A stretch of DNA of 64,000 nucleotides, taken from assembly GCA_009788055.1 (NCBI GenBank), contig WQSG01000008.1, positions 1-64,000 on the forward strand, given 5' to 3'. Of this stretch, positions 1 through 64,000 are shown one piece after another. This DNA is from Defluviitaleaceae bacterium. Lineage in GTDB: Bacteria > Bacillota > Clostridia > Lachnospirales > WQUN01. The position numbers and the translations under genes were made by a program. Under the pieces are notes generated by a model. It was not told where the DNA came from, ran no database searches, and saw only the letters and a program-made list of their open reading frames with translations. Every line of letters begins with the position of its first letter. Position 1 is the stretch's first letter.

Positions 1-33
1 GCGTTTCAAGCCGTCTGTGTTTTCGTTGCTCAT
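1..33 (-). CDS. Start of an unidentified gene running off the left edge
   Basis: Only the first eleven codons (MSNENTDGLKR) are inside the window. The start is an ATG at 33-31 on the minus strand, preceded by the ribosome binding site AAAGGAG about 8 bases upstream. The gene reads out of the window and is probably part of the conjugative element whose recombination module lies at 5.9-8.7 kb. There is too little protein to name a family. Confidence 0.45.
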   Translation of the reverse strand, partial: MSNENTDGLKR

Positions 34-69
34 GCCGTGCCGCTCCTTTGGGTTTGAATTTACAGGGGT

Positions 70-163
70 TTGGGGCTTGCCCCAACAAGCAAAAACCGCC
101 GCAAAGTGTCGGCGCGTTTTTACGGCAAGTGATACCGTGTTTTCAAACATGGTACCACTTGCC
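70..163. other. Three consecutive hairpins between the left-edge gene and the XRE regulator
   Basis: The 290-base gap from 34 to 323 contains no convincing gene. It holds three inverted repeats: TTGGGGC/GCCCCAA (70-76, 79-85), CGCCG/CGGCG followed by a T run (97-101, 110-114), and a 16-base imperfect pair GGCAAGTGATACCGTG/CATGGTACCACTTGCC (124-139, 148-163) with an 8-base loop. The middle one resembles an intrinsic terminator. The last could be an operator or an RNA structure in the leader of the left-edge gene. Confidence 0.4.
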
Positions 164-323
164 TATGCTTGCGTGTTTGCTCTTTCCCGCATAAAGACCC
201 CCATATACTTACTACGTTTGCAACGGCAATTTTGGCAACAAATACAGGGATTTTTGCAAAAAAATAAAGCTGTCACGGTTAAGACCGCAACAGCTTCATA
301 AATACAAAGGGCAGAGTAAATTT

Positions 324-683
324 TTATGCTTTCCCCGCCCCGTCAAGTTTTATAGCCGCGTCTATTGCCCCCTCAATGATAGAGATATATTTTTCTGGGC
401 ATACGTTTAATTTTAATGTTGTCCGTTCTCGTTCTGGGCTTTCCCGCTTTGTTTCTATATCCGGGAAAAAATACCGTTCAACGGGGAGTTTACACAAGTG
501 TATTATCTCGTAAAAAATCGGTAGGCTTGGCAATGAGCCGCTATTCTCAATGTTTGCAAGATAGCGGGGGTCAATTCCAATTTCTTCTGCAAAGGCTTTC
601 TGGGTATATCCCAATGCCTTTCGTGCCTGTTTCAAGTCTACGCCGAAACTGGTAAATGGTACTTTGTTACGCTCTTTCCGCAT
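324..683 (-). CDS. XRE-family helix-turn-helix transcriptional regulator
   Basis: A 119-residue protein with a Cro/cI-type HTH over residues about 12-70. The motif LKQARKALGYTQKAFAEEIG is followed by a recognition helix around DPRYLANIENSG. The C-terminal half (about 75-119) has no domain I recognise. The ATG at 683 follows GGTGGTGTGAT. The gene is divergent from the kinase gene at 953, and an inverted repeat CCTATA/TATAGG at 693-711 lies just upstream as a possible operator. XRE proteins of this size are common on Tn916/Tn1549-type elements, where they control transfer or cargo. Its target here is inferred only from position. Confidence 0.85.
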   Translation of the reverse strand: MRKERNKVPFTSFGVDLKQARKALGYTQKAFAEEIGIDPRYLANIENSGSLPSLPIFYEIIHLCKLPVERYFFPDIETKRESPERERTTLKLNVCPEKYISIIEGAIDAAIKLDGAGKA

Positions 684-692
684 ATCACACCA

Positions 693-711
693 CCTATATA
701 CATTTTATAGG
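693..711. promoter_or_regulatory. Candidate operator for the XRE regulator
   Basis: The inverted repeat CCTATA-N7-TATAGG sits immediately upstream of the XRE start codon in the 269-base divergent gap (684-952). The rest of that gap is AT-rich with promoter-like hexamers and no gene. Assignment to this repressor is inferred from position and symmetry. Confidence 0.35.
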
Positions 712-952
712 TCATGTTATCCAATTGGAATGATATGGTATGCGCCTGTACGACACTCAATAATTCATGCTATAATTAGAATGTTGGGGTGGCGTTCCTT
801 GTACTTGACGATATGGCTTTTTTTTGGTTTACGTTCATAGGTAATTTTCTGCTAAAATGTATGAAATGGGTGAGCAAAAATATTTTTAAGCAAGTAAAGA
901 AATTTTTGTGAAGCGGGAAAGAAATTAAACTTAGGAAAGCGAATGATGTAAA

Positions 953-2251
953 ATGGCGTTTGTGGTAATTATAGGCGCAGTAAGTTTTTGCGTGTTCATA
1001 GCAATGTACTTAAATAGCATGTTGGCTTCTATAGTTAAGCATAGAGAATGGGCATTATTTGTATTTATCGGTGTGTTCGGTATTGTTTCCAGAAGTATCC
1101 CGCAACTAAACAGCATTGTAGCTGTAGGATTGGTTGGGATTACAACGGCAATTTTGCTAACGGTATTATGCAAAAGTACGCTAAAGAGTATCATGCCAAC
1201 CACCCTTTTGATAGCGTTGTTATTTGGCATTGAGGGGGTGACTTTGTTTTCTTCACGCTTGTTGGGATATGAGCCTAATTCAATTATAATTATCTCCTTG
1301 CATACAACGATTATTTGTTTTGTCTTTTTACTGGCTTTTATATTCCAAAAATTCTTCTCTAAACATATATGGGCTACTATCTTAAATCACAAGATAATTC
1401 GATTTCTTTTAATGTGTGCCGGAATTGCCTTAGTGTTAGTCTTAAAAAATTTTGTTATTGATAATGCCTATATAACAATAGGGCAATGGATTATAGACTT
1501 TAGTGATATAGCTTTAATGTTGTTTTTGGCTTCAGGTGCGGCTATGTTTATCATTATCATACGCTTTGTGTCTATAGAATCTGCACTTAGGGCAGAAATG
1601 CTGTTAGCCGAAGCGTCTAAAAAGTATGTTCACGATTTAGAAGAATCGTATAGGGCATTGCGAACCATTAAGCATGACTATGTAAATATTCTTACTTCCT
1701 TTAGGCTGTATATTGATAACGAGGATATGAAAGGACTTACAAAATATTATTATGATGAACTTTCGGAAATAAATAAAGACTTACTACGTCAAGACCAGTT
1801 ATTGAGCAACTTGCAAAATGTTCAGATAAACGAAGTTAAAAGCATACTGATTTATAAATGTTCTATAGCCGTCCAACACGAAATTTGCACCGACATTGAA
1901 GTTAAAGAGCGGATAGAACATCTTGGCGTATCTACGGCTATTATATGTCAAATATTAGGGATATTATTAGATAACGCAATCGAAGCCGCTTTAAGTGTGG
2001 ACGAAAAAAAAGTGCATATTGCCGCTATTAAAAACCCGACTTCAAAAGTCTTTATTATAAAAAACACATGGGAGAATCAAAAAATCCCTATAAATAAAAT
2101 GTTTGAGTTGGGATTTTCAACTAAAAACGAAGGGCGCGGAATGGGATTGTATACAGCACGAAGATATACAGAAAAAGCAAAGGGATTATACCTTGAAACT
2201 GAAACCACAGGCGATTATTTTATACAGACACTAACGGTTAAGGACGGTTGA
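953..2251 (+). CDS. AgrC/GHKL-type membrane sensor histidine kinase
   Basis: 432 residues. The first ~210 are strongly hydrophobic and can form about six membrane segments, with no extracellular PAS or Cache domain. Then comes the AgrC-type phosphoacceptor region (RTIKHDYVNIL, with the His before Asp-Tyr) and a GHKL ATPase with N-box LDNAIEAAL and G-box GRGMGLYTARRY. This is the architecture of quorum-peptide kinases and the NatK/CitA-like GHKL group. The downstream LytTR regulator begins three bases after the stop, so the two form an operon. No AgrD-like peptide or AgrB processing protein is visible nearby, so the ligand is unknown. The start has only a weak Shine-Dalgarno. Confidence 0.88.
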   Translation: MAFVVIIGAVSFCVFIAMYLNSMLASIVKHREWALFVFIGVFGIVSRSIPQLNSIVAVGLVGITTAILLTVLCKSTLKSIMPTTLLIALLFGIEGVTLFSSRLLGYEPNSIIIISLHTTIICFVFLLAFIFQKFFSKHIWATILNHKIIRFLLMCAGIALVLVLKNFVIDNAYITIGQWIIDFSDIALMLFLASGAAMFIIIIRFVSIESALRAEMLLAEASKKYVHDLEESYRALRTIKHDYVNILTSFRLYIDNEDMKGLTKYYYDELSEINKDLLRQDQLLSNLQNVQINEVKSILIYKCSIAVQHEICTDIEVKERIEHLGVSTAIICQILGILLDNAIEAALSVDEKKVHIAAIKNPTSKVFIIKNTWENQKIPINKMFELGFSTKNEGRGMGLYTARRYTEKAKGLYLETETTGDYFIQTLTVKDG

Positions 2252-2253
2252 TT

Positions 2254-2970
2254 ATGCTGAATATATATATTTGCGAAGACAATGAAAAACAAAGGGAATT
2301 TGTCATGGATTTTGTTTCGGATTACTGTACAATCCAAAACTTGGATGCGCGTGTAGTTATATCCTCTGCCAACCCAAAGGAAATTCTAACCCACTATAAA
2401 AATGTGCAAGAGCTGTCATTATTCTTTTTGGATATTGATTTAGGTGCAGAAATAAACGGAATAGAATTAGCAAGTCGCATTAGAAAGCAAGGTAAAAAAG
2501 CCGCTATAGTGTTCTTAACAACCCATTCCGAATTAGCCTTGCTAACAATCCAGTATAAAGTTGAAGCATTGGACTTTATTATTAAAGATAGCCCAGAAAA
2601 TATTAAAAGAAAAATAACCGGGTGTATCAACACCGTTTATGAACGACATACAGAGATTAGTACAGACAAGATAATTAAGGTAACTGTGGGTGACAAAATT
2701 ATTCCGTTAGATATGGGCGAGATTATTTTTATTGAAACAACCGAAACCCGACATAAATTACGACTTCACACCCAAAGCCGTACATTGGAGTTTAATGGCG
2801 AATTAAAAGCAATAGAAAAACAGTTAGACGAGCGGTTTATCAGACTGCATAAATCATTTGTTATCAACAGGGAAAAGGTTATTTCTATCAATAAAAAAGA
2901 TAATACAGTAACCATGCTTGATAACAGCACTTGCCCCATTTCAAGAAGTGGAAAAAAGCTACTTGGATAA
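2254..2970 (+). CDS. LytTR-family response regulator (AgrA-like)
   Basis: 238 residues: an N-terminal receiver (acidic pocket CEDN near residues 7-10, phosphoacceptor in FFLDIDL, conserved Lys in DFIIKDSP) and a C-terminal LytTR DNA-binding domain (about 140-238; IFIETTETRHKLRLH, FIRLHKSFVINREKV). The ATG at 2254 is preferred over the in-frame TTG at 2248 because of AAGGACGG upstream. It is the partner of the preceding GHKL kinase. The [FeFe] hydrogenase gene starts 130 bases downstream, so regulation of the hydrogenase is plausible but inferred. Confidence 0.92.
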   Translation: MLNIYICEDNEKQREFVMDFVSDYCTIQNLDARVVISSANPKEILTHYKNVQELSLFFLDIDLGAEINGIELASRIRKQGKKAAIVFLTTHSELALLTIQYKVEALDFIIKDSPENIKRKITGCINTVYERHTEISTDKIIKVTVGDKIIPLDMGEIIFIETTETRHKLRLHTQSRTLEFNGELKAIEKQLDERFIRLHKSFVINREKVISINKKDNTVTMLDNSTCPISRSGKKLLG

Positions 2971-2989
2971 ACTACATGATTTTTGAACG

Positions 2990-3011
2990 AACGACATCAA
3001 GCCATGTCGTT
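2990..3011. promoter_or_regulatory. Inverted repeat upstream of the hydrogenase gene
   Basis: AACGACAT and ATGTCGTT form an 8-base inverted repeat with a 6-base loop between the response regulator and the hydrogenase. There is no T run after it, so it looks more like a protein site or weak hairpin than a terminator. Confidence 0.35.
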
Positions 3012-3039
3012 AAGTATTGATTCCTGTGATTTAGTTCAT

Positions 3040-3100
3040 AAATCGCCTTTCTAAAACTAGATGGTATAGACTTAACCTATACCAAAGGAGGCGATTTTTT
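3040..3100 (+). promoter_or_regulatory. Attenuator-like hairpin enclosing the hydrogenase ribosome binding site
   Basis: An outer stem pairs AAATCGCC (3040-3047) with GGCGATTT (3090-3097). It encloses a perfect inner stem GGTATAG/CTATACC (3063-3069, 3077-3083). The 3' outer arm includes part of the Shine-Dalgarno AAAGGAGG, and a T run follows directly before the ATG at 3101. The structure could act as an intrinsic terminator or block translation initiation. Confidence 0.55.
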
Positions 3101-5173
3101 ATGAATGGCACAAAAACACTACTTAACCCATTTTCCGAAACAAGGGCATTTGAAAAAGTTGACGCGGCAGAAATGGCAAAATTTTTTCGCTCTTTTACCT
3201 TTGATAAGAGTTGCGGGAAATGTACCCCTTGCAGAATCGGCGCAAGGCAAATGCAAAACATCTTAGAGAAGATTGTTGACGGCTCTGGCACGTTGCAAGA
3301 CTTAGATGTACTGGAAAAGCTGACAATCTATATCACGGAAAATTCGTTTTGCGGTATCGGGCAGACTGCTTCTAACTTAGTGAGGTCGGCACTTGCCAAT
3401 TTTAAGAGAGAATACAACGCATACAATGTAAAGATAAAAGTTAATGGTATAGAAATTGAATGTTCGTCTACAGCTACCATTTTGGAAGCCGCAAAGACCG
3501 TAAACATAAATATTCCTACGCTATGCTACTTAAAGGAAATTAACGAAATCGGTGCTTGTAGTATTTGCATGGTTGAAGTTAAGGGAATGAGTAGCCTTGT
3601 GACGGCTTGCGTTACTCCTGTTTCTGACGGCATGGAAATTTTCACATTTTCAAAGAAAGTGCGTGACGCACGAAAAACTGCACTTGAACTTATTTTATCT
3701 AATCATAGAAAAGACTGCCTTACCTGTACGCGCAATCTTAACTGTGAATTGCAAACCCTTGCTATCAACGCCCGTGTAAATAGCATAGGTTTTACTGATG
3801 ATGAACTTAAACCACAAATTGAATGTTCAACATTGCATTTGGTGCGGGATAATTCCAAGTGCATTGTATGCCGCCGTTGTGCGGCTGTTTGTAAGGAAAT
3901 TCAAGGTGTGGGCGTTATAAGCGTACATGACCGAGGCTTTGAAACATATATCGGCTGTGATTCCGACCTCAAATTAGGGGATTCTGCTTGTGTTGCTTGC
4001 GGTCAATGTATTGTACATTGCCCGACTGGGGCTTTAACAGAAGTTGATGATAAAGCAAGGGTATATGATGTCTTGGCAGATGAATCAAAATATGTTGTTG
4101 CGATAACTGCCCCCGCCGTTCGTGTTGCTTTGGGTGAGTGCTTTAATATACCGATTGGAACAAATGTACAGGGTAAAATGGTTTCTGCTCTGCGGCGGCT
4201 TGGCTTTGATGAAGTGTTTGACGTTTCAGTTGGTGCGGATTTTACAGTTATGGAAGAAAGCACAGAAATTATGCAACGGTTGGAAACAGGGGAAAATCTC
4301 CCGATTATGACTTCTTGCTGTTGCAGTTGGGTAAGCTACTGCGAACAGTATTACCCGGAGTTTATTCCAAACCTATCCAGTTGCAAACCCCCACAAATAA
4401 TGCTCGGTGCTTTATTAAAAACATACTATGCCAAGAAAAAAGGGATAGACCCCAAAGACCTCATTGTGGTATCGGTTATGCCCTGTACGGGAAAGAAAGA
4501 GGAAATACGCCGACCCCACAATCAAGCCATACCCAACGTATATGACGTTGACATTGTAATTACAACAAGAGAACTTACGCGAATGATTACAACAGCCGGG
4601 ATTATGTTTCATAAGCTACAAGACGCAGAATTTGACCCCGCGCTTGGTATTTCTACAGGTGCAGGTTATATCTTCGGCACTTCTGGTGGTGTAATGGAAG
4701 CGGTTTTACGCACAGTAGCCGAAAAAATGACCAACAAGACATTAGAAAAAGTTGAGTTTATCGAATTGCGAGGTATGCAAGGCGTAAAAGAAGCTGAATA
4801 TGACCTTAACGGAAGAAAAGTAAAAATTGCGGTTGTGTCCGGCTTAAAAAACGCAGGGAAACTCTTGGAAGATATTAAGGCAGGTAGAGTACAGTATGAC
4901 ATTGTAGAGGTTATGGCAAGCCCCGGCGGTTGTATCGGCGGCGGCGGTCAACCTATTCACGACGGGAATACAATCAACTTTACTGATGTTAATGGGCTTC
5001 GTGGTTCTGCTTTGTATAAAGGAGCCGTTGACTTGCGCCCTCTGCATAAATCCCATGAAAGCCCTATTGTACGGGAAGTTTACAGCAATGCAATAGGCGA
5101 ATCGGGCGGGGAAATTGCACACAAATGGCTTCATACAAAATATGAAGCGCGCCAAAAATGTGAAAATATGTAA
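3101..5173 (+). CDS. [FeFe] hydrogenase with N-terminal NuoF-type 4Fe-4S domain and altered H-cluster motifs
   Basis: 690 residues. Order: a NuoF/HydB-like C-terminal iron-sulfur segment (C38, C41, C44 in SCGKCTPCRIG; C84 in SFCGIGQT); a 2Fe-2S ferredoxin domain (~107-175); a His-Cys3 4Fe-4S site (HRKDCLTCTRNLNC); two 4Fe-4S ferredoxin motifs (CIVCRRCAAVC, CVACGQCIVHC); the H-cluster domain; and a short C-terminal small-subunit-like tail. L2 is normal (MPCTGK, 460-465). L1 is TSCCCSW (404-410) where TSCCPxW is usual. L3 is MASPGGC (605-611), with Ser607 at a position normally Cys. It probably catalyses H2 evolution/uptake or H2 sensing with ferredoxin or NAD(P)H partners. No HydB/HydC or HydEFG genes are present here. 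It is cargo on the mobile element and is flanked by a hairpin leader and a terminator. Confidence 0.9.
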   Translation: MNGTKTLLNPFSETRAFEKVDAAEMAKFFRSFTFDKSCGKCTPCRIGARQMQNILEKIVDGSGTLQDLDVLEKLTIYITENSFCGIGQTASNLVRSALANFKREYNAYNVKIKVNGIEIECSSTATILEAAKTVNINIPTLCYLKEINEIGACSICMVEVKGMSSLVTACVTPVSDGMEIFTFSKKVRDARKTALELILSNHRKDCLTCTRNLNCELQTLAINARVNSIGFTDDELKPQIECSTLHLVRDNSKCIVCRRCAAVCKEIQGVGVISVHDRGFETYIGCDSDLKLGDSACVACGQCIVHCPTGALTEVDDKARVYDVLADESKYVVAITAPAVRVALGECFNIPIGTNVQGKMVSALRRLGFDEVFDVSVGADFTVMEESTEIMQRLETGENLPIMTSCCCSWVSYCEQYYPEFIPNLSSCKPPQIMLGALLKTYYAKKKGIDPKDLIVVSVMPCTGKKEEIRRPHNQAIPNVYDVDIVITTRELTRMITTAGIMFHKLQDAEFDPALGISTGAGYIFGTSGGVMEAVLRTVAEKMTNKTLEKVEFIELRGMQGVKEAEYDLNGRKVKIAVVSGLKNAGKLLEDIKAGRVQYDIVEVMASPGGCIGGGGQPIHDGNTINFTDVNGLRGSALYKGAVDLRPLHKSHESPIVREVYSNAIGESGGEIAHKWLHTKYEARQKCENM

Positions 5174-5274
5174 GCGACATTACTAAGTTACATGGGTAGA
5201 CTGCCCAGCGGCATATAAAAAAAGCCGTCATGTGGTAGGTGATTTAACGCGTCACAATAAACAAAGGAAAATTG

Positions 5275-5316
5275 CGGCGGCTTTGTATAAAAAACAGAGC
5301 CGCCGTTTTATTTTTC
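5275..5316 (+). terminator. Intrinsic terminator after the hydrogenase gene
   Basis: CGGCGGCT (5275-5282) pairs with AGCCGCCG (5298-5305), followed by a T-rich tract. It lies about 100 bases after the hydrogenase stop. Confidence 0.75.
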
Positions 5317-5391
5317 AAAAAATTAAATCCGGGGGGTGTGATTTGTGCGCTCTTTTTTCGGCAGATGGCGGTAAGTAAATAGGAGATTACC

Positions 5392-5499
5392 ATGTGCCGC
5401 AATTCAATTTATGTAATAATAAATTTTGGTAGCTTGTTAAAAAAAGTCCTCTTTTCCTATGGGAATTTTCGCGCCCTGCATATGAATTATTTAGTGTAG
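5392..5499 (+). CDS. Possible 35-residue leader peptide or small protein
   Basis: An ATG at 5392 follows TAGGAGATTACC, a good Shine-Dalgarno at correct spacing. The frame encodes 35 residues beginning MCRNSIYVIINFGSLLKK and ending at 5499, short of the terminator at 5541. It matches no family I recognise. The combination of a strong RBS, a short hydrophobic peptide and a terminator upstream of the sigma/HTH genes is what a transcriptional leader would look like, but it could also be a chance frame. Confidence 0.3.
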   Translation: MCRNSIYVIINFGSLLKKVLFSYGNFRALHMNYLV

Positions 5500-5540
5500 C
5501 AATATGTAATAATAGCGAGATTAGAAATAGTATTTTGCTT

Positions 5541-5579
5541 GCCCGGTTGGATTCCGTCCAATCGGGCTTTTTTGTTTAC
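5541..5579 (+). terminator. Strong intrinsic terminator upstream of the sigma-factor gene
   Basis: GCCCGGTTGGA (5541-5551) pairs with TCCAATCGGGC (5557-5567) with one G-T pair, followed by TTTTTTG. It separates the cargo region from the regulatory/recombination module, or acts as an attenuator for it. Confidence 0.8.
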
Positions 5580-5905
5580 CGTAAAAAATACTTCCAAAAA
5601 AATTTACGCCAATGTTGCCAAAAACGCATTTTCATTACGGGTAGGTATAGAGGGGGTAATTTACCCTATCGGGCAAGAAGCCCGCCGCCCTTTCTCGGTT
5701 AGCACAAATAAGCCGGAAAGGGAGCGCGGCAACGATGAAATATTACGCCTTGCCTGTATTGCGGTTAGTGAATTTTACAGACGGCTATAGAAAAAAGTTT
5801 TTATTTTTCGCCACCGACTTTGCCAAAATCGCATTCACAGGCGTAATAATTATCAAGGAGTATTTATCGCTCAACTTTCTTTCCTGCTGGAAAGGAGGTA
5901 GAAGC
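5574..5905 (+). other. 332-base leader before the sigma-like gene, no confident gene
   Basis: An open frame continues to 5790 (ending near NDEILRLACIAVSEFYRRL) but has no start codon with a ribosome binding site downstream of the terminator. A second frame entering the sigma-like gene from 5735 lacks a good start as well. The stretch could hold a decayed small element gene. I see no repeat or promoter I would defend. Confidence 0.3.
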
Positions 5906-6325
5906 ATGAATCCCCCGAACCAAAAGGAATACACACGGCACAGTTTTGACAGCTTTTGTAAAAAAGTCTTGAAATATAAGGCTTTGGATATTCGCCGCGA
6001 AATGAAGCGGCGAAGCAAGCGCGAGGTTGCTTTTTCGGATATGTCGGCGCGGGAAATGGCGAGTTTAACCGCTACAGATGAATATTTCACGGACGAATTT
6101 ATTTTTCACATTCTCGGTGAAGCCATCAGCTTAGCAGACGTTGACCTTGCCGAAGCATTAAACACCCTCTCCGCAAACAGGCGCGATATTGTTCTCATGT
6201 CATATTTTTTTGATATGACAGACAGGGAAATTGCGGAACGCTTGAACATGGCGCGACGTACCGTTGCGTATCGTAGGACAAGCTCCTTGCGGGAATTGAA
6301 AAAATTTTTAGAAAGCGAGGAATAA
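5906..6325 (+). CDS. Sigma-70-like (region 4) regulatory protein of the conjugative element
   Basis: 139 residues. The C-terminal half is a sigma-70 region-4 HTH (about 85-139; LNTLSANRRDIVLMSYFFDM, DREIAERLNMARRTVAYRR). The N-terminal half resembles the short region-2-like portion of Tn916/Tn1549-type sigma-like proteins. I chose the ATG at 5906 because AAAGGAGG lies 7 bases upstream; earlier in-frame starts have none. One base separates it from the next gene, so the two are co-transcribed. Such proteins are thought to drive excision/transfer functions of the element. Confidence 0.85.
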   Translation: MNPPNQKEYTRHSFDSFCKKVLKYKALDIRREMKRRSKREVAFSDMSAREMASLTATDEYFTDEFIFHILGEAISLADVDLAEALNTLSANRRDIVLMSYFFDMTDREIAERLNMARRTVAYRRTSSLRELKKFLESEE

Positions 6326-6326
6326 C

Positions 6327-6581
6327 ATGGGTAAACACAAAAACCACAAACGCGGAAATTTACTCCCTTTTGCCACAATCGAAGCGGCGGCAAGGGGTGA
6401 CGTAACCGCGATTAACCAAGTTTTGAAGCATTATGAGGGGTACGTTATTGCCCTATCCACCAAGCGGCTTTTTGATGAGCGCGGCAAGCCCTACATGGTA
6501 GTAGACACCGAAATGCGCCGCACGTTGGAAACAACGCTTATCACACGCATTTTACAATTTGACGTAAGACGAGCGGCATAA
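6327..6581 (+). CDS. Helix-turn-helix protein of Tn916/Tn1549-type elements (HTH_16-like)
   Basis: 84 residues with the hallmark pattern of the small conjugative-transposon HTH family: LLPFATIEAAARGDVTAINQ, then VLKHYEGYVIALSTKR, and a C-terminal helix RRTLETTLITRILQFDV. It follows the sigma-like gene after a single base, as in many ICEs of Clostridia. The role is a transcriptional accessory of the recombination/transfer module. Length and order are typical and nothing appears missing. Confidence 0.82.
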   Translation: MGKHKNHKRGNLLPFATIEAAARGDVTAINQVLKHYEGYVIALSTKRLFDERGKPYMVVDTEMRRTLETTLITRILQFDVRRAA

Positions 6582-6596
6582 CGATATAGCCTGTGC

Positions 6597-6681
6597 GCGG
6601 GGGTGTGTATTATGCGCCCCCGCCACAGGTTGCCTGTGTTGTCATTCTGTAAAAACCCATTCATGGAGTGCGTTTTTACAG
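6597..6681. other. Three adjacent hairpins after the HTH gene
   Basis: In the 606-base gap 6582-7187, three stems follow one another: GCGGGGG/CCCCCGC (6597-6603, 6617-6623), CACAGG/CCTGTG with a 3-base loop (6624-6638), and CTGTAAAAAC/GTTTTTACAG (6647-6656, 6672-6681) whose loop contains CCAT/ATGG. None has a classic U tract. They could be a transcript end, a processing site, or part of the control region ahead of the excisionase gene. Confidence 0.5.
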
Positions 6682-6859
6682 GCTGACAAATCGGAAGCCC
6701 TACGCACATTGAAAAAGAAAGCGCGGAAGATAACGCCGTCGCAGTATAAAAAGCAAAACGGAAACATTCAATTCATGCCGAGCCGTGCGGCTTGTGCGCC
6801 ATGATGTTAATTGTGAATGAGAATATCAACCATTATTATTTTTGATTCTTCATTTCAAA

Positions 6860-7048
6860 TTGACGGAGCGACAACCACAACGCCGTAAAGTAGATGTGGC
6901 AATCTACGGGCGAGGACGCATGAATTGGCATAATGATACTCCCGTTAAGTCACAGTCCGAGCGTTAAAAGCGTCCCCGACAATGATAGCGGTAGCGTGAG
7001 AACCACGCTAGGGTTAAATTCCCGTGAGGACAAGCCCGCGTCCGTCCG
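6860..7048 (+). ncRNA. Candidate structured RNA resembling HEARO/omega RNA
   Basis: A dense set of short helices: GTAGAT/ATCTAC (6890-6895, 6902-6907), CGGG/CCCG (6907-6910, 6941-6944), TAGCGTG/CACGCTA (6992-6998, 7004-7010), GGG/CCC (7011-7013, 7021-7023), and a long-range closing pair GGACGC/GCGTCC (6914-6919, 7038-7043). There is no open reading frame. From memory the pattern resembles the HEARO family (guide-RNA scaffolds of IscB/IsrB nucleases), but no HNH or RuvC-like gene is adjacent. A covariance-model search would decide the family; the structure itself is visible. Confidence 0.45.
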
Positions 7049-7187
7049 TTTTCCTATAAATGCTCAAACCATGTGCAGGGATTTTTTGTTGATATACGGC
7101 TTCTATTTTCATGCCAAAAACAAAAACGCCCTGCATATTATTGAGCTTTTATGATTAAAAAATTCAAACTATAAAGGAGTGCAAAAA

Positions 7188-7385
7188 ATGAATGACGTTG
7201 AGAAAAGCACCGAAAAAAAGCCGCGCCTTTTAACGCTAAAGGAAGCCGCCCAACTCATTGACGGCTTGACTGAATACCGTGTACGCCAATTATGCGCCGA
7301 GGGCATAATCAAGTATCACAAATTCGGAAACAAGTACATGATACCCGAACGGGAATTGTTAAAGTATTTCGGTGAACTTTCCTAA
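7188..7385 (+). CDS. xis: Excisionase-type helix-turn-helix protein
   Basis: 65 residues with a winged-helix/MerR-like excisionase fold: LTLKEAAQLIDGLTEYRVRQ, then LCAEGIIKYHKFGNKYMIPE. This is the typical size of Tn916 Xis-like directionality factors. The ATG at 7188 follows AAAGGAG; a GTG nine bases upstream overlaps that RBS and is unlikely. It lies 126 bases before the integrase gene in the same direction, the usual xis-int order at the end of these elements. Its role is DNA bending at the attachment sites to favour excision. Confidence 0.9.
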   Translation: MNDVEKSTEKKPRLLTLKEAAQLIDGLTEYRVRQLCAEGIIKYHKFGNKYMIPERELLKYFGELS

Positions 7386-7511
7386 AATAAAGGTTTTTAC
7401 TAACTTAGAGTGACTTTAAGTAAATGGCTTGTTTCCTTGTAGTTATGCCTATCCCGTGGTATAATTAAGTAACTGGAAACGTGCCATTTTCTTTTTTAGG
7501 AGGAATTGAAA

Positions 7512-8669
7512 ATGGCAACTATAACTAAACGTGGTGACACGTTCCGTATACGGACATCATGCGGCTATGATGTGAATGGTAAGCAAGTCATTAAATCTAT
7601 GACGTATAAGCCGCAAGCGGGAATGAGCGACAAAGCCATTGAAAAAGAAGTCAATCGGCAAGCGGTACTGTTTGAGGAACAATGCAAGCAGGGGCAAAGT
7701 ATCACAGCGGCAAAGTTTGAAACATTTGCGGAAGCATGGCTAAAAGATTACGCGGAAATAACCGTAAAACGTACAACCATGTGCGTATACCGCGAATTGA
7801 CAAAGCGGATATATCCAGTCATAGGACACATAAGGATTGATAAAATATCACCGCTTAATATTCAAAAACTTGTACAGACCCTAAGCAATGAGGGAATGTC
7901 ACCGCGAACAATAAAAACCTATGTACGTTTTGTGTCGGGCATATTGAATTATGCCATTAAAAAACGGCTCATAACTTACAATCCCTGTACAACCGTTGAT
8001 TTCCCAAAGGAGCGACCAAAAGAGCAATTAACCCATGAGATTTACAGCGTTGAGGAAGTCAAGCACCTGTTGGAACTGCTTAAACAGGAAAATGACGAGA
8101 AATTTCCGTTTTATGTGTATTTCGTTTTGGCGGTATACATGGGCGCGAGAAAAGGCGAATTGTTAGGGCTTGAATGGAAAGACATAGATTTTGATAATGA
8201 CATGATTTCCATTAGCCGCGCCTATTACTACAGCTATTTAGAGCGGGAACACTACACCGACACACCGAAAACGGCAACAAGCCGCAGAAGCCTAAAATTA
8301 CCCTCTCATGTAATGGAAACATTGCGGAATTTGCAAGAGTGGCAGGAAAAGCACAAGGAATTATGCGGTGGCTCGTGGGTGGATAACGACAGGCTTTTTA
8401 CGGCATACAATGGTGAGCAAATGGCAACAACCGCACCTCGCGACTATTTACAGCGTTTTTGCAAGCGTAACGGCATACGCTACATCAAGCCCCATGCGTT
8501 CAGACATTTTAACGCCAGTATCTTAATCAATAGCGGCGTTGATATTGTAACAGTCCAAGCGGCGTTAGGGCATAGCACACCCATTACGACATTAAGGGTA
8601 TACAGCCACGCTTTCAACAATGCTAAGACCCGCGCAATGGAAGCAATAGCAAATGCGATTGATATTTAG
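7512..8669 (+). CDS. int: Tyrosine recombinase / integrase of the conjugative element
   Basis: 385 residues. N-terminal arm-binding domain (about 1-60, AP2-like), SAM-like core-binding domain (~65-165; FAEAWLKDYAEI, NIQKLVQTLSNEGMS) and catalytic domain (~175-385). Catalytic residues: Arg in YMGARKGELLGLEWKD, HxxR in KPHAFRHFNAS, His in LGHSTP and the nucleophile Tyr in RVYSHAFN. The start ATG at 7512 has TTAGGAGG 8 bases upstream. It closes the element: xis lies upstream and repeat-rich attachment-type DNA lies directly downstream. It catalyses integration and excision at att sites. Confidence 0.96.
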   Translation: MATITKRGDTFRIRTSCGYDVNGKQVIKSMTYKPQAGMSDKAIEKEVNRQAVLFEEQCKQGQSITAAKFETFAEAWLKDYAEITVKRTTMCVYRELTKRIYPVIGHIRIDKISPLNIQKLVQTLSNEGMSPRTIKTYVRFVSGILNYAIKKRLITYNPCTTVDFPKERPKEQLTHEIYSVEEVKHLLELLKQENDEKFPFYVYFVLAVYMGARKGELLGLEWKDIDFDNDMISISRAYYYSYLEREHYTDTPKTATSRRSLKLPSHVMETLRNLQEWQEKHKELCGGSWVDNDRLFTAYNGEQMATTAPRDYLQRFCKRNGIRYIKPHAFRHFNASILINSGVDIVTVQAALGHSTPITTLRVYSHAFNNAKTRAMEAIANAIDI

Positions 8670-8681
8670 TAAGTGATTGTA

Positions 8682-8874
8682 ACCTGTGCTTGCTTCCAGT
8701 AGCCTATACTGTAAAATCTTGACCAAACAAAGACCAAATGAAGTAATGACCAAGATTTTACGAAGCACAAAAGCCAGTATTTACGCGGGTTTCAAGGTGC
8801 AATGTGCTTTTGCACACTTATCTGTGGTAAAAAAATTACCTTGTTCAAAATAACCCTCATAGACCTGTGCTTGC
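8682..8874. repeat. Putative attachment-site region with direct and inverted repeats
   Basis: Just past the integrase stop, ACCTGTGCTTGC occurs twice (8682-8693 and 8863-8874). Between them GTAAAATCTTG (from about 8710) is repeated inverted as CAAGATTTTAC. A GACCAA motif recurs three times and a GTGC/GCAC hairpin lies near 8808. Clusters like this match integrase arm- and core-binding sites at the end of tyrosine-recombinase elements. The exact att core cannot be fixed without the other end of the element. Confidence 0.5.
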
Positions 8875-8902
8875 ATTTTTCTTGTTCCTCCCGAAATTTA
8901 TC

Positions 8903-9172
8903 CTATTTATCGTCATAATGACCTTTGCACGAGATAATGAGCAAATCACCTTCACCGTGAGGTCTATAGACGAGCCTGTCACCTTTCGTTATCGTCCTCG
9001 AAAATGTTGGTATATCGTAATGCCGCAACTGCTCCGGCTTGCCGATACCTCCCATCATACCGTATGTCTCAATGCTGTCTGCTAAGTCGTTAATTTTAAT
9101 GAACACGTTGATATTATTTTTCTGCCAGTCTTTATATTCTTTGTCGGCACGGGTTGTAAAATAGCGGTTCAT
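8903..9172 (-). CDS. YoeB/Txe-family toxin (RelE-like endoribonuclease)
   Basis: 89 residues ending in the RelE/YoeB pattern: GIGKPEQLRHYDIPTFSRTI, then GDRLVYRPHGEGDLLIISCK and GHYDDK. YoeB toxins cleave mRNA at the ribosome. The ATG at 9172 overlaps the last base of the antitoxin stop codon (TAATG), so translation is coupled and the antitoxin comes first, as usual. Length fits the family. It lies just outside the candidate att region, so it may belong either to the element or to the chromosome. Confidence 0.85.
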   Translation of the reverse strand: MNRYFTTRADKEYKDWQKNNINVFIKINDLADSIETYGMMGGIGKPEQLRHYDIPTFSRTITKGDRLVYRPHGEGDLLIISCKGHYDDK

Positions 9173-9441
9173 TATGCCTTCTCCATATCCCGCATCTGCG
9201 CTTTAGTGTACATTACCACTTCGCCACGTTCAGCTTGACCAATGGAATCGTCAAGTTTAGCAATATAATCCGCATTTGCCTGTTGTTTTGTCGTTAGTTC
9301 AAAGGGTACTTTTTGTTCCCTTACCAATGCTTTAAGGCTGGAAATAATATAGGTGGTCATGTTCAAGCCTATTTCATCCAAGGTTTCCTCTGCGCGTTGT
9401 TTTATAGTTTCATCCACCCTTATGGTTATTGCTTTAGACAT
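9172..9441 (-). CDS. RelB/DinJ-type antitoxin
   Basis: 89 residues with an N-terminal ribbon-helix-helix DNA-binding segment (KAITIRVDETIKQRAEETLD, then LNMTTYIISSLKALV) typical of DinJ/RelB. The C-terminal tail (about 55-89) should wrap the toxin. The start ATG at 9441 follows AAGGGG in AAGAAAGGGGTTGTGCGT. It neutralises the downstream YoeB-like toxin and, with it, represses its own promoter. That autoregulation is known for the family and not shown here. Confidence 0.88.
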   Translation of the reverse strand: MSKAITIRVDETIKQRAEETLDEIGLNMTTYIISSLKALVREQKVPFELTTKQQANADYIAKLDDSIGQAERGEVVMYTKAQMRDMEKA

Positions 9442-9526
9442 ACGCACAACCCCTTTCTTCTTAAATACAGATATTGTACTGCATATGCTTAATGATAGCA
9501 ATACATTTCAACCATGCAAATTGTCC

Positions 9527-10195
9527 CTACGCTACATCAAAAATATAGCCCTTATTTCGCACGGCGTAGATATCGTAGCCTACGGGTTCGATTTTTTGGC
9601 GGAAGCGTTTTATTGCGGCTTGCACGGCGTTTTTGTCTGTGCCCATGGGGCGTTGCCATATGTTTTCGTAGATGAACTCGAATTCCATTATCTTGCCCTC
9701 GTTTTGCAGGCAGAGGTAGAGTAGTTTGAATTCTGTGCCTGTGAGGGGAAGCGGCTCTTCGTTTGCGCAGGCCTGCCCCGCGAGCAAATCCAGCGTGAAC
9801 GAACCGCGTGTAAATTTCAAACTATTACGGCGCGAAATTTCCCACTGCATTGCGGCTTCTACGCGGGCGCAAAATTCGTCTATCTTGTATGGTTTTGTAA
9901 TGTAGTCGTTACTGCCTGCGCGAAGCCCCTGAATTACCTCTTCCTGCGAGGTTAGGCTGGTCAAAAAAAGTACGGGGATGTTGCAGGTTTTTCTAAACTC
10001 GGGCAAAAATGTAATGCCGTCGCCGTCCGGCAACATTATGTCGAAAACAGCAATGTCCGGCGTTTTGCTTGCAAGCACCGCCCGCGCTTCTGCAAGGGTT
10101 TCCGCGCACAAAACGGTATGCCCGCGCTCTTGCAAAATCCAGCGGTTTGCCTCCAAAATTTTTTTATTGTCCTCCACAAGCAAAACCGTACCCAT
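9527..10195 (-). CDS. OmpR-family response regulator
   Basis: 222 residues: receiver (~1-115; acidic pocket VEDN, phosphoacceptor in VFDIMLPDGDG, Lys in YITKPYKIDEF) and winged-helix DNA-binding domain (~125-222; LTGTEFKLLYLCLQNEGKI, VQAAIKRFRQKI). The ATG at 10195 overlaps the stop of the kinase gene by one base (TAATG), indicating coupled translation. The target genes are unknown. No binding-site repeats were evident next to the operon. Confidence 0.95.
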   Translation of the reverse strand: MGTVLLVEDNKKILEANRWILQERGHTVLCAETLAEARAVLASKTPDIAVFDIMLPDGDGITFLPEFRKTCNIPVLFLTSLTSQEEVIQGLRAGSNDYITKPYKIDEFCARVEAAMQWEISRRNSLKFTRGSFTLDLLAGQACANEEPLPLTGTEFKLLYLCLQNEGKIMEFEFIYENIWQRPMGTDKNAVQAAIKRFRQKIEPVGYDIYAVRNKGYIFDVA

Positions 10196-11703
10196 TAATT
10201 TTTCCCCTCTCTGGAAAGCGGAATGGTAAACGTAACCGTAGTTCCCACGCCAATATCTGATTCTATCTGAATTTCGCCGCCGTGCGACTCTATAATTTCC
10301 TTGCAAAAAACCAGCCCCAGCCCCGAACCTTCGCCAAATCCGCGGTCGAAAACGCGGGCTATTTTTTCCCGAGGTATTCCGCAACCCGTATCCACTACGG
10401 AAATTACAGCCTTGCCCGCCGCCGTTTTTGCAAAAACATCAATTGTGCCGCGGGCGGTATGTTTGATGGCGTTGTCAAAAATATTCCAAAGCACCCGCGT
10501 AATTTCGCCCGAAACCGCCCAAACAAGCGGCAAATCTTTCAGCACAAACGAGCGGATTTTAACGCCGCGTTTTGTTGCGGCAGAATCCAAAATGCCAACC
10601 AGTTGCTCTGCCATTTTGAAAATGTCAACGGCGGCTTTTGTTTCGTTTTCTTCCTGTTTCACAAACATATCCAGCGCACTGCTGGCAAGGTCTGCCAAAC
10701 GGTGCGACTCGTCGCTGATGGTATTAAGCGCGGCAAGTGCTTCTTCCGTAACAACGCCGCTTTTTAGCTGCCTTACCGCCATCTCTGCGTAAACAGACAT
10801 TACCGCAAGAGGCGTCCGCAGTTCGTGCGAAATGGTTGCCAAAATATTTTCCTTGAACCGTTTTTCTCGCTCTAACGCGGCAATCTCGGCCTCCACGCGC
10901 TGTGCTTCCGCTTTTTTCAGCGGACGCAAATCTTGCAAGTACGACACAAGCACGAAAGACTCATCCAACTGTATTCGCGTCATTGTTACATTCAGCAAGA
11001 TTTCTTCGCCCGTGCGGGTGCGGTGAAGCCACTCGAATTCTACGCAACCTTCCGCAATTACTTGCGCCACGGTTTGCGGAACTTTCTCCCGCGAAGGCGT
11101 ACCGCATGGCTGAATTTCTGCCGCAAAGCCCCAAAAATCGCTGTTGTATGCGTGCATATATTCCGCCTTGTTATCAAAGCCGAAAGTTTTTGCCGCCATT
11201 ATGTTACATTCGACCAGCATAACCGTTTTTTCATCATGAATTTGCATTGCGAGGGGAAAACAATCCGCAATAACTCTCAGGTTTTCCGCCCCTGCCGTGG
11301 CGCGTTCTTTTGCTTCGCGAAGGTCGTAGCCATAGCACACAATAATCTGTTTGTCTTCCAATGATATGCAACTATACGTAAACTCGAAGGGCATTTCTTC
11401 ACCCTGCGCATTCATTAGCGTAAACTCGGTTTTGGCGTAGCCCGTTTCAAGAACATTGTTCAGTGTGGCGGCTATCATTTCATCCGAGTTTCTGCCGTCG
11501 GGCTGAAACTCCGGCTTATCCACAAATGTCAAATCCAGCACATCCTGTTTGGACTCCACACCAAACACAATCACAGCCCGCTCGTTGCAGTCCATAAACC
11601 TAAGTTCGCCGTCCTTATGCTCCCAAATTTCCACATACAGCGGCGCAGAATCCAACAAAGTTTTAACCATCATATCAATAGTCACGAGCATCACCTTATT
11701 CAT
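10195..11703 (-). CDS. PAS-domain sensor histidine kinase, soluble
   Basis: 502 residues without membrane segments. Two PAS-like sensory regions (~10-125 and ~140-255; the second contains LHDEKTVMLVECNIMAAKTF-like sequence) precede HisKA (FKENILATISHELRTPLAVM, phosphoacceptor His) and HATPase_c (NIFDNAIKHTARG, DTGCGIP, GSGLGLVFCKEI). It phosphorylates the OmpR regulator encoded just downstream. The start could also be an internal ATG five codons later. A cytoplasmic signal is implied by the lack of transmembrane helices. Confidence 0.92.
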   Translation of the reverse strand: MNKVMLVTIDMMVKTLLDSAPLYVEIWEHKDGELRFMDCNERAVIVFGVESKQDVLDLTFVDKPEFQPDGRNSDEMIAATLNNVLETGYAKTEFTLMNAQGEEMPFEFTYSCISLEDKQIIVCYGYDLREAKERATAGAENLRVIADCFPLAMQIHDEKTVMLVECNIMAAKTFGFDNKAEYMHAYNSDFWGFAAEIQPCGTPSREKVPQTVAQVIAEGCVEFEWLHRTRTGEEILLNVTMTRIQLDESFVLVSYLQDLRPLKKAEAQRVEAEIAALEREKRFKENILATISHELRTPLAVMSVYAEMAVRQLKSGVVTEEALAALNTISDESHRLADLASSALDMFVKQEENETKAAVDIFKMAEQLVGILDSAATKRGVKIRSFVLKDLPLVWAVSGEITRVLWNIFDNAIKHTARGTIDVFAKTAAGKAVISVVDTGCGIPREKIARVFDRGFGEGSGLGLVFCKEIIESHGGEIQIESDIGVGTTVTFTIPLSREGKN

Positions 11704-11798
11704 ATTATGTATTCATTTTACGTGCGAAACGCAAAACTGACAAGAATGTACGTTTATTTGGGGGAGAAAGACCTCGGGGGGGCTGTTGCAAAATTAAG

Positions 11799-11920
11799 TT
11801 CTCGGGGCTCTGCCCCGAACCCCGCAAACTTTTTGAAAAAAGTTTGAACAAAAACTTTGACATGGACTGGCGGTAAACTGCATTGCAGAATTAAAAAACC
11901 GCGCGAATGCGCGGTTTTAG
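11799..11920. repeat. Palindromic repeat family 1, copy 1 (partial)
   Basis: Left half of the ~190-bp repeat: GC hairpin CTCGGGGCTCTGCCCCGA, AT hairpin CAAACTTTTT/AAAAAGTTTG, the spacer ACATGGACTGGCGGTAAAC, and terminator-like stem CCGCGC-GAAT-GCGCGG (11899-11914) flanked by A and T runs. It lies directly beyond the stop of the alarmone synthetase gene and probably terminates it. Confidence 0.85.
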
Positions 11921-11922
11921 TG

Positions 11923-12558
11923 TTATTTTTTTTGTCTTGTTAAGTTTGCAACGTCTTGGATTTGGAACATTTGTTTATCCAGCTCGGAAATTTTCTCTGC
12001 ACATTCCCACAGGTTACGGGTGATGGCTTCGGGCATTTCGTCGTTGAATTTGTAGCGCACTTTGTATTCAAGTGACGCCCAGAAATCCATAGCCTGTGTG
12101 CGAATTTGCACTTCTACGGGCAGGCGTTCGGTTTGTTCCGTAAGGTAGATGGGAACTTCAATGATTAGGTGATAACTGCGATAGCCGGAAGCTTTTGGGT
12201 TTTCGATATAGTCGCGTTGCTTTAAGATTTTTATATCCGGTTGGCGCGTAATCACTTCCGCAAGTTTGAGGATGTCGCGCTCGTATGAACATATGCAACG
12301 GATGCCTGCGATATCGCTAAGTTGGTTGCGGGCGTTTTCCGCGGTTAGGTCAAAGCCGCGCCGTTTTAGTTTATCCGCTATGCTTTCGGGTGATTTCAAA
12401 CGGCTTTTAACGTGTTCGATTGGGTTATACGTTTGCAAATTTTGAAATTCCTCTAAAAGAGTCCATACGCGCATTTCCATGTTACTTAATGCGCAACGAA
12501 ACAAAACCAGCTCTTTTTTTAATCTTGCGAATTCCTCCGCAGGAAACAAAGCAGCCAT
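11923..12558 (-). CDS. relQ: Small alarmone synthetase (RelA/SpoT domain, RelQ-like)
   Basis: 211 residues made of a single RelA/SpoT synthetase domain with short flanking helices. Diagnostic motifs are RLKSPESIADKLKRRG, ISDIAGIRC-like LSDIAGIRCICSYERDIL, GYRSYHLIIEVPIY and VEVQIRTQAMDFWASLEYK. It lacks HD hydrolase, TGS and ACT domains, as in RelQ/YjbM proteins that make (p)ppGpp from ATP and GDP/GTP. It starts two bases after the stop of the receiver-HisKA gene, so the two are one operon and are probably linked in function. A family-1 repeat with a terminator-like stem follows its stop. Confidence 0.93.
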   Translation of the reverse strand: MAALFPAEEFARLKKELVLFRCALSNMEMRVWTLLEEFQNLQTYNPIEHVKSRLKSPESIADKLKRRGFDLTAENARNQLSDIAGIRCICSYERDILKLAEVITRQPDIKILKQRDYIENPKASGYRSYHLIIEVPIYLTEQTERLPVEVQIRTQAMDFWASLEYKVRYKFNDEMPEAITRNLWECAEKISELDKQMFQIQDVANLTRQKK

Positions 12559-12560
12559 TG

Positions 12561-13184
12561 TTATTCCCCTTTCTGTGTAGAGAAGCGGTTAAAAATATCG
12601 TCTACAATTTCTGTAAGGCGGTCGGTTGCTTCAAGGATGGTATCAGACGCGCCTTCCGCTTCCATAATTCCTTGCTTAATGCCCTCTGCGTAGCTTTTGA
12701 TGGACATAAGCGGCGTGCGCAACTCGTGCGACATTTCCGACAGGAAGATTTTATCCTCTTCGGTGCAAACCACGCCGTCCGGTTCCTCTTTAGACACATA
12801 TCTTTCGCGCTCGTATTCCATTCTGCGGAAAATTGCTTTAACGCGAGAAACAATGTTCATTGGGCTTGCCGGTTTCGTAAAGAAATCGTCACTGCCAAGT
12901 TCCATTGCAATTTGGTAATCCAGTTCGGAATCCCGTGATGTGAGCATGATAATAGGAACATTGCTGAAGCCGCGGATATCCCTGCAAATCATAAACCCGC
13001 TGGAACCCGGCATCATAACGTCTGAAATAACCAAATCGGCGTGCTTTTGCTCAAACGCTTTAAGTAAAGAGTCACCTGTTTCAAAGTCTTCAACTTCATA
13101 GCCGGCACTTTCCAGAAAGGCTTTTAAAGCCTCGCGGATACTAAAATCATCGTCCGCGATGTAAATTAACTTTTTATTTTCCAT
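12561..13184 (-). CDS. Receiver-HisKA protein lacking an ATPase domain
   Basis: 207 residues: receiver (~1-120; acidic IADDD, phosphoacceptor in VISDVMMPGSSG, Lys in FFTKPASP) followed by a HisKA dimerisation/phosphoacceptor helix (~140-205; FLSEMSHELRTPLMSIKSYA). The protein then stops; no HATPase_c domain is present and no frame continues it. The family is known mostly as full hybrid kinases, so this may be a phosphotransfer intermediate or a truncated kinase. ATG 13184 is preferred (AAAGGGATG upstream); 13205 is an alternative. It is operonic with the alarmone synthetase. Confidence 0.85.
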   Translation of the reverse strand: MENKKLIYIADDDFSIREALKAFLESAGYEVEDFETGDSLLKAFEQKHADLVISDVMMPGSSGFMICRDIRGFSNVPIIMLTSRDSELDYQIAMELGSDDFFTKPASPMNIVSRVKAIFRRMEYERERYVSKEEPDGVVCTEEDKIFLSEMSHELRTPLMSIKSYAEGIKQGIMEAEGASDTILEATDRLTEIVDDIFNRFSTQKGE

Positions 13185-13333
13185 GTAAACATCCCTTTTT
13201 TTCATGAAATTTTCCTAAACTGATTCCATTATACCATAAAATTTTCAAACAGAAAGCCCCCCTAGGAAAAAATCTTAGACTTCTTGCAAAAAAGCCTGTT
13301 TTCGTTTACAGTAACACTCCGGAGGCGGGCGAT

Positions 13334-14353
13334 ATGATTGAAATTAAAAACTTATACAAAACATATGACGGCGGCGGTCAAAAGGTGGAAGCCCTCAAAG
13401 GGCTTAACATCCGCATAGACAGCGGCGAAATTTTCGGCTTCATAGGTCTTAGCGGTGCAGGTAAAACTTCCCTTGTGCGGTGCATTTCCGCGCTGGAAGA
13501 AGTTACCTCCGGCGAAATTTTGATTGACGGCGAAGATTTGGCAAACAAACGCGGAAAATCTTTGCGCTTACTTAGAAAAAAATTTGGGCTGGTTTTCCAG
13601 CACTTTAACCTTTTAATGAACGCGACCGTGTACAAAAATGTCGAGTTCCCGCTTAAAATTGCCAAGTATCCCAAAGCCGAACGCCACAAGCGCGTGCTGG
13701 AGTTGTTGGAAGTTGTCGGCCTTTCCGAAAAAAAGGACGCCTACCCTTCCAAGCTTTCGGGCGGGCAAAAACAGCGTGTAGGCATTGCCCGCGCACTTGC
13801 CGCAGACCCGCGTTTTGTCATCTGCGACGAGGCTACATCTGCGTTAGACCCCGCCACAACTACATCTATTTTGCACCTAATCAAGGATATCAACAAAAAA
13901 CTGGGCATCACATTTATAATCATCACCCACGAAATGAGCGTTATAAAGGAAATATGTACCAAAGTGGCAATCATGGAAGGTGGCAAAATTATAGAATCGG
14001 GCGACGTTCTAAAACTCTGCGTCTGGCCCGAAACCGAAACCGCAAAACGGTTCTTTAAAACCGCCGAAATTAACCTAAGCAATAACGCATACACATTATC
14101 CCGCCAAACCCCGGGCGAAATTATAAAAGCCACTTTCATTGGGCTGAACGCGCCCGACCCGTACATTTGCAATATCATTCGCCAATTCGACGTGGAAGTT
14201 GCAATCCTTGGCGGCCATATACAGGAAATAAACGAAACCGTCATTGGCATCCTTATCATAAAAATAAACGGCGCGGAAAAATCCATTGCAGACGCAATCA
14301 AATATTTGGACGAAAATATCGAAAAGACCGAGGTAATCAACTATGAGGCATGA
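13334..14353 (+). CDS. metN: Methionine-type ABC transporter ATP-binding protein
   Basis: 339 residues. ABC ATPase domain (~1-240) with Walker A GLSGAGKTSL, signature LSGGQKQRVGIARAL, Walker B VICDEATSALDP and switch His in IIITHEM. It is followed by the C-terminal NIL domain (~260-335) that binds methionine in MetN. RBS CCGGAGG precedes the ATG. It overlaps metI by 11 bases. A promoter-like TTGCAA...TACAGT lies upstream. I found no SAM riboswitch or T-box. The binding protein MetQ is not in the window. Function: uptake of methionine or a related compound. Confidence 0.94.
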   Translation: MIEIKNLYKTYDGGGQKVEALKGLNIRIDSGEIFGFIGLSGAGKTSLVRCISALEEVTSGEILIDGEDLANKRGKSLRLLRKKFGLVFQHFNLLMNATVYKNVEFPLKIAKYPKAERHKRVLELLEVVGLSEKKDAYPSKLSGGQKQRVGIARALAADPRFVICDEATSALDPATTTSILHLIKDINKKLGITFIIITHEMSVIKEICTKVAIMEGGKIIESGDVLKLCVWPETETAKRFFKTAEINLSNNAYTLSRQTPGEIIKATFIGLNAPDPYICNIIRQFDVEVAILGGHIQEINETVIGILIIKINGAEKSIADAIKYLDENIEKTEVINYEA

Positions 14354-15035
14354 AATGTTTAGCCCCGAACATTTTGCGGAACTGTACGCAATCCTCTTCC
14401 CCGCCACAATGGACACGCTGTACATGGTGGCTTATTCGGGTATGTTCTCCATTGTGATTGGCACGTTAATCGGCGTGGTTTTGTTCATCACCTCCAACGA
14501 GGTGCTTTGCAAAAAAAATTGGCTTACAATTATTATAAACAAAATCCTTGGCATAATCGTAAACATCGGCAGAAGCATCCCCTTCATTATACTAATCATT
14601 GCCGCCGCGCCGCTTACGCGCATTATCGTAGGCACGTTCATCGGGACGGAAGCCGCCGCCGTTTCGCTTACCATTGCCGCAATTCCCTTCGTTGCCCGCC
14701 TTACAGAATCCACTTTCGCGGGGCTTGACAAGGGCGTGGTAGAAGCTTCCGTTGCTTGCGGCGCGTCACTTTTCCAAACCATTTACAAAGTCCTTATCCC
14801 CGAAACATTGCCCGTTCTTATTTTGAACTACACCGTTGCCATTGTAAACCTAATCGCTTTTTCTGCAATGGCGGGCGTTATCGGCGGCGGCGGTCTTGGA
14901 GACGTTGCAATCCGCCGCGGCCTTCAGCACTTCCGCACAGATATGCTAATCGGCACCATCATCATCCTTGTCGTAATTGTCCAGATTGTTCAACTCGTCG
15001 GTAATGTGCTGGCGAAAGTTACCGACAAAAGATAA
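14343..15035 (+). CDS. metI: Methionine-type ABC transporter permease
   Basis: 230 residues with about five membrane segments and the EAA motif region (VEASVACGASLFQTIYKVLI), matching MetI in size and order. GAGGTAATCAACT provides the ribosome binding site inside the end of metN. The last 90 bases are overlapped on the opposite strand by the 3' end of a MacB-like gene. The partner is MetN; a MetQ lipoprotein must be encoded elsewhere. Confidence 0.94.
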   Translation: MRHEMFSPEHFAELYAILFPATMDTLYMVAYSGMFSIVIGTLIGVVLFITSNEVLCKKNWLTIIINKILGIIVNIGRSIPFIILIIAAAPLTRIIVGTFIGTEAAAVSLTIAAIPFVARLTESTFAGLDKGVVEASVACGASLFQTIYKVLIPETLPVLILNYTVAIVNLIAFSAMAGVIGGGGLGDVAIRRGLQHFRTDMLIGTIIILVVIVQIVQLVGNVLAKVTDKR

Positions 15036-15992
15036 CCGACATGAAATGGAAATCCCAACGCAGGATGAAAAAAGCATGATGATACCTTGGCGCAGTAGGT
15101 GAATGCGCAGTTCCACGTCGCGAAGGGTTGGGTTTACGCTTAAAAATTCGCGGAGGGAAGCCGTTGCTTGGTTGGCTAGTTCTCCCCAAAAAGCGAAATC
15201 GCTCCAGCGGGTGGGGATAAGCCAATCGGGGGCGCGGTTTAACAGAAACGGCAACAGTACCGCGAAAAGGACAAGCCCCGCGAAAAACAGCGGCGCGGCG
15301 GCGCGGGGATAATGCTTTTTGATATGCACAACAAGCAACACAAAGCCGTACAGCGCAGGGATTAAAACAGGCAAAACCGCCATAAACCACGCAACAGCCC
15401 CCGCGCCGCCCGTTAAAATATGGGTGGGTCTGCCAAGCCCTGCGGCAATTGCAAAACTTTCTGCCCGTGCGCGGGTAATGTTGCCGCTAAGTTCTGCCAC
15501 GGTAAAACTTTGCGCGGTATCTTCTATATGAAAGGACACCAGCGCAAGGTCTTTCGTGCCGCTGAATACGCCGCGCACCGTTCGCGGTTCGCCGTTTACA
15601 TACACGCCCATGCCCACAATATCCACACTGCCCCACAGCCCACGCGCCAGTGACTCCGACACTGCCACGCCGCTATCGTCTGCGGAACTTGGAGCTGTTC
15701 CCGCAATAAATTCCGCATTCCACACAAGGGACGCATCGCCCGAAAAATTAATCACAGCCGTGTTGGTTTGCCGTGCCCCCGCGTCAAGCGTTGCCGCACT
15801 TTCACCCCAAAACGTAGGCCAAAACGTATCCGCATTCACCGCATGACGGCGCGCCCTAAAAGCCGTCTCCCCGCAAATTGGCGCGTCAAACCTAAGCGAC
15901 ACACCCGAAAACCGCGAAACCGTCCGCGCTTCCGAAAAGCCCGCCGCCAAAAGAAGCCCGAACACACACCACGCAACAATCGTTTTTATCAT
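14946..15992 (-). CDS. MacB-like periplasmic-core membrane protein
   Basis: 348 residues. An N-terminal membrane anchor (~1-22), an extracellular region (~25-195) resembling the MacB periplasmic core domain (SESLARGLWGS, VDIVGMGVYVNGEPRTVRGV, FSGTKD), and two or three C-terminal membrane segments (~200-325). It is shorter than a full MacB/FtsX permease. The final ~30 residues (after SISCRL) are acidic and are encoded antisense to the 3' end of metI, suggesting the original stop was lost. RBS AAGGAGG is intact. It is last in the minus-strand cluster with an HlyD-like adaptor and importer-type permeases, so a role as an export partner is possible but inferred. Confidence 0.6.
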   Translation of the reverse strand: MIKTIVAWCVFGLLLAAGFSEARTVSRFSGVSLRFDAPICGETAFRARRHAVNADTFWPTFWGESAATLDAGARQTNTAVINFSGDASLVWNAEFIAGTAPSSADDSGVAVSESLARGLWGSVDIVGMGVYVNGEPRTVRGVFSGTKDLALVSFHIEDTAQSFTVAELSGNITRARAESFAIAAGLGRPTHILTGGAGAVAWFMAVLPVLIPALYGFVLLVVHIKKHYPRAAAPLFFAGLVLFAVLLPFLLNRAPDWLIPTRWSDFAFWGELANQATASLREFLSVNPTLRDVELRIHLLRQGIIMLFSSCVGISISCRLSFVGNFRQHITDELNNLDNYDKDDDGAD

Positions 15993-16012
15993 TTCAGGCC
16001 TCCTTTTTTAAA

Positions 16013-16206
16013 ACCTCGGGGGCTCTGCCCCCGAACCCCCGCAAGCCTTTAAAAAGGCTTGACCCAAATTTTAATTTTGGACTAGCGATAAACAGCAACG
16101 CATCCCCAAAACCGCGCGTATGCGCGGTTTTGAGTTAAAGTTTTTTGCCCCGCTTTTTTTCAAAAAAGCGGGTGGGGGTTCGGGGGTGAAACCCCCGAGA
16201 ACTTAC
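16013..16206. repeat. Palindromic repeat family 1, copy 2
   Basis: A full-length copy between the adaptor gene and the MacB-like gene. Stems: the GC hairpin at the left end, CAAGCCTTT/AAAGGCTTG, CCGCGC-GTAT-GCGCGG, CGCTTTTTTT/AAAAAAGCG, and a right-end GC hairpin. Here the downstream gene keeps its own RBS and ATG, so this copy is not translated. Confidence 0.9.
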
Positions 16207-16207
16207 C

Positions 16208-18355
16208 TTACTCTGCAACGCGCACTCTATCCCCGTTGGAAACGGGCTTGTTACTACCGATTATAATTTGACTGTCGCGGCTTATGGGGCCGCGGATTGC
16301 AACCATGTCGCCGTCTGCGGCAACGAGGGTTACGTTTACGCGTTCGGCTACGTTTTGCAGGCCGAGTACGGTGTTGCGGCGTGATAGTACATATAGGAAG
16401 TAGCCCGCGTTGTCGGAATTGAGTGCAGAGATGGGTACGCTCATGTCGTAGTTGGCGCGGGAAATTACGATTTCGGCATCTATGCGTTGGCCTACGTTCC
16501 AGTTGCCTTCGGGTAAGTTTATGGTTACGGTTGCGTTGTCGTTTTCGTCGGAGGAAGAAATTGCGGATACCGCGCCCGTGGTGGTCTGTGTGAAAAACAT
16601 GGAGCCGCCGCCCGTGGAAACTTCGGCTTCAACGCCAACGGCAAGCCGTTCCGCGTCTTCGGCGGGTATTTGCATTTGCGCCGCAAAACCGCCCGCCGTG
16701 TCGCGCAGGGAAACAAGGGGCGCGGCGGTTGTTTCCGCGCCCTGTAAAAGTGTGTGCGCCACAACGCCGCTATAGTTTGCGTATAAAACCCCGTCAGAAA
16801 TAATAAGCCCGTCCAATGTTTCCACCGTGGATTGCTGTGCGTAAAAATCCAAACGCAAAGTCGCGGCGGTGATTACGTTTTGGGAGGCGGTATCGGTATT
16901 TTGAAGCACGTTGCGTTGGTGGTTTTGCTGGGCTGTGTTTAATGCCGCCGTGGTATCTTCTACGCGGCGGGCGGCGGTTAGGCGGGCGTCTTCCGCACGG
17001 GTGATTGCAGTTTGTATCGCCGCTTCGGCACGTTCGATTTCCGTGCTTGCGGAATTTGCGGCATCTTCTAAGCGGCGCGTTGCCGTTAGAATATTATCGC
17101 TTGCGCGGTTTTGTGCCGTTTCAAGCGCGGTTTGTGCGGCTTGTTGGCTGTTTTCAAAATTGCGCTGTGCTTGCGATAGGTTCACTTCCGCGTCTTCCAC
17201 GCGCCGCGCCGCCGTTGTTAAATTATCTGCCGCACGGGTTTGCGCCGTTTCAAGTGCCGCTTCCGCACGTTCAATTTCCCCTTCGATGGATTCATCAAAT
17301 ACGCGCCGCGCTTGATTATACGCCGCTTGCGCGTCTTCCACCCTGCGCTGTGCCGTAAGCTGTGCCGCTTCTGCCGCGCTTTCCGCCGCAAAAAGTGCGT
17401 TTTGTACTCGCTCAACTTCCGCCCAAGTTGTATCGCCGCTGAAATATTCCGCCCACACGATATTTAACGCGGAACGTGCGTTGCGCATATTTTCTTCGCC
17501 TTGCTCCTCGGTTGTGGTGTAGTCGTCGCGGGCGCGTTGCAGATTGCGTGCGGCGTTTTCAATTGAAGTCCTGTCCATGTCCGCAGGGCGGCGGGAGAGT
17601 AGCTCTGCCAAGGTTTCTTGCGCGTCTGTTATGTCGGTTTCGCCTTGCGCGTAGGTTGCCGCGTAGTCTTCCAATGCCCGCTCGTGATTGCGAATTGCGT
17701 TTTGCAGTGCGGTATCGTCCACGTTGCGGGCATTTTCTTCCGCCGCTAAGATATCGGATTGGGCTTGCGCAAGGACGGCATAATAATCTTCCCGCGCCCG
17801 TTGGTACGCACGAACCGCCGCGGGCAAAACGATACCCGCCGTGTCATACGCCAACAAAATTTCCAACTCGTCCTGTGCCGCCGCTATGTCCTCCGCACCC
17901 TGTTGCACGGTGGTTGCGTAGTCCTCTTGGGCGCGGGTTAAATTGCGCCGCGCCGTGTCCAGCGGGCTTGCGTCTATGCTTTCGGAGCGTTCCAGCCGCT
18001 CCAAATCCAGTTCCATTCTGTTCAGCGTTGCCGCTTCACGTATCCGCAGTTCTTCAACATCTTCGATATCAAAAACCGCGACCGCTTCACCCGCTTCAAT
18101 TTCCCGCCCCGTTCCTATTAACATTTCTACAACCGTTAGCCCACGCGGCACGGTAATATCCAGCGTTGCCGCTGTCGAAACCGTTGCACTGCCACTAATC
18201 GCGTCCACAATTTCGCTTCGCACAGGCGCGGCAAGTTCCACACGGGCAAGGGTTGCCCCGCTTGTGCCGCGAGCAACCAAAGTAAACACCAGCAACAACG
18301 CCAAAAATTTGCAAATATTTGCGGCAGAACGCCGTTGTGTCGGGTCTGAAATCAT
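16208..18355 (-). CDS. HlyD/RND-adaptor-like protein with a very long coiled coil
   Basis: 715 residues. An N-terminal signal/anchor (~15-35), a first lipoyl-like half (~45-105; GTGREIEAGEAVAVFDIED), a helical hairpin-like region of about 400 residues (~110-520) built from repeats (RRVEDA, ERAEAA, TAQTRA and earlier DYATT.QG..DI), then the second lipoyl half and beta-barrel (~525-715; SGVVAHTLLQGAETTAAPLV, NWNVGQRIDAEIVIS). Adaptors normally have hairpins of 100-200 residues. The start ATG at 18355 has AAGGAG upstream. It lies five bases after the permease stop, in one operon with importer-type genes. The arrangement suggests a cell-surface or peptidoglycan-spanning adaptor; the substrate is unknown. 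Confidence 0.8.
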   Translation of the reverse strand: MISDPTQRRSAANICKFLALLLVFTLVARGTSGATLARVELAAPVRSEIVDAISGSATVSTAATLDITVPRGLTVVEMLIGTGREIEAGEAVAVFDIEDVEELRIREAATLNRMELDLERLERSESIDASPLDTARRNLTRAQEDYATTVQQGAEDIAAAQDELEILLAYDTAGIVLPAAVRAYQRAREDYYAVLAQAQSDILAAEENARNVDDTALQNAIRNHERALEDYAATYAQGETDITDAQETLAELLSRRPADMDRTSIENAARNLQRARDDYTTTEEQGEENMRNARSALNIVWAEYFSGDTTWAEVERVQNALFAAESAAEAAQLTAQRRVEDAQAAYNQARRVFDESIEGEIERAEAALETAQTRAADNLTTAARRVEDAEVNLSQAQRNFENSQQAAQTALETAQNRASDNILTATRRLEDAANSASTEIERAEAAIQTAITRAEDARLTAARRVEDTTAALNTAQQNHQRNVLQNTDTASQNVITAATLRLDFYAQQSTVETLDGLIISDGVLYANYSGVVAHTLLQGAETTAAPLVSLRDTAGGFAAQMQIPAEDAERLAVGVEAEVSTGGGSMFFTQTTTGAVSAISSSDENDNATVTINLPEGNWNVGQRIDAEIVISRANYDMSVPISALNSDNAGYFLYVLSRRNTVLGLQNVAERVNVTLVAADGDMVAIRGPISRDSQIIIGSNKPVSNGDRVRVAE

Positions 18356-18360
18356 GTCAT

Positions 18361-19434
18361 CTACTCCTTAATCCCTGCGGCCTGTATGCCCAGCTCCAGA
18401 TATTTTTGACCGAAGAAGAAAAACAATGCGGCTGGCATTAGCATCAGCAGCGAAGCCGCCATTGCAAGCCCCAGTTCTTCCGCGGCAATTTGCGGCAGAA
18501 ACAACGACAGCGGCCACACAGACGGGTCGTTTAAAAAAGTCATAGGCTGTTCTATCGCGCCCCAAACTTCCAAAAAGCCCAGCACCGCCGCCGCCATAAT
18601 ACTTGGCACACCCAGCGGCAAACCGATGTAAAAAAACGTGCGAAACGCGCCCGCGCCGTCTATGCTTGCCGCCTCCAAAAGTGGGCGCGGCACGGCATCA
18701 AAACCGCGCATCATGATAAACACGGGGAACGCCGAAAACGCAAACGGCAGAATAACCGCCCAAACCGTATTCATAAGCCCCAAGCCGTCTATCACCAAAA
18801 AGTTCGGCACCATTGTCACTTGAAACGGCATAAGCATCAAACAGATATACACCGTTGCAACAATCTTGCGCCCGCGAAACCTAAAGCGACTTAAAGCCCA
18901 AGCCGCAGGCGCACCCACAGCCACCTGCCCCAAAACCGACGGCACAACCAGCACAAATGTATTCCAGAACATTGTGAAAAAGTGCGGCGTATCCAAAAGC
19001 AATTCCGCAAGCGGCTGAAGCGTAGGCCATGAAGGCAACAGCGGCCAAACAGAAAATCCATCCGCCCCCATAATTGCCGGCCCGATAGTCGCATTCAACT
19101 CCTCCAACGACATCAGCGAACCCATAACCATAAACCACAGCGGCCACCACACCAGCAACGCCAGCGCGATTAGAGGGATGTACAAAGGAATTTTTTTTAA
19201 GTTCTCGGGGCAATGAAGTGAGCGAAGCGAACGGCACTGCCCCGAACCCCACGAACTTTTTTGAAAAAAAGTTCGACAAAAAACTTTAACATGGACTAGC
19301 GGTGAAAAAACTCGTGTTGCTAAAATCGCGCGAATGCGCGATTTTAAATTAAAGTTTTGATGAAACTTTTTCAAAAGTTTCCGGGGGTTCGGGGGCAGAG
19401 CCCCCGAGAACTTCCCCGCGGTCTTATCACCCAT
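18361..19434 (-). CDS. ABC importer permease (MalG-type) with repeat-encoded N-terminus
   Basis: Core of about 275 residues beginning near KKIPLYIPLIALALLVWWPL: six membrane segments with the MalG/UgpE-type pattern and an EAA loop (LLEAASIDGAGAFRTFFYIG). No start codon with an RBS exists at that point. The frame is open upstream through a family-1 repeat to an ATG at 19434 (GTG at 19443), overlapping the stop of the preceding permease by 8 bases. About 80 residues, including FSPLVHVKVFCRTFFQ, would then be repeat-encoded. Function: membrane subunit with the neighbouring permease and binding lipoprotein. The ATPase is not in the cluster. Confidence 0.85.
   Translation of the reverse strand: MGDKTAGKFSGALPPNPRKLLKKFHQNFNLKSRIRAILATRVFSPLVHVKVFCRTFFQKSSWGSGQCRSLRSLHCPENLKKIPLYIPLIALALLVWWPLWFMVMGSLMSLEELNATIGPAIMGADGFSVWPLLPSWPTLQPLAELLLDTPHFFTMFWNTFVLVVPSVLGQVAVGAPAAWALSRFRFRGRKIVATVYICLMLMPFQVTMVPNFLVIDGLGLMNTVWAVILPFAFSAFPVFIMMRGFDAVPRPLLEAASIDGAGAFRTFFYIGLPLGVPSIMAAAVLGFLEVWGAIEQPMTFLNDPSVWPLSLFLPQIAAEELGLAMAASLLMLMPAALFFFFGQKYLELGIQAAGIKE
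19202..19431. repeat. Palindromic repeat family 1, copy 3 (translated)
   Basis: Full copy with a ~22-base expansion in the first GC hairpin loop. Stems: CGAACTTTTTT/AAAAAAGTTCG, TCGCGC-GAAT-GCGCGA, AAACTTTTTCAAAAGTTT and the end GC hairpin. It lies between the two permease genes, and the minus-strand frame of the downstream permease runs through it without a stop. Confidence 0.9.
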
Positions 19435-20506
19435 CGCTATCACCGTCCAAAAATTTGCGCATGAGGAGAATTATAATTAGGAGAACCGCCGCCATCATGG
19501 TAGCACCCGCGCTAAGGCGGCTTATGTCCAAATTTTGAAACCAGTTGTTGAAGAGGTGCTGTAGGAGGTACATAGAATCGTGCGGATGAGAACCCGCGAC
19601 CAAATACGCCTCGCGGAAGACGCGAAAGCTGTTCAGCAGTGACAATATGGCAACCACGCCGATTGTGGGTAACAGGCACGGCAAAGTGATATAGCGGAAG
19701 CATTGCAACCGCCCCGCGCCGTCTGCATACGCCGCTTCGTACAACGAGCCGGAAATTCCATCCAGCCCCGCCAGCCACAAAATCATATTATAGCCGGTAT
19801 TTTTCCACAGATATGTAAACACCAGCACCCAAAAAGCCGCACCCGAATGCATAAAATCCACAGGCGCGCCCCCAAACCTAATCAACGCCGCATTCGCCAG
19901 CCCACCGTAATTAAATAACGCTTGCCACAGCAAAACTATACTTGCCACAGGCACCGCCATCGGCAACAAAAACGTAGTCTTAAAAACCCGCCCTTTAACC
20001 GCCCGCACCAACAGCGCGACACCCAAACTAACAACCATCAACAGCGGAATACTAACCCCCACAAACCTTACGGTATTAACCGCCGCCAGCCTAAACGCCG
20101 CATTACCCACAACCGACGAATAACTCTCCCACCCAATAAAATTTACGCCCCTTACATCAAAAAAACTGCGCCTGACCGTATCCACAAACGGCAACAAAAA
20201 GAAAACACTAATACCAATCAGACTTGGCGCAAGAAAAATCAGGGCTAACAGTGATTCGCGTCTAAGGAAGTTCTCGGGGCGTTGCCCCGAACCCCACGAA
20301 CTTTTTTGAAAAAAAGTTCGACAAAAAACTTTAACATGGACTAGCGGTGAAAAAATACGCGAGTTCCGAATCGCGCATATGCGCGATTCGAGACAGGGGT
20401 CAAGGGGACTTGTCCCCTTGCAGGGGGTTCGGGGGACGGAGTCCCCCGAGGTCTTATCATTAAATTTACGACCGCTCTGCAAGATAGTTTCGGATGGATT
20501 GTTCAA
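19427..20506 (-). CDS. ABC importer permease (MalF-type) with repeat-encoded N-terminus
   Basis: Core of about 280 residues beginning near RRESLLALIFLAPSLIGI: typical MalF/UgpA-type permease with six membrane segments and an EAA loop (LYEAAYADGAGRLQCFRYIT). As in the sister permease, no start codon sits at the natural N-terminus. The frame is open through a family-1 repeat back to a TTG at 20506 inside the end of the binding-protein gene. Both permeases carry the same repeat-derived segment (FSPLVHVKVFCRTFFQ) just before the core. The true start could instead be an unusual codon at the repeat border. Confidence 0.85.
   Translation of the reverse strand: MNNPSETILQSGRKFNDKTSGDSVPRTPCKGTSPLDPCLESRICAIRNSRIFSPLVHVKVFCRTFFQKSSWGSGQRPENFLRRESLLALIFLAPSLIGISVFFLLPFVDTVRRSFFDVRGVNFIGWESYSSVVGNAAFRLAAVNTVRFVGVSIPLLMVVSLGVALLVRAVKGRVFKTTFLLPMAVPVASIVLLWQALFNYGGLANAALIRFGGAPVDFMHSGAAFWVLVFTYLWKNTGYNMILWLAGLDGISGSLYEAAYADGAGRLQCFRYITLPCLLPTIGVVAILSLLNSFRVFREAYLVAGSHPHDSMYLLQHLFNNWFQNLDISRLSAGATMMAAVLLIIILLMRKFLDGDSDG
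20269..20460. repeat. Palindromic repeat family 1, copy 4 (translated)
   Basis: Full copy between the binding-lipoprotein gene and the first permease. Stems: CGAACTTTTTT/AAAAAAGTTCG, TCGCGC-ATAT-GCGCGA, an AAGGGGAC/GTCCCCTT hairpin in place of the usual AT stem, and the end GC hairpin CTCGGGGGAC/GTCCCCCGA. Open in the permease frame on the minus strand. Confidence 0.9.
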
Positions 20507-22694
20507 CTTCTCTCACGGCTCCCTGTATGTCTAGAGTGGCGTTGCACAGGCGTTCGGTGGTGTTCCAAATCATGTCTCGCAGGGTTACTTCCAGTAGAGC
20601 GGGGGTGTGAAGGTCGTTTATTATGGCAAGTTGGGTTATGTCGATATAGATGTCGGCTTCTGCGAATTGTTCGTTTAGGATGTTTACTTGTTCGGCAAGA
20701 CCTGCGCGGGTGATTGGCAAACCTTGGCCGTGGTTGATGCTTTGGACTTCAACCGAGAGAAGGGTGGAAATGAATTGTGTTGCGAAGTCGGGGTTGGCTG
20801 TGTCGGCGGAGATTGCGGCAATGGTGGATGGCTGCCAAGAGCCGGGTACAATCCCGGGGAAAAGCGCGAAATCGGATTCTGTACGGTTTAGCGTCATCTG
20901 CATTGTGATTAGGTGGTTGAGTGAAAACGCCGCAAAGTTTGTGGTTTGCATCATGTATTGCATCAACGAACCCGTAATCATTGTTGGCATCGCGCCGCCG
21001 CGTGTTGTTCCTGCGGCAACAAACGTACCCATACGCATGGTTTCGTCTTGGGGTTCGGCAAGGTTGTACTTGTCGCTAATGGTTTGCATTGCTGTGAAGA
21101 ATTGGTAAAGTGCGTCTGTGTTTAGTTGGTTGTCGTTGATTATCGCGGCAGAAGATGTAAGCCATAGTATATCGAAGAGTTCGTCAAGGCTTGTGAATGC
21201 TATTTCTGCGCGGTCTTCTTCCGCGATTGTTTCAAACATACCGCCCCTGCGACCCATCGCGCCGATGTGTGGGTTGCCGCTTGCGATTCTTTCCACCAAA
21301 ACGTCCAGCGTTTGCACCTCGCTAAGCGCGGTTGCGTCGCCCACAATAACGGGCATTTGCAACTGCGTCGGCAGGGTGTAAATTTGCCCGCCCTGCGTTG
21401 TGAAAGGCGCGAGCAGGTTTGGCGGAATGTCGCCCATGTTTATGCTTGCCGCCAGATTTAGCAGCATTCCGCGTCCTGCGTAGCTTTCGATTGGCGTGCC
21501 GTCAAGAATTAAAATGTCGGGGCCGCTTCCGCTTAACAGCCGCGTATTTAATGTGCGAACCGCGTCCGAAGCGGAAACCGCGCCGTCACCCGCAAGCGCG
21601 ACTTCGTAAACGATATACGCGCTTGGATTTGTCCGCCACAATTCGCTGATAGCGGCGCGTACAAATGCGTTATCCGTAAGCGACCACACCGTTAAAGTTT
21701 TGTTGGGGTCAACGCCCGCCGTTTCGTCCCATGTGTAGCGATACAGGCGGTTTTGCCCGCCGCTTAACACGTTCACGATAATACTTCCATCCTCAAGAGT
21801 GAACACGGAAGACACAGAACTTGCGGGCGAAGCAAAGGCAAAAGCCGCGCTTTCGATTAAAGTGTCAACGTAGCCGCTTGCGGAAAGGCGCGCAATTGCC
21901 GCGTCCTGCGCAATGAAAAAATCTCCTGCGCGTGTTACCGATACCGCGCCGTTGCCGGGGATTTCTTCCAGTAATTCGCCCGTTTCGGTGTCATGCAAAA
22001 ACATGGGTTGCCCCGCGCCAAAACCGCCAAATGTCATTCCGCGTCCGCCGCCCGCGCCCGCACCGTCCCGCACGGTAACGGTAGCTTGGCGCATTCCGCC
22101 GCCGCCCTGAACACGCATGGTTGTTCCCGCAGTTGTTTCGGCTGTTTCTTCTTCCGCGCCGCCTTGTGTTCGCATACCGCCGCCGCGTTGCTCCACGATT
22201 TGCATATCAGGGAAAACGATGTAGCTAAGTAAAACCCCGCTGTCTGTGGCTTGCACCATTGACACAAGAACCATATCGCCGTTTGCAATTGCCGTGTCGA
22301 TTTCTTCCACGGGGAAGTTTTCGCGGCTTCCGTCCGCAGAAATTTTTACAATTCCCTCCCCCGGCAAGTTTGCCAAAATTCTGCCGTCCTGCAAAAACGA
22401 TGCAAGATGCACACCAAGAAAATCATCCGTGCCGCTCCCCGGCCCTTCCGATTGCGTCCAGCTTTCGCCGTCCGCGCTGTCAAAGCGGGTGCGCAACCCC
22501 TCGTCAAAAACGGCAATGCCGCCATCTTGCGTCATAAGCGAGATAATCTGCCCGCTAACAGGCGGCGTGATATCAACTTCTACATACCGCCCCATTACCA
22601 TGCCGCTAACCGCGCCGTTACCGTTATCACTTGCGCCGCAAGCCGTCACGGCAAATGATAATCCCAGCATCATTGCAAAGATAAAAAACTTCAT
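20466..22694 (-). CDS. Lipoprotein with N-terminal propeller-like region and family-1 solute-binding domain
   Basis: 742 residues. Signal peptide with lipobox VTAC (Cys ~19). Residues ~30-330 show repeated short strands (ILANLPGEGIVKISADGS, SVFTLEDGSIIVNVLSGG) suggesting a beta-propeller, interrupted by low-complexity Gly/Arg segments. Residues ~335-740 are an extracellular solute-binding domain (KTLTVWSLTDN, GPDILILDGTPIESYAGRGM). ATG 22694 has GGAGGTGCAAT upstream. It is first in the operon with two permeases and an adaptor. The propeller-SBP fusion is longer than a usual binding protein (~430 residues). The ligand is not identifiable. Direct repeats for an OmpR-type regulator lie just upstream. 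Confidence 0.85.
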   Translation of the reverse strand: MKFFIFAMMLGLSFAVTACGASDNGNGAVSGMVMGRYVEVDITPPVSGQIISLMTQDGGIAVFDEGLRTRFDSADGESWTQSEGPGSGTDDFLGVHLASFLQDGRILANLPGEGIVKISADGSRENFPVEEIDTAIANGDMVLVSMVQATDSGVLLSYIVFPDMQIVEQRGGGMRTQGGAEEETAETTAGTTMRVQGGGGMRQATVTVRDGAGAGGGRGMTFGGFGAGQPMFLHDTETGELLEEIPGNGAVSVTRAGDFFIAQDAAIARLSASGYVDTLIESAAFAFASPASSVSSVFTLEDGSIIVNVLSGGQNRLYRYTWDETAGVDPNKTLTVWSLTDNAFVRAAISELWRTNPSAYIVYEVALAGDGAVSASDAVRTLNTRLLSGSGPDILILDGTPIESYAGRGMLLNLAASINMGDIPPNLLAPFTTQGGQIYTLPTQLQMPVIVGDATALSEVQTLDVLVERIASGNPHIGAMGRRGGMFETIAEEDRAEIAFTSLDELFDILWLTSSAAIINDNQLNTDALYQFFTAMQTISDKYNLAEPQDETMRMGTFVAAGTTRGGAMPTMITGSLMQYMMQTTNFAAFSLNHLITMQMTLNRTESDFALFPGIVPGSWQPSTIAAISADTANPDFATQFISTLLSVEVQSINHGQGLPITRAGLAEQVNILNEQFAEADIYIDITQLAIINDLHTPALLEVTLRDMIWNTTERLCNATLDIQGAVREVEQSIRNYLAERS

Positions 22695-22739
22695 ATTGCA
22701 CCTCCGTAATTTTTTCACTGCCTATCCTACCGCACGAAA

Positions 22740-22778
22740 CTGAACATACATTGACGGCTATCTGAACATTAGCTGAAC
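22740..22778 (-). promoter_or_regulatory. Direct repeats for an OmpR-type regulator
   Basis: CTGAAC occurs at 22740, 22762 and 22773, i.e. at 22 and 11 base spacing (GTTCAG on the minus strand). An 11-base period is typical of tandem OmpR/PhoB-family sites. They lie ~45-85 bases upstream of the lipoprotein start, downstream of the kinase/regulator genes at 22893-25083, which is where that regulator would be expected to act. Confidence 0.5.
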
Positions 22779-22783
22779 TTTTA

Positions 22784-22895
22784 TAGCGGATTCAATGAAA
22801 AACCGTCCCGACAGAGCGGCACCCGAAAACGCGAATAGAGCGTTTTCGGGCGATTTTGACGCGACAGTCGGGGCGGATTTCGAATTAATCCGCTA
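22784..22895. repeat. Palindromic repeat family 2, copy 1
   Basis: A 112-base element with ends TAGCGGATT/AATCCGCTA and a central perfect hairpin CCCGAAAACGC-N7-GCGTTTTCGGG. A second element sharing the core GGCACCCGAAAACGCGAA lies at 44890-45004 in the opposite orientation. Its right end supplies the TAG stop of the kinase gene. Confidence 0.75.
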
Positions 22896-24407
22896 CAACG
22901 AAAACCAGAAGGTGCTTCCCCTGCCCTGTTCAGACTCCACGCCGCAAGTGCCGCCGTGAAGTTCCAGTATTTTTTTCACGATAGAAAGCCCAAGACCCGT
23001 GCCTGTTATTGCGCGTTTGTGGGCTTTGCCGCTTTTGTAGTATCTGTCCCAGATGAGGGGCAAATCTTCGGCGGCTATGCCTTCGCCGTTGTCGGTTACG
23101 GAAACGCGGGCAGTACCGTTTTCTTCGGAAAGCACTACGGAGATTTTCCTGTCTTCGCCCGCGTAGTTGACGGCGTTTACCAGCAAGTTGTAGAAAGCGC
23201 GGTTGATTTTATTTTCGTCCGCTTCAATAAAAATATCCGCAGAGTGATTAAATTCGATATGGTAGTTTTGATTTTTAAGAAGTTCGCGCATACGCTCGGT
23301 GGTTTCCAAAAGGCTTTGCGTAAGATTGAACCGTGTTTTGTCGGCGTGTTCCATCCCCGATTCCAGTTTGGAAACGTCCAAAACGTCGTTTACAAGCCCT
23401 GTTAGCCGCTTGGCTTCTTCCATTATTACTGCGGCTTGCTCGGGGGTGTAGTCTGCGGGGAAATCGTGCATCATTTCGGAATAGCTGTAAATTAACGCAA
23501 GAGGCGTTCGCAAATCGTGGGACACATTTGCAAGCAGTTCCCGCCGCAAAGATTCAACCCGACCAAGTTCAACGGCAGCGGTGTTAAGCGTGTCGGATAG
23601 TTCCAGAATCTCGCAGAAACCCTTGCCGTTAAATCTCGTGTCGTAATTTCCCTTTGCCAAATCCAACGCCGAACGGTTTATTTCCTCAATGGGGCGGGAC
23701 ACCCGCTTTGCAATAATTATTGCAATAGCCACCGCCAAAACCAGCATTATGGCGGAAATCATATAAAGCTGATACCGCAAGGTACTAACGGTTGCGCTAA
23801 CGGGTGTGATTAACGCGTTAATCATAACCGCCCGCTCGCCCTCGACCCGCACATACACCAGCGACTCGGGAATATGCCGCGTCACGGTGGAAATCCTAAT
23901 CTGATTAACCCGATAACGCCCATCACGCACACCATCGCTTATTGTAATATTTGGCATTACCGTAAAGTGTTCGTAAAACTCGCCGCCTTGGTCAATCGCA
24001 ATTTCAATCCGCGCCAAATTATTGTCTGTCGCAATAAAATTTTGCCGTTGCGGGCGCAAACGCATTACACTAATGTCATTGTCACCCCAAAGTTCAACAC
24101 CATCCGTAACCCTAAAACTTGTGGCAAAATCTTGCAACCCCGCCCGCACCACACTAACGCCCTGCATATCCAAAATGTCCGCGAAAAAATCGCCGCGTTC
24201 AGATATTTCCGCGACAATATCATTCACATTTTCGTCATCCAAATGCGCGACAATCACAGATGCCGCCCTCCGTATCTCCGACATTCTTATATGCCTGTAA
24301 AAATCGCTTAAAAATACAATCTGAAATAGCCACAATATTACCAACAGCAAAACACAAAACCCCAGCAAAAAGCCAAAAATACGCCACTTCAATTTTATTT
24401 TGCCCAT
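22893..24407 (-). CDS. Membrane sensor histidine kinase (HAMP-HisKA-HATPase)
   Basis: 504 residues. Two membrane segments (~12-32 and ~205-230) flank an extracellular sensor of about 170 residues. Then come HAMP (VSRPIEEINRSALDLAKGNY), HisKA (LANVSHDLRTPLALIYSYSE) and HATPase_c (NLLVNAVNYAGEDR, DNGEGI, GTGLGLSIVKKIL). The ATG at 24407 is chosen (AGGAG 10 bases upstream) over a TTG at 24425. The preceding OmpR-type regulator gene ends 4 bases away. This pair probably controls the transport operon immediately downstream. Confidence 0.95.
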   Translation of the reverse strand: MGKIKLKWRIFGFLLGFCVLLLVILWLFQIVFLSDFYRHIRMSEIRRAASVIVAHLDDENVNDIVAEISERGDFFADILDMQGVSVVRAGLQDFATSFRVTDGVELWGDNDISVMRLRPQRQNFIATDNNLARIEIAIDQGGEFYEHFTVMPNITISDGVRDGRYRVNQIRISTVTRHIPESLVYVRVEGERAVMINALITPVSATVSTLRYQLYMISAIMLVLAVAIAIIIAKRVSRPIEEINRSALDLAKGNYDTRFNGKGFCEILELSDTLNTAAVELGRVESLRRELLANVSHDLRTPLALIYSYSEMMHDFPADYTPEQAAVIMEEAKRLTGLVNDVLDVSKLESGMEHADKTRFNLTQSLLETTERMRELLKNQNYHIEFNHSADIFIEADENKINRAFYNLLVNAVNYAGEDRKISVVLSEENGTARVSVTDNGEGIAAEDLPLIWDRYYKSGKAHKRAITGTGLGLSIVKKILELHGGTCGVESEQGRGSTFWFSL

Positions 24408-24411
24408 GTTT

Positions 24412-25083
24412 TCAGCTCTCCTCAAATCTATATCCCAAACCGCGTAATGTTTTAATCAAGTTGCCATACGGCCCAATCGCCTTGCGCAAAAGTTTCATGT
24501 GCGTGTCCAGCGTCCTGTCGTCACCGAAATAATCAAAGCCCCACACTTCCGCAAGAATCTTCTCCCGCGAAAGCGCGATACCCTTATTCCGCACGAAAAA
24601 GAACAGCAAATCTGCAATCTTTGGCGCAAGCTCCACTACCACGCCGTCAATCGTAACCTTGTGCGCAGTCAAATCCGCCACAAAACCGCCCGCCGTGAAA
24701 ACAACGCGCCCGTCCGTATCTTTCCCCGCCCTTCGCAAAATAGCCGCAATCCGCAACATTATTTCCTTGGACGAAAACGGTTTTACAACATAGTCATCCA
24801 CGCCCAACTCAAACGCCAAAACCCTGTCATACTCCTCATTCTTTGCCGAAAGCATAATAACAGGTACGTCCGAAAAGCCCCGTATCTCCCGCACAGCACT
24901 AAATCCGTCCATCTGCGGCATCATCACATCCATTATAACAACATCAAACCCGTCCGCCCTACACGCCCGTACAGCTTCCGCACCGTCACACGCTTCCCCC
25001 ACTCCATACCCCTCATACTCCGCATACTTCCGAATAACCGCCCGCAAACCCGCTTCATCATCGCAAATTAAAATCTTTGCCAT
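24412..25083 (-). CDS. OmpR-family response regulator of the transport locus
   Basis: 223 residues: receiver (ICDDE, VIMDVMMPQMDGF, DYVVKPFSSKE) and winged-helix domain (~130-223; SREKILAEVWGFDYFGDDRT, DTHMKLLRKAIGP, GLGYRFE). The partner kinase follows directly. The triple CTGAAC repeats at 22740-22778 before the lipoprotein gene are a plausible binding site. The upstream side is occupied by a family-1 repeat, so its promoter must lie in the ~17 bases left, inside the repeat, or farther upstream. Confidence 0.95.
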   Translation of the reverse strand: MAKILICDDEAGLRAVIRKYAEYEGYGVGEACDGAEAVRACRADGFDVVIMDVMMPQMDGFSAVREIRGFSDVPVIMLSAKNEEYDRVLAFELGVDDYVVKPFSSKEIMLRIAAILRRAGKDTDGRVVFTAGGFVADLTAHKVTIDGVVVELAPKIADLLFFFVRNKGIALSREKILAEVWGFDYFGDDRTLDTHMKLLRKAIGPYGNLIKTLRGLGYRFEES

Positions 25084-25099
25084 TATTCACACTCCTTTA

Positions 25100-25286
25100 A
25101 GACCTTGGGGCTCTGCCCCAAACCCCGCAAGCCTTTAAAAAGGCTTGACCCAAATTTTAACATGGACTGGTGATAAACTCCGCCGCAATCCAAAAACCGC
25201 GCGAATGCGCGGTTTTTAAGAAGGGGTCAAGGGGACTTGTCCCCTTGCAGGGGGTGTGGGGGACGGAGTCCCCCACGAACTTATCA
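25100..25286. repeat. Palindromic repeat family 1, copy 5
   Basis: Full copy between glgB and the response regulator gene. The left GC hairpin is TTGGGGCTCTGCCCCAA (a T-A pair replaces C-G), then CAAGCCTTT/AAAGGCTTG, CCGCGC-GAAT-GCGCGG, an AAGGGGAC/GTCCCCTT hairpin and the right GC hairpin. It ends two bases from the glgB stop. Confidence 0.9.
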
Positions 25287-25287
25287 T

Positions 25288-27537
25288 CTAGCTAGTTGAA
25301 ACCTTCAGCACAACCACGCCAAGGGGTGGCAGTTTAATGGGAAGGCTGTGTTCGCGGCCGTCGCACAGGTGTTCTTCGGAGTGGAGAGTGCCGTGATTTA
25401 TTATGCCGCTTCCGCCGTATTTTTCTTCGTCGGAGTTCATTATCTCGGTGTATTTGCCGGGGATGGGAACGCCAACGCGGTAATCCATGTGTGGGCAGGG
25501 GGTAAAGTTGCAGATGAAGATAACGTGTTCGTAGACAGAGCCCAGTTTTTCTTGTTCAGCTTTACTGCGGCGTTTTCTTTCGGCTGTGCGGAAGAAGGAC
25601 AGTATACTGCGTTCGTAATCGTCGGAGTTAATCCAAGCGAAACCGCCGCCGTCAAAGTCGTTTTGCCACAGTGCGCGTTCTTTGAGATAGAGATGGTTTA
25701 GGTCGCGCACAAAGTTTTTCATTTGGCGGTGGTGTTCAAAAACATCTAGGAGGAACCAGTCCAACGTGCGGGCTTCGTTCCACTCGTCAAATTGGGCAAA
25801 TTCGCCGCCCATAAACAGTAGCTTTTTGCCGGGGTGTCCCATCATATAACCCAGTGCAGAACGCAGGTTTGCAAGTTTCTGCCAAGTGTCGCCCGGCATT
25901 TTATTTACAAGCGAGCCTTTTCCGTGAACAACCTCGTCATGGGAAAGCACCAGAACATATTTTTCGGAGTATGCGTACACCATGCTAAATGTAAGATTGT
26001 GATGATGGTGACGGCGATACACGCTGTCTTTTTTCATGTATTCCAAAAAGTCGTTCATCCAGCCCATGTTCCACTTTAGGCTAAAGCCCAAGCCGTCGTG
26101 TACAACGGGGCGCGTAACGCCTGTCCACGCGGTGGATTCTTCCGCAATCATCATAACGTGCGGGTGCGCACCGCGCAGAACGGAGTTCATGTGCTTCATA
26201 AATTCTACGGCTTCGTTATTTTCGCGGCCACCGTGTTCGTTCGGCACCCACTGCCCAAACTGCTTGCCGTAATCCAGATACAGCATGGACGCAACCGCGT
26301 CCACACGCAAGCCGTCAAGATGGTATTCGTTTATCCAGAAAAGCGCGTTTGCGATAAGGAAGTTTTTAACCTCATTGCGCCCGTAGTTGAAAATAAGCGT
26401 TCCCCAGTCAGGGTGTTCGCCTTGGCGCGGGTCTTGGTGTTCGTAAAGACGTGTGCCGTCGAACCAAGCAAGCCCGTGCGCGTCTTTGGGGAAGTGCGCG
26501 GGAACCCAGTCCATTATTACGCCGATATCGTTTTGGTGGCAAGCGTCCACAAATGCTTTAAACTGATGCGGATTGCCGAAACGCGACGTGGTTGCATAGT
26601 AACCCGTAACCTGATACCCCCACGAGCCGTCAAACGGAAACTCTGTGATTGGCATGAGTTCAACGTGGGTGTAGCCCATGTCTTTTACGTACGGAATAAG
26701 CTCTGCGGTAATTTCCGGCCAACTCATAAAACGCCAGCCGTCCTCCGCTACTTTGCGCCAGCTTCCCGCGTGGAATTCGTAGATATTAACAGGCCCGTCC
26801 ATCGGGTCTTTTTTAGTACGGTTTGTAATCCATTTTTCATCGCCCCAATCGTAGCCCGTGATATCGTAAACCATGGAAGCCGTGCCGGGGCGAAGCTCTG
26901 CAAAAAACGCATAAGGGTCGGACTTGTGAAAGAAACCGCCCGTGTGTGAAGAAATTTCGTATTTGTATTTGTCATAGTTGGAAAGACCGGGAATAAACAG
27001 CTCCCACACGCCCGAACCGCCCATAGAACGCATGGGATGACGCAATCCGTTCCACGCGTTAAAGTCCCCCACTACGCTGATACGTTTCGCATTAGGAGCC
27101 CACACGCCAAAAAGTACACCGTCAACGCCGTCCACATTCATGGGCGTTGCGCCAAGTTTGTTGAAAATTTCATAATGTGTTCCCTGCCCAAAAAGGTGTA
27201 AATCCATATCTGAAATAAGCGGCGCGAAACAGTACGGGTCCCAAGACTCCCAAGTACCGCCGTCATCGGAGGTAAATCGCAGTTTGTACCTAAAATGCTT
27301 TTGCCGCGGCAACGCAACATTAAAAAAGCCCATAGTATGCTCAAGAGTCATCTCCTCGCAAAACTTTGGCTTTTTGGGGTTAAGTACTGCTACTTTAGCC
27401 GCGCCCGGGCAAAAGACGCGAACCACCGTAAACTCTTCTTTTTCAGCGGTTACATCGTGCATTCCAAGCACGTGATGCGGGTCGGCGTGTTCGCCGTTTA
27501 CGATTTGCATAAGCTCATGCATATTGGTTGTAATCAT
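25288..27537 (-). CDS. glgB: 1,4-alpha-glucan (glycogen) branching enzyme
   Basis: 749 residues, GH13 subfamily 9. Two N-terminal CBM48-like modules (~15-110, ~125-225; VFGVWAPNAKRISVVGDFN), then the catalytic barrel with YTHVELMPITEFPFDGSWGY, LDGLRVDAVASMLYLDYG (nucleophile Asp), MMIAEESTAW (acid Glu) and LSHDEVVHGKGSL, and a C-terminal beta domain. It transfers alpha-1,4 chains to make alpha-1,6 branches in glycogen. The N-terminal duplication gives the longer branching-enzyme form. The start ATG has GAGGAG upstream. No other glg gene is adjacent; family-1 repeats flank it on both sides. Confidence 0.97.
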   Translation of the reverse strand: MITTNMHELMQIVNGEHADPHHVLGMHDVTAEKEEFTVVRVFCPGAAKVAVLNPKKPKFCEEMTLEHTMGFFNVALPRQKHFRYKLRFTSDDGGTWESWDPYCFAPLISDMDLHLFGQGTHYEIFNKLGATPMNVDGVDGVLFGVWAPNAKRISVVGDFNAWNGLRHPMRSMGGSGVWELFIPGLSNYDKYKYEISSHTGGFFHKSDPYAFFAELRPGTASMVYDITGYDWGDEKWITNRTKKDPMDGPVNIYEFHAGSWRKVAEDGWRFMSWPEITAELIPYVKDMGYTHVELMPITEFPFDGSWGYQVTGYYATTSRFGNPHQFKAFVDACHQNDIGVIMDWVPAHFPKDAHGLAWFDGTRLYEHQDPRQGEHPDWGTLIFNYGRNEVKNFLIANALFWINEYHLDGLRVDAVASMLYLDYGKQFGQWVPNEHGGRENNEAVEFMKHMNSVLRGAHPHVMMIAEESTAWTGVTRPVVHDGLGFSLKWNMGWMNDFLEYMKKDSVYRRHHHHNLTFSMVYAYSEKYVLVLSHDEVVHGKGSLVNKMPGDTWQKLANLRSALGYMMGHPGKKLLFMGGEFAQFDEWNEARTLDWFLLDVFEHHRQMKNFVRDLNHLYLKERALWQNDFDGGGFAWINSDDYERSILSFFRTAERKRRSKAEQEKLGSVYEHVIFICNFTPCPHMDYRVGVPIPGKYTEIMNSDEEKYGGSGIINHGTLHSEEHLCDGREHSLPIKLPPLGVVVLKVSTS

Positions 27538-27605
27538 ACGAATTCATCTCCTCACCTTGTTGCGGCAATTGTAACACATTTGTAAAAATTTGCAAAGTTT
27601 TAAAA

Positions 27606-27712
27606 TTCTCGGGGGCTCTGCCCCCGAACCCCCGCAAACTTTTTGAAAAAAGTTTGAACAAAAACTTTAATTTAAAATCGCCGCGTGAAATGCGCGACGA
27701 TTTTAGGTCGAA
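27606..27712. repeat. Palindromic repeat family 1, copy 6 (partial)
   Basis: Left half only: GC hairpin CTCGGGGGCTCTGCCCCCGA, CAAACTTTTT/AAAAAGTTTG, and a diverged central stem TCGCCGCG-TGAAATG-CGCGACGA. It lies between glgB and a small gene. Confidence 0.85.
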
Positions 27713-27720
27713 ATTTTTAT

Positions 27721-27915
27721 TTAATTTTGATGGCGGCGAACATAAGTTAAGGCTTTTTCCAGCAACCGTTCAAGGTCTTTTAACTCTGCGTAGTTGCCCG
27801 TGTCCGGAGTGGTTTCGTCAATATCGGTGCTTGTGACAACGCGCTTTGTAATCTCAATCGCGGGAGAAAGATATTCCGTTTCCAACCAAGCCAGAACATT
27901 CCTGTACTGCGGCAT
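27721..27915 (-). CDS. Small hypothetical protein, 64 residues
   Basis: Begins MPQYRNVLAWLETEYLSPAI at an ATG with a very good ribosome binding site (GGGAGGTGAGAAA). The C-terminal half is a charged helix (ELKDLERLLEKALTYVRRHQ). No signal peptide, membrane segment or family I recognise. It lies alone between the glgB region and the acyl-carrier-protein operon. The RBS and composition support a real gene. Confidence 0.6.
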   Translation of the reverse strand: MPQYRNVLAWLETEYLSPAIEITKRVVTSTDIDETTPDTGNYAELKDLERLLEKALTYVRRHQN

Positions 27916-27983
27916 TTTCTCACCTCCCTGTCTTTCCGATATTTTAGAGCATACAACCGCCGCCGTCAACGAAAACCGCTGTT

Positions 27984-28150
27984 AGAACCTGTGTTCAATA
28001 CCCGAAATGCCGAATGGAAGCGGCGATTTTTCGACAATCAAGGAAGCTTCCGACGCCGCGTACCTATAGGGTACGCAAGTAGGAGCTGACGAAGAGTGGC
28101 GGGAAATCGGTGATTTCAGGCGGCGTTGAGCGGTATTGAACACAGGTTCT
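27984..28150. mobile_element. MITE-like element with 18-19 base terminal inverted repeats
   Basis: AGAACCTGTGTTCAATACC (27984-28002) is repeated inverted as GGTATTGAACACAGGTTCT (28132-28150). The inside is an imperfect palindrome with a GCGTACC/GGTACGC hairpin. If the ends are taken as GAACC...GGTTC, a TTA trinucleotide flanks both sides, fitting the 3-bp duplication of some IS5-like elements. No transposase is encoded. The right end supplies the stop codon of the acyl carrier protein gene. Confidence 0.6.
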
Positions 28151-28380
28151 TATTTCAAATTGGCATTGATGTAATTAACTGCATCGCCAACCGTTTTAAT
28201 TTCGGATGCTATATCTGACGGAAACTCCATGCCGAAATCTTCTTCCAAATTGGATATTATTTGGAATATATCCAGCGAGTCTGCGCCTATGTCGTGTAGT
28301 AATGATGTTTCCGCCGTTATTTTGCCTTCGGGAACGTCCAGTTGTGCGGTAATCACTGCTCTTATTTTTTCAAATACCAT
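28150..28380 (-). CDS. Acyl carrier protein (second copy)
   Basis: 76 residues with the phosphopantetheine site DIGADSLDIFQII (Ser in DSL) and the usual four-helix pattern. It differs clearly from the acpP at 36801, which sits in the fatty-acid cluster. It ends the minus-strand operon fabG - dehydratase-like pair - activase, 54 bases after the activase gene, suggesting a dedicated carrier for that pathway. The stop codon lies at the border of a MITE-like element. Confidence 0.93.
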   Translation of the reverse strand: MVFEKIRAVITAQLDVPEGKITAETSLLHDIGADSLDIFQIISNLEEDFGMEFPSDIASEIKTVGDAVNYINANLK

Positions 28381-28434
28381 GATTAAAACTCCATTCTGTC
28401 AGACTTCTTGCTCAACTGAAATTATGCAAGAAGT

Positions 28435-29379
28435 CTATTTTTGTGTGCCGTGTTCGCACTTATTTCCCCATGCATCAAGGAGAATGCCGTCTTTGTACAC
28501 ACAAATTACTTCGCAATTATTTGGGCAGTGTGAACACTCTACGCCTTTTGTTTCAAAAGTTACATCGGTGATGTTGAAATTGAAGGGGGTTTGGTCTTCT
28601 TCGTCCTTGCACAAAACCGCCACGCCTAACGCGCCCATTAAATGGCCGTTGTTGTCTACATGAACGGGCATTCCCAGTTCCTTTTCAAATTCGCGGATGA
28701 CGGCGGCATTTTTGCTGACGCCGCCCTGAAACACCACGGGAGATTTTATTTGCTTGCCCTTGCCCACATTATTAAGGTAGTTTAAAACAACTGCGCGACA
28801 CAGCCCCGCCACAATATCTGCTTTGCTGTGGCCTATTTGCGCCTTGTGTACCAAGTCGCTTTCCGCAAAAACCGTGCAACGGGCGGCTATTTTTGTGGGG
28901 TTGTTGCTGCTTAGCGCGAGTTCGGCAAAGTCCTCTAGGTTTAGGTCAAGCCTTTTTGCTTGGCTGGACAAAAATGAACCCGTACCTGCGGCACATAATG
29001 TATTCATTGCGTAGTCCATGACAACGCCGTTGTTTATTAAAATGATTTTGGAATCTTGGCCGCCTATCTCCAAGATGGTGCGGGCATCGGGTACGACCGC
29101 CAAAGTTCCCATTGCGTGGGCGGTTATTTCGTTTTTTATCACTTTCGCATTTAACGCCACGCCGATAAGTTTGCGGGCAGAGCCTGTTGTGCCTGTGTTT
29201 ACCACGGTGTAAGACGCATCCATTTTTCGGGAAAGTTCGTTAAGCACGTTTTTTACCGCCGCGATTGGGTTGCCGTGCGTCCAAAGATAGCTGTCTGCCA
29301 AGATGTTGTTATCCGCGTCAATAACCACGCCTTTTGTGGATATAGAGCCTATGTCAATTCCCAAGTATGCAGGTTTCAT
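28435..29379 (-). CDS. CoA-substrate-specific enzyme activase (BcrAD/BadFG/HgdC family)
   Basis: 314 residues of the actin/Hsp70-like ATPase superfamily: GIDIGSISTKGVVID, GTTGSARKLIG, EIGGQDSKIILI, CAAGTGSFLSSQAKRL, VFQGGVSKNAAV. The Cys of NTLCAAGTGS and the one in ARCTVFAESD are the expected ligands of the intersubunit 4Fe-4S cluster. The last ~40 residues carry extra Cys (CSHCPNNCEVIC). Such activators inject an electron into 2-hydroxyacyl-CoA dehydratases using ATP. It overlaps the next dehydratase-like gene by 4 bases. Confidence 0.92.
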   Translation of the reverse strand: MKPAYLGIDIGSISTKGVVIDADNNILADSYLWTHGNPIAAVKNVLNELSRKMDASYTVVNTGTTGSARKLIGVALNAKVIKNEITAHAMGTLAVVPDARTILEIGGQDSKIILINNGVVMDYAMNTLCAAGTGSFLSSQAKRLDLNLEDFAELALSSNNPTKIAARCTVFAESDLVHKAQIGHSKADIVAGLCRAVVLNYLNNVGKGKQIKSPVVFQGGVSKNAAVIREFEKELGMPVHVDNNGHLMGALGVAVLCKDEEDQTPFNFNITDVTFETKGVECSHCPNNCEVICVYKDGILLDAWGNKCEHGTQK

Positions 29380-30467
29380 TGTTGGTAGTCTCCTTTCGGG
29401 CGGCGCATTTTTATCATGTCTAGGAATGCTTCCAGCCTTGTGTGTACGCCCGCTTCACCTGTTTCTGTGTCAAATGTCATGTACATAAAGGGTGTTCCTG
29501 TGTCTTGCGAAATGTTTTGCAGTATGCTCATTGCGGTAATTTCGGGCGAACAGGACGAGGGCTTTACGTGAATGATACCGTCAATGCCTTCCTGTATCAT
29601 TTCATATGCCCTTGAGATGGCATCGTTTGCGGTGCTTCCGATGTTGTAATCCACATATCCGCCGCTGTTTTTTATTTGCTCATCCACAGAGAAAATGGCG
29701 GTCGCAAAATCGGATAAACTGCTGTGGCGGATTATCTCCACGCCGTTGTCGGCAAGCCAGTTTTCCATATTGCAGTTGGAAAACGGTTCTACCACAATGT
29801 ATATCTCGCCTATTATTCCAATGCGTATGGGTTTTGCGGGCTTGTTTAACGGGACGGATTCCATTTGCGCCCTGTATTTCTCACCGATTTTTGCGGCGGC
29901 TTCGGCATCTTCTGCGGCGGGGATTTCTTGCAGATAGGATTTATACGTCGCCATTAACGGGTTTTGCGACGCGTTTTTTTCTGCCGCAAACGCCATATTT
30001 TTGCGCATGAAAAACGCTAAACCGTCCATGTCCAGCGTAACTTGCACCAACAGCGCAAATACTTCGTCAAATTTTTCCTGCGTAAGGGAGGGGTTTATCT
30101 CTTGCATGGCGTTAAACATACGCCGCACCGTGGGGATGTACTCGAATAGTGTTACAAATTCGCAATCGTAACCAAGTTCCGTTAGGACTTTCTGTTGCAG
30201 TATGTCGTACAGTCCAAGGCGGCAACCAAAGCCCGGCATTATAAACACGTTCGCGCCTTGCTCTGCCGCCTCTATGAAATTGCCCAGCGTGGTTTTAAAC
30301 GGGGTGCAAATCATGTCGGGGCTGTGGCGGCTTCCCAGTTCCAGTGTGCGTTTTGTCATTGGCGGGCATTTGATGGTTTTGTAGCCCAAACAGCGGGAAA
30401 TTAAAATGTTTGCAATAACTTGATAGTCGCCTATTTGCGGTGCGCAAGCAATTTTTTCTTGTGTCAT
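29376..30467 (-). CDS. 2-hydroxyacyl-CoA dehydratase-like subunit (HgdB-related)
   Basis: 363 residues. Cys-containing motifs SPDMICTPFK, MPGFGCRLGLYD and VKPSSCSPEITAM match the DUF2229/HGD-D part of large activase-dehydratase-like proteins, where three Cys hold a 4Fe-4S cluster. RIGIIGEIYIVVEP marks the second Rossmann-like half. It is flanked by a second related subunit and the activase with 4-base overlaps. The substrate cannot be read from the sequence; context with fabG and an acyl carrier protein points to acyl-thioester chemistry. Confidence 0.85.
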   Translation of the reverse strand: MTQEKIACAPQIGDYQVIANILISRCLGYKTIKCPPMTKRTLELGSRHSPDMICTPFKTTLGNFIEAAEQGANVFIMPGFGCRLGLYDILQQKVLTELGYDCEFVTLFEYIPTVRRMFNAMQEINPSLTQEKFDEVFALLVQVTLDMDGLAFFMRKNMAFAAEKNASQNPLMATYKSYLQEIPAAEDAEAAAKIGEKYRAQMESVPLNKPAKPIRIGIIGEIYIVVEPFSNCNMENWLADNGVEIIRHSSLSDFATAIFSVDEQIKNSGGYVDYNIGSTANDAISRAYEMIQEGIDGIIHVKPSSCSPEITAMSILQNISQDTGTPFMYMTFDTETGEAGVHTRLEAFLDMIKMRRPKGDYQQ

Positions 30468-31399
30468 TTTGCACCGCCCTTCCGCAGTTTTCGTTTTGCC
30501 GTGATGATATCTGTGAAACTTTCCAGCCGTGTTTGAATGCCCGCGCTTGCGTCTTGCTCGTCTATCACCAGCGACAGGATTGGTTTGTCTTTTATTTCGC
30601 GTAGAACCAGCTCGTTAAACAGGGAGTCGGGGCCACACGGAAAAGTTGAGATTAGAATTATGCCGTCTACCTTACTGCGGTATTTTTCCAGCCCGCCCAT
30701 CATTTGCGCTGTGACTTTCCAGTACACGCGCTTGCCGTATGTTTCCTTGGTAAGTTTTTTTGCTTCCGCTTCGTTTATGATATCCGCGTGGATTACCGCT
30801 ATCCCGTTTGCGTCAAAAAAGTCTGTGATTTCCTTGCCTATGCAAGCGTCGTAGGTATTGTACGCATGAGAAAAAATCAGCACTTTCGCGCCGTCTGCTG
30901 TTAGCAATTCGTCTTGTTGTGCGATTTTTTCTGCCTTTACTTCTTCTGCCACGGCTAGGGCGTTTTTGTATGCAGCCAGAGAAGTTTCCTTGTCGAATCC
31001 AAGCTGTTCGCCTATTTTTTCAAAGGCGTTGGCTTCCCGCCGCCGATACAAGTAGTTTACATCGGCGTTTAATATTTTCGCTTGCGGAAATGTATTGCGA
31101 ACAAGGTCGTACAGCCCAAAAATGCGGGTGCAGTATTCTTCGCGGATTGCAGAATTTTCTATTCGCGGGCAAAAAATCATGTCGCATTTGTCCAAAAGCC
31201 ACTCTACGTGTCCGATAAAAATTTTGGAAGAAAAACACGCCTCGTCTATGGATTTTGCCACGCCCGCTTTCACAATTTCCTTGTTGCTGGGCGGGCTTAC
31301 TATTGTTTCAATGCCGAGATTTTTGAAAAACCCCAGCCATAAATCTTCATAAAAATAAAATTGCAATGCCCGTGGTATCCCAATTTTAACGCCTTCCAT
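30464..31399 (-). CDS. Second 2-hydroxyacyl-CoA dehydratase-like subunit (DUF2229)
   Basis: 311 residues beginning MEGVKIGIPRALQFYFYEDL, the hallmark start of the DUF2229 segment. Cys residues in DEACFSSKIF, FCPRIENSAIREEYC and STFPCGPDSLF. The ATG at 31399 shares a base with the fabG stop (TAATG) and is preferred to a TTG nine bases earlier. In many Clostridia this region, the other subunit and the activase are fused into one protein of over 1,000 residues. Here they are three separate overlapping genes. Confidence 0.85.
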   Translation of the reverse strand: MEGVKIGIPRALQFYFYEDLWLGFFKNLGIETIVSPPSNKEIVKAGVAKSIDEACFSSKIFIGHVEWLLDKCDMIFCPRIENSAIREEYCTRIFGLYDLVRNTFPQAKILNADVNYLYRRREANAFEKIGEQLGFDKETSLAAYKNALAVAEEVKAEKIAQQDELLTADGAKVLIFSHAYNTYDACIGKEITDFFDANGIAVIHADIINEAEAKKLTKETYGKRVYWKVTAQMMGGLEKYRSKVDGIILISTFPCGPDSLFNELVLREIKDKPILSLVIDEQDASAGIQTRLESFTDIITAKRKLRKGGAK

Positions 31400-32139
31400 T
31401 ATATGCAAAGCCCCCCATCCACTTTTATTACCTCGCCCGTGATATAGGAAGCCCCTTCCGATGCCAAAAACACCGCAAGTTTTGAAACATCCGTTGGTGC
31501 GCCAACCCGCGACAGCGGAATGCTTGAAACTAACTCATCTTTCTTGTCGCCTTTTAATGCCGCCGTCATTGCGGTTTGGATAAAGCCGGGCGCGATTGCA
31601 TTGCAGGTTACGCCGCGGCTTGCAAGTTCTTTTGCCACCGTTTTGGTAAGGGAAATAAGCCCCCCTTTGGATGCCGCGTAACTTGCCTGCCAGTGCCAGC
31701 CCCTCACTCCGCAAACGCTGGCGATATTGATAATCGTACCGCTGCGCTGTTTCATGAACGCGGGGTACAGATGTTTTATCATGTTAAACGAGCCTTTTAG
31801 GTTTATGTCCATTACATCATCATAATCTTTTTCCGTAATGCGCAGGATTGGGTTATCCCTTGCAATTCCCGCGTTATTTACCAAAATATCTACCTGCGAA
31901 AAGTCTGCCAGAATGGTATCTGTAAGCTCTTTTGTTTTGGTAAAGTCGGCTACGTCGCATTCGTAAATTTTGCATTCCACGCCTTCCGCTTTAACCAATT
32001 CGCATACTTCTTCCGCACACTCGCGGTCTTTGTAATAATTAAGTGCTATGTTCGCGCCCGCCTTTGCCATGTCTATTGCAATCGCCTTGCCAATTCCACT
32101 TGATGCCCCTGTTATAAGCGCGGTTTTTCCGTTCAGCAT
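31399..32139 (-). CDS. fabG: 3-oxoacyl-ACP reductase family protein (SDR, FabG-like)
   Basis: 246 residues of the classical short-chain dehydrogenase family: cofactor motif TGASSGIGKAIA, NNAGIARDN, catalytic Ser in NIASVCG, YAASKGG (Tyr and Lys), and C-terminal YITGEVIKVDGG. It reduces 3-oxoacyl-ACP with NAD(P)H. The start ATG at 32139 has GAGGTGAT upstream (a GTG at 32148 is also possible). It is first in the operon with dehydratase-like subunits, activase and an acyl carrier protein; a reductase-plus-dehydratase series on a carrier protein is a reasonable reading. Confidence 0.9.
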   Translation of the reverse strand: MLNGKTALITGASSGIGKAIAIDMAKAGANIALNYYKDRECAEEVCELVKAEGVECKIYECDVADFTKTKELTDTILADFSQVDILVNNAGIARDNPILRITEKDYDDVMDINLKGSFNMIKHLYPAFMKQRSGTIINIASVCGVRGWHWQASYAASKGGLISLTKTVAKELASRGVTCNAIAPGFIQTAMTAALKGDKKDELVSSIPLSRVGAPTDVSKLAVFLASEGASYITGEVIKVDGGLCI

Positions 32140-32191
32140 TCTTATCACCTCACACTTATAAACAGGAGTTTTTGGAAATGGTTGCAGTTTA

Positions 32192-32662
32192 TTATCCCTC
32201 CAACGCCATTTGCTCCGATACGCTTTGTGGGATTTCTATTCCCGTTGCGTAGCAAAACGCAATAATTTGCCCTATGTGCATTTCTTCATGGCTTATCATC
32301 ATTGCTATAATCTGATGTACGTTTCGTTGCTGGCCGTAGTAGTCCATCATTTCATTGCCGCTTAGGGTTTCAAGGGCTTTTTCAAATTTGGTATCAAGTT
32401 CTGCCATTTTTTCAATAATGCTTTGTGTAGGCATATTTACGTATTTGTATTCTTCTTCATATGCTAACGCATTTGTACCCAGCGAGCCGACAACATCCCG
32501 CTGAAACAGGGTTAGCTCGTAGACTTGCAAACGTATGGTGTTTAGTTTTTTCCTTGGCAGTTTTTTATCAAGGTCTGTTTCGCTTAGTTCGTTTAAGAAC
32601 ACAAGTGTAATACTCCGCGTTTCTTTCCATCCCGCTAAAAGGGCTTTTAGTGATTCAATCAT
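32192..32662 (-). CDS. DinB-superfamily protein
   Basis: 156 residues, a four-helix bundle of the DinB/YfiT type. The metal-binding His pattern is seen in the N-terminal third and in MMISHEEMHIGQIIAFCYAT (HxxxH). Family members include bacillithiol- or mycothiol-dependent transferases and proteins of unknown function. The gene lies between fabG and a membrane protein gene with gaps of ~50 bases each, so operon membership is uncertain. Confidence 0.85.
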   Translation of the reverse strand: MIESLKALLAGWKETRSITLVFLNELSETDLDKKLPRKKLNTIRLQVYELTLFQRDVVGSLGTNALAYEEEYKYVNMPTQSIIEKMAELDTKFEKALETLSGNEMMDYYGQQRNVHQIIAMMISHEEMHIGQIIAFCYATGIEIPQSVSEQMALEG

Positions 32663-32711
32663 TTTGTACCTCCAATTTAGAGTATGTCGTGATGCCCTAA
32701 TATACCTTTTT

Positions 32712-33779
32712 TCACCTTACCCGAAAAGAAATGGCAACAGAGAAATCATCAGTATCACGATTGAATATCTCATGTAAATTTTGTATAGTTTCCGGTTCTA
32801 TGTCATATATGCCCAGTTCAGCATAAAAAACCATAGCGGCTTCAAAATCAGTTAAAAATGAAAATGATACTCTATAAACACCCTCATTCATTCTTATAGT
32901 CATACTTCTTGACGCATACTCTAAATCAACAGACGCAAAAACTAAATCGCCGTAAGTGTCAAAAATGCGAACGCCGGTTATAAATCCTCTCCCTTGTGTG
33001 TTTGAGTTTATTGGTCGCAATCCGGCTTCTTCTACAATAAAAGTGTATTCAAAATATTTTTCTTCACGAACATCCGTTATGGAAGTTGAAATATTAAAAA
33101 TATATGGCGGCTCATATGGTATATAAAAAGCAGTAATAAATGTGAGTATTGCCGCAAAAACTAATCCTAACGAAACAATACCCGGCTTTGTCTTAAAATT
33201 TACAGCAACACTTTCGCTGTCATCTTCTCGTTTCGTGAATGTATTAAATTCATTTATTGCCCTTGTAAATACGCCTTTTGCATACGCGAAACATAAAAAA
33301 GCACTTGTTAATAAAAACGCTGTCATTGCAATAATTGCGGGGTGAAAATCTGTCATATCTAAGAAATGTGTTACATCTTCCCAAGGTTGTAAAGTAAATA
33401 ATGAACGGATAGGAATAACTACCCAACCCCACAAATTACCTGCTGTAATGCTAAGTATTCCCGCGAAATAACAGAAGTGATAGCCTGTAAATTTAATTTT
33501 TGAATTATAAAACCCTATGGCAATAGCCGCTAAAAATGTTGTAAGCAATTCCCCTGAAGCGCGATTTAATGCCGCCGCAAAAGGTGTAAATTGCGTACCG
33601 CTTGCACGCACATGAGGGCTAAAAGTCCAAAACACAAAACTTTCTATTGTGCCGCCGTAAGCAATGTGTAGAAGCGCGTGTGCCGCTTCGTGGAAAAAAG
33701 CGTAAACTAAAAACCATATAGGGGGAAACAATAAAACACATATTCCGGTTTTTAGTACATTGCATTCTTTTTGGCTCAT
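32712..33779 (-). CDS. Membrane protein with HEAAH motif (M50-like)
   Basis: 355 residues. At the first membrane segment the sequence FFHEAAHALLHIAYGG has the HExxH zinc-protease signature seen in site-2-protease-like (M50) membrane proteins. Five to six membrane segments (~15-210) are followed by a ~140-residue soluble domain (~215-355) of beta type. The start ATG 33779 follows GGAGGTGGATAGC. I could not find the second zinc ligand motif (LDG/NxxPxxxxDG) typical of M50, so activity is uncertain. It is divergent from the HAD gene. Confidence 0.6.
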   Translation of the reverse strand: MSQKECNVLKTGICVLLFPPIWFLVYAFFHEAAHALLHIAYGGTIESFVFWTFSPHVRASGTQFTPFAAALNRASGELLTTFLAAIAIGFYNSKIKFTGYHFCYFAGILSITAGNLWGWVVIPIRSLFTLQPWEDVTHFLDMTDFHPAIIAMTAFLLTSAFLCFAYAKGVFTRAINEFNTFTKREDDSESVAVNFKTKPGIVSLGLVFAAILTFITAFYIPYEPPYIFNISTSITDVREEKYFEYTFIVEEAGLRPINSNTQGRGFITGVRIFDTYGDLVFASVDLEYASRSMTIRMNEGVYRVSFSFLTDFEAAMVFYAELGIYDIEPETIQNLHEIFNRDTDDFSVAISFRVR

Positions 33780-33923
33780 GCTATCCACCTCCGTCTATGT
33801 TTTCTGCACTTCCTAATTATAACATAGCACGCATTTCAACCAACATTATGTCAACGCCTTATTAAAAAACAGATGTACCACCGTACAAAAAAATGTATAA
33901 TCTTAGCAAGGAGGGTGAAAAAA

Positions 33924-34619
33924 ATGAAAACACTACCAAAACTTGTAATATTTGATATGGACGGCACAATGCTGGACACAGAGCCTGTATCCCTTGCGGG
34001 GATGATACACGCGGGAAAAATCCTTGGGGTGGAAATAAAAAAGGAAATCGGCGAATCGCTGATGGGCAAAAGCCTGAAACTCGGAACGGAAATTTTGCGG
34101 GCGAACTACGGCGAAACCTTCGACATAAACCAAGCGTACAAACTGCACAGGGAATACATGGACGACTTCTTTGAAAAAAACGGCATATCAACCAAGGCGG
34201 GCATTTTTGAATTGCTGGACACGCTTGAAAAACTGCAAATAAAAAAATGCGTCGCAACCTCCACGGGAAAAGCCCGCGCAACGCACAAACTAACGCAAAC
34301 CAACCTTGCCCACCGCTTCCAAACAATCACGGGCGGGGACGAAGTGGAGAACGGAAAACCATCGCCCGATATCTTTTTGAAAGCGGCAGAAAGCTGTGGA
34401 GTCGCACCGCAAGACTGCATTATATTAGAAGACACGGAAGCGGGCATCCTTGGCGCGGTTGCCGCAAACATCCCAGTAATAGCCATCCCCGATATCGCGC
34501 CGCTAACGCAAGAAATCCGCGCAAAAGCCTTCGCCGTATGCACGGATTTGCACGAGGTTGCGACGATATTAGAAGACCTCGGGGGACTCTGTCCCCCGAA
34601 CCCCCTGCAAACTTTTTGA
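33924..34619 (+). CDS. HAD-superfamily phosphatase (beta-phosphoglucomutase-like) with repeat-encoded end
   Basis: 231 residues. HAD motif I FDMDGTMLDTEP, motif II TSTGKARAT, motif III Lys and motif IV EDTEAGILGA; a cap domain of subfamily IA between motifs I and II. It probably dephosphorylates a small metabolite or converts a sugar phosphate. RBS AAGGAGGGTG. The coding frame runs past its natural end into a family-1 repeat, which supplies the last ~16 residues (ending LCPPNPLQTF) and the TGA stop. Confidence 0.9.
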   Translation: MKTLPKLVIFDMDGTMLDTEPVSLAGMIHAGKILGVEIKKEIGESLMGKSLKLGTEILRANYGETFDINQAYKLHREYMDDFFEKNGISTKAGIFELLDTLEKLQIKKCVATSTGKARATHKLTQTNLAHRFQTITGGDEVENGKPSPDIFLKAAESCGVAPQDCIILEDTEAGILGAVAANIPVIAIPDIAPLTQEIRAKAFAVCTDLHEVATILEDLGGLCPPNPLQTF

Positions 34620-34765
34620 AAAAAGTTTGAACAAAAACTTTAAATTTTGACCAGCGATAAACTGCCTTGCAATCCAAAAAACCCGCGTATGCGGGTTTTT
34701 AGTTAAAGTTTTGATGAAACTTTTTCAAAAGTTTCCCGGGTTCGGGGCAAAGCCCCGAGGTTTTC
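34574..34765. repeat. Palindromic repeat family 1, copy 7 (partly translated)
   Basis: Full copy between the HAD gene and the convergent deacetylase gene: GC hairpin CTCGGGGGAC/GTCCCCCGA, CAAACTTTTT/AAAAAGTTTG, ACCCGC-GTAT-GCGGGT, AAACTTTTTCAAAAGTTT and a right GC hairpin. The left part encodes the HAD C-terminus. The central stem changes on both sides relative to other copies and still pairs. Confidence 0.9.
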
Positions 34766-35530
34766 CTAACTCCCAACCAAATGATTCAGGGTTTCAAATC
34801 TGTAGCCGAGGTCTTTGTAGCGGATGATTAGGTCGTCCATGATTTCGGCGTTGGTTTTGGAGACGTTGTGCAGGAGGATTACAGAGCCGGGTGTGGTGCG
34901 CGGCATTAGTTTGGAGAAGGCTTCTTCGTGGGAGGGCTGGTTGTTGATTTCCCAGTCTTTGTAGGCGGTTGACCAGAAGATTGTTTTGTAGCCCAGTTGT
35001 TGGGCGTGTTTTAGGTTTGTTTCGCTGTAAGTGCCGCCGGGTGGGCGATAGAATTTCGGGATTTCTTCGCCGATTAGGTCGCGGTAGACGTCTTCGACCA
35101 GAGCGAGTTCTTTGGCGAAAGCGTCGAAGTCTGCGATTTTGCTCATGTCGGGGTGCTTCATGGTGTGGTTGGCGACAATGTGGCCTTCGGCAACCATTCG
35201 CTTAACCAGTTCAGGTTCGTCGCGAATATATGTGCCTACGAGGAAGAATGCGGCGGGTACTTCGTGTTTCTTTAAGACGTCCAAAATGGGCGCGGTAAAG
35301 CCGTTTTCGTAGCCCGCGTCGAATGTTACATACAAAACCTTGTCGTTCTCGTTCCCCGTGTAAAATGCGTCAAACTGCGCCAAATGTTCGGCAGTTGCGT
35401 TGGCTTCGGGTCTTCCTCCGTCTTTGGGGAAATACACGCCCCAGCTTTCTCCCGCAAAAGCGACGGTGTTCGCAAATAAAATTGCAATGCCGCAAATTGA
35501 AAGCAATGCGGCTTTTTTTAGTTTGTTCAA
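34766..35530 (-). CDS. Polysaccharide deacetylase, PdaA-like
   Basis: 254 residues: signal peptide (~1-27), then a NodB/CE4 domain with YVTFDAGYENGFT (metal Asp), HIVANHTMKHPDMSK (metal His pair), FYRPPGGTYSETN and SVILLHNVSKTNAE. TFDAGYEN with the PdaA spacing suggests the muramic delta-lactam deacetylase group used in spore cortex; general peptidoglycan deacetylation is the alternative. TTG at 35530 with GAGGTGATTT upstream starts a good signal peptide and is preferred; an ATG at 35557 would add nine residues. Confidence 0.88.
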   Translation of the reverse strand: MNKLKKAALLSICGIAILFANTVAFAGESWGVYFPKDGGRPEANATAEHLAQFDAFYTGNENDKVLYVTFDAGYENGFTAPILDVLKKHEVPAAFFLVGTYIRDEPELVKRMVAEGHIVANHTMKHPDMSKIADFDAFAKELALVEDVYRDLIGEEIPKFYRPPGGTYSETNLKHAQQLGYKTIFWSTAYKDWEINNQPSHEEAFSKLMPRTTPGSVILLHNVSKTNAEIMDDLIIRYKDLGYRFETLNHLVGS

Positions 35531-35586
35531 AAAAATCACCTCAAGAATATTTTGCATAACGCGGCGCGATTTATTACAGTAATATA

Positions 35587-35615
35587 TTGACAGAACTGTT
35601 CTTAGATTTTATAAT
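35587..35615 (+). promoter_or_regulatory. Perfect consensus sigma-A promoter for rpmF-plsX-acpP-rnc
   Basis: TTGACA (35587-35592), 17-base spacer, TATAAT (35610-35615), 36 bases before the rpmF start codon. Both hexamers match the consensus exactly. Confidence 0.85.
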
Positions 35616-35651
35616 AATCTGTGAATTTATTTTTCGGGAGGTTTTTTAGTA

Positions 35652-35834
35652 ATGATTTGCCCAAAAGGAAAAACATCAAAAGCCCGCCGCAACAAAAGGC
35701 GCGCGCAAACATGGAAAATTGTAATGCCGAACCTTGTTTCCTGCAACAAATGCGGCGAGATGGTTCCGTCACACCATATGTGCAAAGCGTGTGGTTCTTA
35801 TAACAGGCGCGAAGTTTTCAAAAAGGCCGAATAA
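35652..35834 (+). CDS. rpmF: Ribosomal protein L32
   Basis: 60 residues beginning MICPKGKTSKARRNKRRAQT, with the zinc-binding pair CNKCGEMVPSH/CKACGSYN. It has the zinc-ribbon (C+) form. RBS GGGAGG. It leads the conserved cluster with plsX, acpP and rnc, ten bases before plsX. The DUF177 gene often found before rpmF is absent. Confidence 0.96.
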   Translation: MICPKGKTSKARRNKRRAQTWKIVMPNLVSCNKCGEMVPSHHMCKACGSYNRREVFKKAE

Positions 35835-35843
35835 TTAATACGT

Positions 35844-36785
35844 ATGGAAAAATTGACAATCGCAATAGACGCAATGGGCGGTGATTTAGGCGCATCGGCT
35901 ATGGTTAAAGGCGCGGCAATGGCAATGGAGGATTTTCCGTTCCTTGAACCCGTGCTTTTTGGCGATGAAAAAGTGCTTTTTGAAGAAGCGAAAAAATATG
36001 GCGGCATGAAAATTGTTCACGCGCCAACGGTTATTTTGCCAAGTGAATCGCCCACGCTTGCCTTTCGCAGAAAAAAGGACTCGTCCATTGTGATGGGGCT
36101 GAAGTACGTGAAAGAGGGCAACGCGGCGGGCTTTGTTTCTGCGGGTTCAACGGGCGCGCTTCTTACGGGCGCGACCGTGATTATCGGCAGAAAACCCGGG
36201 GTTGAACGCCCCGCATTGGGTACGCTTCTTCCCACAAAAAAGGGACACGTTCTGCTTTTGGATTGCGGCGCGAACATGGATTGCAAGCCGACCTATTTGG
36301 CACAGTTTGCACAACTTGGCACGGAATATATGCAAAAATGCATGAAATTGGACAGCCCGCGTGTCGGGCTTATTAACGTGGGTACGGAAGACGAAAAGGG
36401 CAACGCCGCCGCAAAAGAGGCGTTCGCTTTGTTGAACGGTACTCCCGGTTTTGTCGGCAACATCGAAGGGCGTGAAATTCTTTCAGGCGAGATAGATGTT
36501 GCTGTTTGTGACGGTTTCACTGGAAATGTTCTGCTGAAATTTACAGAGGGCTTTGCAAAAACCATGATGGGCATGGTAAAAGAGGAGCTTTTGGCAACCA
36601 CCATCTCAAAATTGGGCGCGTTAATGGCAAAGGGCGCATTCAAACGCTTGCGCAAACGCTTCGATTACCGCGAAGTCGGCGGCGCACCCTTCCTTGGTCT
36701 CAATCACCTTGTAATCAAGGCGCACGGCTCTTCCGACGCGCTTGCGATAAAAAATGCTATCAGGCAATGTGTTCAATATCAATAG
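35844..36785 (+). CDS. plsX: Phosphate acyltransferase PlsX
   Basis: 313 residues, full length. Motifs AIDAMGGDLGASAMVKGA, GFVSAGSTGALLTGA, LLDCGANMDCKP, DGFTGNVLLK, and GGAPFLGLNHLVIKAHGSSD. PlsX converts acyl-ACP to acyl-phosphate, the acyl donor for PlsY in phospholipid synthesis. It lies ten bases after rpmF and 15 bases before acpP in one operon. Confidence 0.97.
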   Translation: MEKLTIAIDAMGGDLGASAMVKGAAMAMEDFPFLEPVLFGDEKVLFEEAKKYGGMKIVHAPTVILPSESPTLAFRRKKDSSIVMGLKYVKEGNAAGFVSAGSTGALLTGATVIIGRKPGVERPALGTLLPTKKGHVLLLDCGANMDCKPTYLAQFAQLGTEYMQKCMKLDSPRVGLINVGTEDEKGNAAAKEAFALLNGTPGFVGNIEGREILSGEIDVAVCDGFTGNVLLKFTEGFAKTMMGMVKEELLATTISKLGALMAKGAFKRLRKRFDYREVGGAPFLGLNHLVIKAHGSSDALAIKNAIRQCVQYQ

Positions 36786-36800
36786 AAAGGAAACATCTGC

Positions 36801-37034
36801 ATGGAATTTGAAAAAATAAGAGACGTTATAGCCGAGCAAATGAACAAGCCTAAGAATTCGATTACGGCGGAGACTAAATTTGCGGAGGACTTGAACGCGG
36901 ATTCTCTTGATATTTTCCAAATAATTTCTGAATTGGAAGAAGTTTTCGGCATGGAATTCTCCAATGATGACACGGAAAATATTAAGACAGTCGGCGACGC
37001 CGCCGAGTACGTGAAAAAAGCGTTAAATTCATGA
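36801..37034 (+). CDS. acpP: Acyl carrier protein
   Basis: 77 residues with the pantetheine attachment site LNADSLDIFQIISEL. RBS AGAAAGGAAAC. It lies between plsX and rnc with a 4-base overlap into rnc, the standard bacterial order, so this is the housekeeping carrier of fatty-acid synthesis. The second carrier at 28150 belongs to another operon. Confidence 0.97.
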   Translation: MEFEKIRDVIAEQMNKPKNSITAETKFAEDLNADSLDIFQIISELEEVFGMEFSNDDTENIKTVGDAAEYVKKALNS

Positions 37035-37714
37035 GCGACCAGCTACAAACAAATTTAGGCTATACGTTCAAACGTCATAGCCTTCTTAAACATGCCGTAA
37101 CACACGCATCGTTTGTGCATGAGCAAAAGCTTAACCAGTCGGATTCCAACGAGCGGTTGGAGTTTCTTGGCGACGCGGTGCTTGAACTTTGCATAAGCGA
37201 TTTTTTATACCACCGTTATCCCGATATGCCCGAGGGCGATTTGACAAAAAAACGTGCGGCGTTGGTTTGCGAATCAAGTTTGGCAAACCTTGCGCGCAGT
37301 TTAAGCATTGGCACTTTCATTTTGCTAGGGCAGGGCGAAGCAACAGAGGGCGGCCGCGAAAAGGATTCCATCCTCTCCGACGTGTTAGAGTCCATTTTGG
37401 GCGCGATATATTTGGATGGCGGGTTGGAAGAGGTACGCGCACTAATCCTGCGCCTGTACGAACCAATCGCCGACAAAGCCCTAAACAATAAAAAGGACTA
37501 CAAAACCACCCTGCAAGAATACCTGCAAAAAACCAGCCACGAAACAGCCGTTTACACCATCATAAAAGAAACGGGCCCTGCACATAAAAAACTCTTCACA
37601 GCTCAAGCCGCCCACAAAACCAAAATTCTTGGCACGGGCAAGGGCGGCAGCAAAAAAACAGCCGAGCAAGAAGCCGCCAGAATGGCGTTGAAGGGGCTAA
37701 AGGTTAGTGTGTAA
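37031..37714 (+). CDS. rnc: Ribonuclease III
   Basis: 227 residues: catalytic domain (~1-150) with the signature NERLEFLGDAVLEL and second acidic site SDVLESILGAIYLD, then a double-stranded RNA-binding domain (~157-225; DYKTTLQEYLQ, GKGGSKKTAEQEAA). It processes rRNA precursors and structured RNAs. Overlap with acpP by 4 bases indicates coupled expression. A family-1 repeat follows, probably ending the transcript. Confidence 0.97.
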   Translation: MSDQLQTNLGYTFKRHSLLKHAVTHASFVHEQKLNQSDSNERLEFLGDAVLELCISDFLYHRYPDMPEGDLTKKRAALVCESSLANLARSLSIGTFILLGQGEATEGGREKDSILSDVLESILGAIYLDGGLEEVRALILRLYEPIADKALNNKKDYKTTLQEYLQKTSHETAVYTIIKETGPAHKKLFTAQAAHKTKILGTGKGGSKKTAEQEAARMALKGLKVSV

Positions 37715-37719
37715 ATATA

Positions 37720-37903
37720 AGTTCTCGGGGCTCTGCCCCGAACCCCGCAAGCCTTTAAAAAGGCTTGACCCAAACTTTAACATGGACTAGCGAGAAACAG
37801 ACTCGTAATACCAAAATCGCCGCGAATGCGGCGATTTTAAGTTAAAGTTTTGATGAAACTTTTTCAAAAGTTTCCGGGGTTTGGGGCGGAGCCCCATGGT
37901 CTT
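37720..37903. repeat. Palindromic repeat family 1, copy 8
   Basis: Full copy between convergent rnc and a small minus-strand gene: CTCGGGGCTCTGCCCCGA, CAAGCCTTT/AAAGGCTTG, TCGCCGC-GAAT-GCGGCGA, AAACTTTTTCAAAAGTTT, right GC hairpin with GGGGC/GCCCC. Its right edge touches the stop codon of the small gene. Confidence 0.9.
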
Positions 37904-38124
37904 CATTTTTTTGAATTATTCCGTGGAATTGGTACGCGGACTATATTGTTGAAAAGAAAATTGTCGCGGCTATTGGTTGTTTTGAAGCTGTTACGGCGAG
38001 TGTAGTTGCAAGCGGTGCGCTCGGAGCGGACGGATTTCAGTTTACTGCGAACGAGTAGCATTATTCCGCCTGAAATTGCCGCCGCGATTAATAGGCAAAC
38101 CAAAAGTGTAAGGATTATTTCCAT
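37903..38124 (-). CDS. Small single-pass membrane protein
   Basis: 73 residues: an N-terminal membrane helix (~4-26; ILTLLVCLLIAAAISGGIML) and a basic, Ser/Asn-rich tail (~27-73). It starts one base after the stop of the zinc-ribbon membrane gene, so it belongs to the same operon as the YdjG- and YdjI-like genes. No family recognised. The tail composition suggests a cytoplasmic basic segment. Confidence 0.6.
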   Translation of the reverse strand: MEIILTLLVCLLIAAAISGGIMLLVRSKLKSVRSERTACNYTRRNSFKTTNSRDNFLFNNIVRVPIPRNNSKK

Positions 38125-38125
38125 G

Positions 38126-39205
38126 TTAAATCACCCCCGCGAAAAAGGCTACGGCAAACAAGATTGCTGTGATTATTACGGTTAGAATGGCAAACCATTT
38201 CCAAAAAATGCCCCAGTCTGTGGGGAGGTCGCCTACAAATTTGCCTGTTTGTCCGTTCATTGCAAACAGATAGGTTTGGTCGCGCCATGTGGTGGACAGC
38301 ACCCACACGGGCAAAAGTGCGTATTTTACCACGCTTTTCCGCAGATATACTCCGCGATATTGCGGCGTGACGGTGGAGTAACCTGTTACGGTTTTTCGGA
38401 AAGCGTCTTCGGTGCTGGCGCGGATACGCTCGTTTGCACGGTCGATACAGTGTTTTTCGCAGAAGTCGAATTTATCTGCAAGGTAGCCCGACAGATACGC
38501 CGTTTGGAAATCCATTGCGGCAGAGATATCAAATGGCTCAATGGACTCCATAAGGTCGGCTGGCATTTTCGCAGACGCGTCCACGGGCACTTTGTCGAAG
38601 GCAAGCGCGCCCTGCCGCAGTACGTTGAAGTGTCGCGTTTCCGTGTAGATAAAACGGGTATCGCTCCATGTGCGCACGCTGGTTGTGCGGTAGCGCATAT
38701 TTGCGTCAACGTCCGCATCAAACAGCCAAAACGGTACATATAAGCCCTTGATTTCGTTTAGACGCTTAGTGGACTTGAAACATTTTGGCAGTAGCTTTTT
38801 GCCTTTGAGATGATTGCTTAACGCTTCCATTGCCGCGTTTTTGTCCAGCTTAAACGGGATGATTAAGTCCGGACGCGCACTGCCCGAAAGTTGCCCTTTC
38901 ATTATTACAGGGTTTGTGCAATACGGGCAACTTGTTGCCGCCGTGCTTTCGTCCGCGATAATTTCGCCCGCACAGGTGTTGCACAAATATACTCGCATTC
39001 CCTCTTGCTCGCCCGCCGTCCATTCGGTATCGTCGTGCGTCGCCCATTCTACGTCTTGCTGTTCGGTTTCGATTCCGTCATCCATACTTTTTAGTGCTTC
39101 AACGTCAAATTCCGAATCGCAAAACGGACATTTCATCATCTGCGTTCCCGTGTCAAACTCTACCCCGCCGTCACAGTTGGGGCATTTGTATTTGATTAAT
39201 TCCAT
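38126..39205 (-). CDS. TFIIB-type zinc-ribbon membrane protein (YdjG-like)
   Basis: 359 residues. Two zinc ribbons (YKCPNCDGGV...MKCPFCDSEF ~7-33; YLCNTCAGEI...TSCPYCTNP ~73-98), a conserved beta-rich middle (KGLYVPFWLFDADVDANMRY, GVYLRKSVVKYALLPVWVLS), and two closely spaced C-terminal membrane segments (~325-357). This matches B. subtilis YdjG, part of the YdjGHI group linked to PspA membrane-stress recruitment. It lies ten bases after the YdjI-like gene. No PspA gene is in the window. Confidence 0.82.
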   Translation of the reverse strand: MELIKYKCPNCDGGVEFDTGTQMMKCPFCDSEFDVEALKSMDDGIETEQQDVEWATHDDTEWTAGEQEGMRVYLCNTCAGEIIADESTAATSCPYCTNPVIMKGQLSGSARPDLIIPFKLDKNAAMEALSNHLKGKKLLPKCFKSTKRLNEIKGLYVPFWLFDADVDANMRYRTTSVRTWSDTRFIYTETRHFNVLRQGALAFDKVPVDASAKMPADLMESIEPFDISAAMDFQTAYLSGYLADKFDFCEKHCIDRANERIRASTEDAFRKTVTGYSTVTPQYRGVYLRKSVVKYALLPVWVLSTTWRDQTYLFAMNGQTGKFVGDLPTDWGIFWKWFAILTVIITAILFAVAFFAGVI

Positions 39206-39215
39206 TGGGTTCTCC

Positions 39216-40523
39216 TTATGCTTTTGGGTTGCCGCAACCTTGGCAGAATCTGCCTGTGTTTGCCGCGCCGCAGGTGCAAGTCCAGTCGTTGGACGCGGGC
39301 TTTGGTGTGCCGCAACCTTGACAGAAGCGACCTGTGTTTGCTTCGCCGCAGGCGCAAGCCCAGCTGTCGGCGGGGGCGGGTTTTGGTGTGCCGCAACCTT
39401 GGCAGAAGCGACCCGTGTTTGCTTCGCCGCAGGTGCAGTTCCAACTGTCGACGGAGGGGGCGGCTTGTTGGTTTTGTTGGGCTTGTTGTGCCGCCATTGC
39501 CGCTTGTTGGTTTTGCTGGTTCATTGCAAACATTTGGTTGGCGTCCATGCCGCCCGCTTGTTGCGCCATGCCTAAGCCCATAAAGCCCATCATTGCGCCA
39601 CCTTGGTTTCCGGCGGCGGTTTTCATTGCTTCGGCTTGGGCGTTCACAAGTGCCGCGCCCGCCATTCCGGGGTCGCGCATTACGGCTTTGCGTTGCAGGT
39701 TTCGTATCATGTCCTCGTCCTCTTTGGGCGCGGACAGAGAATTTATCGCAATGGAAACAACGGATAAACCACGGTTTTCGCTCCATTGTTCCGATAAAAT
39801 TTGGTTTAACGCTTCGGATAATTCCATTGTGTGTCCGGGTATCGCGCTGTACCGCATACCCATTGCAGAAAGCCGTGCAAACGCTGGTTGCAGGGCGTTC
39901 AGAAATTCACTGCGCAGTTGGTTTTCAATTTGGTCGCGAGTGTATTCGCGCTCCACGTTGCCGCTTACGTTTTGGTAAAACAGCATGGGATTGGTCATGC
40001 GGAACGAGTACATTCCGTTGCAACGCAATGTAATATCAATATCAAGCCCGATGTTTGTATCCACAACGCGGAACGGAATTGGCGTTGCCGTCCCGAACTT
40101 GTTATTTTTCAGCTCGCGGATATTAAAATAATAGACGCGCTGGTCTTTGCCGCTGTCACCGCCGTGGGCAAAACGCCGCGCCGCCGTCTTGAATGTGTTT
40201 ACTATGCTGTCGCCAAGGTTGCCCGCGAAAATGCTTGGCTCGCTGGATTGGTTCCATGTGTACTGCCCCGGCTCTGCGCAAACATCCATTATTCTGCCTT
40301 GGTCAACTATCATCATGCATTGTCCGTCTGCAACGGCTATTCCGCTTCCGTTGGAAATAATATTGTCGTTGCCTTGGTTCGCGCTTTTGCGGTTCTTGTC
40401 GTGACGGCGTTGCCCTTTCGTTACAAGCACCGTTTCCGCCATTGCGTCCTGATAAAAAAACTCCAGCCATTGGTCGCTTAATGTACTGCCTACCGCGTTC
40501 ATTCCTGCCCTAATCAATCCCAT
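39216..40523 (-). CDS. SPFH/virion-core-like protein with three C-terminal zinc ribbons (YdjI-like)
   Basis: 435 residues. An SPFH-related domain (~1-310; GIAVADGQCMMIVDQGRIMD, YYFNIRELKNNKFGT, PIPFRVVDTNIGLDIDITLR), a Gln/Ala/Met-rich linker (~315-365), and three near-identical zinc ribbons (~370-435) of the pattern W.C.CG.ANTGRFCQGCG.PK. B. subtilis YdjI is the nearest known relative and recruits PspA to membranes. The triple ribbon at DNA level is a ~75-base tandem repeat. Operon with the YdjG-like gene. Confidence 0.85.
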   Translation of the reverse strand: MGLIRAGMNAVGSTLSDQWLEFFYQDAMAETVLVTKGQRRHDKNRKSANQGNDNIISNGSGIAVADGQCMMIVDQGRIMDVCAEPGQYTWNQSSEPSIFAGNLGDSIVNTFKTAARRFAHGGDSGKDQRVYYFNIRELKNNKFGTATPIPFRVVDTNIGLDIDITLRCNGMYSFRMTNPMLFYQNVSGNVEREYTRDQIENQLRSEFLNALQPAFARLSAMGMRYSAIPGHTMELSEALNQILSEQWSENRGLSVVSIAINSLSAPKEDEDMIRNLQRKAVMRDPGMAGAALVNAQAEAMKTAAGNQGGAMMGFMGLGMAQQAGGMDANQMFAMNQQNQQAAMAAQQAQQNQQAAPSVDSWNCTCGEANTGRFCQGCGTPKPAPADSWACACGEANTGRFCQGCGTPKPASNDWTCTCGAANTGRFCQGCGNPKA

Positions 40524-40587
40524 ATGTATTGCCCCTTTTCAAATGTAATTACTTGCAGTATACGTTTTTTATTCAAGCCCCGCAAGC

Positions 40588-41103
40588 CTATCTTCTGCGG
40601 GCGAACAGTTCAAAAATTACGCTCCAAGTGTTGCCGTTGTCGGTGCTTGTTCGGTTTTGCCAGTGGAAAGAGTTTGGCGTGATATCCGAAAAAACCCACT
40701 GCGTTAAGCTTGCGGTATCACTTTTGTTTGTTACGATAATTTGCTCGCCGACTTGCTTTGCTTCCAGCACGGTCATGGTTCCGAACAAACCGTATGCGCA
40801 ATTCCAAGAATCGGTTTGAGGGTTGTAAAAGCGCACGGTTGTGCCGTACTCACCGTCGGGGTTTGGGTTGCGTGCCTGCTCTGCCCGCGACGGGCAAATG
40901 AAAACATCTTGTATTGCCGTGCCGTCAAGTATCCACGAAAACAGCCATTCGCCGGGTACGCGCCACTCGTCGGGCGTATCTTTTGCAAACACGCCGTCAA
41001 ATTCCCATTCGCCGATAAATTGCCCGAACAGGTTTAATTTTTCCCGCAGGTCTTTTCTTGCGGCGTCCGAAATTAGGGCATTGTAAAAATTTTCTTTCAT
41101 CAT
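40588..41103 (-). CDS. Lipocalin/DUF1579-like protein
   Basis: 171 residues, soluble, beta-rich. IGEWEFDGVF, GEWLFSWILDGTAIQDVFIC and a closing FHWQNRTSTDNGNTWSVIFE resemble DUF1579-type proteins that measure or bind small ligands. RBS GGGTG overlaps the end of smpB. No catalytic residues can be named. It starts two bases after the smpB stop, so it is probably co-transcribed. Confidence 0.6.
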   Translation of the reverse strand: MMKENFYNALISDAARKDLREKLNLFGQFIGEWEFDGVFAKDTPDEWRVPGEWLFSWILDGTAIQDVFICPSRAEQARNPNPDGEYGTTVRFYNPQTDSWNCAYGLFGTMTVLEAKQVGEQIIVTNKSDTASLTQWVFSDITPNSFHWQNRTSTDNGNTWSVIFELFARRR

Positions 41104-41105
41104 AA

Positions 41106-41567
41106 CTACACCCTTTGCGCAAACTGTCTTTGGATATCTCTGTCCTGCGTTTTTTTGGCGATGGCTTCGCGTTTGTCGTAGAGTTTTTTGCCCTTGGCAA
41201 GGGCGATGTCGATTTTCACGTAACAGCGCGAAAAATACGCCTTGATTGGCACAATAGTGTATCCGTTTTGGGTAATGCCTGCGCGAAGTTTGTTTATCTC
41301 TTTGCGGTTTAAAAGAAGCCGCCGCCGCCGCACGGGGTCTGAATTAAAGATGTTGCCGTGGGTGTACGGCGAAATATGCATTCCCTCAATGAATGCAGAG
41401 CCGCCTTCTATTCTAATGAAGCTTTCTTTCAGATTGCACCGCCCCAATCGCATGGATTTCACTTCCGTGCCCGAAAGCGCGATTCCCGCTTGGAAAGTTT
41501 CTTCAATAAAATATTCATGATACGCTTTTTTATTTTGCGCAATTAATTTTTGTGAATGTTCTTTCAT
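41106..41567 (-). CDS. smpB: SsrA-binding protein SmpB
   Basis: 153 residues, full length: LIAQNKKAYHEYFIEETFQA, GIALSGTEVKSMR, HISPYTHGN, RRRRLLLNRKEI, IVPIKAYFS, and the basic C-terminal tail ending DRDIQRQFAQRV. The ATG at 41567 is chosen over earlier starts because AGGCGGTGCG precedes it. It works with tmRNA to free stalled ribosomes. I looked for a tmRNA gene next to it and found none. Confidence 0.97.
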   Translation of the reverse strand: MKEHSQKLIAQNKKAYHEYFIEETFQAGIALSGTEVKSMRLGRCNLKESFIRIEGGSAFIEGMHISPYTHGNIFNSDPVRRRRLLLNRKEINKLRAGITQNGYTIVPIKAYFSRCYVKIDIALAKGKKLYDKREAIAKKTQDRDIQRQFAQRV

Positions 41568-41629
41568 TTTCGCACCGCCTTTGTGGTAAATTATATATGT
41601 AATCAAACTGTAATGGAAGGGGCAATACC

Positions 41630-42517
41630 GTGAATAAATACAAAATCGGATTTTTCGTGTTGCTTGGGCTTTTGGGTTTCACCATGTACGCCAACTATGA
41701 TTACCGAGTTTTCAAAGCATTAATTGCGCAGAATTATATGCCCAAGGACGCGCTTGAAGAACTTTATTCGCGGCATATAGCGGCGGAAAACAGGCGCGGA
41801 TTTTCCCGCGATTTCGACCGAATGGTAATTGCGGTGGTAACTTCGGAGCTATCCGAGATATCGCAAGACCAATACACGTATCTGTACGCGCCGCAAGAAT
41901 TTCAGGCGTCCGTTGCGGCAGACCGCGCCGCCGCAAGAACGGCAAAGTTCTACGCGCTGGACGAAAACACGGCGTACTTGTATATCCCAAACATCTCGCG
42001 CCTTACGAGAATGTTTGTTCACACCAACCGCGAAGAACTGGCGCAGTTCAGCAATCTTGTGCTGGATTTGCGCGGAAATTACGGCGGCTGGCTTTCGGAA
42101 TTTCACAGAATCGCAGACCTGTTTGTGCCGAACGGCGCGGTAATCAGCCACGAAATAACGCGCCACTCGATGCTTACCCGTGCGGTAACATCAACCAATG
42201 ACGCGTTTTTTGACTTCGACCAAATAATCATCCTGCAAAACAGAAACACCGCAAGCGCGGCAGAAGGCTTAATCATGGCACTTTCCGAACACTTGCCCAA
42301 TGTCACAACCATAGGTCAAACAAGCTTTGGCAAGGGAACGGGACAGGTGACGCTTCCGCTAACGGGCGGCTCTGCCGTTCGCGCAACCATTTTGCAAGTA
42401 CTGGGTCCCGTGCGCCAAGATATCCACAACGTAGGACTCGCGCCCGATATCGAAATTGATATCGCCGCAGATTTTATTGCAGAAGCACTGGCGCAAATCC
42501 AACCCTTTTCGCCGTAA
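41630..42517 (+). CDS. S41-family (tail-specific protease-like) peptidase
   Basis: 295 residues with an N-terminal membrane anchor (~5-22). S41 core: NLVLDLRGNYGGW, the catalytic Ser region NRNTASAAEGLIMALSEH and the Lys region SFGKGTGQVTLPL. A PDZ domain is not obvious, so it is shorter than CtpA. A GTG start with GGAAGGGG upstream. Probably a membrane-anchored extracellular peptidase. A strong terminator follows directly. Confidence 0.88.
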   Translation: MNKYKIGFFVLLGLLGFTMYANYDYRVFKALIAQNYMPKDALEELYSRHIAAENRRGFSRDFDRMVIAVVTSELSEISQDQYTYLYAPQEFQASVAADRAAARTAKFYALDENTAYLYIPNISRLTRMFVHTNREELAQFSNLVLDLRGNYGGWLSEFHRIADLFVPNGAVISHEITRHSMLTRAVTSTNDAFFDFDQIIILQNRNTASAAEGLIMALSEHLPNVTTIGQTSFGKGTGQVTLPLTGGSAVRATILQVLGPVRQDIHNVGLAPDIEIDIAADFIAEALAQIQPFSP

Positions 42518-42519
42518 CA

Positions 42520-42580
42520 AAAACACCCCCTTTGCACAACTGCAAGCCATACTTGCAATAGTGCGAAGGGGGATGTTTTT
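42520..42580 (+). terminator. Intrinsic terminator after the S41 peptidase gene
   Basis: CCCCCTTTGCAC pairs with GTGCGAAGGGGG (left arm from 42526, right arm 42561-42572), followed by ATGTTTTT. The gap 42518-42957 otherwise holds the leader RNA described next. Confidence 0.85.
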
Positions 42581-42593
42581 ACGATACATATAC

Positions 42594-42916
42594 ACTTGCG
42601 AATGATGTAAAGATATGTTAAAATTTGCGGGCGACGGTCGAGATAGAAAGACCGCAATACCCGTGACGTGCGACCAAACACGTACCGGGGAGAGTAGATG
42701 ATACCAAACATCACCTACAAACACAGGGTTTTACCCTGCTAATGCGGCACTCGCAAGTATACAAAATTTCCTGCCTTTCTTCAAGCACGTTCAAGAGTTG
42801 AAGGGGTATTTTTCGGATTTTTTTTGCGTTTGCTGTAGCGTTTCGTATGTAATTAACGAGCGTGTAGGTGTCGGCGGTTTTTCCGTCTTCATCCTACGCG
42901 CCTTTTTATTTCGTCC
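42594..42916 (+). promoter_or_regulatory. Leader RNA 1 with promoter and terminator before the Cys-rich gene
   Basis: Promoter-like TTGCGA-N17-TAAAAT at the left. Conserved stems follow: CGGTC/GACCG, CCCG..ACGTG/CACGT..CGGG, GTAGATGAT/ATCACCTAC, CAGGG/CCCTG, with a long-range CCGCA/TGCGG pair, then ACTCGCAAGT. After about 80 bases comes an intrinsic terminator (GCGTGTAGG...CCTACGCGC plus T run, ~42858-42907). A second copy precedes the paralogous gene at 53521. The layout is that of a riboswitch or attenuator. It matches no class I know. Confidence 0.65.
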
Positions 42917-42957
42917 GACTCGCTTTTTTTAACTCATACATTAGGAGGAACCATCCC

Positions 42958-43287
42958 ATGAATAAATACCACGAAGAATGCACCCTTGGCTGTTGCGTAT
43001 TCAATTACAATTTCCGTTGCACAATTCCAAACCCACCCACCGTCGGGCAAGGCGACCAAAAAGAATGTATGCTGGTTTGGCTAACCACGCCGTTTTTTTC
43101 CGGCGCAAGTTTTCTAAAATGTGAAACGGAACTTTGCATTTACAACCAAAACAAAACCTGCAACTTGGAAAATCTGCCGACCATAAACGAATCAGGCACC
43201 TGCGAATCCTTTGAATATGTAACCCTCGACCAAAAAACCCTGCAATCCGCAAAATCCCAAATCCACGAACAACGCGCCGCCCAATAG
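42958..43287 (+). CDS. Cys-rich protein with two DUF1540-like modules, copy 1
   Basis: 109 residues with no signal peptide. Two Cys modules: CTLGCCVFNYNFRC (~9-22) and CETELCIYNQNKTC (~59-72) with a closing GTCESFEYV. The CxxxxCxYNxxxxC spacing resembles DUF1540, a presumed metal-binding motif. Nine Cys residues are shared with the paralogue at 53521 (about 70 percent identical). A strong RBS (AGGAGG) lies after the leader terminator. Likely metal- or redox-linked, controlled by the leader RNA. Confidence 0.7.
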   Translation: MNKYHEECTLGCCVFNYNFRCTIPNPPTVGQGDQKECMLVWLTTPFFSGASFLKCETELCIYNQNKTCNLENLPTINESGTCESFEYVTLDQKTLQSAKSQIHEQRAAQ

Positions 43288-43419
43288 CCCCCACTCCATA
43301 GGCAATTTGATTTCTGTGTTCAAAGTCTAATTAGTATTGACAAAAGTAACCATATATCGTAAAACGTGGAAGGGTCTGCAAAAATATGCACATAGTGCAA
43401 AAAAAAGGAGATAAAGAAT

Positions 43420-43923
43420 ATGTACAGGAATTTCAAAAAGGTTTTATGTGTTTTAATGGTGTTTGTTATTGCAATGGGTACGCTTTCTGTGGGTGCAACT
43501 CCTCCTCCCGGAGGGATGGCTGTAACGGTTGTTGCAGAGCAAACGGCACCCGGTTCATCAACAGCCGTGGTAAGACTGTATATCGAAACTGATTTTACAA
43601 TGTATGGTATGTGGTTTTCTATTCCTTACCAAAGCAACCATTTTACCTTTGTAAATGGCGCACCTAATAGGGCGGGTAATTGGGGGCATATGTTCCCTCC
43701 GTTTAGTTTTGAAAATGAAGTATGGCAGCATACCGAAAAACACAACGTATTTATGCCAATGCAAGATGGCTTGTTCTGGACAGGGACGTTCGCTATCGAC
43801 CCTTCGATTGCAAACGGAACCCGGATTGGGGGATTTGATTTCTTTGCAGACCCCTGTTGTTGTCTTGGAACAGGATTCACTGTAAATCGTGACAGTGCGT
43901 ACTTCAATTTAATCAGGAATTAA
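43420..43923 (+). CDS. Secreted protein with cohesin-like beta domain
   Basis: 167 residues: signal peptide (~1-26; VLCVLMVFVIAMGTLSVGA), then a single domain whose strand pattern (MAVTVVAEQTAPGSSTAVVR, LYIETDFTMYGMWFSIPYQ, GTFAIDPSIANGTRIGGFDF) resembles cohesin-type carbohydrate/adhesion modules. A CCC triplet lies near the end (DPCCCLG). No cell-wall anchor. RBS AAAGGAGATAAAG; promoter-like TTGACA at 43340. The cohesin assignment rests on pattern only. Confidence 0.5.
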   Translation: MYRNFKKVLCVLMVFVIAMGTLSVGATPPPGGMAVTVVAEQTAPGSSTAVVRLYIETDFTMYGMWFSIPYQSNHFTFVNGAPNRAGNWGHMFPPFSFENEVWQHTEKHNVFMPMQDGLFWTGTFAIDPSIANGTRIGGFDFFADPCCCLGTGFTVNRDSAYFNLIRN

Positions 43924-43957
43924 CACGTCGTTGTACACACCGCAGACCTCGTATGCT

Positions 43958-44719
43958 TTATATCAGCTTCAACAGCCCGCTTTTTTTGCGGGCGGATACA
44001 TAGCAAATTTCCCCGTTTGGCATGGTGATGGTATCGTGTCCGCGCCGCAGATTGGAGATTGCATCTTCGGACAAGTTCCCGATATTAATTACGTATGATT
44101 TGTGGCAACGGAAGAACATTCCTGCGGGCAGTTCGTTTACTATTTCGTTTATCGTGCCGTAAAATTTGTAGCTGCGTTTTTTTGCATGAAGAAGGATTAA
44201 TTTAGAACTTGACGAGTCTGTTTCAAAGAAAAGGATATCATCAAATGCGCAAGAGATTCTGCCGCCGCCCTGTTCCTTGAAAATGAAATTGCCGCTTTGT
44301 GCGCGAGAGACGTGTTTGTCATAGGAGTCTGCAATGCATTCGCAAATTTGGCGGCGCATTATGCTTTCGTCTGCTTTTTGGATATAGGCGAGGGCTTCAA
44401 GTTTGTATTCAAATGTAAGGGGCAAAAAGTCGGGGCTGGTTGCCAAAAATACGATAAAACCGCGTGGGTCGTGCTTGCGGATTAGCCGTGCGGCTTCCAG
44501 TCCTTTTGCGTCGGACGCGTCCCATTCGCCCTGTTCCAGTTCCAAAAAATACAGACCGTCGGATTTGGTTTTTTCTATGAACCCGATAATTTTGTCGGGG
44601 TCGCTTGTACATATTAAAACTTCCATATCAAATTTTTGCGCGGCTATGTGATTACGCACGGTTTTTAACACGTTCTCCATAAATCCGCGGCTGTTTCCAT
44701 ACAAAAAAACAGAAAGCAT
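43958..44719 (-). CDS. LytTR-family regulator with a degenerate receiver
   Basis: 253 residues: receiver-like region (~1-130) and LytTR DNA-binding domain (~145-253; ILFFETDSSSSKLILLHAKK, FFRCHKSYVINIGN). At the phosphoacceptor position the usual LDID is YFLELEQ, with Glu60 for Asp, and the N-terminal acidic pocket (CEDN in the relative at 2254) is LYGNS. It therefore probably cannot be phosphorylated normally. No kinase gene is adjacent. The ATG at 44719 follows GGAGGG. Confidence 0.88.
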   Translation of the reverse strand: MLSVFLYGNSRGFMENVLKTVRNHIAAQKFDMEVLICTSDPDKIIGFIEKTKSDGLYFLELEQGEWDASDAKGLEAARLIRKHDPRGFIVFLATSPDFLPLTFEYKLEALAYIQKADESIMRRQICECIADSYDKHVSRAQSGNFIFKEQGGGRISCAFDDILFFETDSSSSKLILLHAKKRSYKFYGTINEIVNELPAGMFFRCHKSYVINIGNLSEDAISNLRRGHDTITMPNGEICYVSARKKSGLLKLI

Positions 44720-44889
44720 AAATGTACCCTCCAAGTTTGGCGCATCCATGCGTTCCGTTCTTCCTTCAATTATATATCGGGCGTTTGGAAAGATTTTTTT
44801 AGCCTTTTGCGCGTATTTTCCGTAACCGTATTTATTTTATACGCTTACGGAAAATCCATTGCAAAATTTGCGCATTCGCCCGATATTAT

Positions 44890-45004
44890 TATAGACGATT
44901 CCGTTGAAAATGGGTTCATCCATCGTGGCAAAATCGCCCGAAAACGCTCTGTTCGCGTTTTCGGGTGCCACTCGGGTTCACCTTTTTCAACTGAAATCGC
45001 TATA
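44890..45004. repeat. Palindromic repeat family 2, copy 2
   Basis: Element with ends TATAGACGATT/AATCGCTATA and the central hairpin CCCGAAAACGC-N7-GCGTTTTCGGG (4-5 differences at the ends, core identical to copy 1, reversed). It occupies most of the 300-base gap 44720-45019 and ends 16 bases before the start codon of the five-gene operon. Confidence 0.75.
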
Positions 45005-45019
45005 TTAGAGGTGATTAAC

Positions 45020-45586
45020 ATGGTAAACAATGTGACACAAATTGCGGGCAAACTTTTGGCAAGCACTAATGCAAAACGAACATCATTACAGGCTTTTCAA
45101 ATCCCGCAAGACGTTGGTATATCAAACGCAGGGCTTAAAAATGAGCCGCTTCTTTCTGTGGGGTTTCGTGTGCCAAACGGCGGCTGGATGACTGTCAACG
45201 TTTTTAAGGCAGAAAATTTTTGCGAAGAAAATCCCGTAATGCTTGTGAAAGGCACGAACGTTTGCGGCACTCCGTTTGAAAAAGAAGTAAACATACGCGG
45301 CATAGACCCGCAAAACGCTTCCTTTGTTGAATTGCTTGCATTCGACGGCTACTCCACCGCAAACGGAAGACCCTCGCAGACCGCAAGAATAGCCGCCCGC
45401 GCTTTGCTAATGCAAGAGCTGAACGGCAAAGAGTTTTCCGAATTTAACGCATTCACGCAAATGGATTCCGTAGGCGCATTAAAAGACCTCTTGGAAAGCC
45501 TGCGCAAAAACCAAAACTACGAAACCCTCTTATGGGCAAACGAGAATCTTGAATACTTTTTCAAGCATTTTGATATAGAAAGGTAG
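45020..45586 (+). CDS. Hypothetical protein, gene 1 of the five-gene operon
   Basis: 188 residues, no signal peptide or membrane segment. Starts MVNNVTQIAGKLLASTNAKR; a beta-rich middle (LLSVGFRVPNGGWMTVNVFK) and a helical C-terminus (VGALKDLLESLRKNQNYETL). RBS GAGGTGATTAAC. Seven bases separate it from gene 2. I do not recognise the family. Together with genes 2-5 it forms a compact operon of soluble proteins with polar N-termini. Confidence 0.65.
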   Translation: MVNNVTQIAGKLLASTNAKRTSLQAFQIPQDVGISNAGLKNEPLLSVGFRVPNGGWMTVNVFKAENFCEENPVMLVKGTNVCGTPFEKEVNIRGIDPQNASFVELLAFDGYSTANGRPSQTARIAARALLMQELNGKEFSEFNAFTQMDSVGALKDLLESLRKNQNYETLLWANENLEYFFKHFDIER

Positions 45587-45593
45587 TGGCAAA

Positions 45594-46214
45594 ATGATTA
45601 ACTGCAACTACACAGGCGGCGACCAATTCGCAGGGCGTTTGCATCCGCCGATTAGCAAAACCCACTTAAACGCCGCCACACTTGAAAAAGCGGCAAAATT
45701 CAAGGAATTAACAGGCCGTGAAATTGTAGTTGAAAAGGACAGTTACGGAAATTTAATCACCATAACTAATCCTAACTCTACGCAACGGTTTGGCTTTTTT
45801 GTAGATTTTTTCCGCGTTGGTTTGAATTCGGGAACGGAGTGTTTTAATACAAATATCGAAAATATTTCCCGAAGATATGCCGAACTGCGGGACGAACTTC
45901 TGGCGCGGTACGGCGATAACGAAGACGAACTGTATGCGCAAATGGGCGAATTGAACCAAGCGTTTGAAACGGCACTGCACAACACATTGCTGTTGCTTGC
46001 CCCAATGTCGCAAGAAGATTTGACCGTCAGCATCAATTCGTCGGCGTCCGCAGAAGAAGCGGAGGAAGAATCCGTTACGGAAATTTTGCACCAAAGCAAA
46101 ACAAGAAGCATGAACCTATTTTTTGAAACGTTCATAAAAAGTATTCAGCACGAGGATTTTGAAACGGCATTTTCAAATGCCATAAACGCGAAAGAGGGGG
46201 AACGTAATGATTAA
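45594..46214 (+). CDS. Hypothetical protein, gene 2 of the five-gene operon
   Basis: 206 residues; starts MINCNYTGGDQFAGRLHPPI. Middle region mostly helical (RRYAELRDELLARYGDNEDE), an acidic Ser/Ala/Glu segment (SSASAEEAEEES) and a helical end. No catalytic motif or membrane segment. The stop overlaps the start of gene 3 by 8 bases, indicating coupled translation. Function unknown. Confidence 0.65.
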   Translation: MINCNYTGGDQFAGRLHPPISKTHLNAATLEKAAKFKELTGREIVVEKDSYGNLITITNPNSTQRFGFFVDFFRVGLNSGTECFNTNIENISRRYAELRDELLARYGDNEDELYAQMGELNQAFETALHNTLLLLAPMSQEDLTVSINSSASAEEAEEESVTEILHQSKTRSMNLFFETFIKSIQHEDFETAFSNAINAKEGERND

Positions 46215-46722
46215 CAATATCGGTATAGGGGGCAGTTCGTATCGTCCCGAATGGAACAGGATGGACTCGTCCGCACTAAATTGCAGAGAACAGGAAATTT
46301 TCAGCCAAATAAAAAACCGTGTAGCATCTGCACTGGGCGTGCCTGTAAAACTCTACGATGGCGGTCCGCAGGAAACAGCACGGGGAACGCGATTGTTTCT
46401 AAATGGCTTTGCAAGCAGTAGCGGAAACAGCCCTTTTATCATAAGCCAAGAGATGCTTAACGCGCTTGCGCAAAATGAATACGATTACCGCGAGTTTATG
46501 CAAGGGCTTGAGCAAAGTATCACGAATCAAATAAAAAACAGAGAAGCCAAACGAAGCACAGAAAGCTACACTGCCGAAAGAGAGGCAGAGCGCAGAAGCC
46601 GCCAAATCAAGGACGAGTTGATGTCTGTTTTGGATTTTTGGAATGAAAACAGCAACGATTCTTGGACACATCTTGGGCAAGGGCAAGCGGTTCAGCAAAA
46701 AATTATCGGCAACGAAAATTAG
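46207..46722 (+). CDS. Hypothetical protein, gene 3 of the five-gene operon
   Basis: 171 residues; starts MINNIGIGGSSYRPEWNRMD and continues as a charged helical protein (TESYTAEREAERRSRQIKDE). The polar, Gly/Ser-rich N-terminus without a signal peptide resembles clostridial proteins of unknown function annotated as DUF6033-like, but this is from memory and weak. RBS AGGGGGAACG lies inside gene 2. Confidence 0.6.
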   Translation: MINNIGIGGSSYRPEWNRMDSSALNCREQEIFSQIKNRVASALGVPVKLYDGGPQETARGTRLFLNGFASSSGNSPFIISQEMLNALAQNEYDYREFMQGLEQSITNQIKNREAKRSTESYTAEREAERRSRQIKDELMSVLDFWNENSNDSWTHLGQGQAVQQKIIGNEN

Positions 46723-46731
46723 GGGGACGCT

Positions 46732-47742
46732 ATGAATATCTTTAGTATTTCTGCCGAAAAAGCAAACTATGTACCGCAAAAAATTAACGCGACAGCGACA
46801 AACATACAGGGGAAAAGCGAGCCAAGTTTTTCAACCTCAAATGCTGAAAAACCTCAAGAGGAAGTACATCGACCCGACACTAATCCGGCAAGATGCAGAA
46901 GTTACAGGCTGTTTCTTGGGCGGGGTACGCCCGAACTTATTTTTAGTAAAACTATCGACCGCTTGGCAAAAATTCACGACAAACTTGGTTTAGACTGGCA
47001 ACCGCCTGATTTCATTAATGGCCGTACAGAATTTGAGCCATACATGGAACTGGACAAACTTTTTGATACGTTCACGTTTAACAAGCCGCTTGTTCAATTA
47101 TTTACGAATGGCATTCAAATGTTTACGAGTGATTTTGTAGGCAGCAGACTTGTATTAAACTGCACTTTTTCGCAAATGGATGCATCGGCTTATCGTCTGG
47201 CGGCAATGTTAGCAGATGCCCGTTCAAGACTTGACACCGAGGGTTTAGCAGAAAAGCTGGAAGCCGCGAATTTGCCGGAGGGCATCGACATGGAGTTGCT
47301 TTTGGAAACCCTTTCACATTTAGCAACAGAGGGTTTGAAGAAGGCTGAAGAATTTGTTGAATCGAGAATCCAAAGCGAAGCCAAAATATTTGCCAAGCGT
47401 AAGTTTAACATTTTGGTGGATTACGATTCGCGAGACACAAACAGCAAAGAATTTCTCGCAAAATTTGAGCCTTTCAAAAAAACAGTAGAGCAACTGTTGC
47501 GGGAAAACATAGAGCTTGCGGGAAATATCATTGGTGAAATGGGCATTGGCAAATTTACGGAATTCTTTAGCATCAATATAGTTCCCGCGAGAATTTTTAA
47601 CGCTCTTCAGGTTGAAAATTTCCTTAAAGAACTCCCGCCTCTTGATAGCCCCGTAACTCTTAATTTATCAGGAAAAGAATTTACAAGGGGCGAACTTGAA
47701 CAAAGGATTGACCAAATTAAAAGAATAGAAAGCAGGCGATAA
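46732..47742 (+). CDS. Hypothetical protein, gene 4 of the operon; shares N-terminus with gene 5
   Basis: 336 residues. The first 21 residues (ISAEKANYVPQKINAT after MNIFS) are nearly identical to those of gene 5, and the DNA of the first 66 bases matches at 60 positions; after that the two proteins are unrelated. The remainder is mainly helical (LAKIHDKLGLDWQPPDF, SHLATEGLKKAEEFVESRIQ). No signal peptide. RBS AGGGGGACGCT. The shared N-terminus may be a targeting or docking signal. Confidence 0.65.
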   Translation: MNIFSISAEKANYVPQKINATATNIQGKSEPSFSTSNAEKPQEEVHRPDTNPARCRSYRLFLGRGTPELIFSKTIDRLAKIHDKLGLDWQPPDFINGRTEFEPYMELDKLFDTFTFNKPLVQLFTNGIQMFTSDFVGSRLVLNCTFSQMDASAYRLAAMLADARSRLDTEGLAEKLEAANLPEGIDMELLLETLSHLATEGLKKAEEFVESRIQSEAKIFAKRKFNILVDYDSRDTNSKEFLAKFEPFKKTVEQLLRENIELAGNIIGEMGIGKFTEFFSINIVPARIFNALQVENFLKELPPLDSPVTLNLSGKEFTRGELEQRIDQIKRIESRR

Positions 47743-47744
47743 GC

Positions 47745-48956
47745 ATGAACATATTTGGTATTTCTGCCGAAAAGGCAAACTATGTACCGCAAAAAATCAA
47801 CGCGACATCGGTAAGCCCGAATCAGGAAAACCCCCACGGCGCAACGGCAAAAGAAATTGCAAACGGGATTCTTGACCGCAAGCTTTCTGCGGCAATTCCG
47901 TTAGAGTTGGGGCTGGGCATTGCGGACGCGAAACGCACGGGCAATACAGAAATGCTAACTCGCGGAATGGACTCGTTTAACAATTTGTGGGGCAGTACGC
48001 TTCTGCGGCTTCAAGATGAGGCGGAAGAAGGCTCGCTAATGCTCAAGCTCATAAACGAACGGCTTGCCGAATTTAAAAAGGAATTTGGCGAACCAATCCC
48101 AAATTACACCCCGTTTATTCCGCCAAACACAGGAAGCATAGTAGACGGCGGCATGGCTCAATTAGAATTGGGGGATGCAAACGAAATTCCCCTCACCCTT
48201 CAAGAATTGGCTTTTGCAAAGGCTTTCAAAATTTATGAGAAACGCAACGAAGGTTTGCGCATGATGCTGGCGGCAATGGAAAGCGGCGATGAGGCGAAAA
48301 AGGCAGAAGCCCGCGAACTTAGAGCAGAAGCGCGCCGCCTGCAACAGGAACACTCGGAGCTGTTCAGCCCCGGTTTTTGGGGCGAATTCTTCTATGCCCT
48401 GCACGGGAAAGAGCCGCTTACTATACTTGACCCCAACTCCTTCACAGAATCCCGCGCACGGCACGGCAAAACGTTCCAAGACCTGCCGCAGGGCGGTTTC
48501 AGTTTCAGCGAGTTTGCCAACGCCTTGCTAATCGGCATGGGCAGTAAAATTCCTATGGGGCATTTTAATTTGCACGTGTATGACAATACCGTGGGTGCGT
48601 TCCAAAACCACGTGAGCCGCCCAAGCATAGACAACGACGGGCGTGTGCGTTCCGTTTATACGCAAGCGTTAAATTGGTTGCTTCACGCATCGCAAACAGG
48701 AAACTCCAGCCTAAACACAAGCCATAGCCCCTTCAACAATGACAGCGAACTTAACCGCAATGTGCTTTCGCTTCTGGAAAAAATGGGAGTGGACACAAGC
48801 CGCGAGTTTTCCATAAACGGCACAACATTCCATGTGCGCAACGGTCGTGTAGAAACGCAAGGATACACGCCATTCGTAAACCCCAACCCCGTGCGCGAGT
48901 ACATCGGCGCAGAGGGTATGCGCAAATTGCTTGCGAGGGCAATGTCACAAAGTTGA
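47745..48956 (+). CDS. Hypothetical protein, gene 5 of the operon; shares N-terminus with gene 4
   Basis: 403 residues beginning with the same ISAEKANYVPQKINAT segment as gene 4. A helical, charged middle (KKAEARELRAEARRLQQEHS) and a C-terminal region with FSINGTTFHVRNGRVETQG. No membrane or secretion signal seen. Two bases separate it from gene 4. A palindrome and terminator-like repeat follow. Possibly an effector-like or structural protein; unknown. Confidence 0.65.
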   Translation: MNIFGISAEKANYVPQKINATSVSPNQENPHGATAKEIANGILDRKLSAAIPLELGLGIADAKRTGNTEMLTRGMDSFNNLWGSTLLRLQDEAEEGSLMLKLINERLAEFKKEFGEPIPNYTPFIPPNTGSIVDGGMAQLELGDANEIPLTLQELAFAKAFKIYEKRNEGLRMMLAAMESGDEAKKAEARELRAEARRLQQEHSELFSPGFWGEFFYALHGKEPLTILDPNSFTESRARHGKTFQDLPQGGFSFSEFANALLIGMGSKIPMGHFNLHVYDNTVGAFQNHVSRPSIDNDGRVRSVYTQALNWLLHASQTGNSSLNTSHSPFNNDSELNRNVLSLLEKMGVDTSREFSINGTTFHVRNGRVETQGYTPFVNPNPVREYIGAEGMRKLLARAMSQS

Positions 48957-48961
48957 CAAAA

Positions 48962-48975
48962 TGACACGCGTGTCA
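48962..48975. promoter_or_regulatory. Perfect 14-base palindrome, candidate TetR operator
   Basis: TGACACGCGTGTCA is a perfect palindrome lying ~50-65 bases before the TetR-family coding region. TGACA/TGTCA half-sites recur in the hairpin just downstream. Confidence 0.5.
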
Positions 48976-48977
48976 TA

Positions 48978-49015
48978 AAATGACATTGGCGTCACTGACG
49001 CTTGTGTCATTTTTT
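48978..49015 (+). terminator. Terminator-like hairpin before the TetR gene
   Basis: AAATGACA (48978-48985) pairs with TGTCATTT (49005-49012), with GCGTCA/TGACGC inside, then a T run. It probably ends the five-gene operon, and its arms may also serve as regulator half-sites. Confidence 0.6.
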
Positions 49016-49027
49016 TATTTGAAAAGG

Positions 49028-49636
49028 GTGATTTTTATTTCAAAAACGCATCGCGAAAGACAAAGCAAAATAAAAGTAAAAAAGATTTTGGACGCGGCGC
49101 GGCAAGTTTTTTGCCGCAAGGGTTTTGTGGCGGTAACAATGCAGGATATCATAGACGAGTGCGGCATTTCTCGCGGGGGGATATATCTGTATTTTGCGTC
49201 GGTAGACGAAATTTTTTTAGAGGTAATGAAGCACCGCAACAAAGAAAGATTTTCAGAAGTAAATACGGCGGTGCAAGGGCTTGAACCCTTCGGGAAAGTT
49301 CTTGCGGATTATTTTGCGCGGCAAAAGGAAAGGCTCTTAAATTTTGAAAACAGCCTGTTCCGCGCATACTGCGAGTACATTTTTTCCAAACCAAAGCCCG
49401 CGGTTCAGGCGTTCCGCGATATTCAGTTTGCGCAATTGCAACGAACAATTGTATCCATTTTGCAATTAGGCGTTGGCGACAACAAGAAAATTCACCGCTT
49501 GGCAAATCATTTTATAGTGGTAATTGACGGGCTTAGTGTGCTTGCGCTGGCAGAAGCCCTTACAGAAGACTTGATAGACGGGCAATTTGAAATTCTAAAA
49601 GAGCTAATCCAAAAGGAGAATGAAAATGCAGACTAG
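49028..49636 (+). CDS. TetR/AcrR-family transcriptional regulator
   Basis: About 202 residues. N-terminal HTH: KKILDAARQVFCRKGFVAVT, MQDIIDECGISRGGIYLYFA; the rest is the ligand-binding helical domain. There is no ATG. Options are TTG 49019, GTG 49028 or an ATT at 49037 that lies best behind AAAAGGGTGA; I use the GTG. It overlaps the downstream ECF S-component gene, so it likely controls that gene and itself through the palindrome at 48962. Confidence 0.88.
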   Translation: MIFISKTHRERQSKIKVKKILDAARQVFCRKGFVAVTMQDIIDECGISRGGIYLYFASVDEIFLEVMKHRNKERFSEVNTAVQGLEPFGKVLADYFARQKERLLNFENSLFRAYCEYIFSKPKPAVQAFRDIQFAQLQRTIVSILQLGVGDNKKIHRLANHFIVVIDGLSVLALAEALTEDLIDGQFEILKELIQKENENAD

Positions 49637-50210
49637 GCAGACGACAGGCATTGCAATCATGATTGCAATAGTAATTTTATTGCAGGTTTTTGCAACGGCG
49701 GTAAACTTTGTAACGCCGGGAACAATTCCAATCGCGCTGGTGCTTCCGCCTATTATAATTGGGGCGGCTATGTATGGCGTACAGGCTGGCATGATTTTGG
49801 GCTTTAGTTTTGGGCTAATTGTGTTGGGCAGCGGAATTTTCGGCATTGCACCAACCTCCGCAATGATGTGGAGCGTAAGCCCCGTTATCATGACAGTGGG
49901 TACACTTGGCAGGGGCGTGGCGGTCGGATTTACCGCAGGCATTTTGTATAAACTGTGGGAACAGCGCAGTACATTTGTTGGCGTGCTTTTTGCCGCCGTT
50001 GCTGTGCCGCTTGTTAATACCGCCATTTTTGCGGTGGTGTTTTATCTGTTCATCGAAGTGCTTGTGGAAGAAGGCCCCGGGCAAACCGTTTTGCACTATG
50101 CTTCGGCTTTCATTATAGGCGTCAATTTCGTGATGGAATTGGTTTTTAACATCGTGCTGGCATCCGCAATTGTGCGGATAATCGAAGCCGTGAAAAGACA
50201 GCGGCAGTAA
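49626..50210 (+). CDS. ECF-type transporter substrate-binding (S) component-like protein
   Basis: 194 residues with about six membrane segments in the arrangement of ECF S components (IALVLPPIIIGAAMYGVQAG, AVGFTAGILYKLW, an N-terminal AIMIAIVILLQVFATAVNF). The ATG at 49626 has AAAAGGAGAATG ahead. It overlaps the TetR gene by 11 bases. No ECF ATPases or T component are adjacent, so it would share a common energising module. The substrate (a vitamin or cofactor precursor) cannot be told. Confidence 0.75.
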   Translation: MQTRQTTGIAIMIAIVILLQVFATAVNFVTPGTIPIALVLPPIIIGAAMYGVQAGMILGFSFGLIVLGSGIFGIAPTSAMMWSVSPVIMTVGTLGRGVAVGFTAGILYKLWEQRSTFVGVLFAAVAVPLVNTAIFAVVFYLFIEVLVEEGPGQTVLHYASAFIIGVNFVMELVFNIVLASAIVRIIEAVKRQRQ

Positions 50211-50220
50211 CAACAAGACG

Positions 50221-50257
50221 CCCCCGACGGATTGAAAAATAAAATCCGACAGGGGCG
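50221..50257 (+). terminator. Terminator after the ECF S-component gene
   Basis: ACGCCCCCGACGGATT pairs with ATCCGACAGGGGCGT across a short A-rich loop, then TTT. It takes the place of the central stem in the adjoining half-copy of repeat family 1. Confidence 0.7.
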
Positions 50258-50331
50258 TTTTAAAGTTTTTGTTCAAACTTTTTTCAAAAAGTTTGCGGGG
50301 GTTCGGGGACGGAGTCCCCGAGGTCTTCCTA
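50258..50331. repeat. Palindromic repeat family 1, copy 9 (partial)
   Basis: Right half only: AAAGTTTTTGTTCAAACTTT, the CAAACTTTTT-type hairpin and GC hairpin GTTCGGGGAC/GTCCCCGAG, ending at the stop of the SSB-like gene. Confidence 0.85.
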
Positions 50332-50973
50332 CATATCTTCCTGAATATCCTCGTCTGTTACAGGTTCGATTTTTGCAATGGAAACTTCGTATGCGGTTTT
50401 TTCCAAAACGGTAACATCGTCCAGCTTTTTCTGATATTGGCGGCTTTGCTTTCTGCCCCACAGGCGAATTCGGTCGCCTACTTGCAGCTTGCTTGCGTAA
50501 CGTGCATTCCGACCCCATGCGATACACGGTATGTAATCGGATTTATTGTACGAACGGTTTACTGCGATAAGAAGGTCTGCAATTTCGCGTCCGAAAGGGG
50601 TTGTGCGATAGATTGCGGGTTTGCACAGATAGCCGTCTAAAAAAACGTCGTTTGGGTTTTCGGCGGGTACGGACTCCAAAAAAGTGATATCCCGTGCAAA
50701 AACCGTGAGAATAAGTTTGTTTTTCTTGTCGGCCTCTACATAACTGTTGTACGAACGAATTTGACCGGTAATGTGTACGGCTTGCCCCGGTTGCATTTTT
50801 TCTTTTTCAACAATTCGCTCGCTGATTGTTACGGGCAGAACATCATTTTGGCCGCTTAAACGCCCAACCTCGACGTCAAAACGCCAAAAGCCCTCCCCGT
50901 AAATTTCGTGGCTGAATGTAAATTCTGAAAGAATACGCCCGCCGATTTCAATAAAATTGTTAGTGTTTTCCAT
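50329..50973 (-). CDS. Single-stranded DNA-binding-protein-like OB-fold protein
   Basis: 214 residues with two OB-fold segments. The second (about 110-190; VFLDGYLCKPAIYRTTPFG, EIADLLIAVNRSYNKSDYIP, CIAWGRNARYASKLQVGDRI) is clearly SSB-like; the first (~8-100) is a weaker duplicate. It lacks the acidic DDDIPF tail of housekeeping SSB. Proteins of this type are widespread in Clostridia and may serve replication or a mobile element. RBS AGAGAGGACGGGG. Confidence 0.8.
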   Translation of the reverse strand: MENTNNFIEIGGRILSEFTFSHEIYGEGFWRFDVEVGRLSGQNDVLPVTISERIVEKEKMQPGQAVHITGQIRSYNSYVEADKKNKLILTVFARDITFLESVPAENPNDVFLDGYLCKPAIYRTTPFGREIADLLIAVNRSYNKSDYIPCIAWGRNARYASKLQVGDRIRLWGRKQSRQYQKKLDDVTVLEKTAYEVSIAKIEPVTDEDIQEDM

Positions 50974-51042
50974 AGTTCCCCGTCCTCTCTTTGGTGGTGG
51001 TTCACTGAAAACGCAATATACGCGTAGTATAACATATTCTGC

Positions 51043-51549
51043 TTAATTTGTATTTAGAACAACCCACGCCGCCGCCGCGCCGAGTATAGACATCGAATCT
51101 TCGCCCAACGACGAACGCGCCGCAAATTCTCGCGGTTCGCGCTCCGCACCGTCTATGCCCGTGAACCCGCGCTGTATACAAACCTGCACCCCGTCGTTTG
51201 TAACACTCGACGCCGTTATACACGCACGATTGTTAAATCCATATGTGATTAACCGCGCTTTGCTTTGCGAAAGCAACGGAAAAATAGCCCTGTCGTCCGC
51301 GTTCACAATCAAAAAATCGTCACTGCCCAACTGCGGCAAAATAGCCGTGATTACAGGTGACGCTTCTGTTGCAACAAGCACGTTAATCTTTGGGGCAAGC
51401 GGTTGACGGTCTGTAATATGGTAACAACTTGCAGCACCTTGGCTCATCCGCAAAAACGCCCGCGTCATTTCACGGCCGTCATACCCTACAATTCCTACTG
51501 CCGGCATCTCTTTTAACATTCGCTTAACGCCCCCAAAAAGTTTTTTCAT
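51043..51549 (-). CDS. Hypothetical protein with Mur-ligase-like segment
   Basis: 168 residues. VGIVGYDGREMTRAFLRMSQ at the start and VNADDRAIFPLLSQSKARLI, TYGFNNRACITASSV resemble part of the central domain of Mur ligases, but the P-loop and catalytic residues are absent. It therefore looks like a reduced relative without ligase activity. An internal ATG (MLKEM) with GGGGGC upstream may be the real start. Neighbours give no clue. Confidence 0.5.
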   Translation of the reverse strand: MKKLFGGVKRMLKEMPAVGIVGYDGREMTRAFLRMSQGAASCYHITDRQPLAPKINVLVATEASPVITAILPQLGSDDFLIVNADDRAIFPLLSQSKARLITYGFNNRACITASSVTNDGVQVCIQRGFTGIDGAEREPREFAARSSLGEDSMSILGAAAAWVVLNTN

Positions 51550-51618
51550 TAAAGTTATTTATAAGCAAATGTGCGCAAGAATATTCTGCAAATTTTTGGA
51601 AGAATCGGAGATGGTGCA

Positions 51619-52197
51619 ATGGATACCAACGCCCTGCCAACAAAAAGAAACCTTCTTGCCGCAAAGCAAAAACTCACCCTTGCGCAAAAAGGTCATGGTT
51701 TACTTGAACTGAAACTTACCGTACTTATCCGCGAAAAAAAATGCATTGAGAAATCCGCAACCCAATTGCGCGAAGAACTGCAACATCTTCGCACCACGGC
51801 ACAACGCACCCGCGCCATAGCCGAGACGGAATGCGGCGCAGAGACAGTTGACGGACTTGCGCTTTTGTTTAGCGAAGCCAACCCCGTCCCGTACAAGCTA
51901 AACGAAACCTGCGCCGCCTTCGACGAAGCATTTTTTGCACTGGCTCAAGTCCTCGCCGCCGAAAAAAAACTGGCAGAACTGGATGCCGCCCTAACAGCCC
52001 TAAACAACCGAATAAACCGTACAAAAAAACGCGCCGCCGCCCTAAACAACATAGTAATCCCAACCCACCAAACCCGCATAAAATTCATCACAGAGCGGCT
52101 GGAAGAACACGAACGTGACGAAATGATACGCCTAAAGTCCGCATCACGAATAGGAAAACAGACAGTTACACATCACAAAAATGCAAACAGAGAGTAA
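51619..52197 (+). CDS. V-type ATP synthase subunit D homologue, isolated
   Basis: 192 residues. The subunit D pattern is clear: LPTKRNLLAAKQKLTLAQKG at the N-terminus and RINRTKKRAAALNNIVIPTH with YITMKL-like FITERLEEHERDEMIRLK at the C-terminus; both ends form the central-stalk coiled coil. The ATG at 51619 follows GGAGATGGTGC. No other V-ATPase gene is within the window, which is unusual because the subunits are normally in one operon. Confidence 0.82.
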   Translation: MDTNALPTKRNLLAAKQKLTLAQKGHGLLELKLTVLIREKKCIEKSATQLREELQHLRTTAQRTRAIAETECGAETVDGLALLFSEANPVPYKLNETCAAFDEAFFALAQVLAAEKKLAELDAALTALNNRINRTKKRAAALNNIVIPTHQTRIKFITERLEEHERDEMIRLKSASRIGKQTVTHHKNANRE

Positions 52198-52213
52198 CGG
52201 TAGAACATCACCA

Positions 52214-53083
52214 TCATCCGGCACACTGCTTCATCAACTCGTCAAGGCGTTGATGAGATACATTTGCTTCCTTTGCCATGTTCTCAATAATAGAAAACGG
52301 TATCTTGCTTCGTATTGCCACTGATATTGTTTTTTCCGCTCCCTCTGCTTTGCCCTCTGCTTTGCCCTCTGCTTTGCCCTTGGCTTCAAGCTGTTTATCA
52401 TAGTCCAAAAAGTCTTTGTAGAACATGATGTAATCCTCCTTTTCGATAAAGCCCTTCATATGGTTGTGTTCCATGCATTGCTCCCTTGCTTTTTTGAAGG
52501 CTTCTTCGTTTGAAAGCCCCGCGTTTATGCCATCATCGTACACCTTGTAGAAAAACGAATACCCCGCCAAGGCGTTGCCGGGCTTCGTATCTTCCAAATT
52601 TTCAAAGCGTATATCCACAATATTCACTGTCGCATCAATTTTTAAGCCTTCATGTTCGATGCGAAATATGGAAACGTTTTTCTTCAACGGCTTTGTTCCG
52701 TTGTAGGCTACATAAAATTCCGGCACAGGCAGATTTTGTATTTTTGATTCTCCGAAGATGTTTACATCGTTTTTCTTTAGCCAAAGCTGTAACAACTCTA
52801 CGTAATACAAAAACAGACGAAAAGCCATATTCGGGTTGATTGTGGATTGATGCTCCACCAAAATTATTATGCGGTTATCCTTTGTTATAAAAGAAACATC
52901 ATTGCGCCGCACACGCAAGGCTACCGCAGAATCCAAGTCGAACGGCTCTATATCCTCGGCGGAAACATCAGCTTTTCTGCAATGCCGCAACAAATACAAA
53001 AAATTCTCCGTAGTTTTAAAAAACAACCTAAACAGCGTGTCTTTATGTCGCTTTTTTAGGTTGCTTTGTGTGTTTGCATCCAT
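52214..53083 (-). CDS. Rpn-family recombination-promoting nuclease/putative transposase
   Basis: 289 residues. A PD-(D/E)xK-type nuclease core (~5-110) with KRHKDTLFRLFFKTTENFLY and RVRRNDVSFI...IIILVEHQSTINPN, then a helical region. The C-terminus holds KAEG repeated three times (~242-254) and a three-helix end. Such proteins are often found in many copies in clostridial genomes. The KAEG repeat is encoded by three exact 12-base units (52341-52376), a site where slippage could change length in frame. Confidence 0.82.
   Translation of the reverse strand: MDANTQSNLKKRHKDTLFRLFFKTTENFLYLLRHCRKADVSAEDIEPFDLDSAVALRVRRNDVSFITKDNRIIILVEHQSTINPNMAFRLFLYYVELLQLWLKKNDVNIFGESKIQNLPVPEFYVAYNGTKPLKKNVSIFRIEHEGLKIDATVNIVDIRFENLEDTKPGNALAGYSFFYKVYDDGINAGLSNEEAFKKAREQCMEHNHMKGFIEKEDYIMFYKDFLDYDKQLEAKGKAEGKAEGKAEGAEKTISVAIRSKIPFSIIENMAKEANVSHQRLDELMKQCAG
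52341..52379. repeat. 12-base tandem repeat inside the Rpn gene
   Basis: CCCTCTGCTTTG is present three times in a row (52341-52376), followed by a partial unit. Each unit encodes Ala-Glu-Gly-Lys on the minus strand, so copy-number changes stay in frame. Confidence 0.9.
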
Positions 53084-53111
53084 ACACCCACCCTTTTTTA
53101 AACATTATATC

Positions 53112-53438
53112 ATAGTTGCGAATGCTGTAAATATATGCTAAAATTTTCGTGAGTCGGTCAATATTTGAAAGACCGCAAGACCCGCGACGCGTTTGGCGAC
53201 ACGTTCGGGGAGAGTAGATGATACCTTACCATCACCTACAAACGCAGGGTTTAATCCCAGCTAATGCGGCATTCGCAAGTATACAAAATTTCCTGCCTTT
53301 CTTCAAGTGTATCCAAGAGTTGAGAGGGCTTTTTTCGGATTTTTTTGCGTCTGTTGTATGTAACGTTCGATTAAGTACTAACGAGCGTGTAGGTGTAGAC
53401 GGTTTTTTTCGTCTTCATCCTACGCGCCTTTTTTGTTT
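53112..53438 (+). promoter_or_regulatory. Leader RNA 2 with promoter and terminator before the Cys-rich gene
   Basis: Same layout as the leader at 42594: TTGCGA-N17-TAAAAT; CGGTC/GACCG; CCCG/CGGG; GTAGATGAT/ATCACCTAC; CAGGG/CCC; CCGCA/TGCGG; CATTCGCAAGT; then terminator GCGTGTAGGTGTAGACGG/CGTCTTCATCCTACGCGC with T run (~53391-53434). Differences from copy 1 fall mostly in loops or keep pairing (for example in the terminator stem). The 437-base gap 53084-53520 is thus almost entirely leader. Confidence 0.65.
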
Positions 53439-53520
53439 CGACCGACTCATTAGACCTCCTCGGAAACCAATCAACCCCGACTTTTCGGGGAGGTCTATTT
53501 TTAAAAAAGGAGCGAATCAC

Positions 53521-53883
53521 ATGAACAAATGTCACGAAGACTGCACCCTTGGCTGTTGCGTATTCAATTACAACTTCCGTTGCACACTGCCAAACCCGCC
53601 CATGGTTGGGCAGGACGGCAAAAAAGAATGTATGCTTATTTGGCTAACCACGCCGTTTTTTTCAGGCGCGAATTTTCTCAAATGCGAGACAGAGATTTGC
53701 ATTTACAACGAAAATAAAACCTGCAACTTGGAAAATCCGCCGTCAATAGGCGAGTGCGGCATATGCGAATCCTTTGAACTCGTAACTGTTGACGAACAAA
53801 CCCTGCAAACCGCAAAAAACTTCATCCGCGAACAACGCGCCGCACAATATGCAAGCTGGACGAAAACCATACCTGCAAAATAG
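53521..53883 (+). CDS. Cys-rich protein with two DUF1540-like modules, copy 2
   Basis: 120 residues, paralogue of the protein at 42958: CTLGCCVFNYNFRC and CETEICIYNENKTC modules, ending in CGICESFELV and a basic tail about 11 residues longer than copy 1. It has two additional Cys (NKCHEDC and ECGIC). RBS AAAAGGAGCG. Preceded by its own leader RNA and terminator. Presumed metal- or thiol-linked; no partner gene identified. Confidence 0.7.
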   Translation: MNKCHEDCTLGCCVFNYNFRCTLPNPPMVGQDGKKECMLIWLTTPFFSGANFLKCETEICIYNENKTCNLENPPSIGECGICESFELVTVDEQTLQTAKNFIREQRAAQYASWTKTIPAK

Positions 53884-53886
53884 TGA

Positions 53887-54216
53887 CTATCTTTTTAAGT
53901 TTCCCTTTCTCCACTCTGACAGCGTCATTTCCGCACTAAAACCCAAAAGACCGCGGAAAGAAGAAAGCATTATTAAAACTTCTTCCGCTCTTGAATTTGG
54001 TAACTCTAAAGTAAGACCAGCTGCCCATAGTCGCACATACAGGTCTTCATGGTCATACAGACTTTGGAGTTCTTCCAGTCGATTGGCCTCCTTAAGTTTA
54101 GAGCAAATAGAGTCTATTATCTTGTATTGTACAGTCGCTTTTTCACTGTTCCCCTCTTCTTCGGCCTCGCCTCTGGCGACACAGGCAGCTACAAACCTTT
54201 CAAGTTCACTGTTCAT
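53887..54216 (-). CDS. DUF2019-family protein (immunity-like)
   Basis: 109 residues matching the DUF2019 pattern: LERFVAACVARGEAEEEGNS, YDHEDLYVRLWAAGLTLELP, and the closing GFSAEMTLSEWRKGNL. Helical repeat-like fold. DUF2019 proteins are frequently found among immunity genes of polymorphic toxin loci. It lies convergent to the Cys-rich gene and is followed by SUKH and small zinc-ribbon genes. No toxin gene is next to it. Confidence 0.78.
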   Translation of the reverse strand: MNSELERFVAACVARGEAEEEGNSEKATVQYKIIDSICSKLKEANRLEELQSLYDHEDLYVRLWAAGLTLELPNSRAEEVLIMLSSFRGLLGFSAEMTLSEWRKGNLKR

Positions 54217-54329
54217 CTTTCATGCTCCTCACTTTGCCATATGCAAAATCATACTCTTGACAACGAAAAAAAACGTCAACTACAGGAAATAGAAAATCTT
54301 TTATAAATTTTGAAAGACTTGAAAACAAG

Positions 54330-54354
54330 ACAGATGAACCGTCCCCTTGTCACC
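54330..54354. repeat. 25-base repeat downstream of the SUKH gene, copy 1
   Basis: Begins ACAGATGAACCGTCCCC. The same 25 bases with one change occur at 54831-54855. Each copy lies 2-4 bases beyond the stop codon of a minus-strand immunity-type gene. Confidence 0.85.
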
Positions 54355-54356
54355 TG

Positions 54357-54806
54357 TTATTCTGCTTTTAGCCTAGATATAAGCTCGTTAAATGTTTCGC
54401 ATACAGGCAAAATCGCTTCCTCTGGGTTAGTATCAGCGATTTCGTGATCCCAAAAAACAATTGTTGGAATATTGTTTTTTGTTTTACGATAATCAAAGCA
54501 AATATAATTGCCAAAAGGATCATCAGCAAACGGATATACATAACGCACCAATCTATCTTTGATGTCATTGTATACGTCCAAGATATAGTTATTCTCATCC
54601 GGGTTGAAATTTAACAAACTATTAAATACAGCTTCATGATATCCCTCAAAGCTGTAAATTTGCATACTGGGATTGCCGCCATGATTGTTTTTTATGCAAT
54701 CTATAAAGTCGTCAGGAAACTTAACGTGCAAATAAGATTCTACAATTGAAATACTATCTTCACTTGTCGGAGCACGAGAAAACAGCCATTTTATGTTATT
54801 GTTCAT
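54357..54806 (-). CDS. SMI1/KNR4 (SUKH) domain protein
   Basis: 149 residues of the SUKH superfamily: SIVESYLHVKFPDDFIDCIK, NHGGNPSMQIYSFEGY, and YPFADDPFGNYICFDYRKTK with a final VCETFNELISRL. SUKH proteins are common immunity factors against nuclease toxins of contact-dependent or secreted polymorphic systems. It is flanked on both sides by the same 25-base repeat, so it may have moved as a cassette. RBS weak. Confidence 0.88.
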   Translation of the reverse strand: MNNNIKWLFSRAPTSEDSISIVESYLHVKFPDDFIDCIKNNHGGNPSMQIYSFEGYHEAVFNSLLNFNPDENNYILDVYNDIKDRLVRYVYPFADDPFGNYICFDYRKTKNNIPTIVFWDHEIADTNPEEAILPVCETFNELISRLKAE

Positions 54807-54830
54807 TTAACAACATCCTTTCTTTACAAT

Positions 54831-54855
54831 ACAGATGAACCGTCCCTTTGTCACC
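54831..54855. repeat. 25-base repeat downstream of the small zinc-ribbon gene, copy 2
   Basis: Same sequence as 54330-54354 except one C/T. It lies between the stop of the zinc-ribbon gene and the start of the SUKH gene. Confidence 0.85.
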
Positions 54856-54858
54856 GCC

Positions 54859-55098
54859 TTAAGATTCGAGACTATATATTTTAACAGCTTTGTCAGAGCC
54901 ATCTTCAAAAACATAAACTCTTTCGCATTTTGGACACTTCCACACATCATAAACAGGTAATGGAATTTTCCATGTCTCTATTGTATCATTTTCCAAAATG
55001 GCATCCCATTCCTTATCCGTGTAAACCCACAATTCTATATCATTTGGTGCCATTGAATTTGACAATAATTCACCGCATTTGCATTCCATCCGCGCCAT
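54859..55098 (-). CDS. Small zinc-ribbon protein (immunity-like context)
   Basis: 79 residues beginning MARMECKCGELLSNSMAPND. Two CxC/CxxC pairs (CKCG near residue 6-8 and CPKC near 56-59) can form one zinc ribbon. It lies in the series of orphan immunity-type genes. The ATG at 55098 follows GGAGGTAGATGAT. No named family; an immunity role is inferred only from the neighbours. Confidence 0.6.
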   Translation of the reverse strand: MARMECKCGELLSNSMAPNDIELWVYTDKEWDAILENDTIETWKIPLPVYDVWKCPKCERVYVFEDGSDKAVKIYSLES

Positions 55099-55167
55099 AT
55101 CATCTACCTCCATTGAGAAAATCAACAGTTGTAAAAATCCGCCCTGTTTGGGCAAAAATCAATCCTC

Positions 55168-55299
55168 CTAAACCTTTTCTTCTTCCACAATTTCCATTGC
55201 CTTTTTAAACGCCAAAGCCAAAGCACCTTTTTCAACAGGTCTAAACTTGCTGTGTAGCGTAATCGCAATTGAGATGCCATTGTCATTTTCATATGCATT
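55168..55299 (-). pseudogene. Remnant of a protein-coding gene
   Basis: An open stretch of 43 codons ending VEEEKV and stop (55170-55168), with coding-like content (ISIAITLHSKFRPVEKGALA) but no start codon; a TAG lies directly upstream in frame. It looks like the 3' end of a decayed gene in the immunity-gene row. Confidence 0.35.
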
Positions 55300-55332
55300 C
55301 TAAAGTAATATTGTCGCGACTTCAAGAATAAT

Positions 55333-55358
55333 AAAGCCGCGCAATTTTGCGCGGCTTT
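55333..55358. terminator. Bidirectional terminator after the surface-protein gene
   Basis: AAAGCCGCGCAA and TTGCGCGGCTTT form a perfect 12-base stem with a 2-base centre, with A and T runs outside. It lies just beyond the stop of the SLH protein on the minus strand. Confidence 0.85.
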
Positions 55359-55363
55359 AAATT

Positions 55364-57337
55364 TTAGTCAATCAGAACACGTAACATCCGTGCGGCTTCT
55401 GCGCGGGTGATGGTGTGGTTGGTGTGGGGAGTGAGGTCGAGGGCGGCGTAGTTGTAAAGGACGGCGGCGAAGTGTGCTTGTGTTATGGGGGCGTTGGGAC
55501 GAAATGTGCCGTCTGTGAAGCCGCGAGCAATGCCGTTTGCGCGTGCCCAGCGTGCGGCATTTGTGTACCAGCGCGCGGGCGATACGTCGGAAAAGTCGGG
55601 GCTGTGTGTGATGGGTGTGTCATTCAGACGCCATAGTATGTGGATTAGCATTGCGCGGGAAAGATTTGTGTCGGGGGCGAAAACGCCGTGTGCAGTGCCT
55701 GTCATAAGCCCGCGTGTGTACATGGCTTTTGCGTATTGGTAGAACCAATCGGTTTCGGAAATATCTGCGAAGGGGTTTGCCCATGTTTGGTATGCTTCGG
55801 GGGTAGGCGTTTCGGGAAGGGGGGCTTGCGCGGGTTCGGTGTATCGGGTGGGTTCTTCTGTGTCGTATGGGGGTTCTTCTTCCGCGGGAGTTTCTTCTTC
55901 CGTAAGGTCTTCGTATTCGTATTCTTCTTCGTCTTCTTCGTACTCGTCTTCGGAAACGAGCGGGGTATCGCCGCCGGTGTACAGCCACTCTACCCTGTAA
56001 TTATTTCGCAGAGTGAAAGTGTCGGCTGCCCTTGCGGGAAAAACGCCGTTTACGCTGTAAGTCCAGCCCGACGCGGGGCCGTGGTCGAACTCTGCCAAGC
56101 CGCCGATGCTGTATACATATGCCCTGCGCGAACCGATTGCAAGCCCTGTTCTGCGAAGGAGCGAGTATGCGGTTTCGTTGTGGTTGAGGTCGAAATAGCC
56201 TTCAAAAAACAGCGCGGTTTCGCCTGCGCGGGCGTAATCGTTGCGCACACTTATGAATGCTCTGCCCGTTGACGGAAACCAATCCTGCGGCGGGCGCGGG
56301 CGGCGGCGCGGCGGCGGTTGGGTTTCGGCTTCTTCGCCCGCGTCGCTCATATCGTACAGCGTGTTCATGCCGTTTACGTGCCGATAAAACGCAACCAAGG
56401 CGTAGGCGGCTTGCTCTGTACTCATTGCGTTTACGATTGGCTCGCCCGTTTCCCAATCAAAGAAGAAAAACCCGCCCGTTTCTTGGCAGAAGAAATTTAG
56501 AATTTCGGCGGCGTGTTCTTCCGCGCAACGCCCGATTGAAGTAAGGGCAACTATGACCTGCGCAAAATCTTCCGCACCGAAAAAGAATTGTTCCGATATC
56601 CAGTCAAGCCCCGCATTTATTGCGGCGGCGGCGTTTTCGTGCGTTTCGTAATACGGCGCAAGTGCCTGAATTGCCATTGCCGTCAAATCCACAGACGGCC
56701 AATCGCCCCATTCGCTTACCCACGCCCACGCGCCGTCCTCGCCCTGCGCCGCAAGAATTGACTCCATAAAGCGTTCTTGCTCTCCTTCGTAAGGGCGAGA
56801 ATTTAGGGCAATAAGCGCGTAAATATCCGCCGTAATGCCTTGGCTGTGGTTGGGTCTTTCCTCCACTGGGGTAAAATAGCGGAACGGCGCAAGTAAATCG
56901 GTTTCGTTGAAGTCGCTTGCGTCCACGTCCAGCGCGGTTAGTGCAAGTGTTACACGCTGAAAGCACGTCCAGTTTGTGAGGGTTTCGATTTCGTCTGCCA
57001 CGTTTGACAAATATGCTTCAAACCATTCGTCTGCGGCGATATTGGCGCGGGCAAGCGCGATTACCGCCCATTCATCGCCCACGGACGGGTTTGGCGAATT
57101 TTCTTTCAACCAACCAAGCGCGTCTGCCAACGCATACTGCCATGTAACGGGCGTTTCGTCTTCCGTTTCTTCTTCGGGGGGCAATTCCGCCGACAGCGCG
57201 GCAGGTGAAATTCCCCCCGCAAATGCAAACCCGTGCGGCGTTTCCGCCCCTTCATTCCCTGCCGAAATGACTGCGGGCAAAAGCCCAAAAGCCATAACCA
57301 CGGCAAGAAAAACTGCAAGTAATTTTGTTTTACGCAT
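55364..57337 (-). CDS. Transcobalamin/intrinsic-factor-like surface protein with SLH domains
   Basis: 657 residues. Signal peptide (~1-26). An all-helical toroid of prenyltransferase/terpenoid-cyclase repeats (~45-330; DIYALIALNSRPYEGEQERF, WPSVDLTAMAIQALAPYYE), a Pro/Arg linker (PPPRRRPRPPQDW), a DUF4430 transcobalamin-type beta domain (~360-455; SGWTYSVNGVFPARAADTFT, LRNNYRVEWLYTG), an acidic linker (~460-505), and SLH modules (~515-657; FADISETDWFYQYAKAMYT, FSDVSPARWYTNAARWARAN). The toroid plus DUF4430 is the domain order of mammalian transcobalamin and intrinsic factor. The gene is preceded by a cobalamin riboswitch and terminator. Likely role: capture of cobalamin at the cell surface. 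ATG 57337 follows GAGAGGAG. Confidence 0.88.
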   Translation of the reverse strand: MRKTKLLAVFLAVVMAFGLLPAVISAGNEGAETPHGFAFAGGISPAALSAELPPEEETEDETPVTWQYALADALGWLKENSPNPSVGDEWAVIALARANIAADEWFEAYLSNVADEIETLTNWTCFQRVTLALTALDVDASDFNETDLLAPFRYFTPVEERPNHSQGITADIYALIALNSRPYEGEQERFMESILAAQGEDGAWAWVSEWGDWPSVDLTAMAIQALAPYYETHENAAAAINAGLDWISEQFFFGAEDFAQVIVALTSIGRCAEEHAAEILNFFCQETGGFFFFDWETGEPIVNAMSTEQAAYALVAFYRHVNGMNTLYDMSDAGEEAETQPPPRRRPRPPQDWFPSTGRAFISVRNDYARAGETALFFEGYFDLNHNETAYSLLRRTGLAIGSRRAYVYSIGGLAEFDHGPASGWTYSVNGVFPARAADTFTLRNNYRVEWLYTGGDTPLVSEDEYEEDEEEYEYEDLTEEETPAEEEPPYDTEEPTRYTEPAQAPLPETPTPEAYQTWANPFADISETDWFYQYAKAMYTRGLMTGTAHGVFAPDTNLSRAMLIHILWRLNDTPITHSPDFSDVSPARWYTNAARWARANGIARGFTDGTFRPNAPITQAHFAAVLYNYAALDLTPHTNHTITRAEAARMLRVLID

Positions 57338-57379
57338 TGTAAAACTCCTCTCGTTTTGTAAATCGCGTTGCAAATAAAA

Positions 57380-57407
57380 AAAGCACGTCCGTCAAAGAAA
57401 CGTGTCT
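57380..57407 (-). terminator. Riboswitch terminator
   Basis: On the minus strand, GACACGT...ACGTGC forms a stem followed by seven T residues, between the cobalamin aptamer and the start codon of the surface-protein gene. Ligand-dependent termination is the expected mechanism. Confidence 0.7.
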
Positions 57408-57469
57408 TAAAAAAGGGTATGTAAAACCGACCCTAAGTCCTTAACACATTGCTCCGTTCGGGGAAACAA

Positions 57470-57600
57470 CGAAGTGCCACGGCGTATCTGACTTATCGCT
57501 TCGGCAGTAAACAGCCAAAGCGCATCACAGTGACCCGCTCGCAGGGAATCGCACCCTATTCCGCCCCAAGAAATTCTTGGTAGTGGCACCTAATATGCTT
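57470..57600 (-). promoter_or_regulatory. Cobalamin riboswitch
   Basis: Reading the minus strand: AGGTGCC near 57592, the core GGAATAGGGTGCGATTCCC, GCGGGTCACTGTGATG, and GATAAGTCAGATACGCC closing with GTGGCAC near 57480 (pairing with GGTGCCAC at the 5' end). These are the conserved blocks of the B12 family in order. It lies ~130 bases before the start of the transcobalamin-like gene. The gap 57338-57706 holds only this and the divergent kinase promoter region. Confidence 0.9.
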
Positions 57601-57706
57601 TTGAAAAATACTACACGAAAACATCCGAGATTGCAAACTATTGAAAGCGCACCTATGGTAGGCTATAATACAAAAGTCTAAGAATTATTCCGAAAGTTGG
57701 TTGCGT

Positions 57707-59713
57707 ATGAATTCTGTATTTGAGCATCACGATGCCCTGCTGATTGAGAATAAGAAGCTTAAAGAAGAGAACCGCCTACTTAAAAAGAAAGTAAAAACTT
57801 CGGACGCGGACATTAGCAATGCGCTGGAAGCGGCAAAGCAAGCAAACCTGTCCAAGTCTAAATTTTTGACTACCATGAGCCACGAAATACGAACCCCTCT
57901 TAATGCAATCATAGGGATATCGGATATTGAACTGTTAAACAAAAAAGCTACCAGAGGCGCGAAAGACGCGTTTGGAAAAATAAATAATTCAGGCAAATTG
58001 TTGCTGGGTATTATTAACGATATCTTAGACCTTGCAGAGTTGGAATCGGGCAAGATGGAAATAATGCCCGAAAAATACGATACCGCCGCCATGATAAATG
58101 ACATAACGCAGTTTAACTTACTTAAAATGGGTGAAAAAGAACTTGACCTAATCGTAAAAGTGCCCGAAACTTTGCCCGCGTCACTGTGCGGGGACGAGCT
58201 TCGCATACGGCAAGTGCTTAACAATATGCTTTCCAACGCCATAAATTTCACACAGCAAGGCAGTGTTACTTTTGAAATTGATTTCAAAACGCGGAATTAC
58301 GGCGGAGCGATTATCTTCAGAATAAAAGACACGGGGCAGGGTATGTCCCGCGAGCAACTTATTGCTTTGCACGAGCAAAACTCTATTTTCAACCGTGTAG
58401 AAAACCGCACTACAGAAGGCGCGGGCATGGGCATTAGTCTTTCCGTTAAAATTGTGGAAATGATGGATGGCATGATAGACGTGGAAAGCGAGCCGGGCGA
58501 AGGCACCACGGTTACAATATATCTGCCGCAAAGCAAAGTAGAGGGCGACACCGCAACCATAGGCGCGGCAACGGCGGAAAGCCTTAAAAATCTCAAGTTT
58601 ACGGGTGCGGAAAAAGCAAAGCTGGAACGCGCCTATATGCCATACGGAAAAGTGCTTATAGTTGACGATATGAACACCAACTTATTTGTGGCGCAAGGCC
58701 TTATGAAACCATACGGGCTTACCATTGAAACTGCCATAAGCGGTTTTGAAGCCTTGGACAAAATACGTGCGGGCGACACATATGACATCATTTTTATGGA
58801 CCACATGATGCCCGAAATGGACGGCATGGAAACCACGCAACGCATTCGGGAAACAGGGTACACACGCGCAATTGTCGCGCTTACGGCAAACGCGCTTATA
58901 GGGCAAGCCGAAGAATTCATGAAAAACGGGTTCGACGGTTTCATTGCCAAACCCATTAACATAGGCCAGCTTAACGATTCGCTAAACACCCTTATCCGCG
59001 ACAAGCAAACGCCCGAGGTATTAGAAAACGCAAGGCTTGAAAAAGAACGGCTGGACAGCGAAGAAGAGGACGCACCAATCGAAAACGCGGAAGCCGACAC
59101 AGACACAGATGACGACCCGCTGGCTACCCTTCGCAAAATAGATATGCTGGACGTTGACCCCGCACTGGACGCAATGAGCGGTCTGCCCGATTTATATATA
59201 GACACGGTGAAACTAACCATGCGGCTGTTATCCGAACGGGTGGAAAAAATGGACAAATTCCTGCCTACAGACATTAAAGCGTTTACAATTGAAGTACACG
59301 GGCTAAAAAGTTCCATGAAAAATATCGGCGCGTCAAAACTGGGAAGCCAAGCCGCCAAGCTGGAACGCAACGCTCTGGACGGCAACCATGATTACTGCAA
59401 CGAAAATTATCCGCCGTTCAAAGAGGGACTTTTAACGCTGGAGTCGCTTCTTAAAGCGGCGTTGGGCGACGACGGCGCGGAAGAAAAAGAAACCGCAGAA
59501 GTATCTTCGCTTCTGCCTGCGTTGGAAGAAGCAAAAACCGCCGCAGAAAGTTATGACCGCGATACCGCAATGGACATCATCACAAAACACGCCGCATTTT
59601 CCTACGATGAAGAGACGGACAAAACACTGCAAGAAGTTATTAACGCACTGGAAGTTTTCGATTGCACAGCGGCATTTGATAAACTGCAAGAGTTGCAAGA
59701 CAAAATAAAATAA
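57707..59713 (+). CDS. Hybrid histidine kinase with receiver and Hpt domains
   Basis: 668 residues, no membrane segment. N-terminal coiled coil (~5-40; LLIENKKLKEENRLLKKKVK), HisKA (FLTTMSHEIRTPLNAIIG), HATPase_c (LNNMLSNAINFTQQG, GAGMGISLSVKIVEMM), receiver (~310-430; VLIVDDMNTNLF, IIFMDHMMPEMDGMET), and an Hpt domain (~480-590; TIEVHGLKSSMKNIGA). The signal input would be through the coiled coil or a partner. It forms an operon with the CheY-like regulator (16-base gap) and the second hybrid kinase. The start has a weak RBS. Confidence 0.92.
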   Translation: MNSVFEHHDALLIENKKLKEENRLLKKKVKTSDADISNALEAAKQANLSKSKFLTTMSHEIRTPLNAIIGISDIELLNKKATRGAKDAFGKINNSGKLLLGIINDILDLAELESGKMEIMPEKYDTAAMINDITQFNLLKMGEKELDLIVKVPETLPASLCGDELRIRQVLNNMLSNAINFTQQGSVTFEIDFKTRNYGGAIIFRIKDTGQGMSREQLIALHEQNSIFNRVENRTTEGAGMGISLSVKIVEMMDGMIDVESEPGEGTTVTIYLPQSKVEGDTATIGAATAESLKNLKFTGAEKAKLERAYMPYGKVLIVDDMNTNLFVAQGLMKPYGLTIETAISGFEALDKIRAGDTYDIIFMDHMMPEMDGMETTQRIRETGYTRAIVALTANALIGQAEEFMKNGFDGFIAKPINIGQLNDSLNTLIRDKQTPEVLENARLEKERLDSEEEDAPIENAEADTDTDDDPLATLRKIDMLDVDPALDAMSGLPDLYIDTVKLTMRLLSERVEKMDKFLPTDIKAFTIEVHGLKSSMKNIGASKLGSQAAKLERNALDGNHDYCNENYPPFKEGLLTLESLLKAALGDDGAEEKETAEVSSLLPALEEAKTAAESYDRDTAMDIITKHAAFSYDEETDKTLQEVINALEVFDCTAAFDKLQELQDKIK

Positions 59714-59729
59714 GCAGGGGGAACTTACC

Positions 59730-60119
59730 ATGAAGGGCAAAAAGATTTTATTGGTAGACGATAACAAAACGGTAATGACAGAAAACTCGCTGAAATTCAG
59801 CGATGCGGGATACGAGGTTGCCTGTGCGTTAACCCTCATAGATGCCCATATTTTGCTGGAAAAATTTAAGCCGGACGCAATTGTGCTGGACGTTATGCTG
59901 CCCGACGGAAGCGGCTTGGAATTTATAGAAGAGCTGAAAAAAGGCGAATTTGCGGAAACACCCGTGTTGCTTCTTTCGGGGCTTGCGGAACAGGATGATA
60001 TCATCCGCGGTATGCTTGCGGGCAGTGACTTTTATTTGACAAAACCGTATGAGTTTAATGTTTTGCTTGAAAAAACAAATTCTCTTGTTGCAAATCCGAC
60101 TAAAAAAGGCAAAAAGTAA
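59730..60119 (+). CDS. Single-domain response regulator (CheY-like)
   Basis: 129 residues: LLVDDNK, phosphoacceptor in VLDVMLPDGSGLEF, Thr/Ser in LLLSGLA, Lys in YLTKPYEF. No output domain. It sits between two hybrid kinases in one operon, so it may be the shuttle or sink of the phosphorelay. The ATG follows GCAGGGGGAAC. Confidence 0.93.
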   Translation: MKGKKILLVDDNKTVMTENSLKFSDAGYEVACALTLIDAHILLEKFKPDAIVLDVMLPDGSGLEFIEELKKGEFAETPVLLLSGLAEQDDIIRGMLAGSDFYLTKPYEFNVLLEKTNSLVANPTKKGKK

Positions 60120-60131
60120 GGGGGCAGATAA

Positions 60132-62528
60132 ATGCAAATCATACAGGAACACGGCAAAAAAGTAAGCATTACCCAAGAACTTAACGACGCTTTCAAATCA
60201 CTAAAACACCGCGAGATGCTTCTTAAAACAATAACCCGTGCGGCAGAGGCGTTGCTTACCACCAGCGAGGAAAACACACTGCAAGCACTTATGACAAGCA
60301 TGGAGGCGGTAGGCACCAGCCTTGACGTGGACAGGGTACAAATTTGGCGCAACGAAGAAGTGGATGGAGAGTTCTGTTTTGTTATGCGCTACGAATGGCT
60401 AAGCGAAGTTGGCAAAGCAAAAACAGCAGTACCGCTTGGGCTAACTTGCCCATATGACAGCGTGCCGGGCTGGTACGAAATGTTTTTGAGGGGGGATTAC
60501 ATAAACGGTCCCATATCCGAACTTTCACCATCCGAAGAGGCCTTTCTGGGTCATTACGAAATGGTGTCTATCGTAATTTATCCGCTGGTTCTAAACGACC
60601 ATTTTATCGGTTTTTTCAGCGTGGACGACTGCCGAAAAGAGCGCGTGTTAACAGGCGCGGAAATGAACTTGGTTGCCTCTGCGGGTTTGATGTTCACCAG
60701 CGTGTTCAACCGCGCAGAACGCAGAAAGCTAAAAAACGAGCTGGATTTGGAACGCCAAAACAACAAAATTACAATGGAAAGCAACAAAGCAAAAACCAGA
60801 TTTTTGGCGCGTATGAGCCACGAAATACGCACGCCAATCACCGCGATTTTGGGCATTTCGGAAATTCAGCTGTATCAAAGTTTGCCGCCCGCCATCACAG
60901 AATCCTTCGAGAAAATTCATAACTCTGCAACTTTGCTTCTGCAAATTATCAACGATATCTTAGACTTGTCTAAACTTGAAGCAGAAAAAATGAGTTTGAA
61001 AACCAAGGAATATACCCTTGCAAGCGTCATAAACGACGTAACCAATATGCATTTTGCCTTCTCGGGTGAAAAAAGCCCCACGTTTAAACTGCACGTGGAC
61101 GAAAACCTACCCGCTACACTAAACGGCGACTCTTTGCGCATTAAGCAAATTTTGAGCAATTTGCTTTCCAACGCGTTTAAATATACGGAAGCGGGCCGCG
61201 TGGAAATGTTTTGGAGCAGTGAAAAAATCGAAGGCGACAACGAAAAAATACACATAGTAGTTTGCATAAAAGACTCCGGCTTAGGCATGACAAAAGAGCA
61301 ACTTGCATCCCTTTCCGAAGAATACACCCGCTTTCACGAAAGCGAAAACAGGGTAATTGAAGGCACGGGGCTTGGTATGCCAATCGTGTACAGCCTTGCA
61401 AGCCTGATGAATGCAAAAATTGATTTTGAAAGTGAAGTTGGGGTTGGCACAACCGTAACTGTCCGCATACCCCAAAACGTAATCGGAGACGAGGTATTGG
61501 GCAAGGATGTCATTGCAGATTTAAGCGAGTTTAGTATCAAGCATTCCGCAAAAGGGAAAGGCAAAATTGCGCCTGAACCAATGCCATACGGCAAAGTTCT
61601 TGTTGTGGATGATATCGACGCAAACATTTATGTAATCCAAGGCTTGCTGAATTTTTACGGGCTGGATATCGAAACCTGCACAAGCGGGCAAGCTGCCATA
61701 GACAAAATATCGCAGGGCAAAATCTACGACCTTGTTTTTATGGACCAAATGATGCCCGAACTAAGCGGCACGGAAACCCTTATTCAAATACGCAGTCTGG
61801 GCTACAAAAAGCCCGTGATTATGCTAACCGCAGACGCGGTATCGGGCAAGGAAGAAGAGTACATCAACAGCGGGTTTGACGGATTTATTACAAAACCGGT
61901 TGACACACGCCACCTTAACCGCGCACTTCTTAAATTTGTGCGCGACGTGCAACCGCCCGAAGTAATTGCAGCCGCCCTCACCGCCGAAAAACCCGTACGC
62001 GCCGAAAATATCGACGACTTCCAAGACAACGAAGACCTTATCAATCGCCTGCAAAGAAGTTTTATACGCAACCACAAAAACACAATGGCAGACCTTACCG
62101 CCGCGCTTAACGAAAAAAATACCGAAGCCGCGTATTTTATCGCGCACACCATCAAGGGTTCTGCGGGAACAATAAAAGAAAACAAACTGGGCTTGCTTTC
62201 GGAACATCTTTCAAGTGCGCTGAAGGAAGGCAATATTCCGCCCGCACGATATGTATCGCGGTTTGAAAAGGAACTGCAAACCGTATTGGGTAAAATAACA
62301 GCGGCGGAAAGTTCAAACACTCCCGCCGGTGTGGATAAGGCAAATGCCATAGAAATTCTTAACGAACTTAAACCGCTACTGGAACTGCACAGCCCCAAAT
62401 GCCTGCAAGCGGCAGACAAACTGCGCGGCATACCCGAAGCCGCCGTGCTTGTTAAAATGATAGACTCATTCGATTTTGGCGGCGCGCTGGACGTAGCAAA
62501 CATACTTGCAGACCTGTTTAGCGACTAG
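60132..62528 (+). CDS. GAF-domain hybrid histidine kinase with receiver and Hpt domains
   Basis: 798 residues. GAF (~25-200; TSLDVDRVQIWRNEEVDGEF, LVLNDHFIGFFSVDDCRKE), HisKA (FLARMSHEIRTPITAILG), HATPase_c (LSNLLSNAFKYTEAG, GTGLGMPIVYSL), receiver (~490-620; VLVVDDIDANIY, LVFMDQMMPELSGTET) and Hpt (~640-750; FIAHTIKGSAGTIKE). Soluble. It overlaps the convergent receiver-GGDEF gene by 11 bases. Domain order is the same as in the kinase at 57707 apart from the GAF, suggesting duplication. Confidence 0.94.
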   Translation: MQIIQEHGKKVSITQELNDAFKSLKHREMLLKTITRAAEALLTTSEENTLQALMTSMEAVGTSLDVDRVQIWRNEEVDGEFCFVMRYEWLSEVGKAKTAVPLGLTCPYDSVPGWYEMFLRGDYINGPISELSPSEEAFLGHYEMVSIVIYPLVLNDHFIGFFSVDDCRKERVLTGAEMNLVASAGLMFTSVFNRAERRKLKNELDLERQNNKITMESNKAKTRFLARMSHEIRTPITAILGISEIQLYQSLPPAITESFEKIHNSATLLLQIINDILDLSKLEAEKMSLKTKEYTLASVINDVTNMHFAFSGEKSPTFKLHVDENLPATLNGDSLRIKQILSNLLSNAFKYTEAGRVEMFWSSEKIEGDNEKIHIVVCIKDSGLGMTKEQLASLSEEYTRFHESENRVIEGTGLGMPIVYSLASLMNAKIDFESEVGVGTTVTVRIPQNVIGDEVLGKDVIADLSEFSIKHSAKGKGKIAPEPMPYGKVLVVDDIDANIYVIQGLLNFYGLDIETCTSGQAAIDKISQGKIYDLVFMDQMMPELSGTETLIQIRSLGYKKPVIMLTADAVSGKEEEYINSGFDGFITKPVDTRHLNRALLKFVRDVQPPEVIAAALTAEKPVRAENIDDFQDNEDLINRLQRSFIRNHKNTMADLTAALNEKNTEAAYFIAHTIKGSAGTIKENKLGLLSEHLSSALKEGNIPPARYVSRFEKELQTVLGKITAAESSNTPAGVDKANAIEILNELKPLLELHSPKCLQAADKLRGIPEAAVLVKMIDSFDFGGALDVANILADLFSD

Positions 62529-63441
62529 ATTTTTTCGCATGAACAGAGCCAAAGTAAATGGTTTGGTTGCGGCCGTTTTCTTTTGCGCGGTGCAAGGCGT
62601 CGTCCGCTTCGTTTACCAATTGGGAATCCGTTTTGTTTTCGCCTTTACCCGCATGGCCTATGCCGATAGAAACGGTTTCTTTCACATCTTTGCCGTCCAC
62701 TTTAAACGGCGATGCCGCTATGGATTTGCGCAGTTTTTCCGCCAAAACAAACGCCATGTACGGCGACACATCGGGCAAAATCGCAAAAAATTCATCCCAG
62801 CCAAGGCGGCACACAAAATCTTTTTCAGGCTTCACGAAGGATTCAATCGTCCTTGCCATGGCAATTATCACTTCGTCACCAAAAAGATGCCCGTATTCCC
62901 GTTGCGTTTTTCGGAAAGAATCCGTGTCAATCGCAAGAAGGGCAACCCCCTTGGGGTTCGCATCTTTTGCTTTTAACAACTCATCTATGGTGCGGTTAAA
63001 GAAAAGCTTGTTGTAAAGATTTGTCATAGTATCTTTTTCTTCCGTTTTAAGAAGACGGTCGTGCTGGTTTTTGATTGTAACGGCAGAATTTAATTTGGCA
63101 ATTACCTCTATGGGCTCGCTGGTTTTCCGTATGCAATCCATCGCGCCGTGCTTTATTGCCTTTCTCACTTCCGCCGCGTAAGTAAGCCCCGTGATAACAA
63201 TTACGGGGATATTTTTTGTGTCATCATTGTCTTTCAAAAGCTTTAGAACATCGTAGGCGTCCATGTCAGGCATAAGCGCGTCCAGCAAAATAACGTCTAT
63301 GTCATAATCCGCAACCGCCTGCAAAACTCCGGAGCCATCATGGATAACAAATGCTTCGTACCGTTCTTCACGGTCAATCACAGTTTTTAACGCTTGCGCC
63401 GCCATAATACTGTCGTCCACAATTAATATTTTTGAGGTCAT
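62518..63441 (-). CDS. Receiver-GGDEF protein with degenerate GWDEF motif
   Basis: 307 residues: receiver (~1-125; IVDDSIMAAQALKTVI, VILLDALMPDMDAYD, IRKTSEPIEV) and a GGDEF domain (~140-300) whose signature is RLGWDEFFAIL where GGDEF/GGEEF is expected. The RxxD inhibitory site is not evident. It may have weak or no diguanylate cyclase activity, or act as a c-di-GMP/GTP sensor. It lies opposite and overlapping the hybrid kinase by 11 bases. ATG 63441; a TTG at 63450 follows a better-placed GGGGG. Confidence 0.9.
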   Translation of the reverse strand: MTSKILIVDDSIMAAQALKTVIDREERYEAFVIHDGSGVLQAVADYDIDVILLDALMPDMDAYDVLKLLKDNDDTKNIPVIVITGLTYAAEVRKAIKHGAMDCIRKTSEPIEVIAKLNSAVTIKNQHDRLLKTEEKDTMTNLYNKLFFNRTIDELLKAKDANPKGVALLAIDTDSFRKTQREYGHLFGDEVIIAMARTIESFVKPEKDFVCRLGWDEFFAILPDVSPYMAFVLAEKLRKSIAASPFKVDGKDVKETVSIGIGHAGKGENKTDSQLVNEADDALHRAKENGRNQTIYFGSVHAKKSSR

Positions 63442-63494
63442 AATTGCCAACGTCCCCCTTGGAAAAATTCTTAGGTTTTCTACAGTTTATCACG

Positions 63495-64000
63495 TCAAAC
63501 CACGCTATGCAACAATTCGCCATAAGTTGGCAAGGGCCAATATTTTTTTGCGGTTAGAGTTTCAAGCTTGTCTGTGATTTCACGAAGGGTTTGCATGGCG
63601 GGGATGATTTTGCCGCTGTAATATTCTCCGGGGTTTGGGTGGCCGTTTTTGCCTATAAGAATTTCATCGAAGGCGGTTAGCGCGGTTAGCAACTCGGCGG
63701 AAAGACGCGAGATATTCTCCAGCAAGTGCGTTTCAAGCGAAGTATCGAACTCGCCTTTTTTCGCGTTAAGCAAAGTTATAAGCGTTTGCTGATATTCCAG
63801 CACGGCGGGGATTATCAGGCCTTTTAACATTTCCACCATGGTGTACGCTTCCACATTTATTGCTTTGCAGAAATTTTCCAAATGGATATCGCAACGGGAA
63901 TGCAATTCGCTTTCTCGCAGAACATTATGGCGGGCGAAAAGCTCTATGCTTTTTTCCGAAATTAACGCGCCGAACGAGCCCGTAGAATCGGGGATGTTTG
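63495..64000 (-). CDS. glnN: Type III glutamine synthetase, C-terminal part
   Basis: The gene runs off the right edge; the last ~168 residues are visible. NIPDSTGSFGALISEKSIEL, FARHNVLRESELHSR-type, HLENFCKAINVEAYTMVEML, and the final KKYWPLPTYGELLHSV are the typical end of the GlnN/GSIII family, whose full length is about 700 residues. It condenses glutamate and ammonia to glutamine with ATP. The stop is followed by ~50 bases with the promoter region of the neighbouring gene. Confidence 0.93.
   Translation of the reverse strand, partial: NIPDSTGSFGALISEKSIELFARHNVLRESELHSRCDIHLENFCKAINVEAYTMVEMLKGLIIPAVLEYQQTLITLLNAKKGEFDTSLETHLLENISRLSAELLTALTAFDEILIGKNGHPNPGEYYSGKIIPAMQTLREITDKLETLTAKKYWPLPTYGELLHSVV

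Follow-up and report, generated by a model that had tools for sequence, protein, structure and literature searches.

The minus-strand gene at positions 55364 to 57337 of the window (the whole stretch of 64,000 nucleotides of DNA analysed here) encodes a secreted-type surface protein in which an alpha/alpha toroid is followed by a DUF4430 domain and an S-layer homology (SLH) anchor. The open reading frame is preceded by a GAGGAG ribosome-binding site in front of the ATG at 57337, which is the likelier start codon and gives a product of 657 amino acids; the alternative TTG at 57373 is less likely. A signal peptide with a basic N-terminus, a hydrophobic core and an AxA-like end was read by eye at approximately residues 1–27 (57257–57337). 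The toroid covers approximately residues 64–324 (56366–57148) according to an AlphaFold2 model and the structural search VIA. It is separated by a disordered proline-rich linker (approximately residues 334–357, 56267–56338; pLDDT below 50 at model residues 308–331) from the DUF4430 domain, a transcobalamin-type beta-grasp (SLBB) domain at approximately residues 358–455 (55973–56266) that was assigned by both Pfam (PF14478, 9.5e-12, residues 403–454) and fold search. The wall anchor at approximately residues 520–640 (55418–55780) consists of two SLH stretches above the Pfam cut-off (PF00395, 2.5e-19) and aligned to the SLH structures of Bacillus Sap (3e-6). The remnant TITRAEAARMLRVLID (55367–55417), recognized in the sequence only, makes the SLH count two full repeats and a fragment of a third. 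The order toroid, DUF4430 and SLH proposed by the sequence-only reading, a model's annotation made from the letters, was found in this reading frame, with the last two modules identified by Pfam.

The N-terminal toroid half gave no Pfam match. The prenyltransferase-type toroid that had been read there is nevertheless backed by the structure model, and smaller toroid paralogues encoded in similar operons hit the Prenyltrans and SQHop families. Since PF01122 was absent among the Pfam matches of the protein at E up to 1, we liken it to the animal cobalamin-binding family and do not file it in that family. Divergently from this gene, positions 57701–62528 of the plus strand hold a small response regulator gene flanked by two large genes for hybrid sensor kinase/response regulators. 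Elsewhere in the window, a pemK RNA (RF02913) was detected at 6930–7027 (plus strand) with 65.2 bits, far over its cut-off.

Residues 27–455 were modelled by AlphaFold2 with seven homologous rows as input. The model has a pLDDT of 82.5, which is mostly above 85 in the toroid and low only at the N-terminus and in the proline-rich linker. In a Foldseek search of the PDB with this two-domain model, the best 14 matches were all intrinsic factor, transcobalamin or haptocorrin (E from 9.7e-9 to 5.7e-7), and the 15th was a terpene cyclase (1.5e-3). The sequence identity to these animal carriers is only 11–15%. The rmsd across the two domains is about 21 Å, as the domains are placed otherwise in the apo model with its low-confidence linker, and the ligand cleft is therefore not reproduced by the model. 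The superposition proposed for residues 27–455 thus gave the B12 carriers as the best structures in the PDB but not their two-domain geometry.

The whole-model VIA table contained toroids only, because the toroid is the large domain, and the DUF4430 domain was hence also folded alone as a control (pLDDT 80.7). Foldseek returned marginal matches for it, with intrinsic factor second and haptocorrin third. In VIA, its first 14 rows by Z were the beta domains of haptocorrin, transcobalamin and intrinsic factor (Z 8.6–10.2), a range overlapped by other beta-grasp proteins, which start at Z 8.6. The transcobalamin-like architecture claimed by the sequence-only reading therefore emerged from both the two-domain search and the DUF4430 domain alone, and in the model the order of toroid and beta-grasp is that of transcobalamin, intrinsic factor and haptocorrin. 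By itself, the toroid is a generic alpha/alpha toroid, nearest to terpene cyclases (VIA Z of about 22 over model residues 37–297) and to GH76/epimerase toroids. Its sequence profile found squalene-hopene cyclases and terpene-cyclase toroids; the profile of the protein gave no match to transcobalamin, and the DUF4430 profile returned nothing useful. DxDD is the catalytic acid motif of class II terpene cyclases. Its position is occupied by SVDL in the window protein, and the last Asp is missing in the aligned relatives checked; the class II terpene cyclase assignment of the toroid was consequently rejected.

Upstream of the gene, the leader carries a variant cobalamin riboswitch aptamer, including P13, at 57443–57591 on the minus strand, defined by a covariance model (R1) and by covariation. 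A probable promoter (TTGCAA, a spacer of 17 nt and TAGTAT; approximately 57602–57636, minus strand), read by eye, lies just upstream of it. Several relatives have a similar −35/−10 pair (TTGCAA or TTGACA, followed by a TATATT-like hexamer) at this position; a consensus promoter scan did not confirm the TTGCAA/TAGTAT pair and gave a weaker pair at 57711–57684. Downstream of the aptamer, a terminator scan found an intrinsic terminator hairpin CACGTTTCTTTGACGGACGTG followed by CTTTTTTT at 57404–57384 (minus strand), as the sequence-only reading had noted, and the conserved leader blocks which it had quoted lie exactly at the places given. The blocks follow each other in the homologous leaders as GCGGAAUAGGGUGnnAnUCCCUGCGAGCGGGUCACUGUGA, a variable P6, GAUAAGUCAGAUACG, the 3′ strand of P1, and P13.

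The identification of this leader as a B12 riboswitch was to be checked with the Rfam cobalamin models. At the gathering thresholds, no Rfam family was found at the leader. The sole match in a relaxed search (E up to 10) was the AdoCbl riboswitch RF01482 at 57444–57580 (minus strand) with 16.4 bits and E 1.7, below the curated cut-off of 50 bits. The leader is therefore outside the Rfam clan CL00101 as curated, its scores lying below the gathering scores of RF00174 and RF01482. We do not count this failure as a refutation because the homologous leaders covary strongly. Leaders in related genomes share long blocks with that of the window. The pattern GTCAGATACGCC had an exact copy in its own genome only in the window, and with one or two mismatches it did not occur there above a reversed-pattern control. 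A MAFFT alignment of eight leaders misaligned P1, and R1 was therefore built from four leaders, the window included, in whose alignment seven pairs were changed on both sides. R1 scored the window leader at 174.5 bits, the window being a training member, and found this single place in the whole own genome.

Among 96 relatives, R1 detected 22 places in 19 genomes; its E-values are rough, its matches are to be taken as related sequences, and the genomes surveyed are mostly metagenome bins. In 18 homologues, changes on both sides were seen in 32 of the 47 pairs, paired cells made up 91.8% as against 36% to at most 52.5% in slid controls, and the covariation score was 0.440 compared with 0.201 in shuffles, although this alignment was fitted to the structure and so leans towards it. 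RNAalifold recovered the main helices from the same alignment, with 24 of 37 pairs compensated. The covariation and the independent consensus fold together indicate that the leader RNA structure is real. By fold and covariation, the core secondary structure and the conserved blocks of a cobalamin riboswitch are present. The CGGG of L5 could pair with the CCCG of L13 in a kissing loop; both are nearly invariant, so covariation is uninformative there. The members of this RNA group scored 16–35 bits with RF01482 or were unlisted, all below 50 bits, and for several of them the best Rfam match at this site was AdoCbl.

The variant RNA stands mostly before genes of one kind. Toroid/DUF4430 clusters are headed by 17 of the 22 R1 places, and toroid genes stand at 13 of the 18 places outside the training set (chance about 1e-32 by a rough uniform-position estimate). 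The gene of a class II adenosylcobalamin-dependent ribonucleotide reductase (NrdJ) lies downstream at two places, in genomes G048 and G059 (L098:1890–4826 on G048:C5 and L099:119–3043 on G059:C180), and the two proteins score 1163 and 1154 bits to the NrdJ equivalog. At these loci the downstream enzyme depends on the presumed ligand, and the RNA may act as either an on- or an off-switch. The remaining places are a contig end, one site without an assigned gene and one weak match. The latter (36 bits) is a short RNA at L102:2009–2077, upstream of a YitT-family gene (L102:2220–3095, G079:C1); it has the same core (GGAACGGGGUUCAAAGCCCCACGAACUGGUCACUGUGAAGCC...AUAAGUCAGAUACAUGCC) and is possibly a related RNA with another role, and the YitT-family membrane protein carries DUF2179. 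In one leader (L082, G023:C136, near 21426), about 130 extra bases are inserted between the aptamer core and P13. A survey of 391 genomes of the class added toroid genes in G128 and G360, a Peripla_BP_2 binding protein (the BtuF/heme/siderophore type) in G454, and a contig end. The candidate L118 was rejected as a true BtuF, as it matched Peripla_BP_2 only and its BtuF score was sub-threshold. R1 gave no match before the nrdJ genes of four further genomes or near the other toroid/ECF loci of the own genome.

Canonical RF00174 riboswitches precede the same kind of genes in G012, G020, G045, G053, G066 and G081 and at L003. The own genome had none at E up to 1, nor had the R1-bearing genomes among the 41 scanned; conversely, R1 gave nothing above noise on the canonical copies (best 10 bits, E 1.2). 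The occurrence of two RNAs that do not cross-match before homologous operons points to a shared ligand. The B12 riboswitch identity noted from the sequence is thus supported by the comparative evidence, whereas it fails the curated Rfam threshold. In another genome (G075), an AdoCbl riboswitch above the cut-off (63.3 bits, L065:948–1089) stands before a lipoprotein gene, several kb from the toroid genes.

The leader of the window would presumably act as an off-switch. The 5′ arm of the terminator (ACACGUU) is complementary to AAUGUGUU, the P13 3′ strand and its tail, and the two can pair in most leaders. In single leaders this antiterminator pairing is modestly above shuffles (11/200 for the window), and its position recurs. 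An unconstrained ligand-free fold of the full window leader preferred the downstream pairing over P13. In two leaders of genus g11 (L074 of G036 and L087 of G019), the terminator is missing, the ribosome-binding site (GAGAGGAG) and the start codon come directly after P13, and control is probably translational there.

The SLH-toroid-DUF4430 gene stands alone in its own genome with no adjoining ECF gene, and in the closest relative (G007) it is followed by a small toroid gene alone. In several other relatives (G006, G015, G069 and others) it opens an operon that continues with a small toroid, a DUF4430 protein (lipoprotein), a CbiQ-like membrane protein, and fused ECF ATPases with an S domain. 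The CbiQ-like (ECF-T-like) protein was assigned from its position and appearance and had no Pfam or NCBIfam match; the S domain, fused to two ATPases in several relatives, weakly matches folate/riboflavin S families. The own genome encodes a further small toroid (L046:7197–8177) and, at L005:1276–2206 (G000:C33), a DUF4430 lipoprotein of 139 amino acids followed by a 193-amino-acid membrane protein with a sub-threshold DUF6580 match, which is possibly the cobalamin S component of the host. ECF-type ATPases and an ECF-T-like protein are encoded on the same contig as this lipoprotein. The suggestion that B12 is handed to an importer encoded elsewhere fits these findings, as the operons of relatives hold an ECF importer and the ECF module of the host is on another contig. 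A 196-amino-acid membrane protein of the window (49620–50210, plus strand) was considered as an ECF S component by likeness to the eye and was rejected, as it had no Pfam or NCBIfam match. The host genome (94.65% complete) encodes the B12-dependent methionine synthase MetH and lacks NrdJ; CobS, the sole synthesis gene searched for, was not found at E up to 0.01. The presence of MetH and the absence of CobS and NrdJ fit an organism that requires B12 and does not complete the vitamin on its own.

A 2007 study (Burroughs et al., PMC1796856) used domain searches and gene neighbourhoods to predict bacterial B12 scavengers in which a toroid is combined with an SLBB domain of the transcobalamin clade, with ECF-type genes nearby. 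The window protein is of this predicted kind: it has a signal peptide (read by eye) and a toroid fused to SLBB, and its host lacks a key B12 synthesis gene. The operons of relatives likewise contain a second SLBB protein and CbiO/CbiQ-like ECF genes, whereas the window gene stands alone, with the ECF module and the DUF4430 lipoprotein on another contig. The text of that paper (PMC1796856) contains none of the terms SLH, S-layer and riboswitch; the SLH form, the link to a riboswitch and a riboswitch variant below the Rfam thresholds are added here. In the open-licence literature we found no paper joining DUF4430 with a cobalamin riboswitch, and no proof of binding or riboswitch link for the bacterial relatives of the carriers.

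The animal proteins intrinsic factor, transcobalamin and haptocorrin share with the bacterial protein the extracellular location and the toroid followed by a beta-grasp domain, and they are the best PDB matches of its model. The bacterial protein differs from them in its proline-rich linker and SLH wall anchor, in lacking a glycoprotein receptor system, and in its low identity, missing profile match and deviating domain geometry. ECF-CbrT is a proven cobalamin importer (PMC5997447). Similarly, an ECF-type importer with an S domain is encoded in the operons of relatives together with a DUF4430 lipoprotein, but in several of them the S domain is fused to two ATPases, and the likeness is one of gene content. 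A Lacticaseibacillus protein has been annotated as an 'additional lipoprotein component of putative cobalamin ECF transporter', separately from a remark on DUF4430 (PMC9963975). The leader RNA has in common with RF00174 and RF01482 the GGAA junction, the GGGUGnnAnUCCC hairpin, CACUGUGA, the AAGUCAGA block, a closing P1, P13, the terminator and the regulated genes. It differs in its 3′ block, GUCAGAUACGYYG, which is of the GCCAGGAGACCUGCC type in those families, and in scoring below both cut-offs.

We interpret the locus as one for B12 scavenging, in which a toroid-DUF4430 protein captures the vitamin and relays it to an ECF importer under the control of a divergent riboswitch, and give this account as a whole a probability of about 0.8. 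The architecture, the fold similarity, the RNA structure supported by covariation and the genomic association were computed directly; we infer the B12 binding, the hand-over chain and the direction of the switch. The host would be a gut-type anaerobe of the Clostridia that requires B12 and probably does not make it. The protein would be secreted and held in the wall by its SLH modules, and cobalamin (or another corrinoid) might be captured between the toroid and the DUF4430 beta-grasp domain, as in animal transcobalamin. It would then be passed on to a second layer of small secreted toroids and DUF4430 lipoproteins and imported by the ECF-type transporter. The divergent riboswitch, of the adenosylcobalamin type, would govern expression. 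Under cobalamin shortage, the P13 3′ strand would pair with the terminator 5′ arm and allow read-through; when cobalamin is plentiful, the folded aptamer with P13 would free the terminator and synthesis would stop. It also seems reasonably probable that a subclass of AdoCbl riboswitches escaping Rfam runs, in one group of Clostridia, the whole relay from the wall transcobalamin through the second toroid/DUF4430 lipoprotein layer to the ECF importer, as well as NrdJ.

A surface corrinoid binder whose main ligand is other than cobalamin, for example cobinamide or a cobamide made by neighbours, is an unlikely but serious alternative. Cobalamin riboswitches are reported to answer broadly to corrinoid cofactors (PMC9600662), the ECF importer CbrT transports cobinamide as well as cobalamin (PMC5997447), and the two-domain fold says little on the lower ligand; cobinamide could, however, not be completed by the usual route in a host without CobS. 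That the toroid is instead a secreted enzyme, terpene-cyclase-like or glycoside-processing, with DUF4430-SLH as a mere anchor, appears very improbable. The structural neighbours of the toroid alone and its sequence relationship to squalene-hopene cyclases would suit such an enzyme, but the aligned relatives lack an intact DxDD motif, which makes an enzyme unlikely, the two domains together match B12 carriers only, and the toroid-DUF4430 family occurs along with cobalamin-type riboswitches and an ECF importer.

As to the RNA, the sub-threshold Rfam score and the weak R1 match before the YitT-family gene could be taken to mean that the leader senses a non-corrinoid ligand. This is extremely unlikely, since the leader blocks match the cobalamin core, AdoCbl is the best Rfam family in several members at 16–35 bits, the variant precedes the gene of NrdJ, an adenosylcobalamin enzyme, and in sister genomes RF00174 takes its place before homologous toroid/DUF4430 genes. 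A cobalamin-responsive leader might also work as an on-switch, which would make sense in the two genomes where the variant stands before an enzyme requiring adenosylcobalamin. For the window we regard this as quite unlikely: an off-switch is expected for a scavenging gene, and the P13 3′ strand pairs with the terminator 5′ arm in most leaders, the window fold preferring the downstream pairing.

The proposed B12-scavenging locus unites the carrier architecture, wall anchoring, B12-type regulation and, in relatives, importer operons, and it suggests extracellular capture of B12 by bacteria in much the same way as in animals. Residues 27–455 offer a compact construct for the question of B12 binding by a bacterial transcobalamin. 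As standard annotation misses this family of cobalamin-type riboswitches, the B12 regulons of such anaerobes are under-counted. If the relay proposed here is true, the suggested bacterial origin of the animal B12 carriers would become directly testable.
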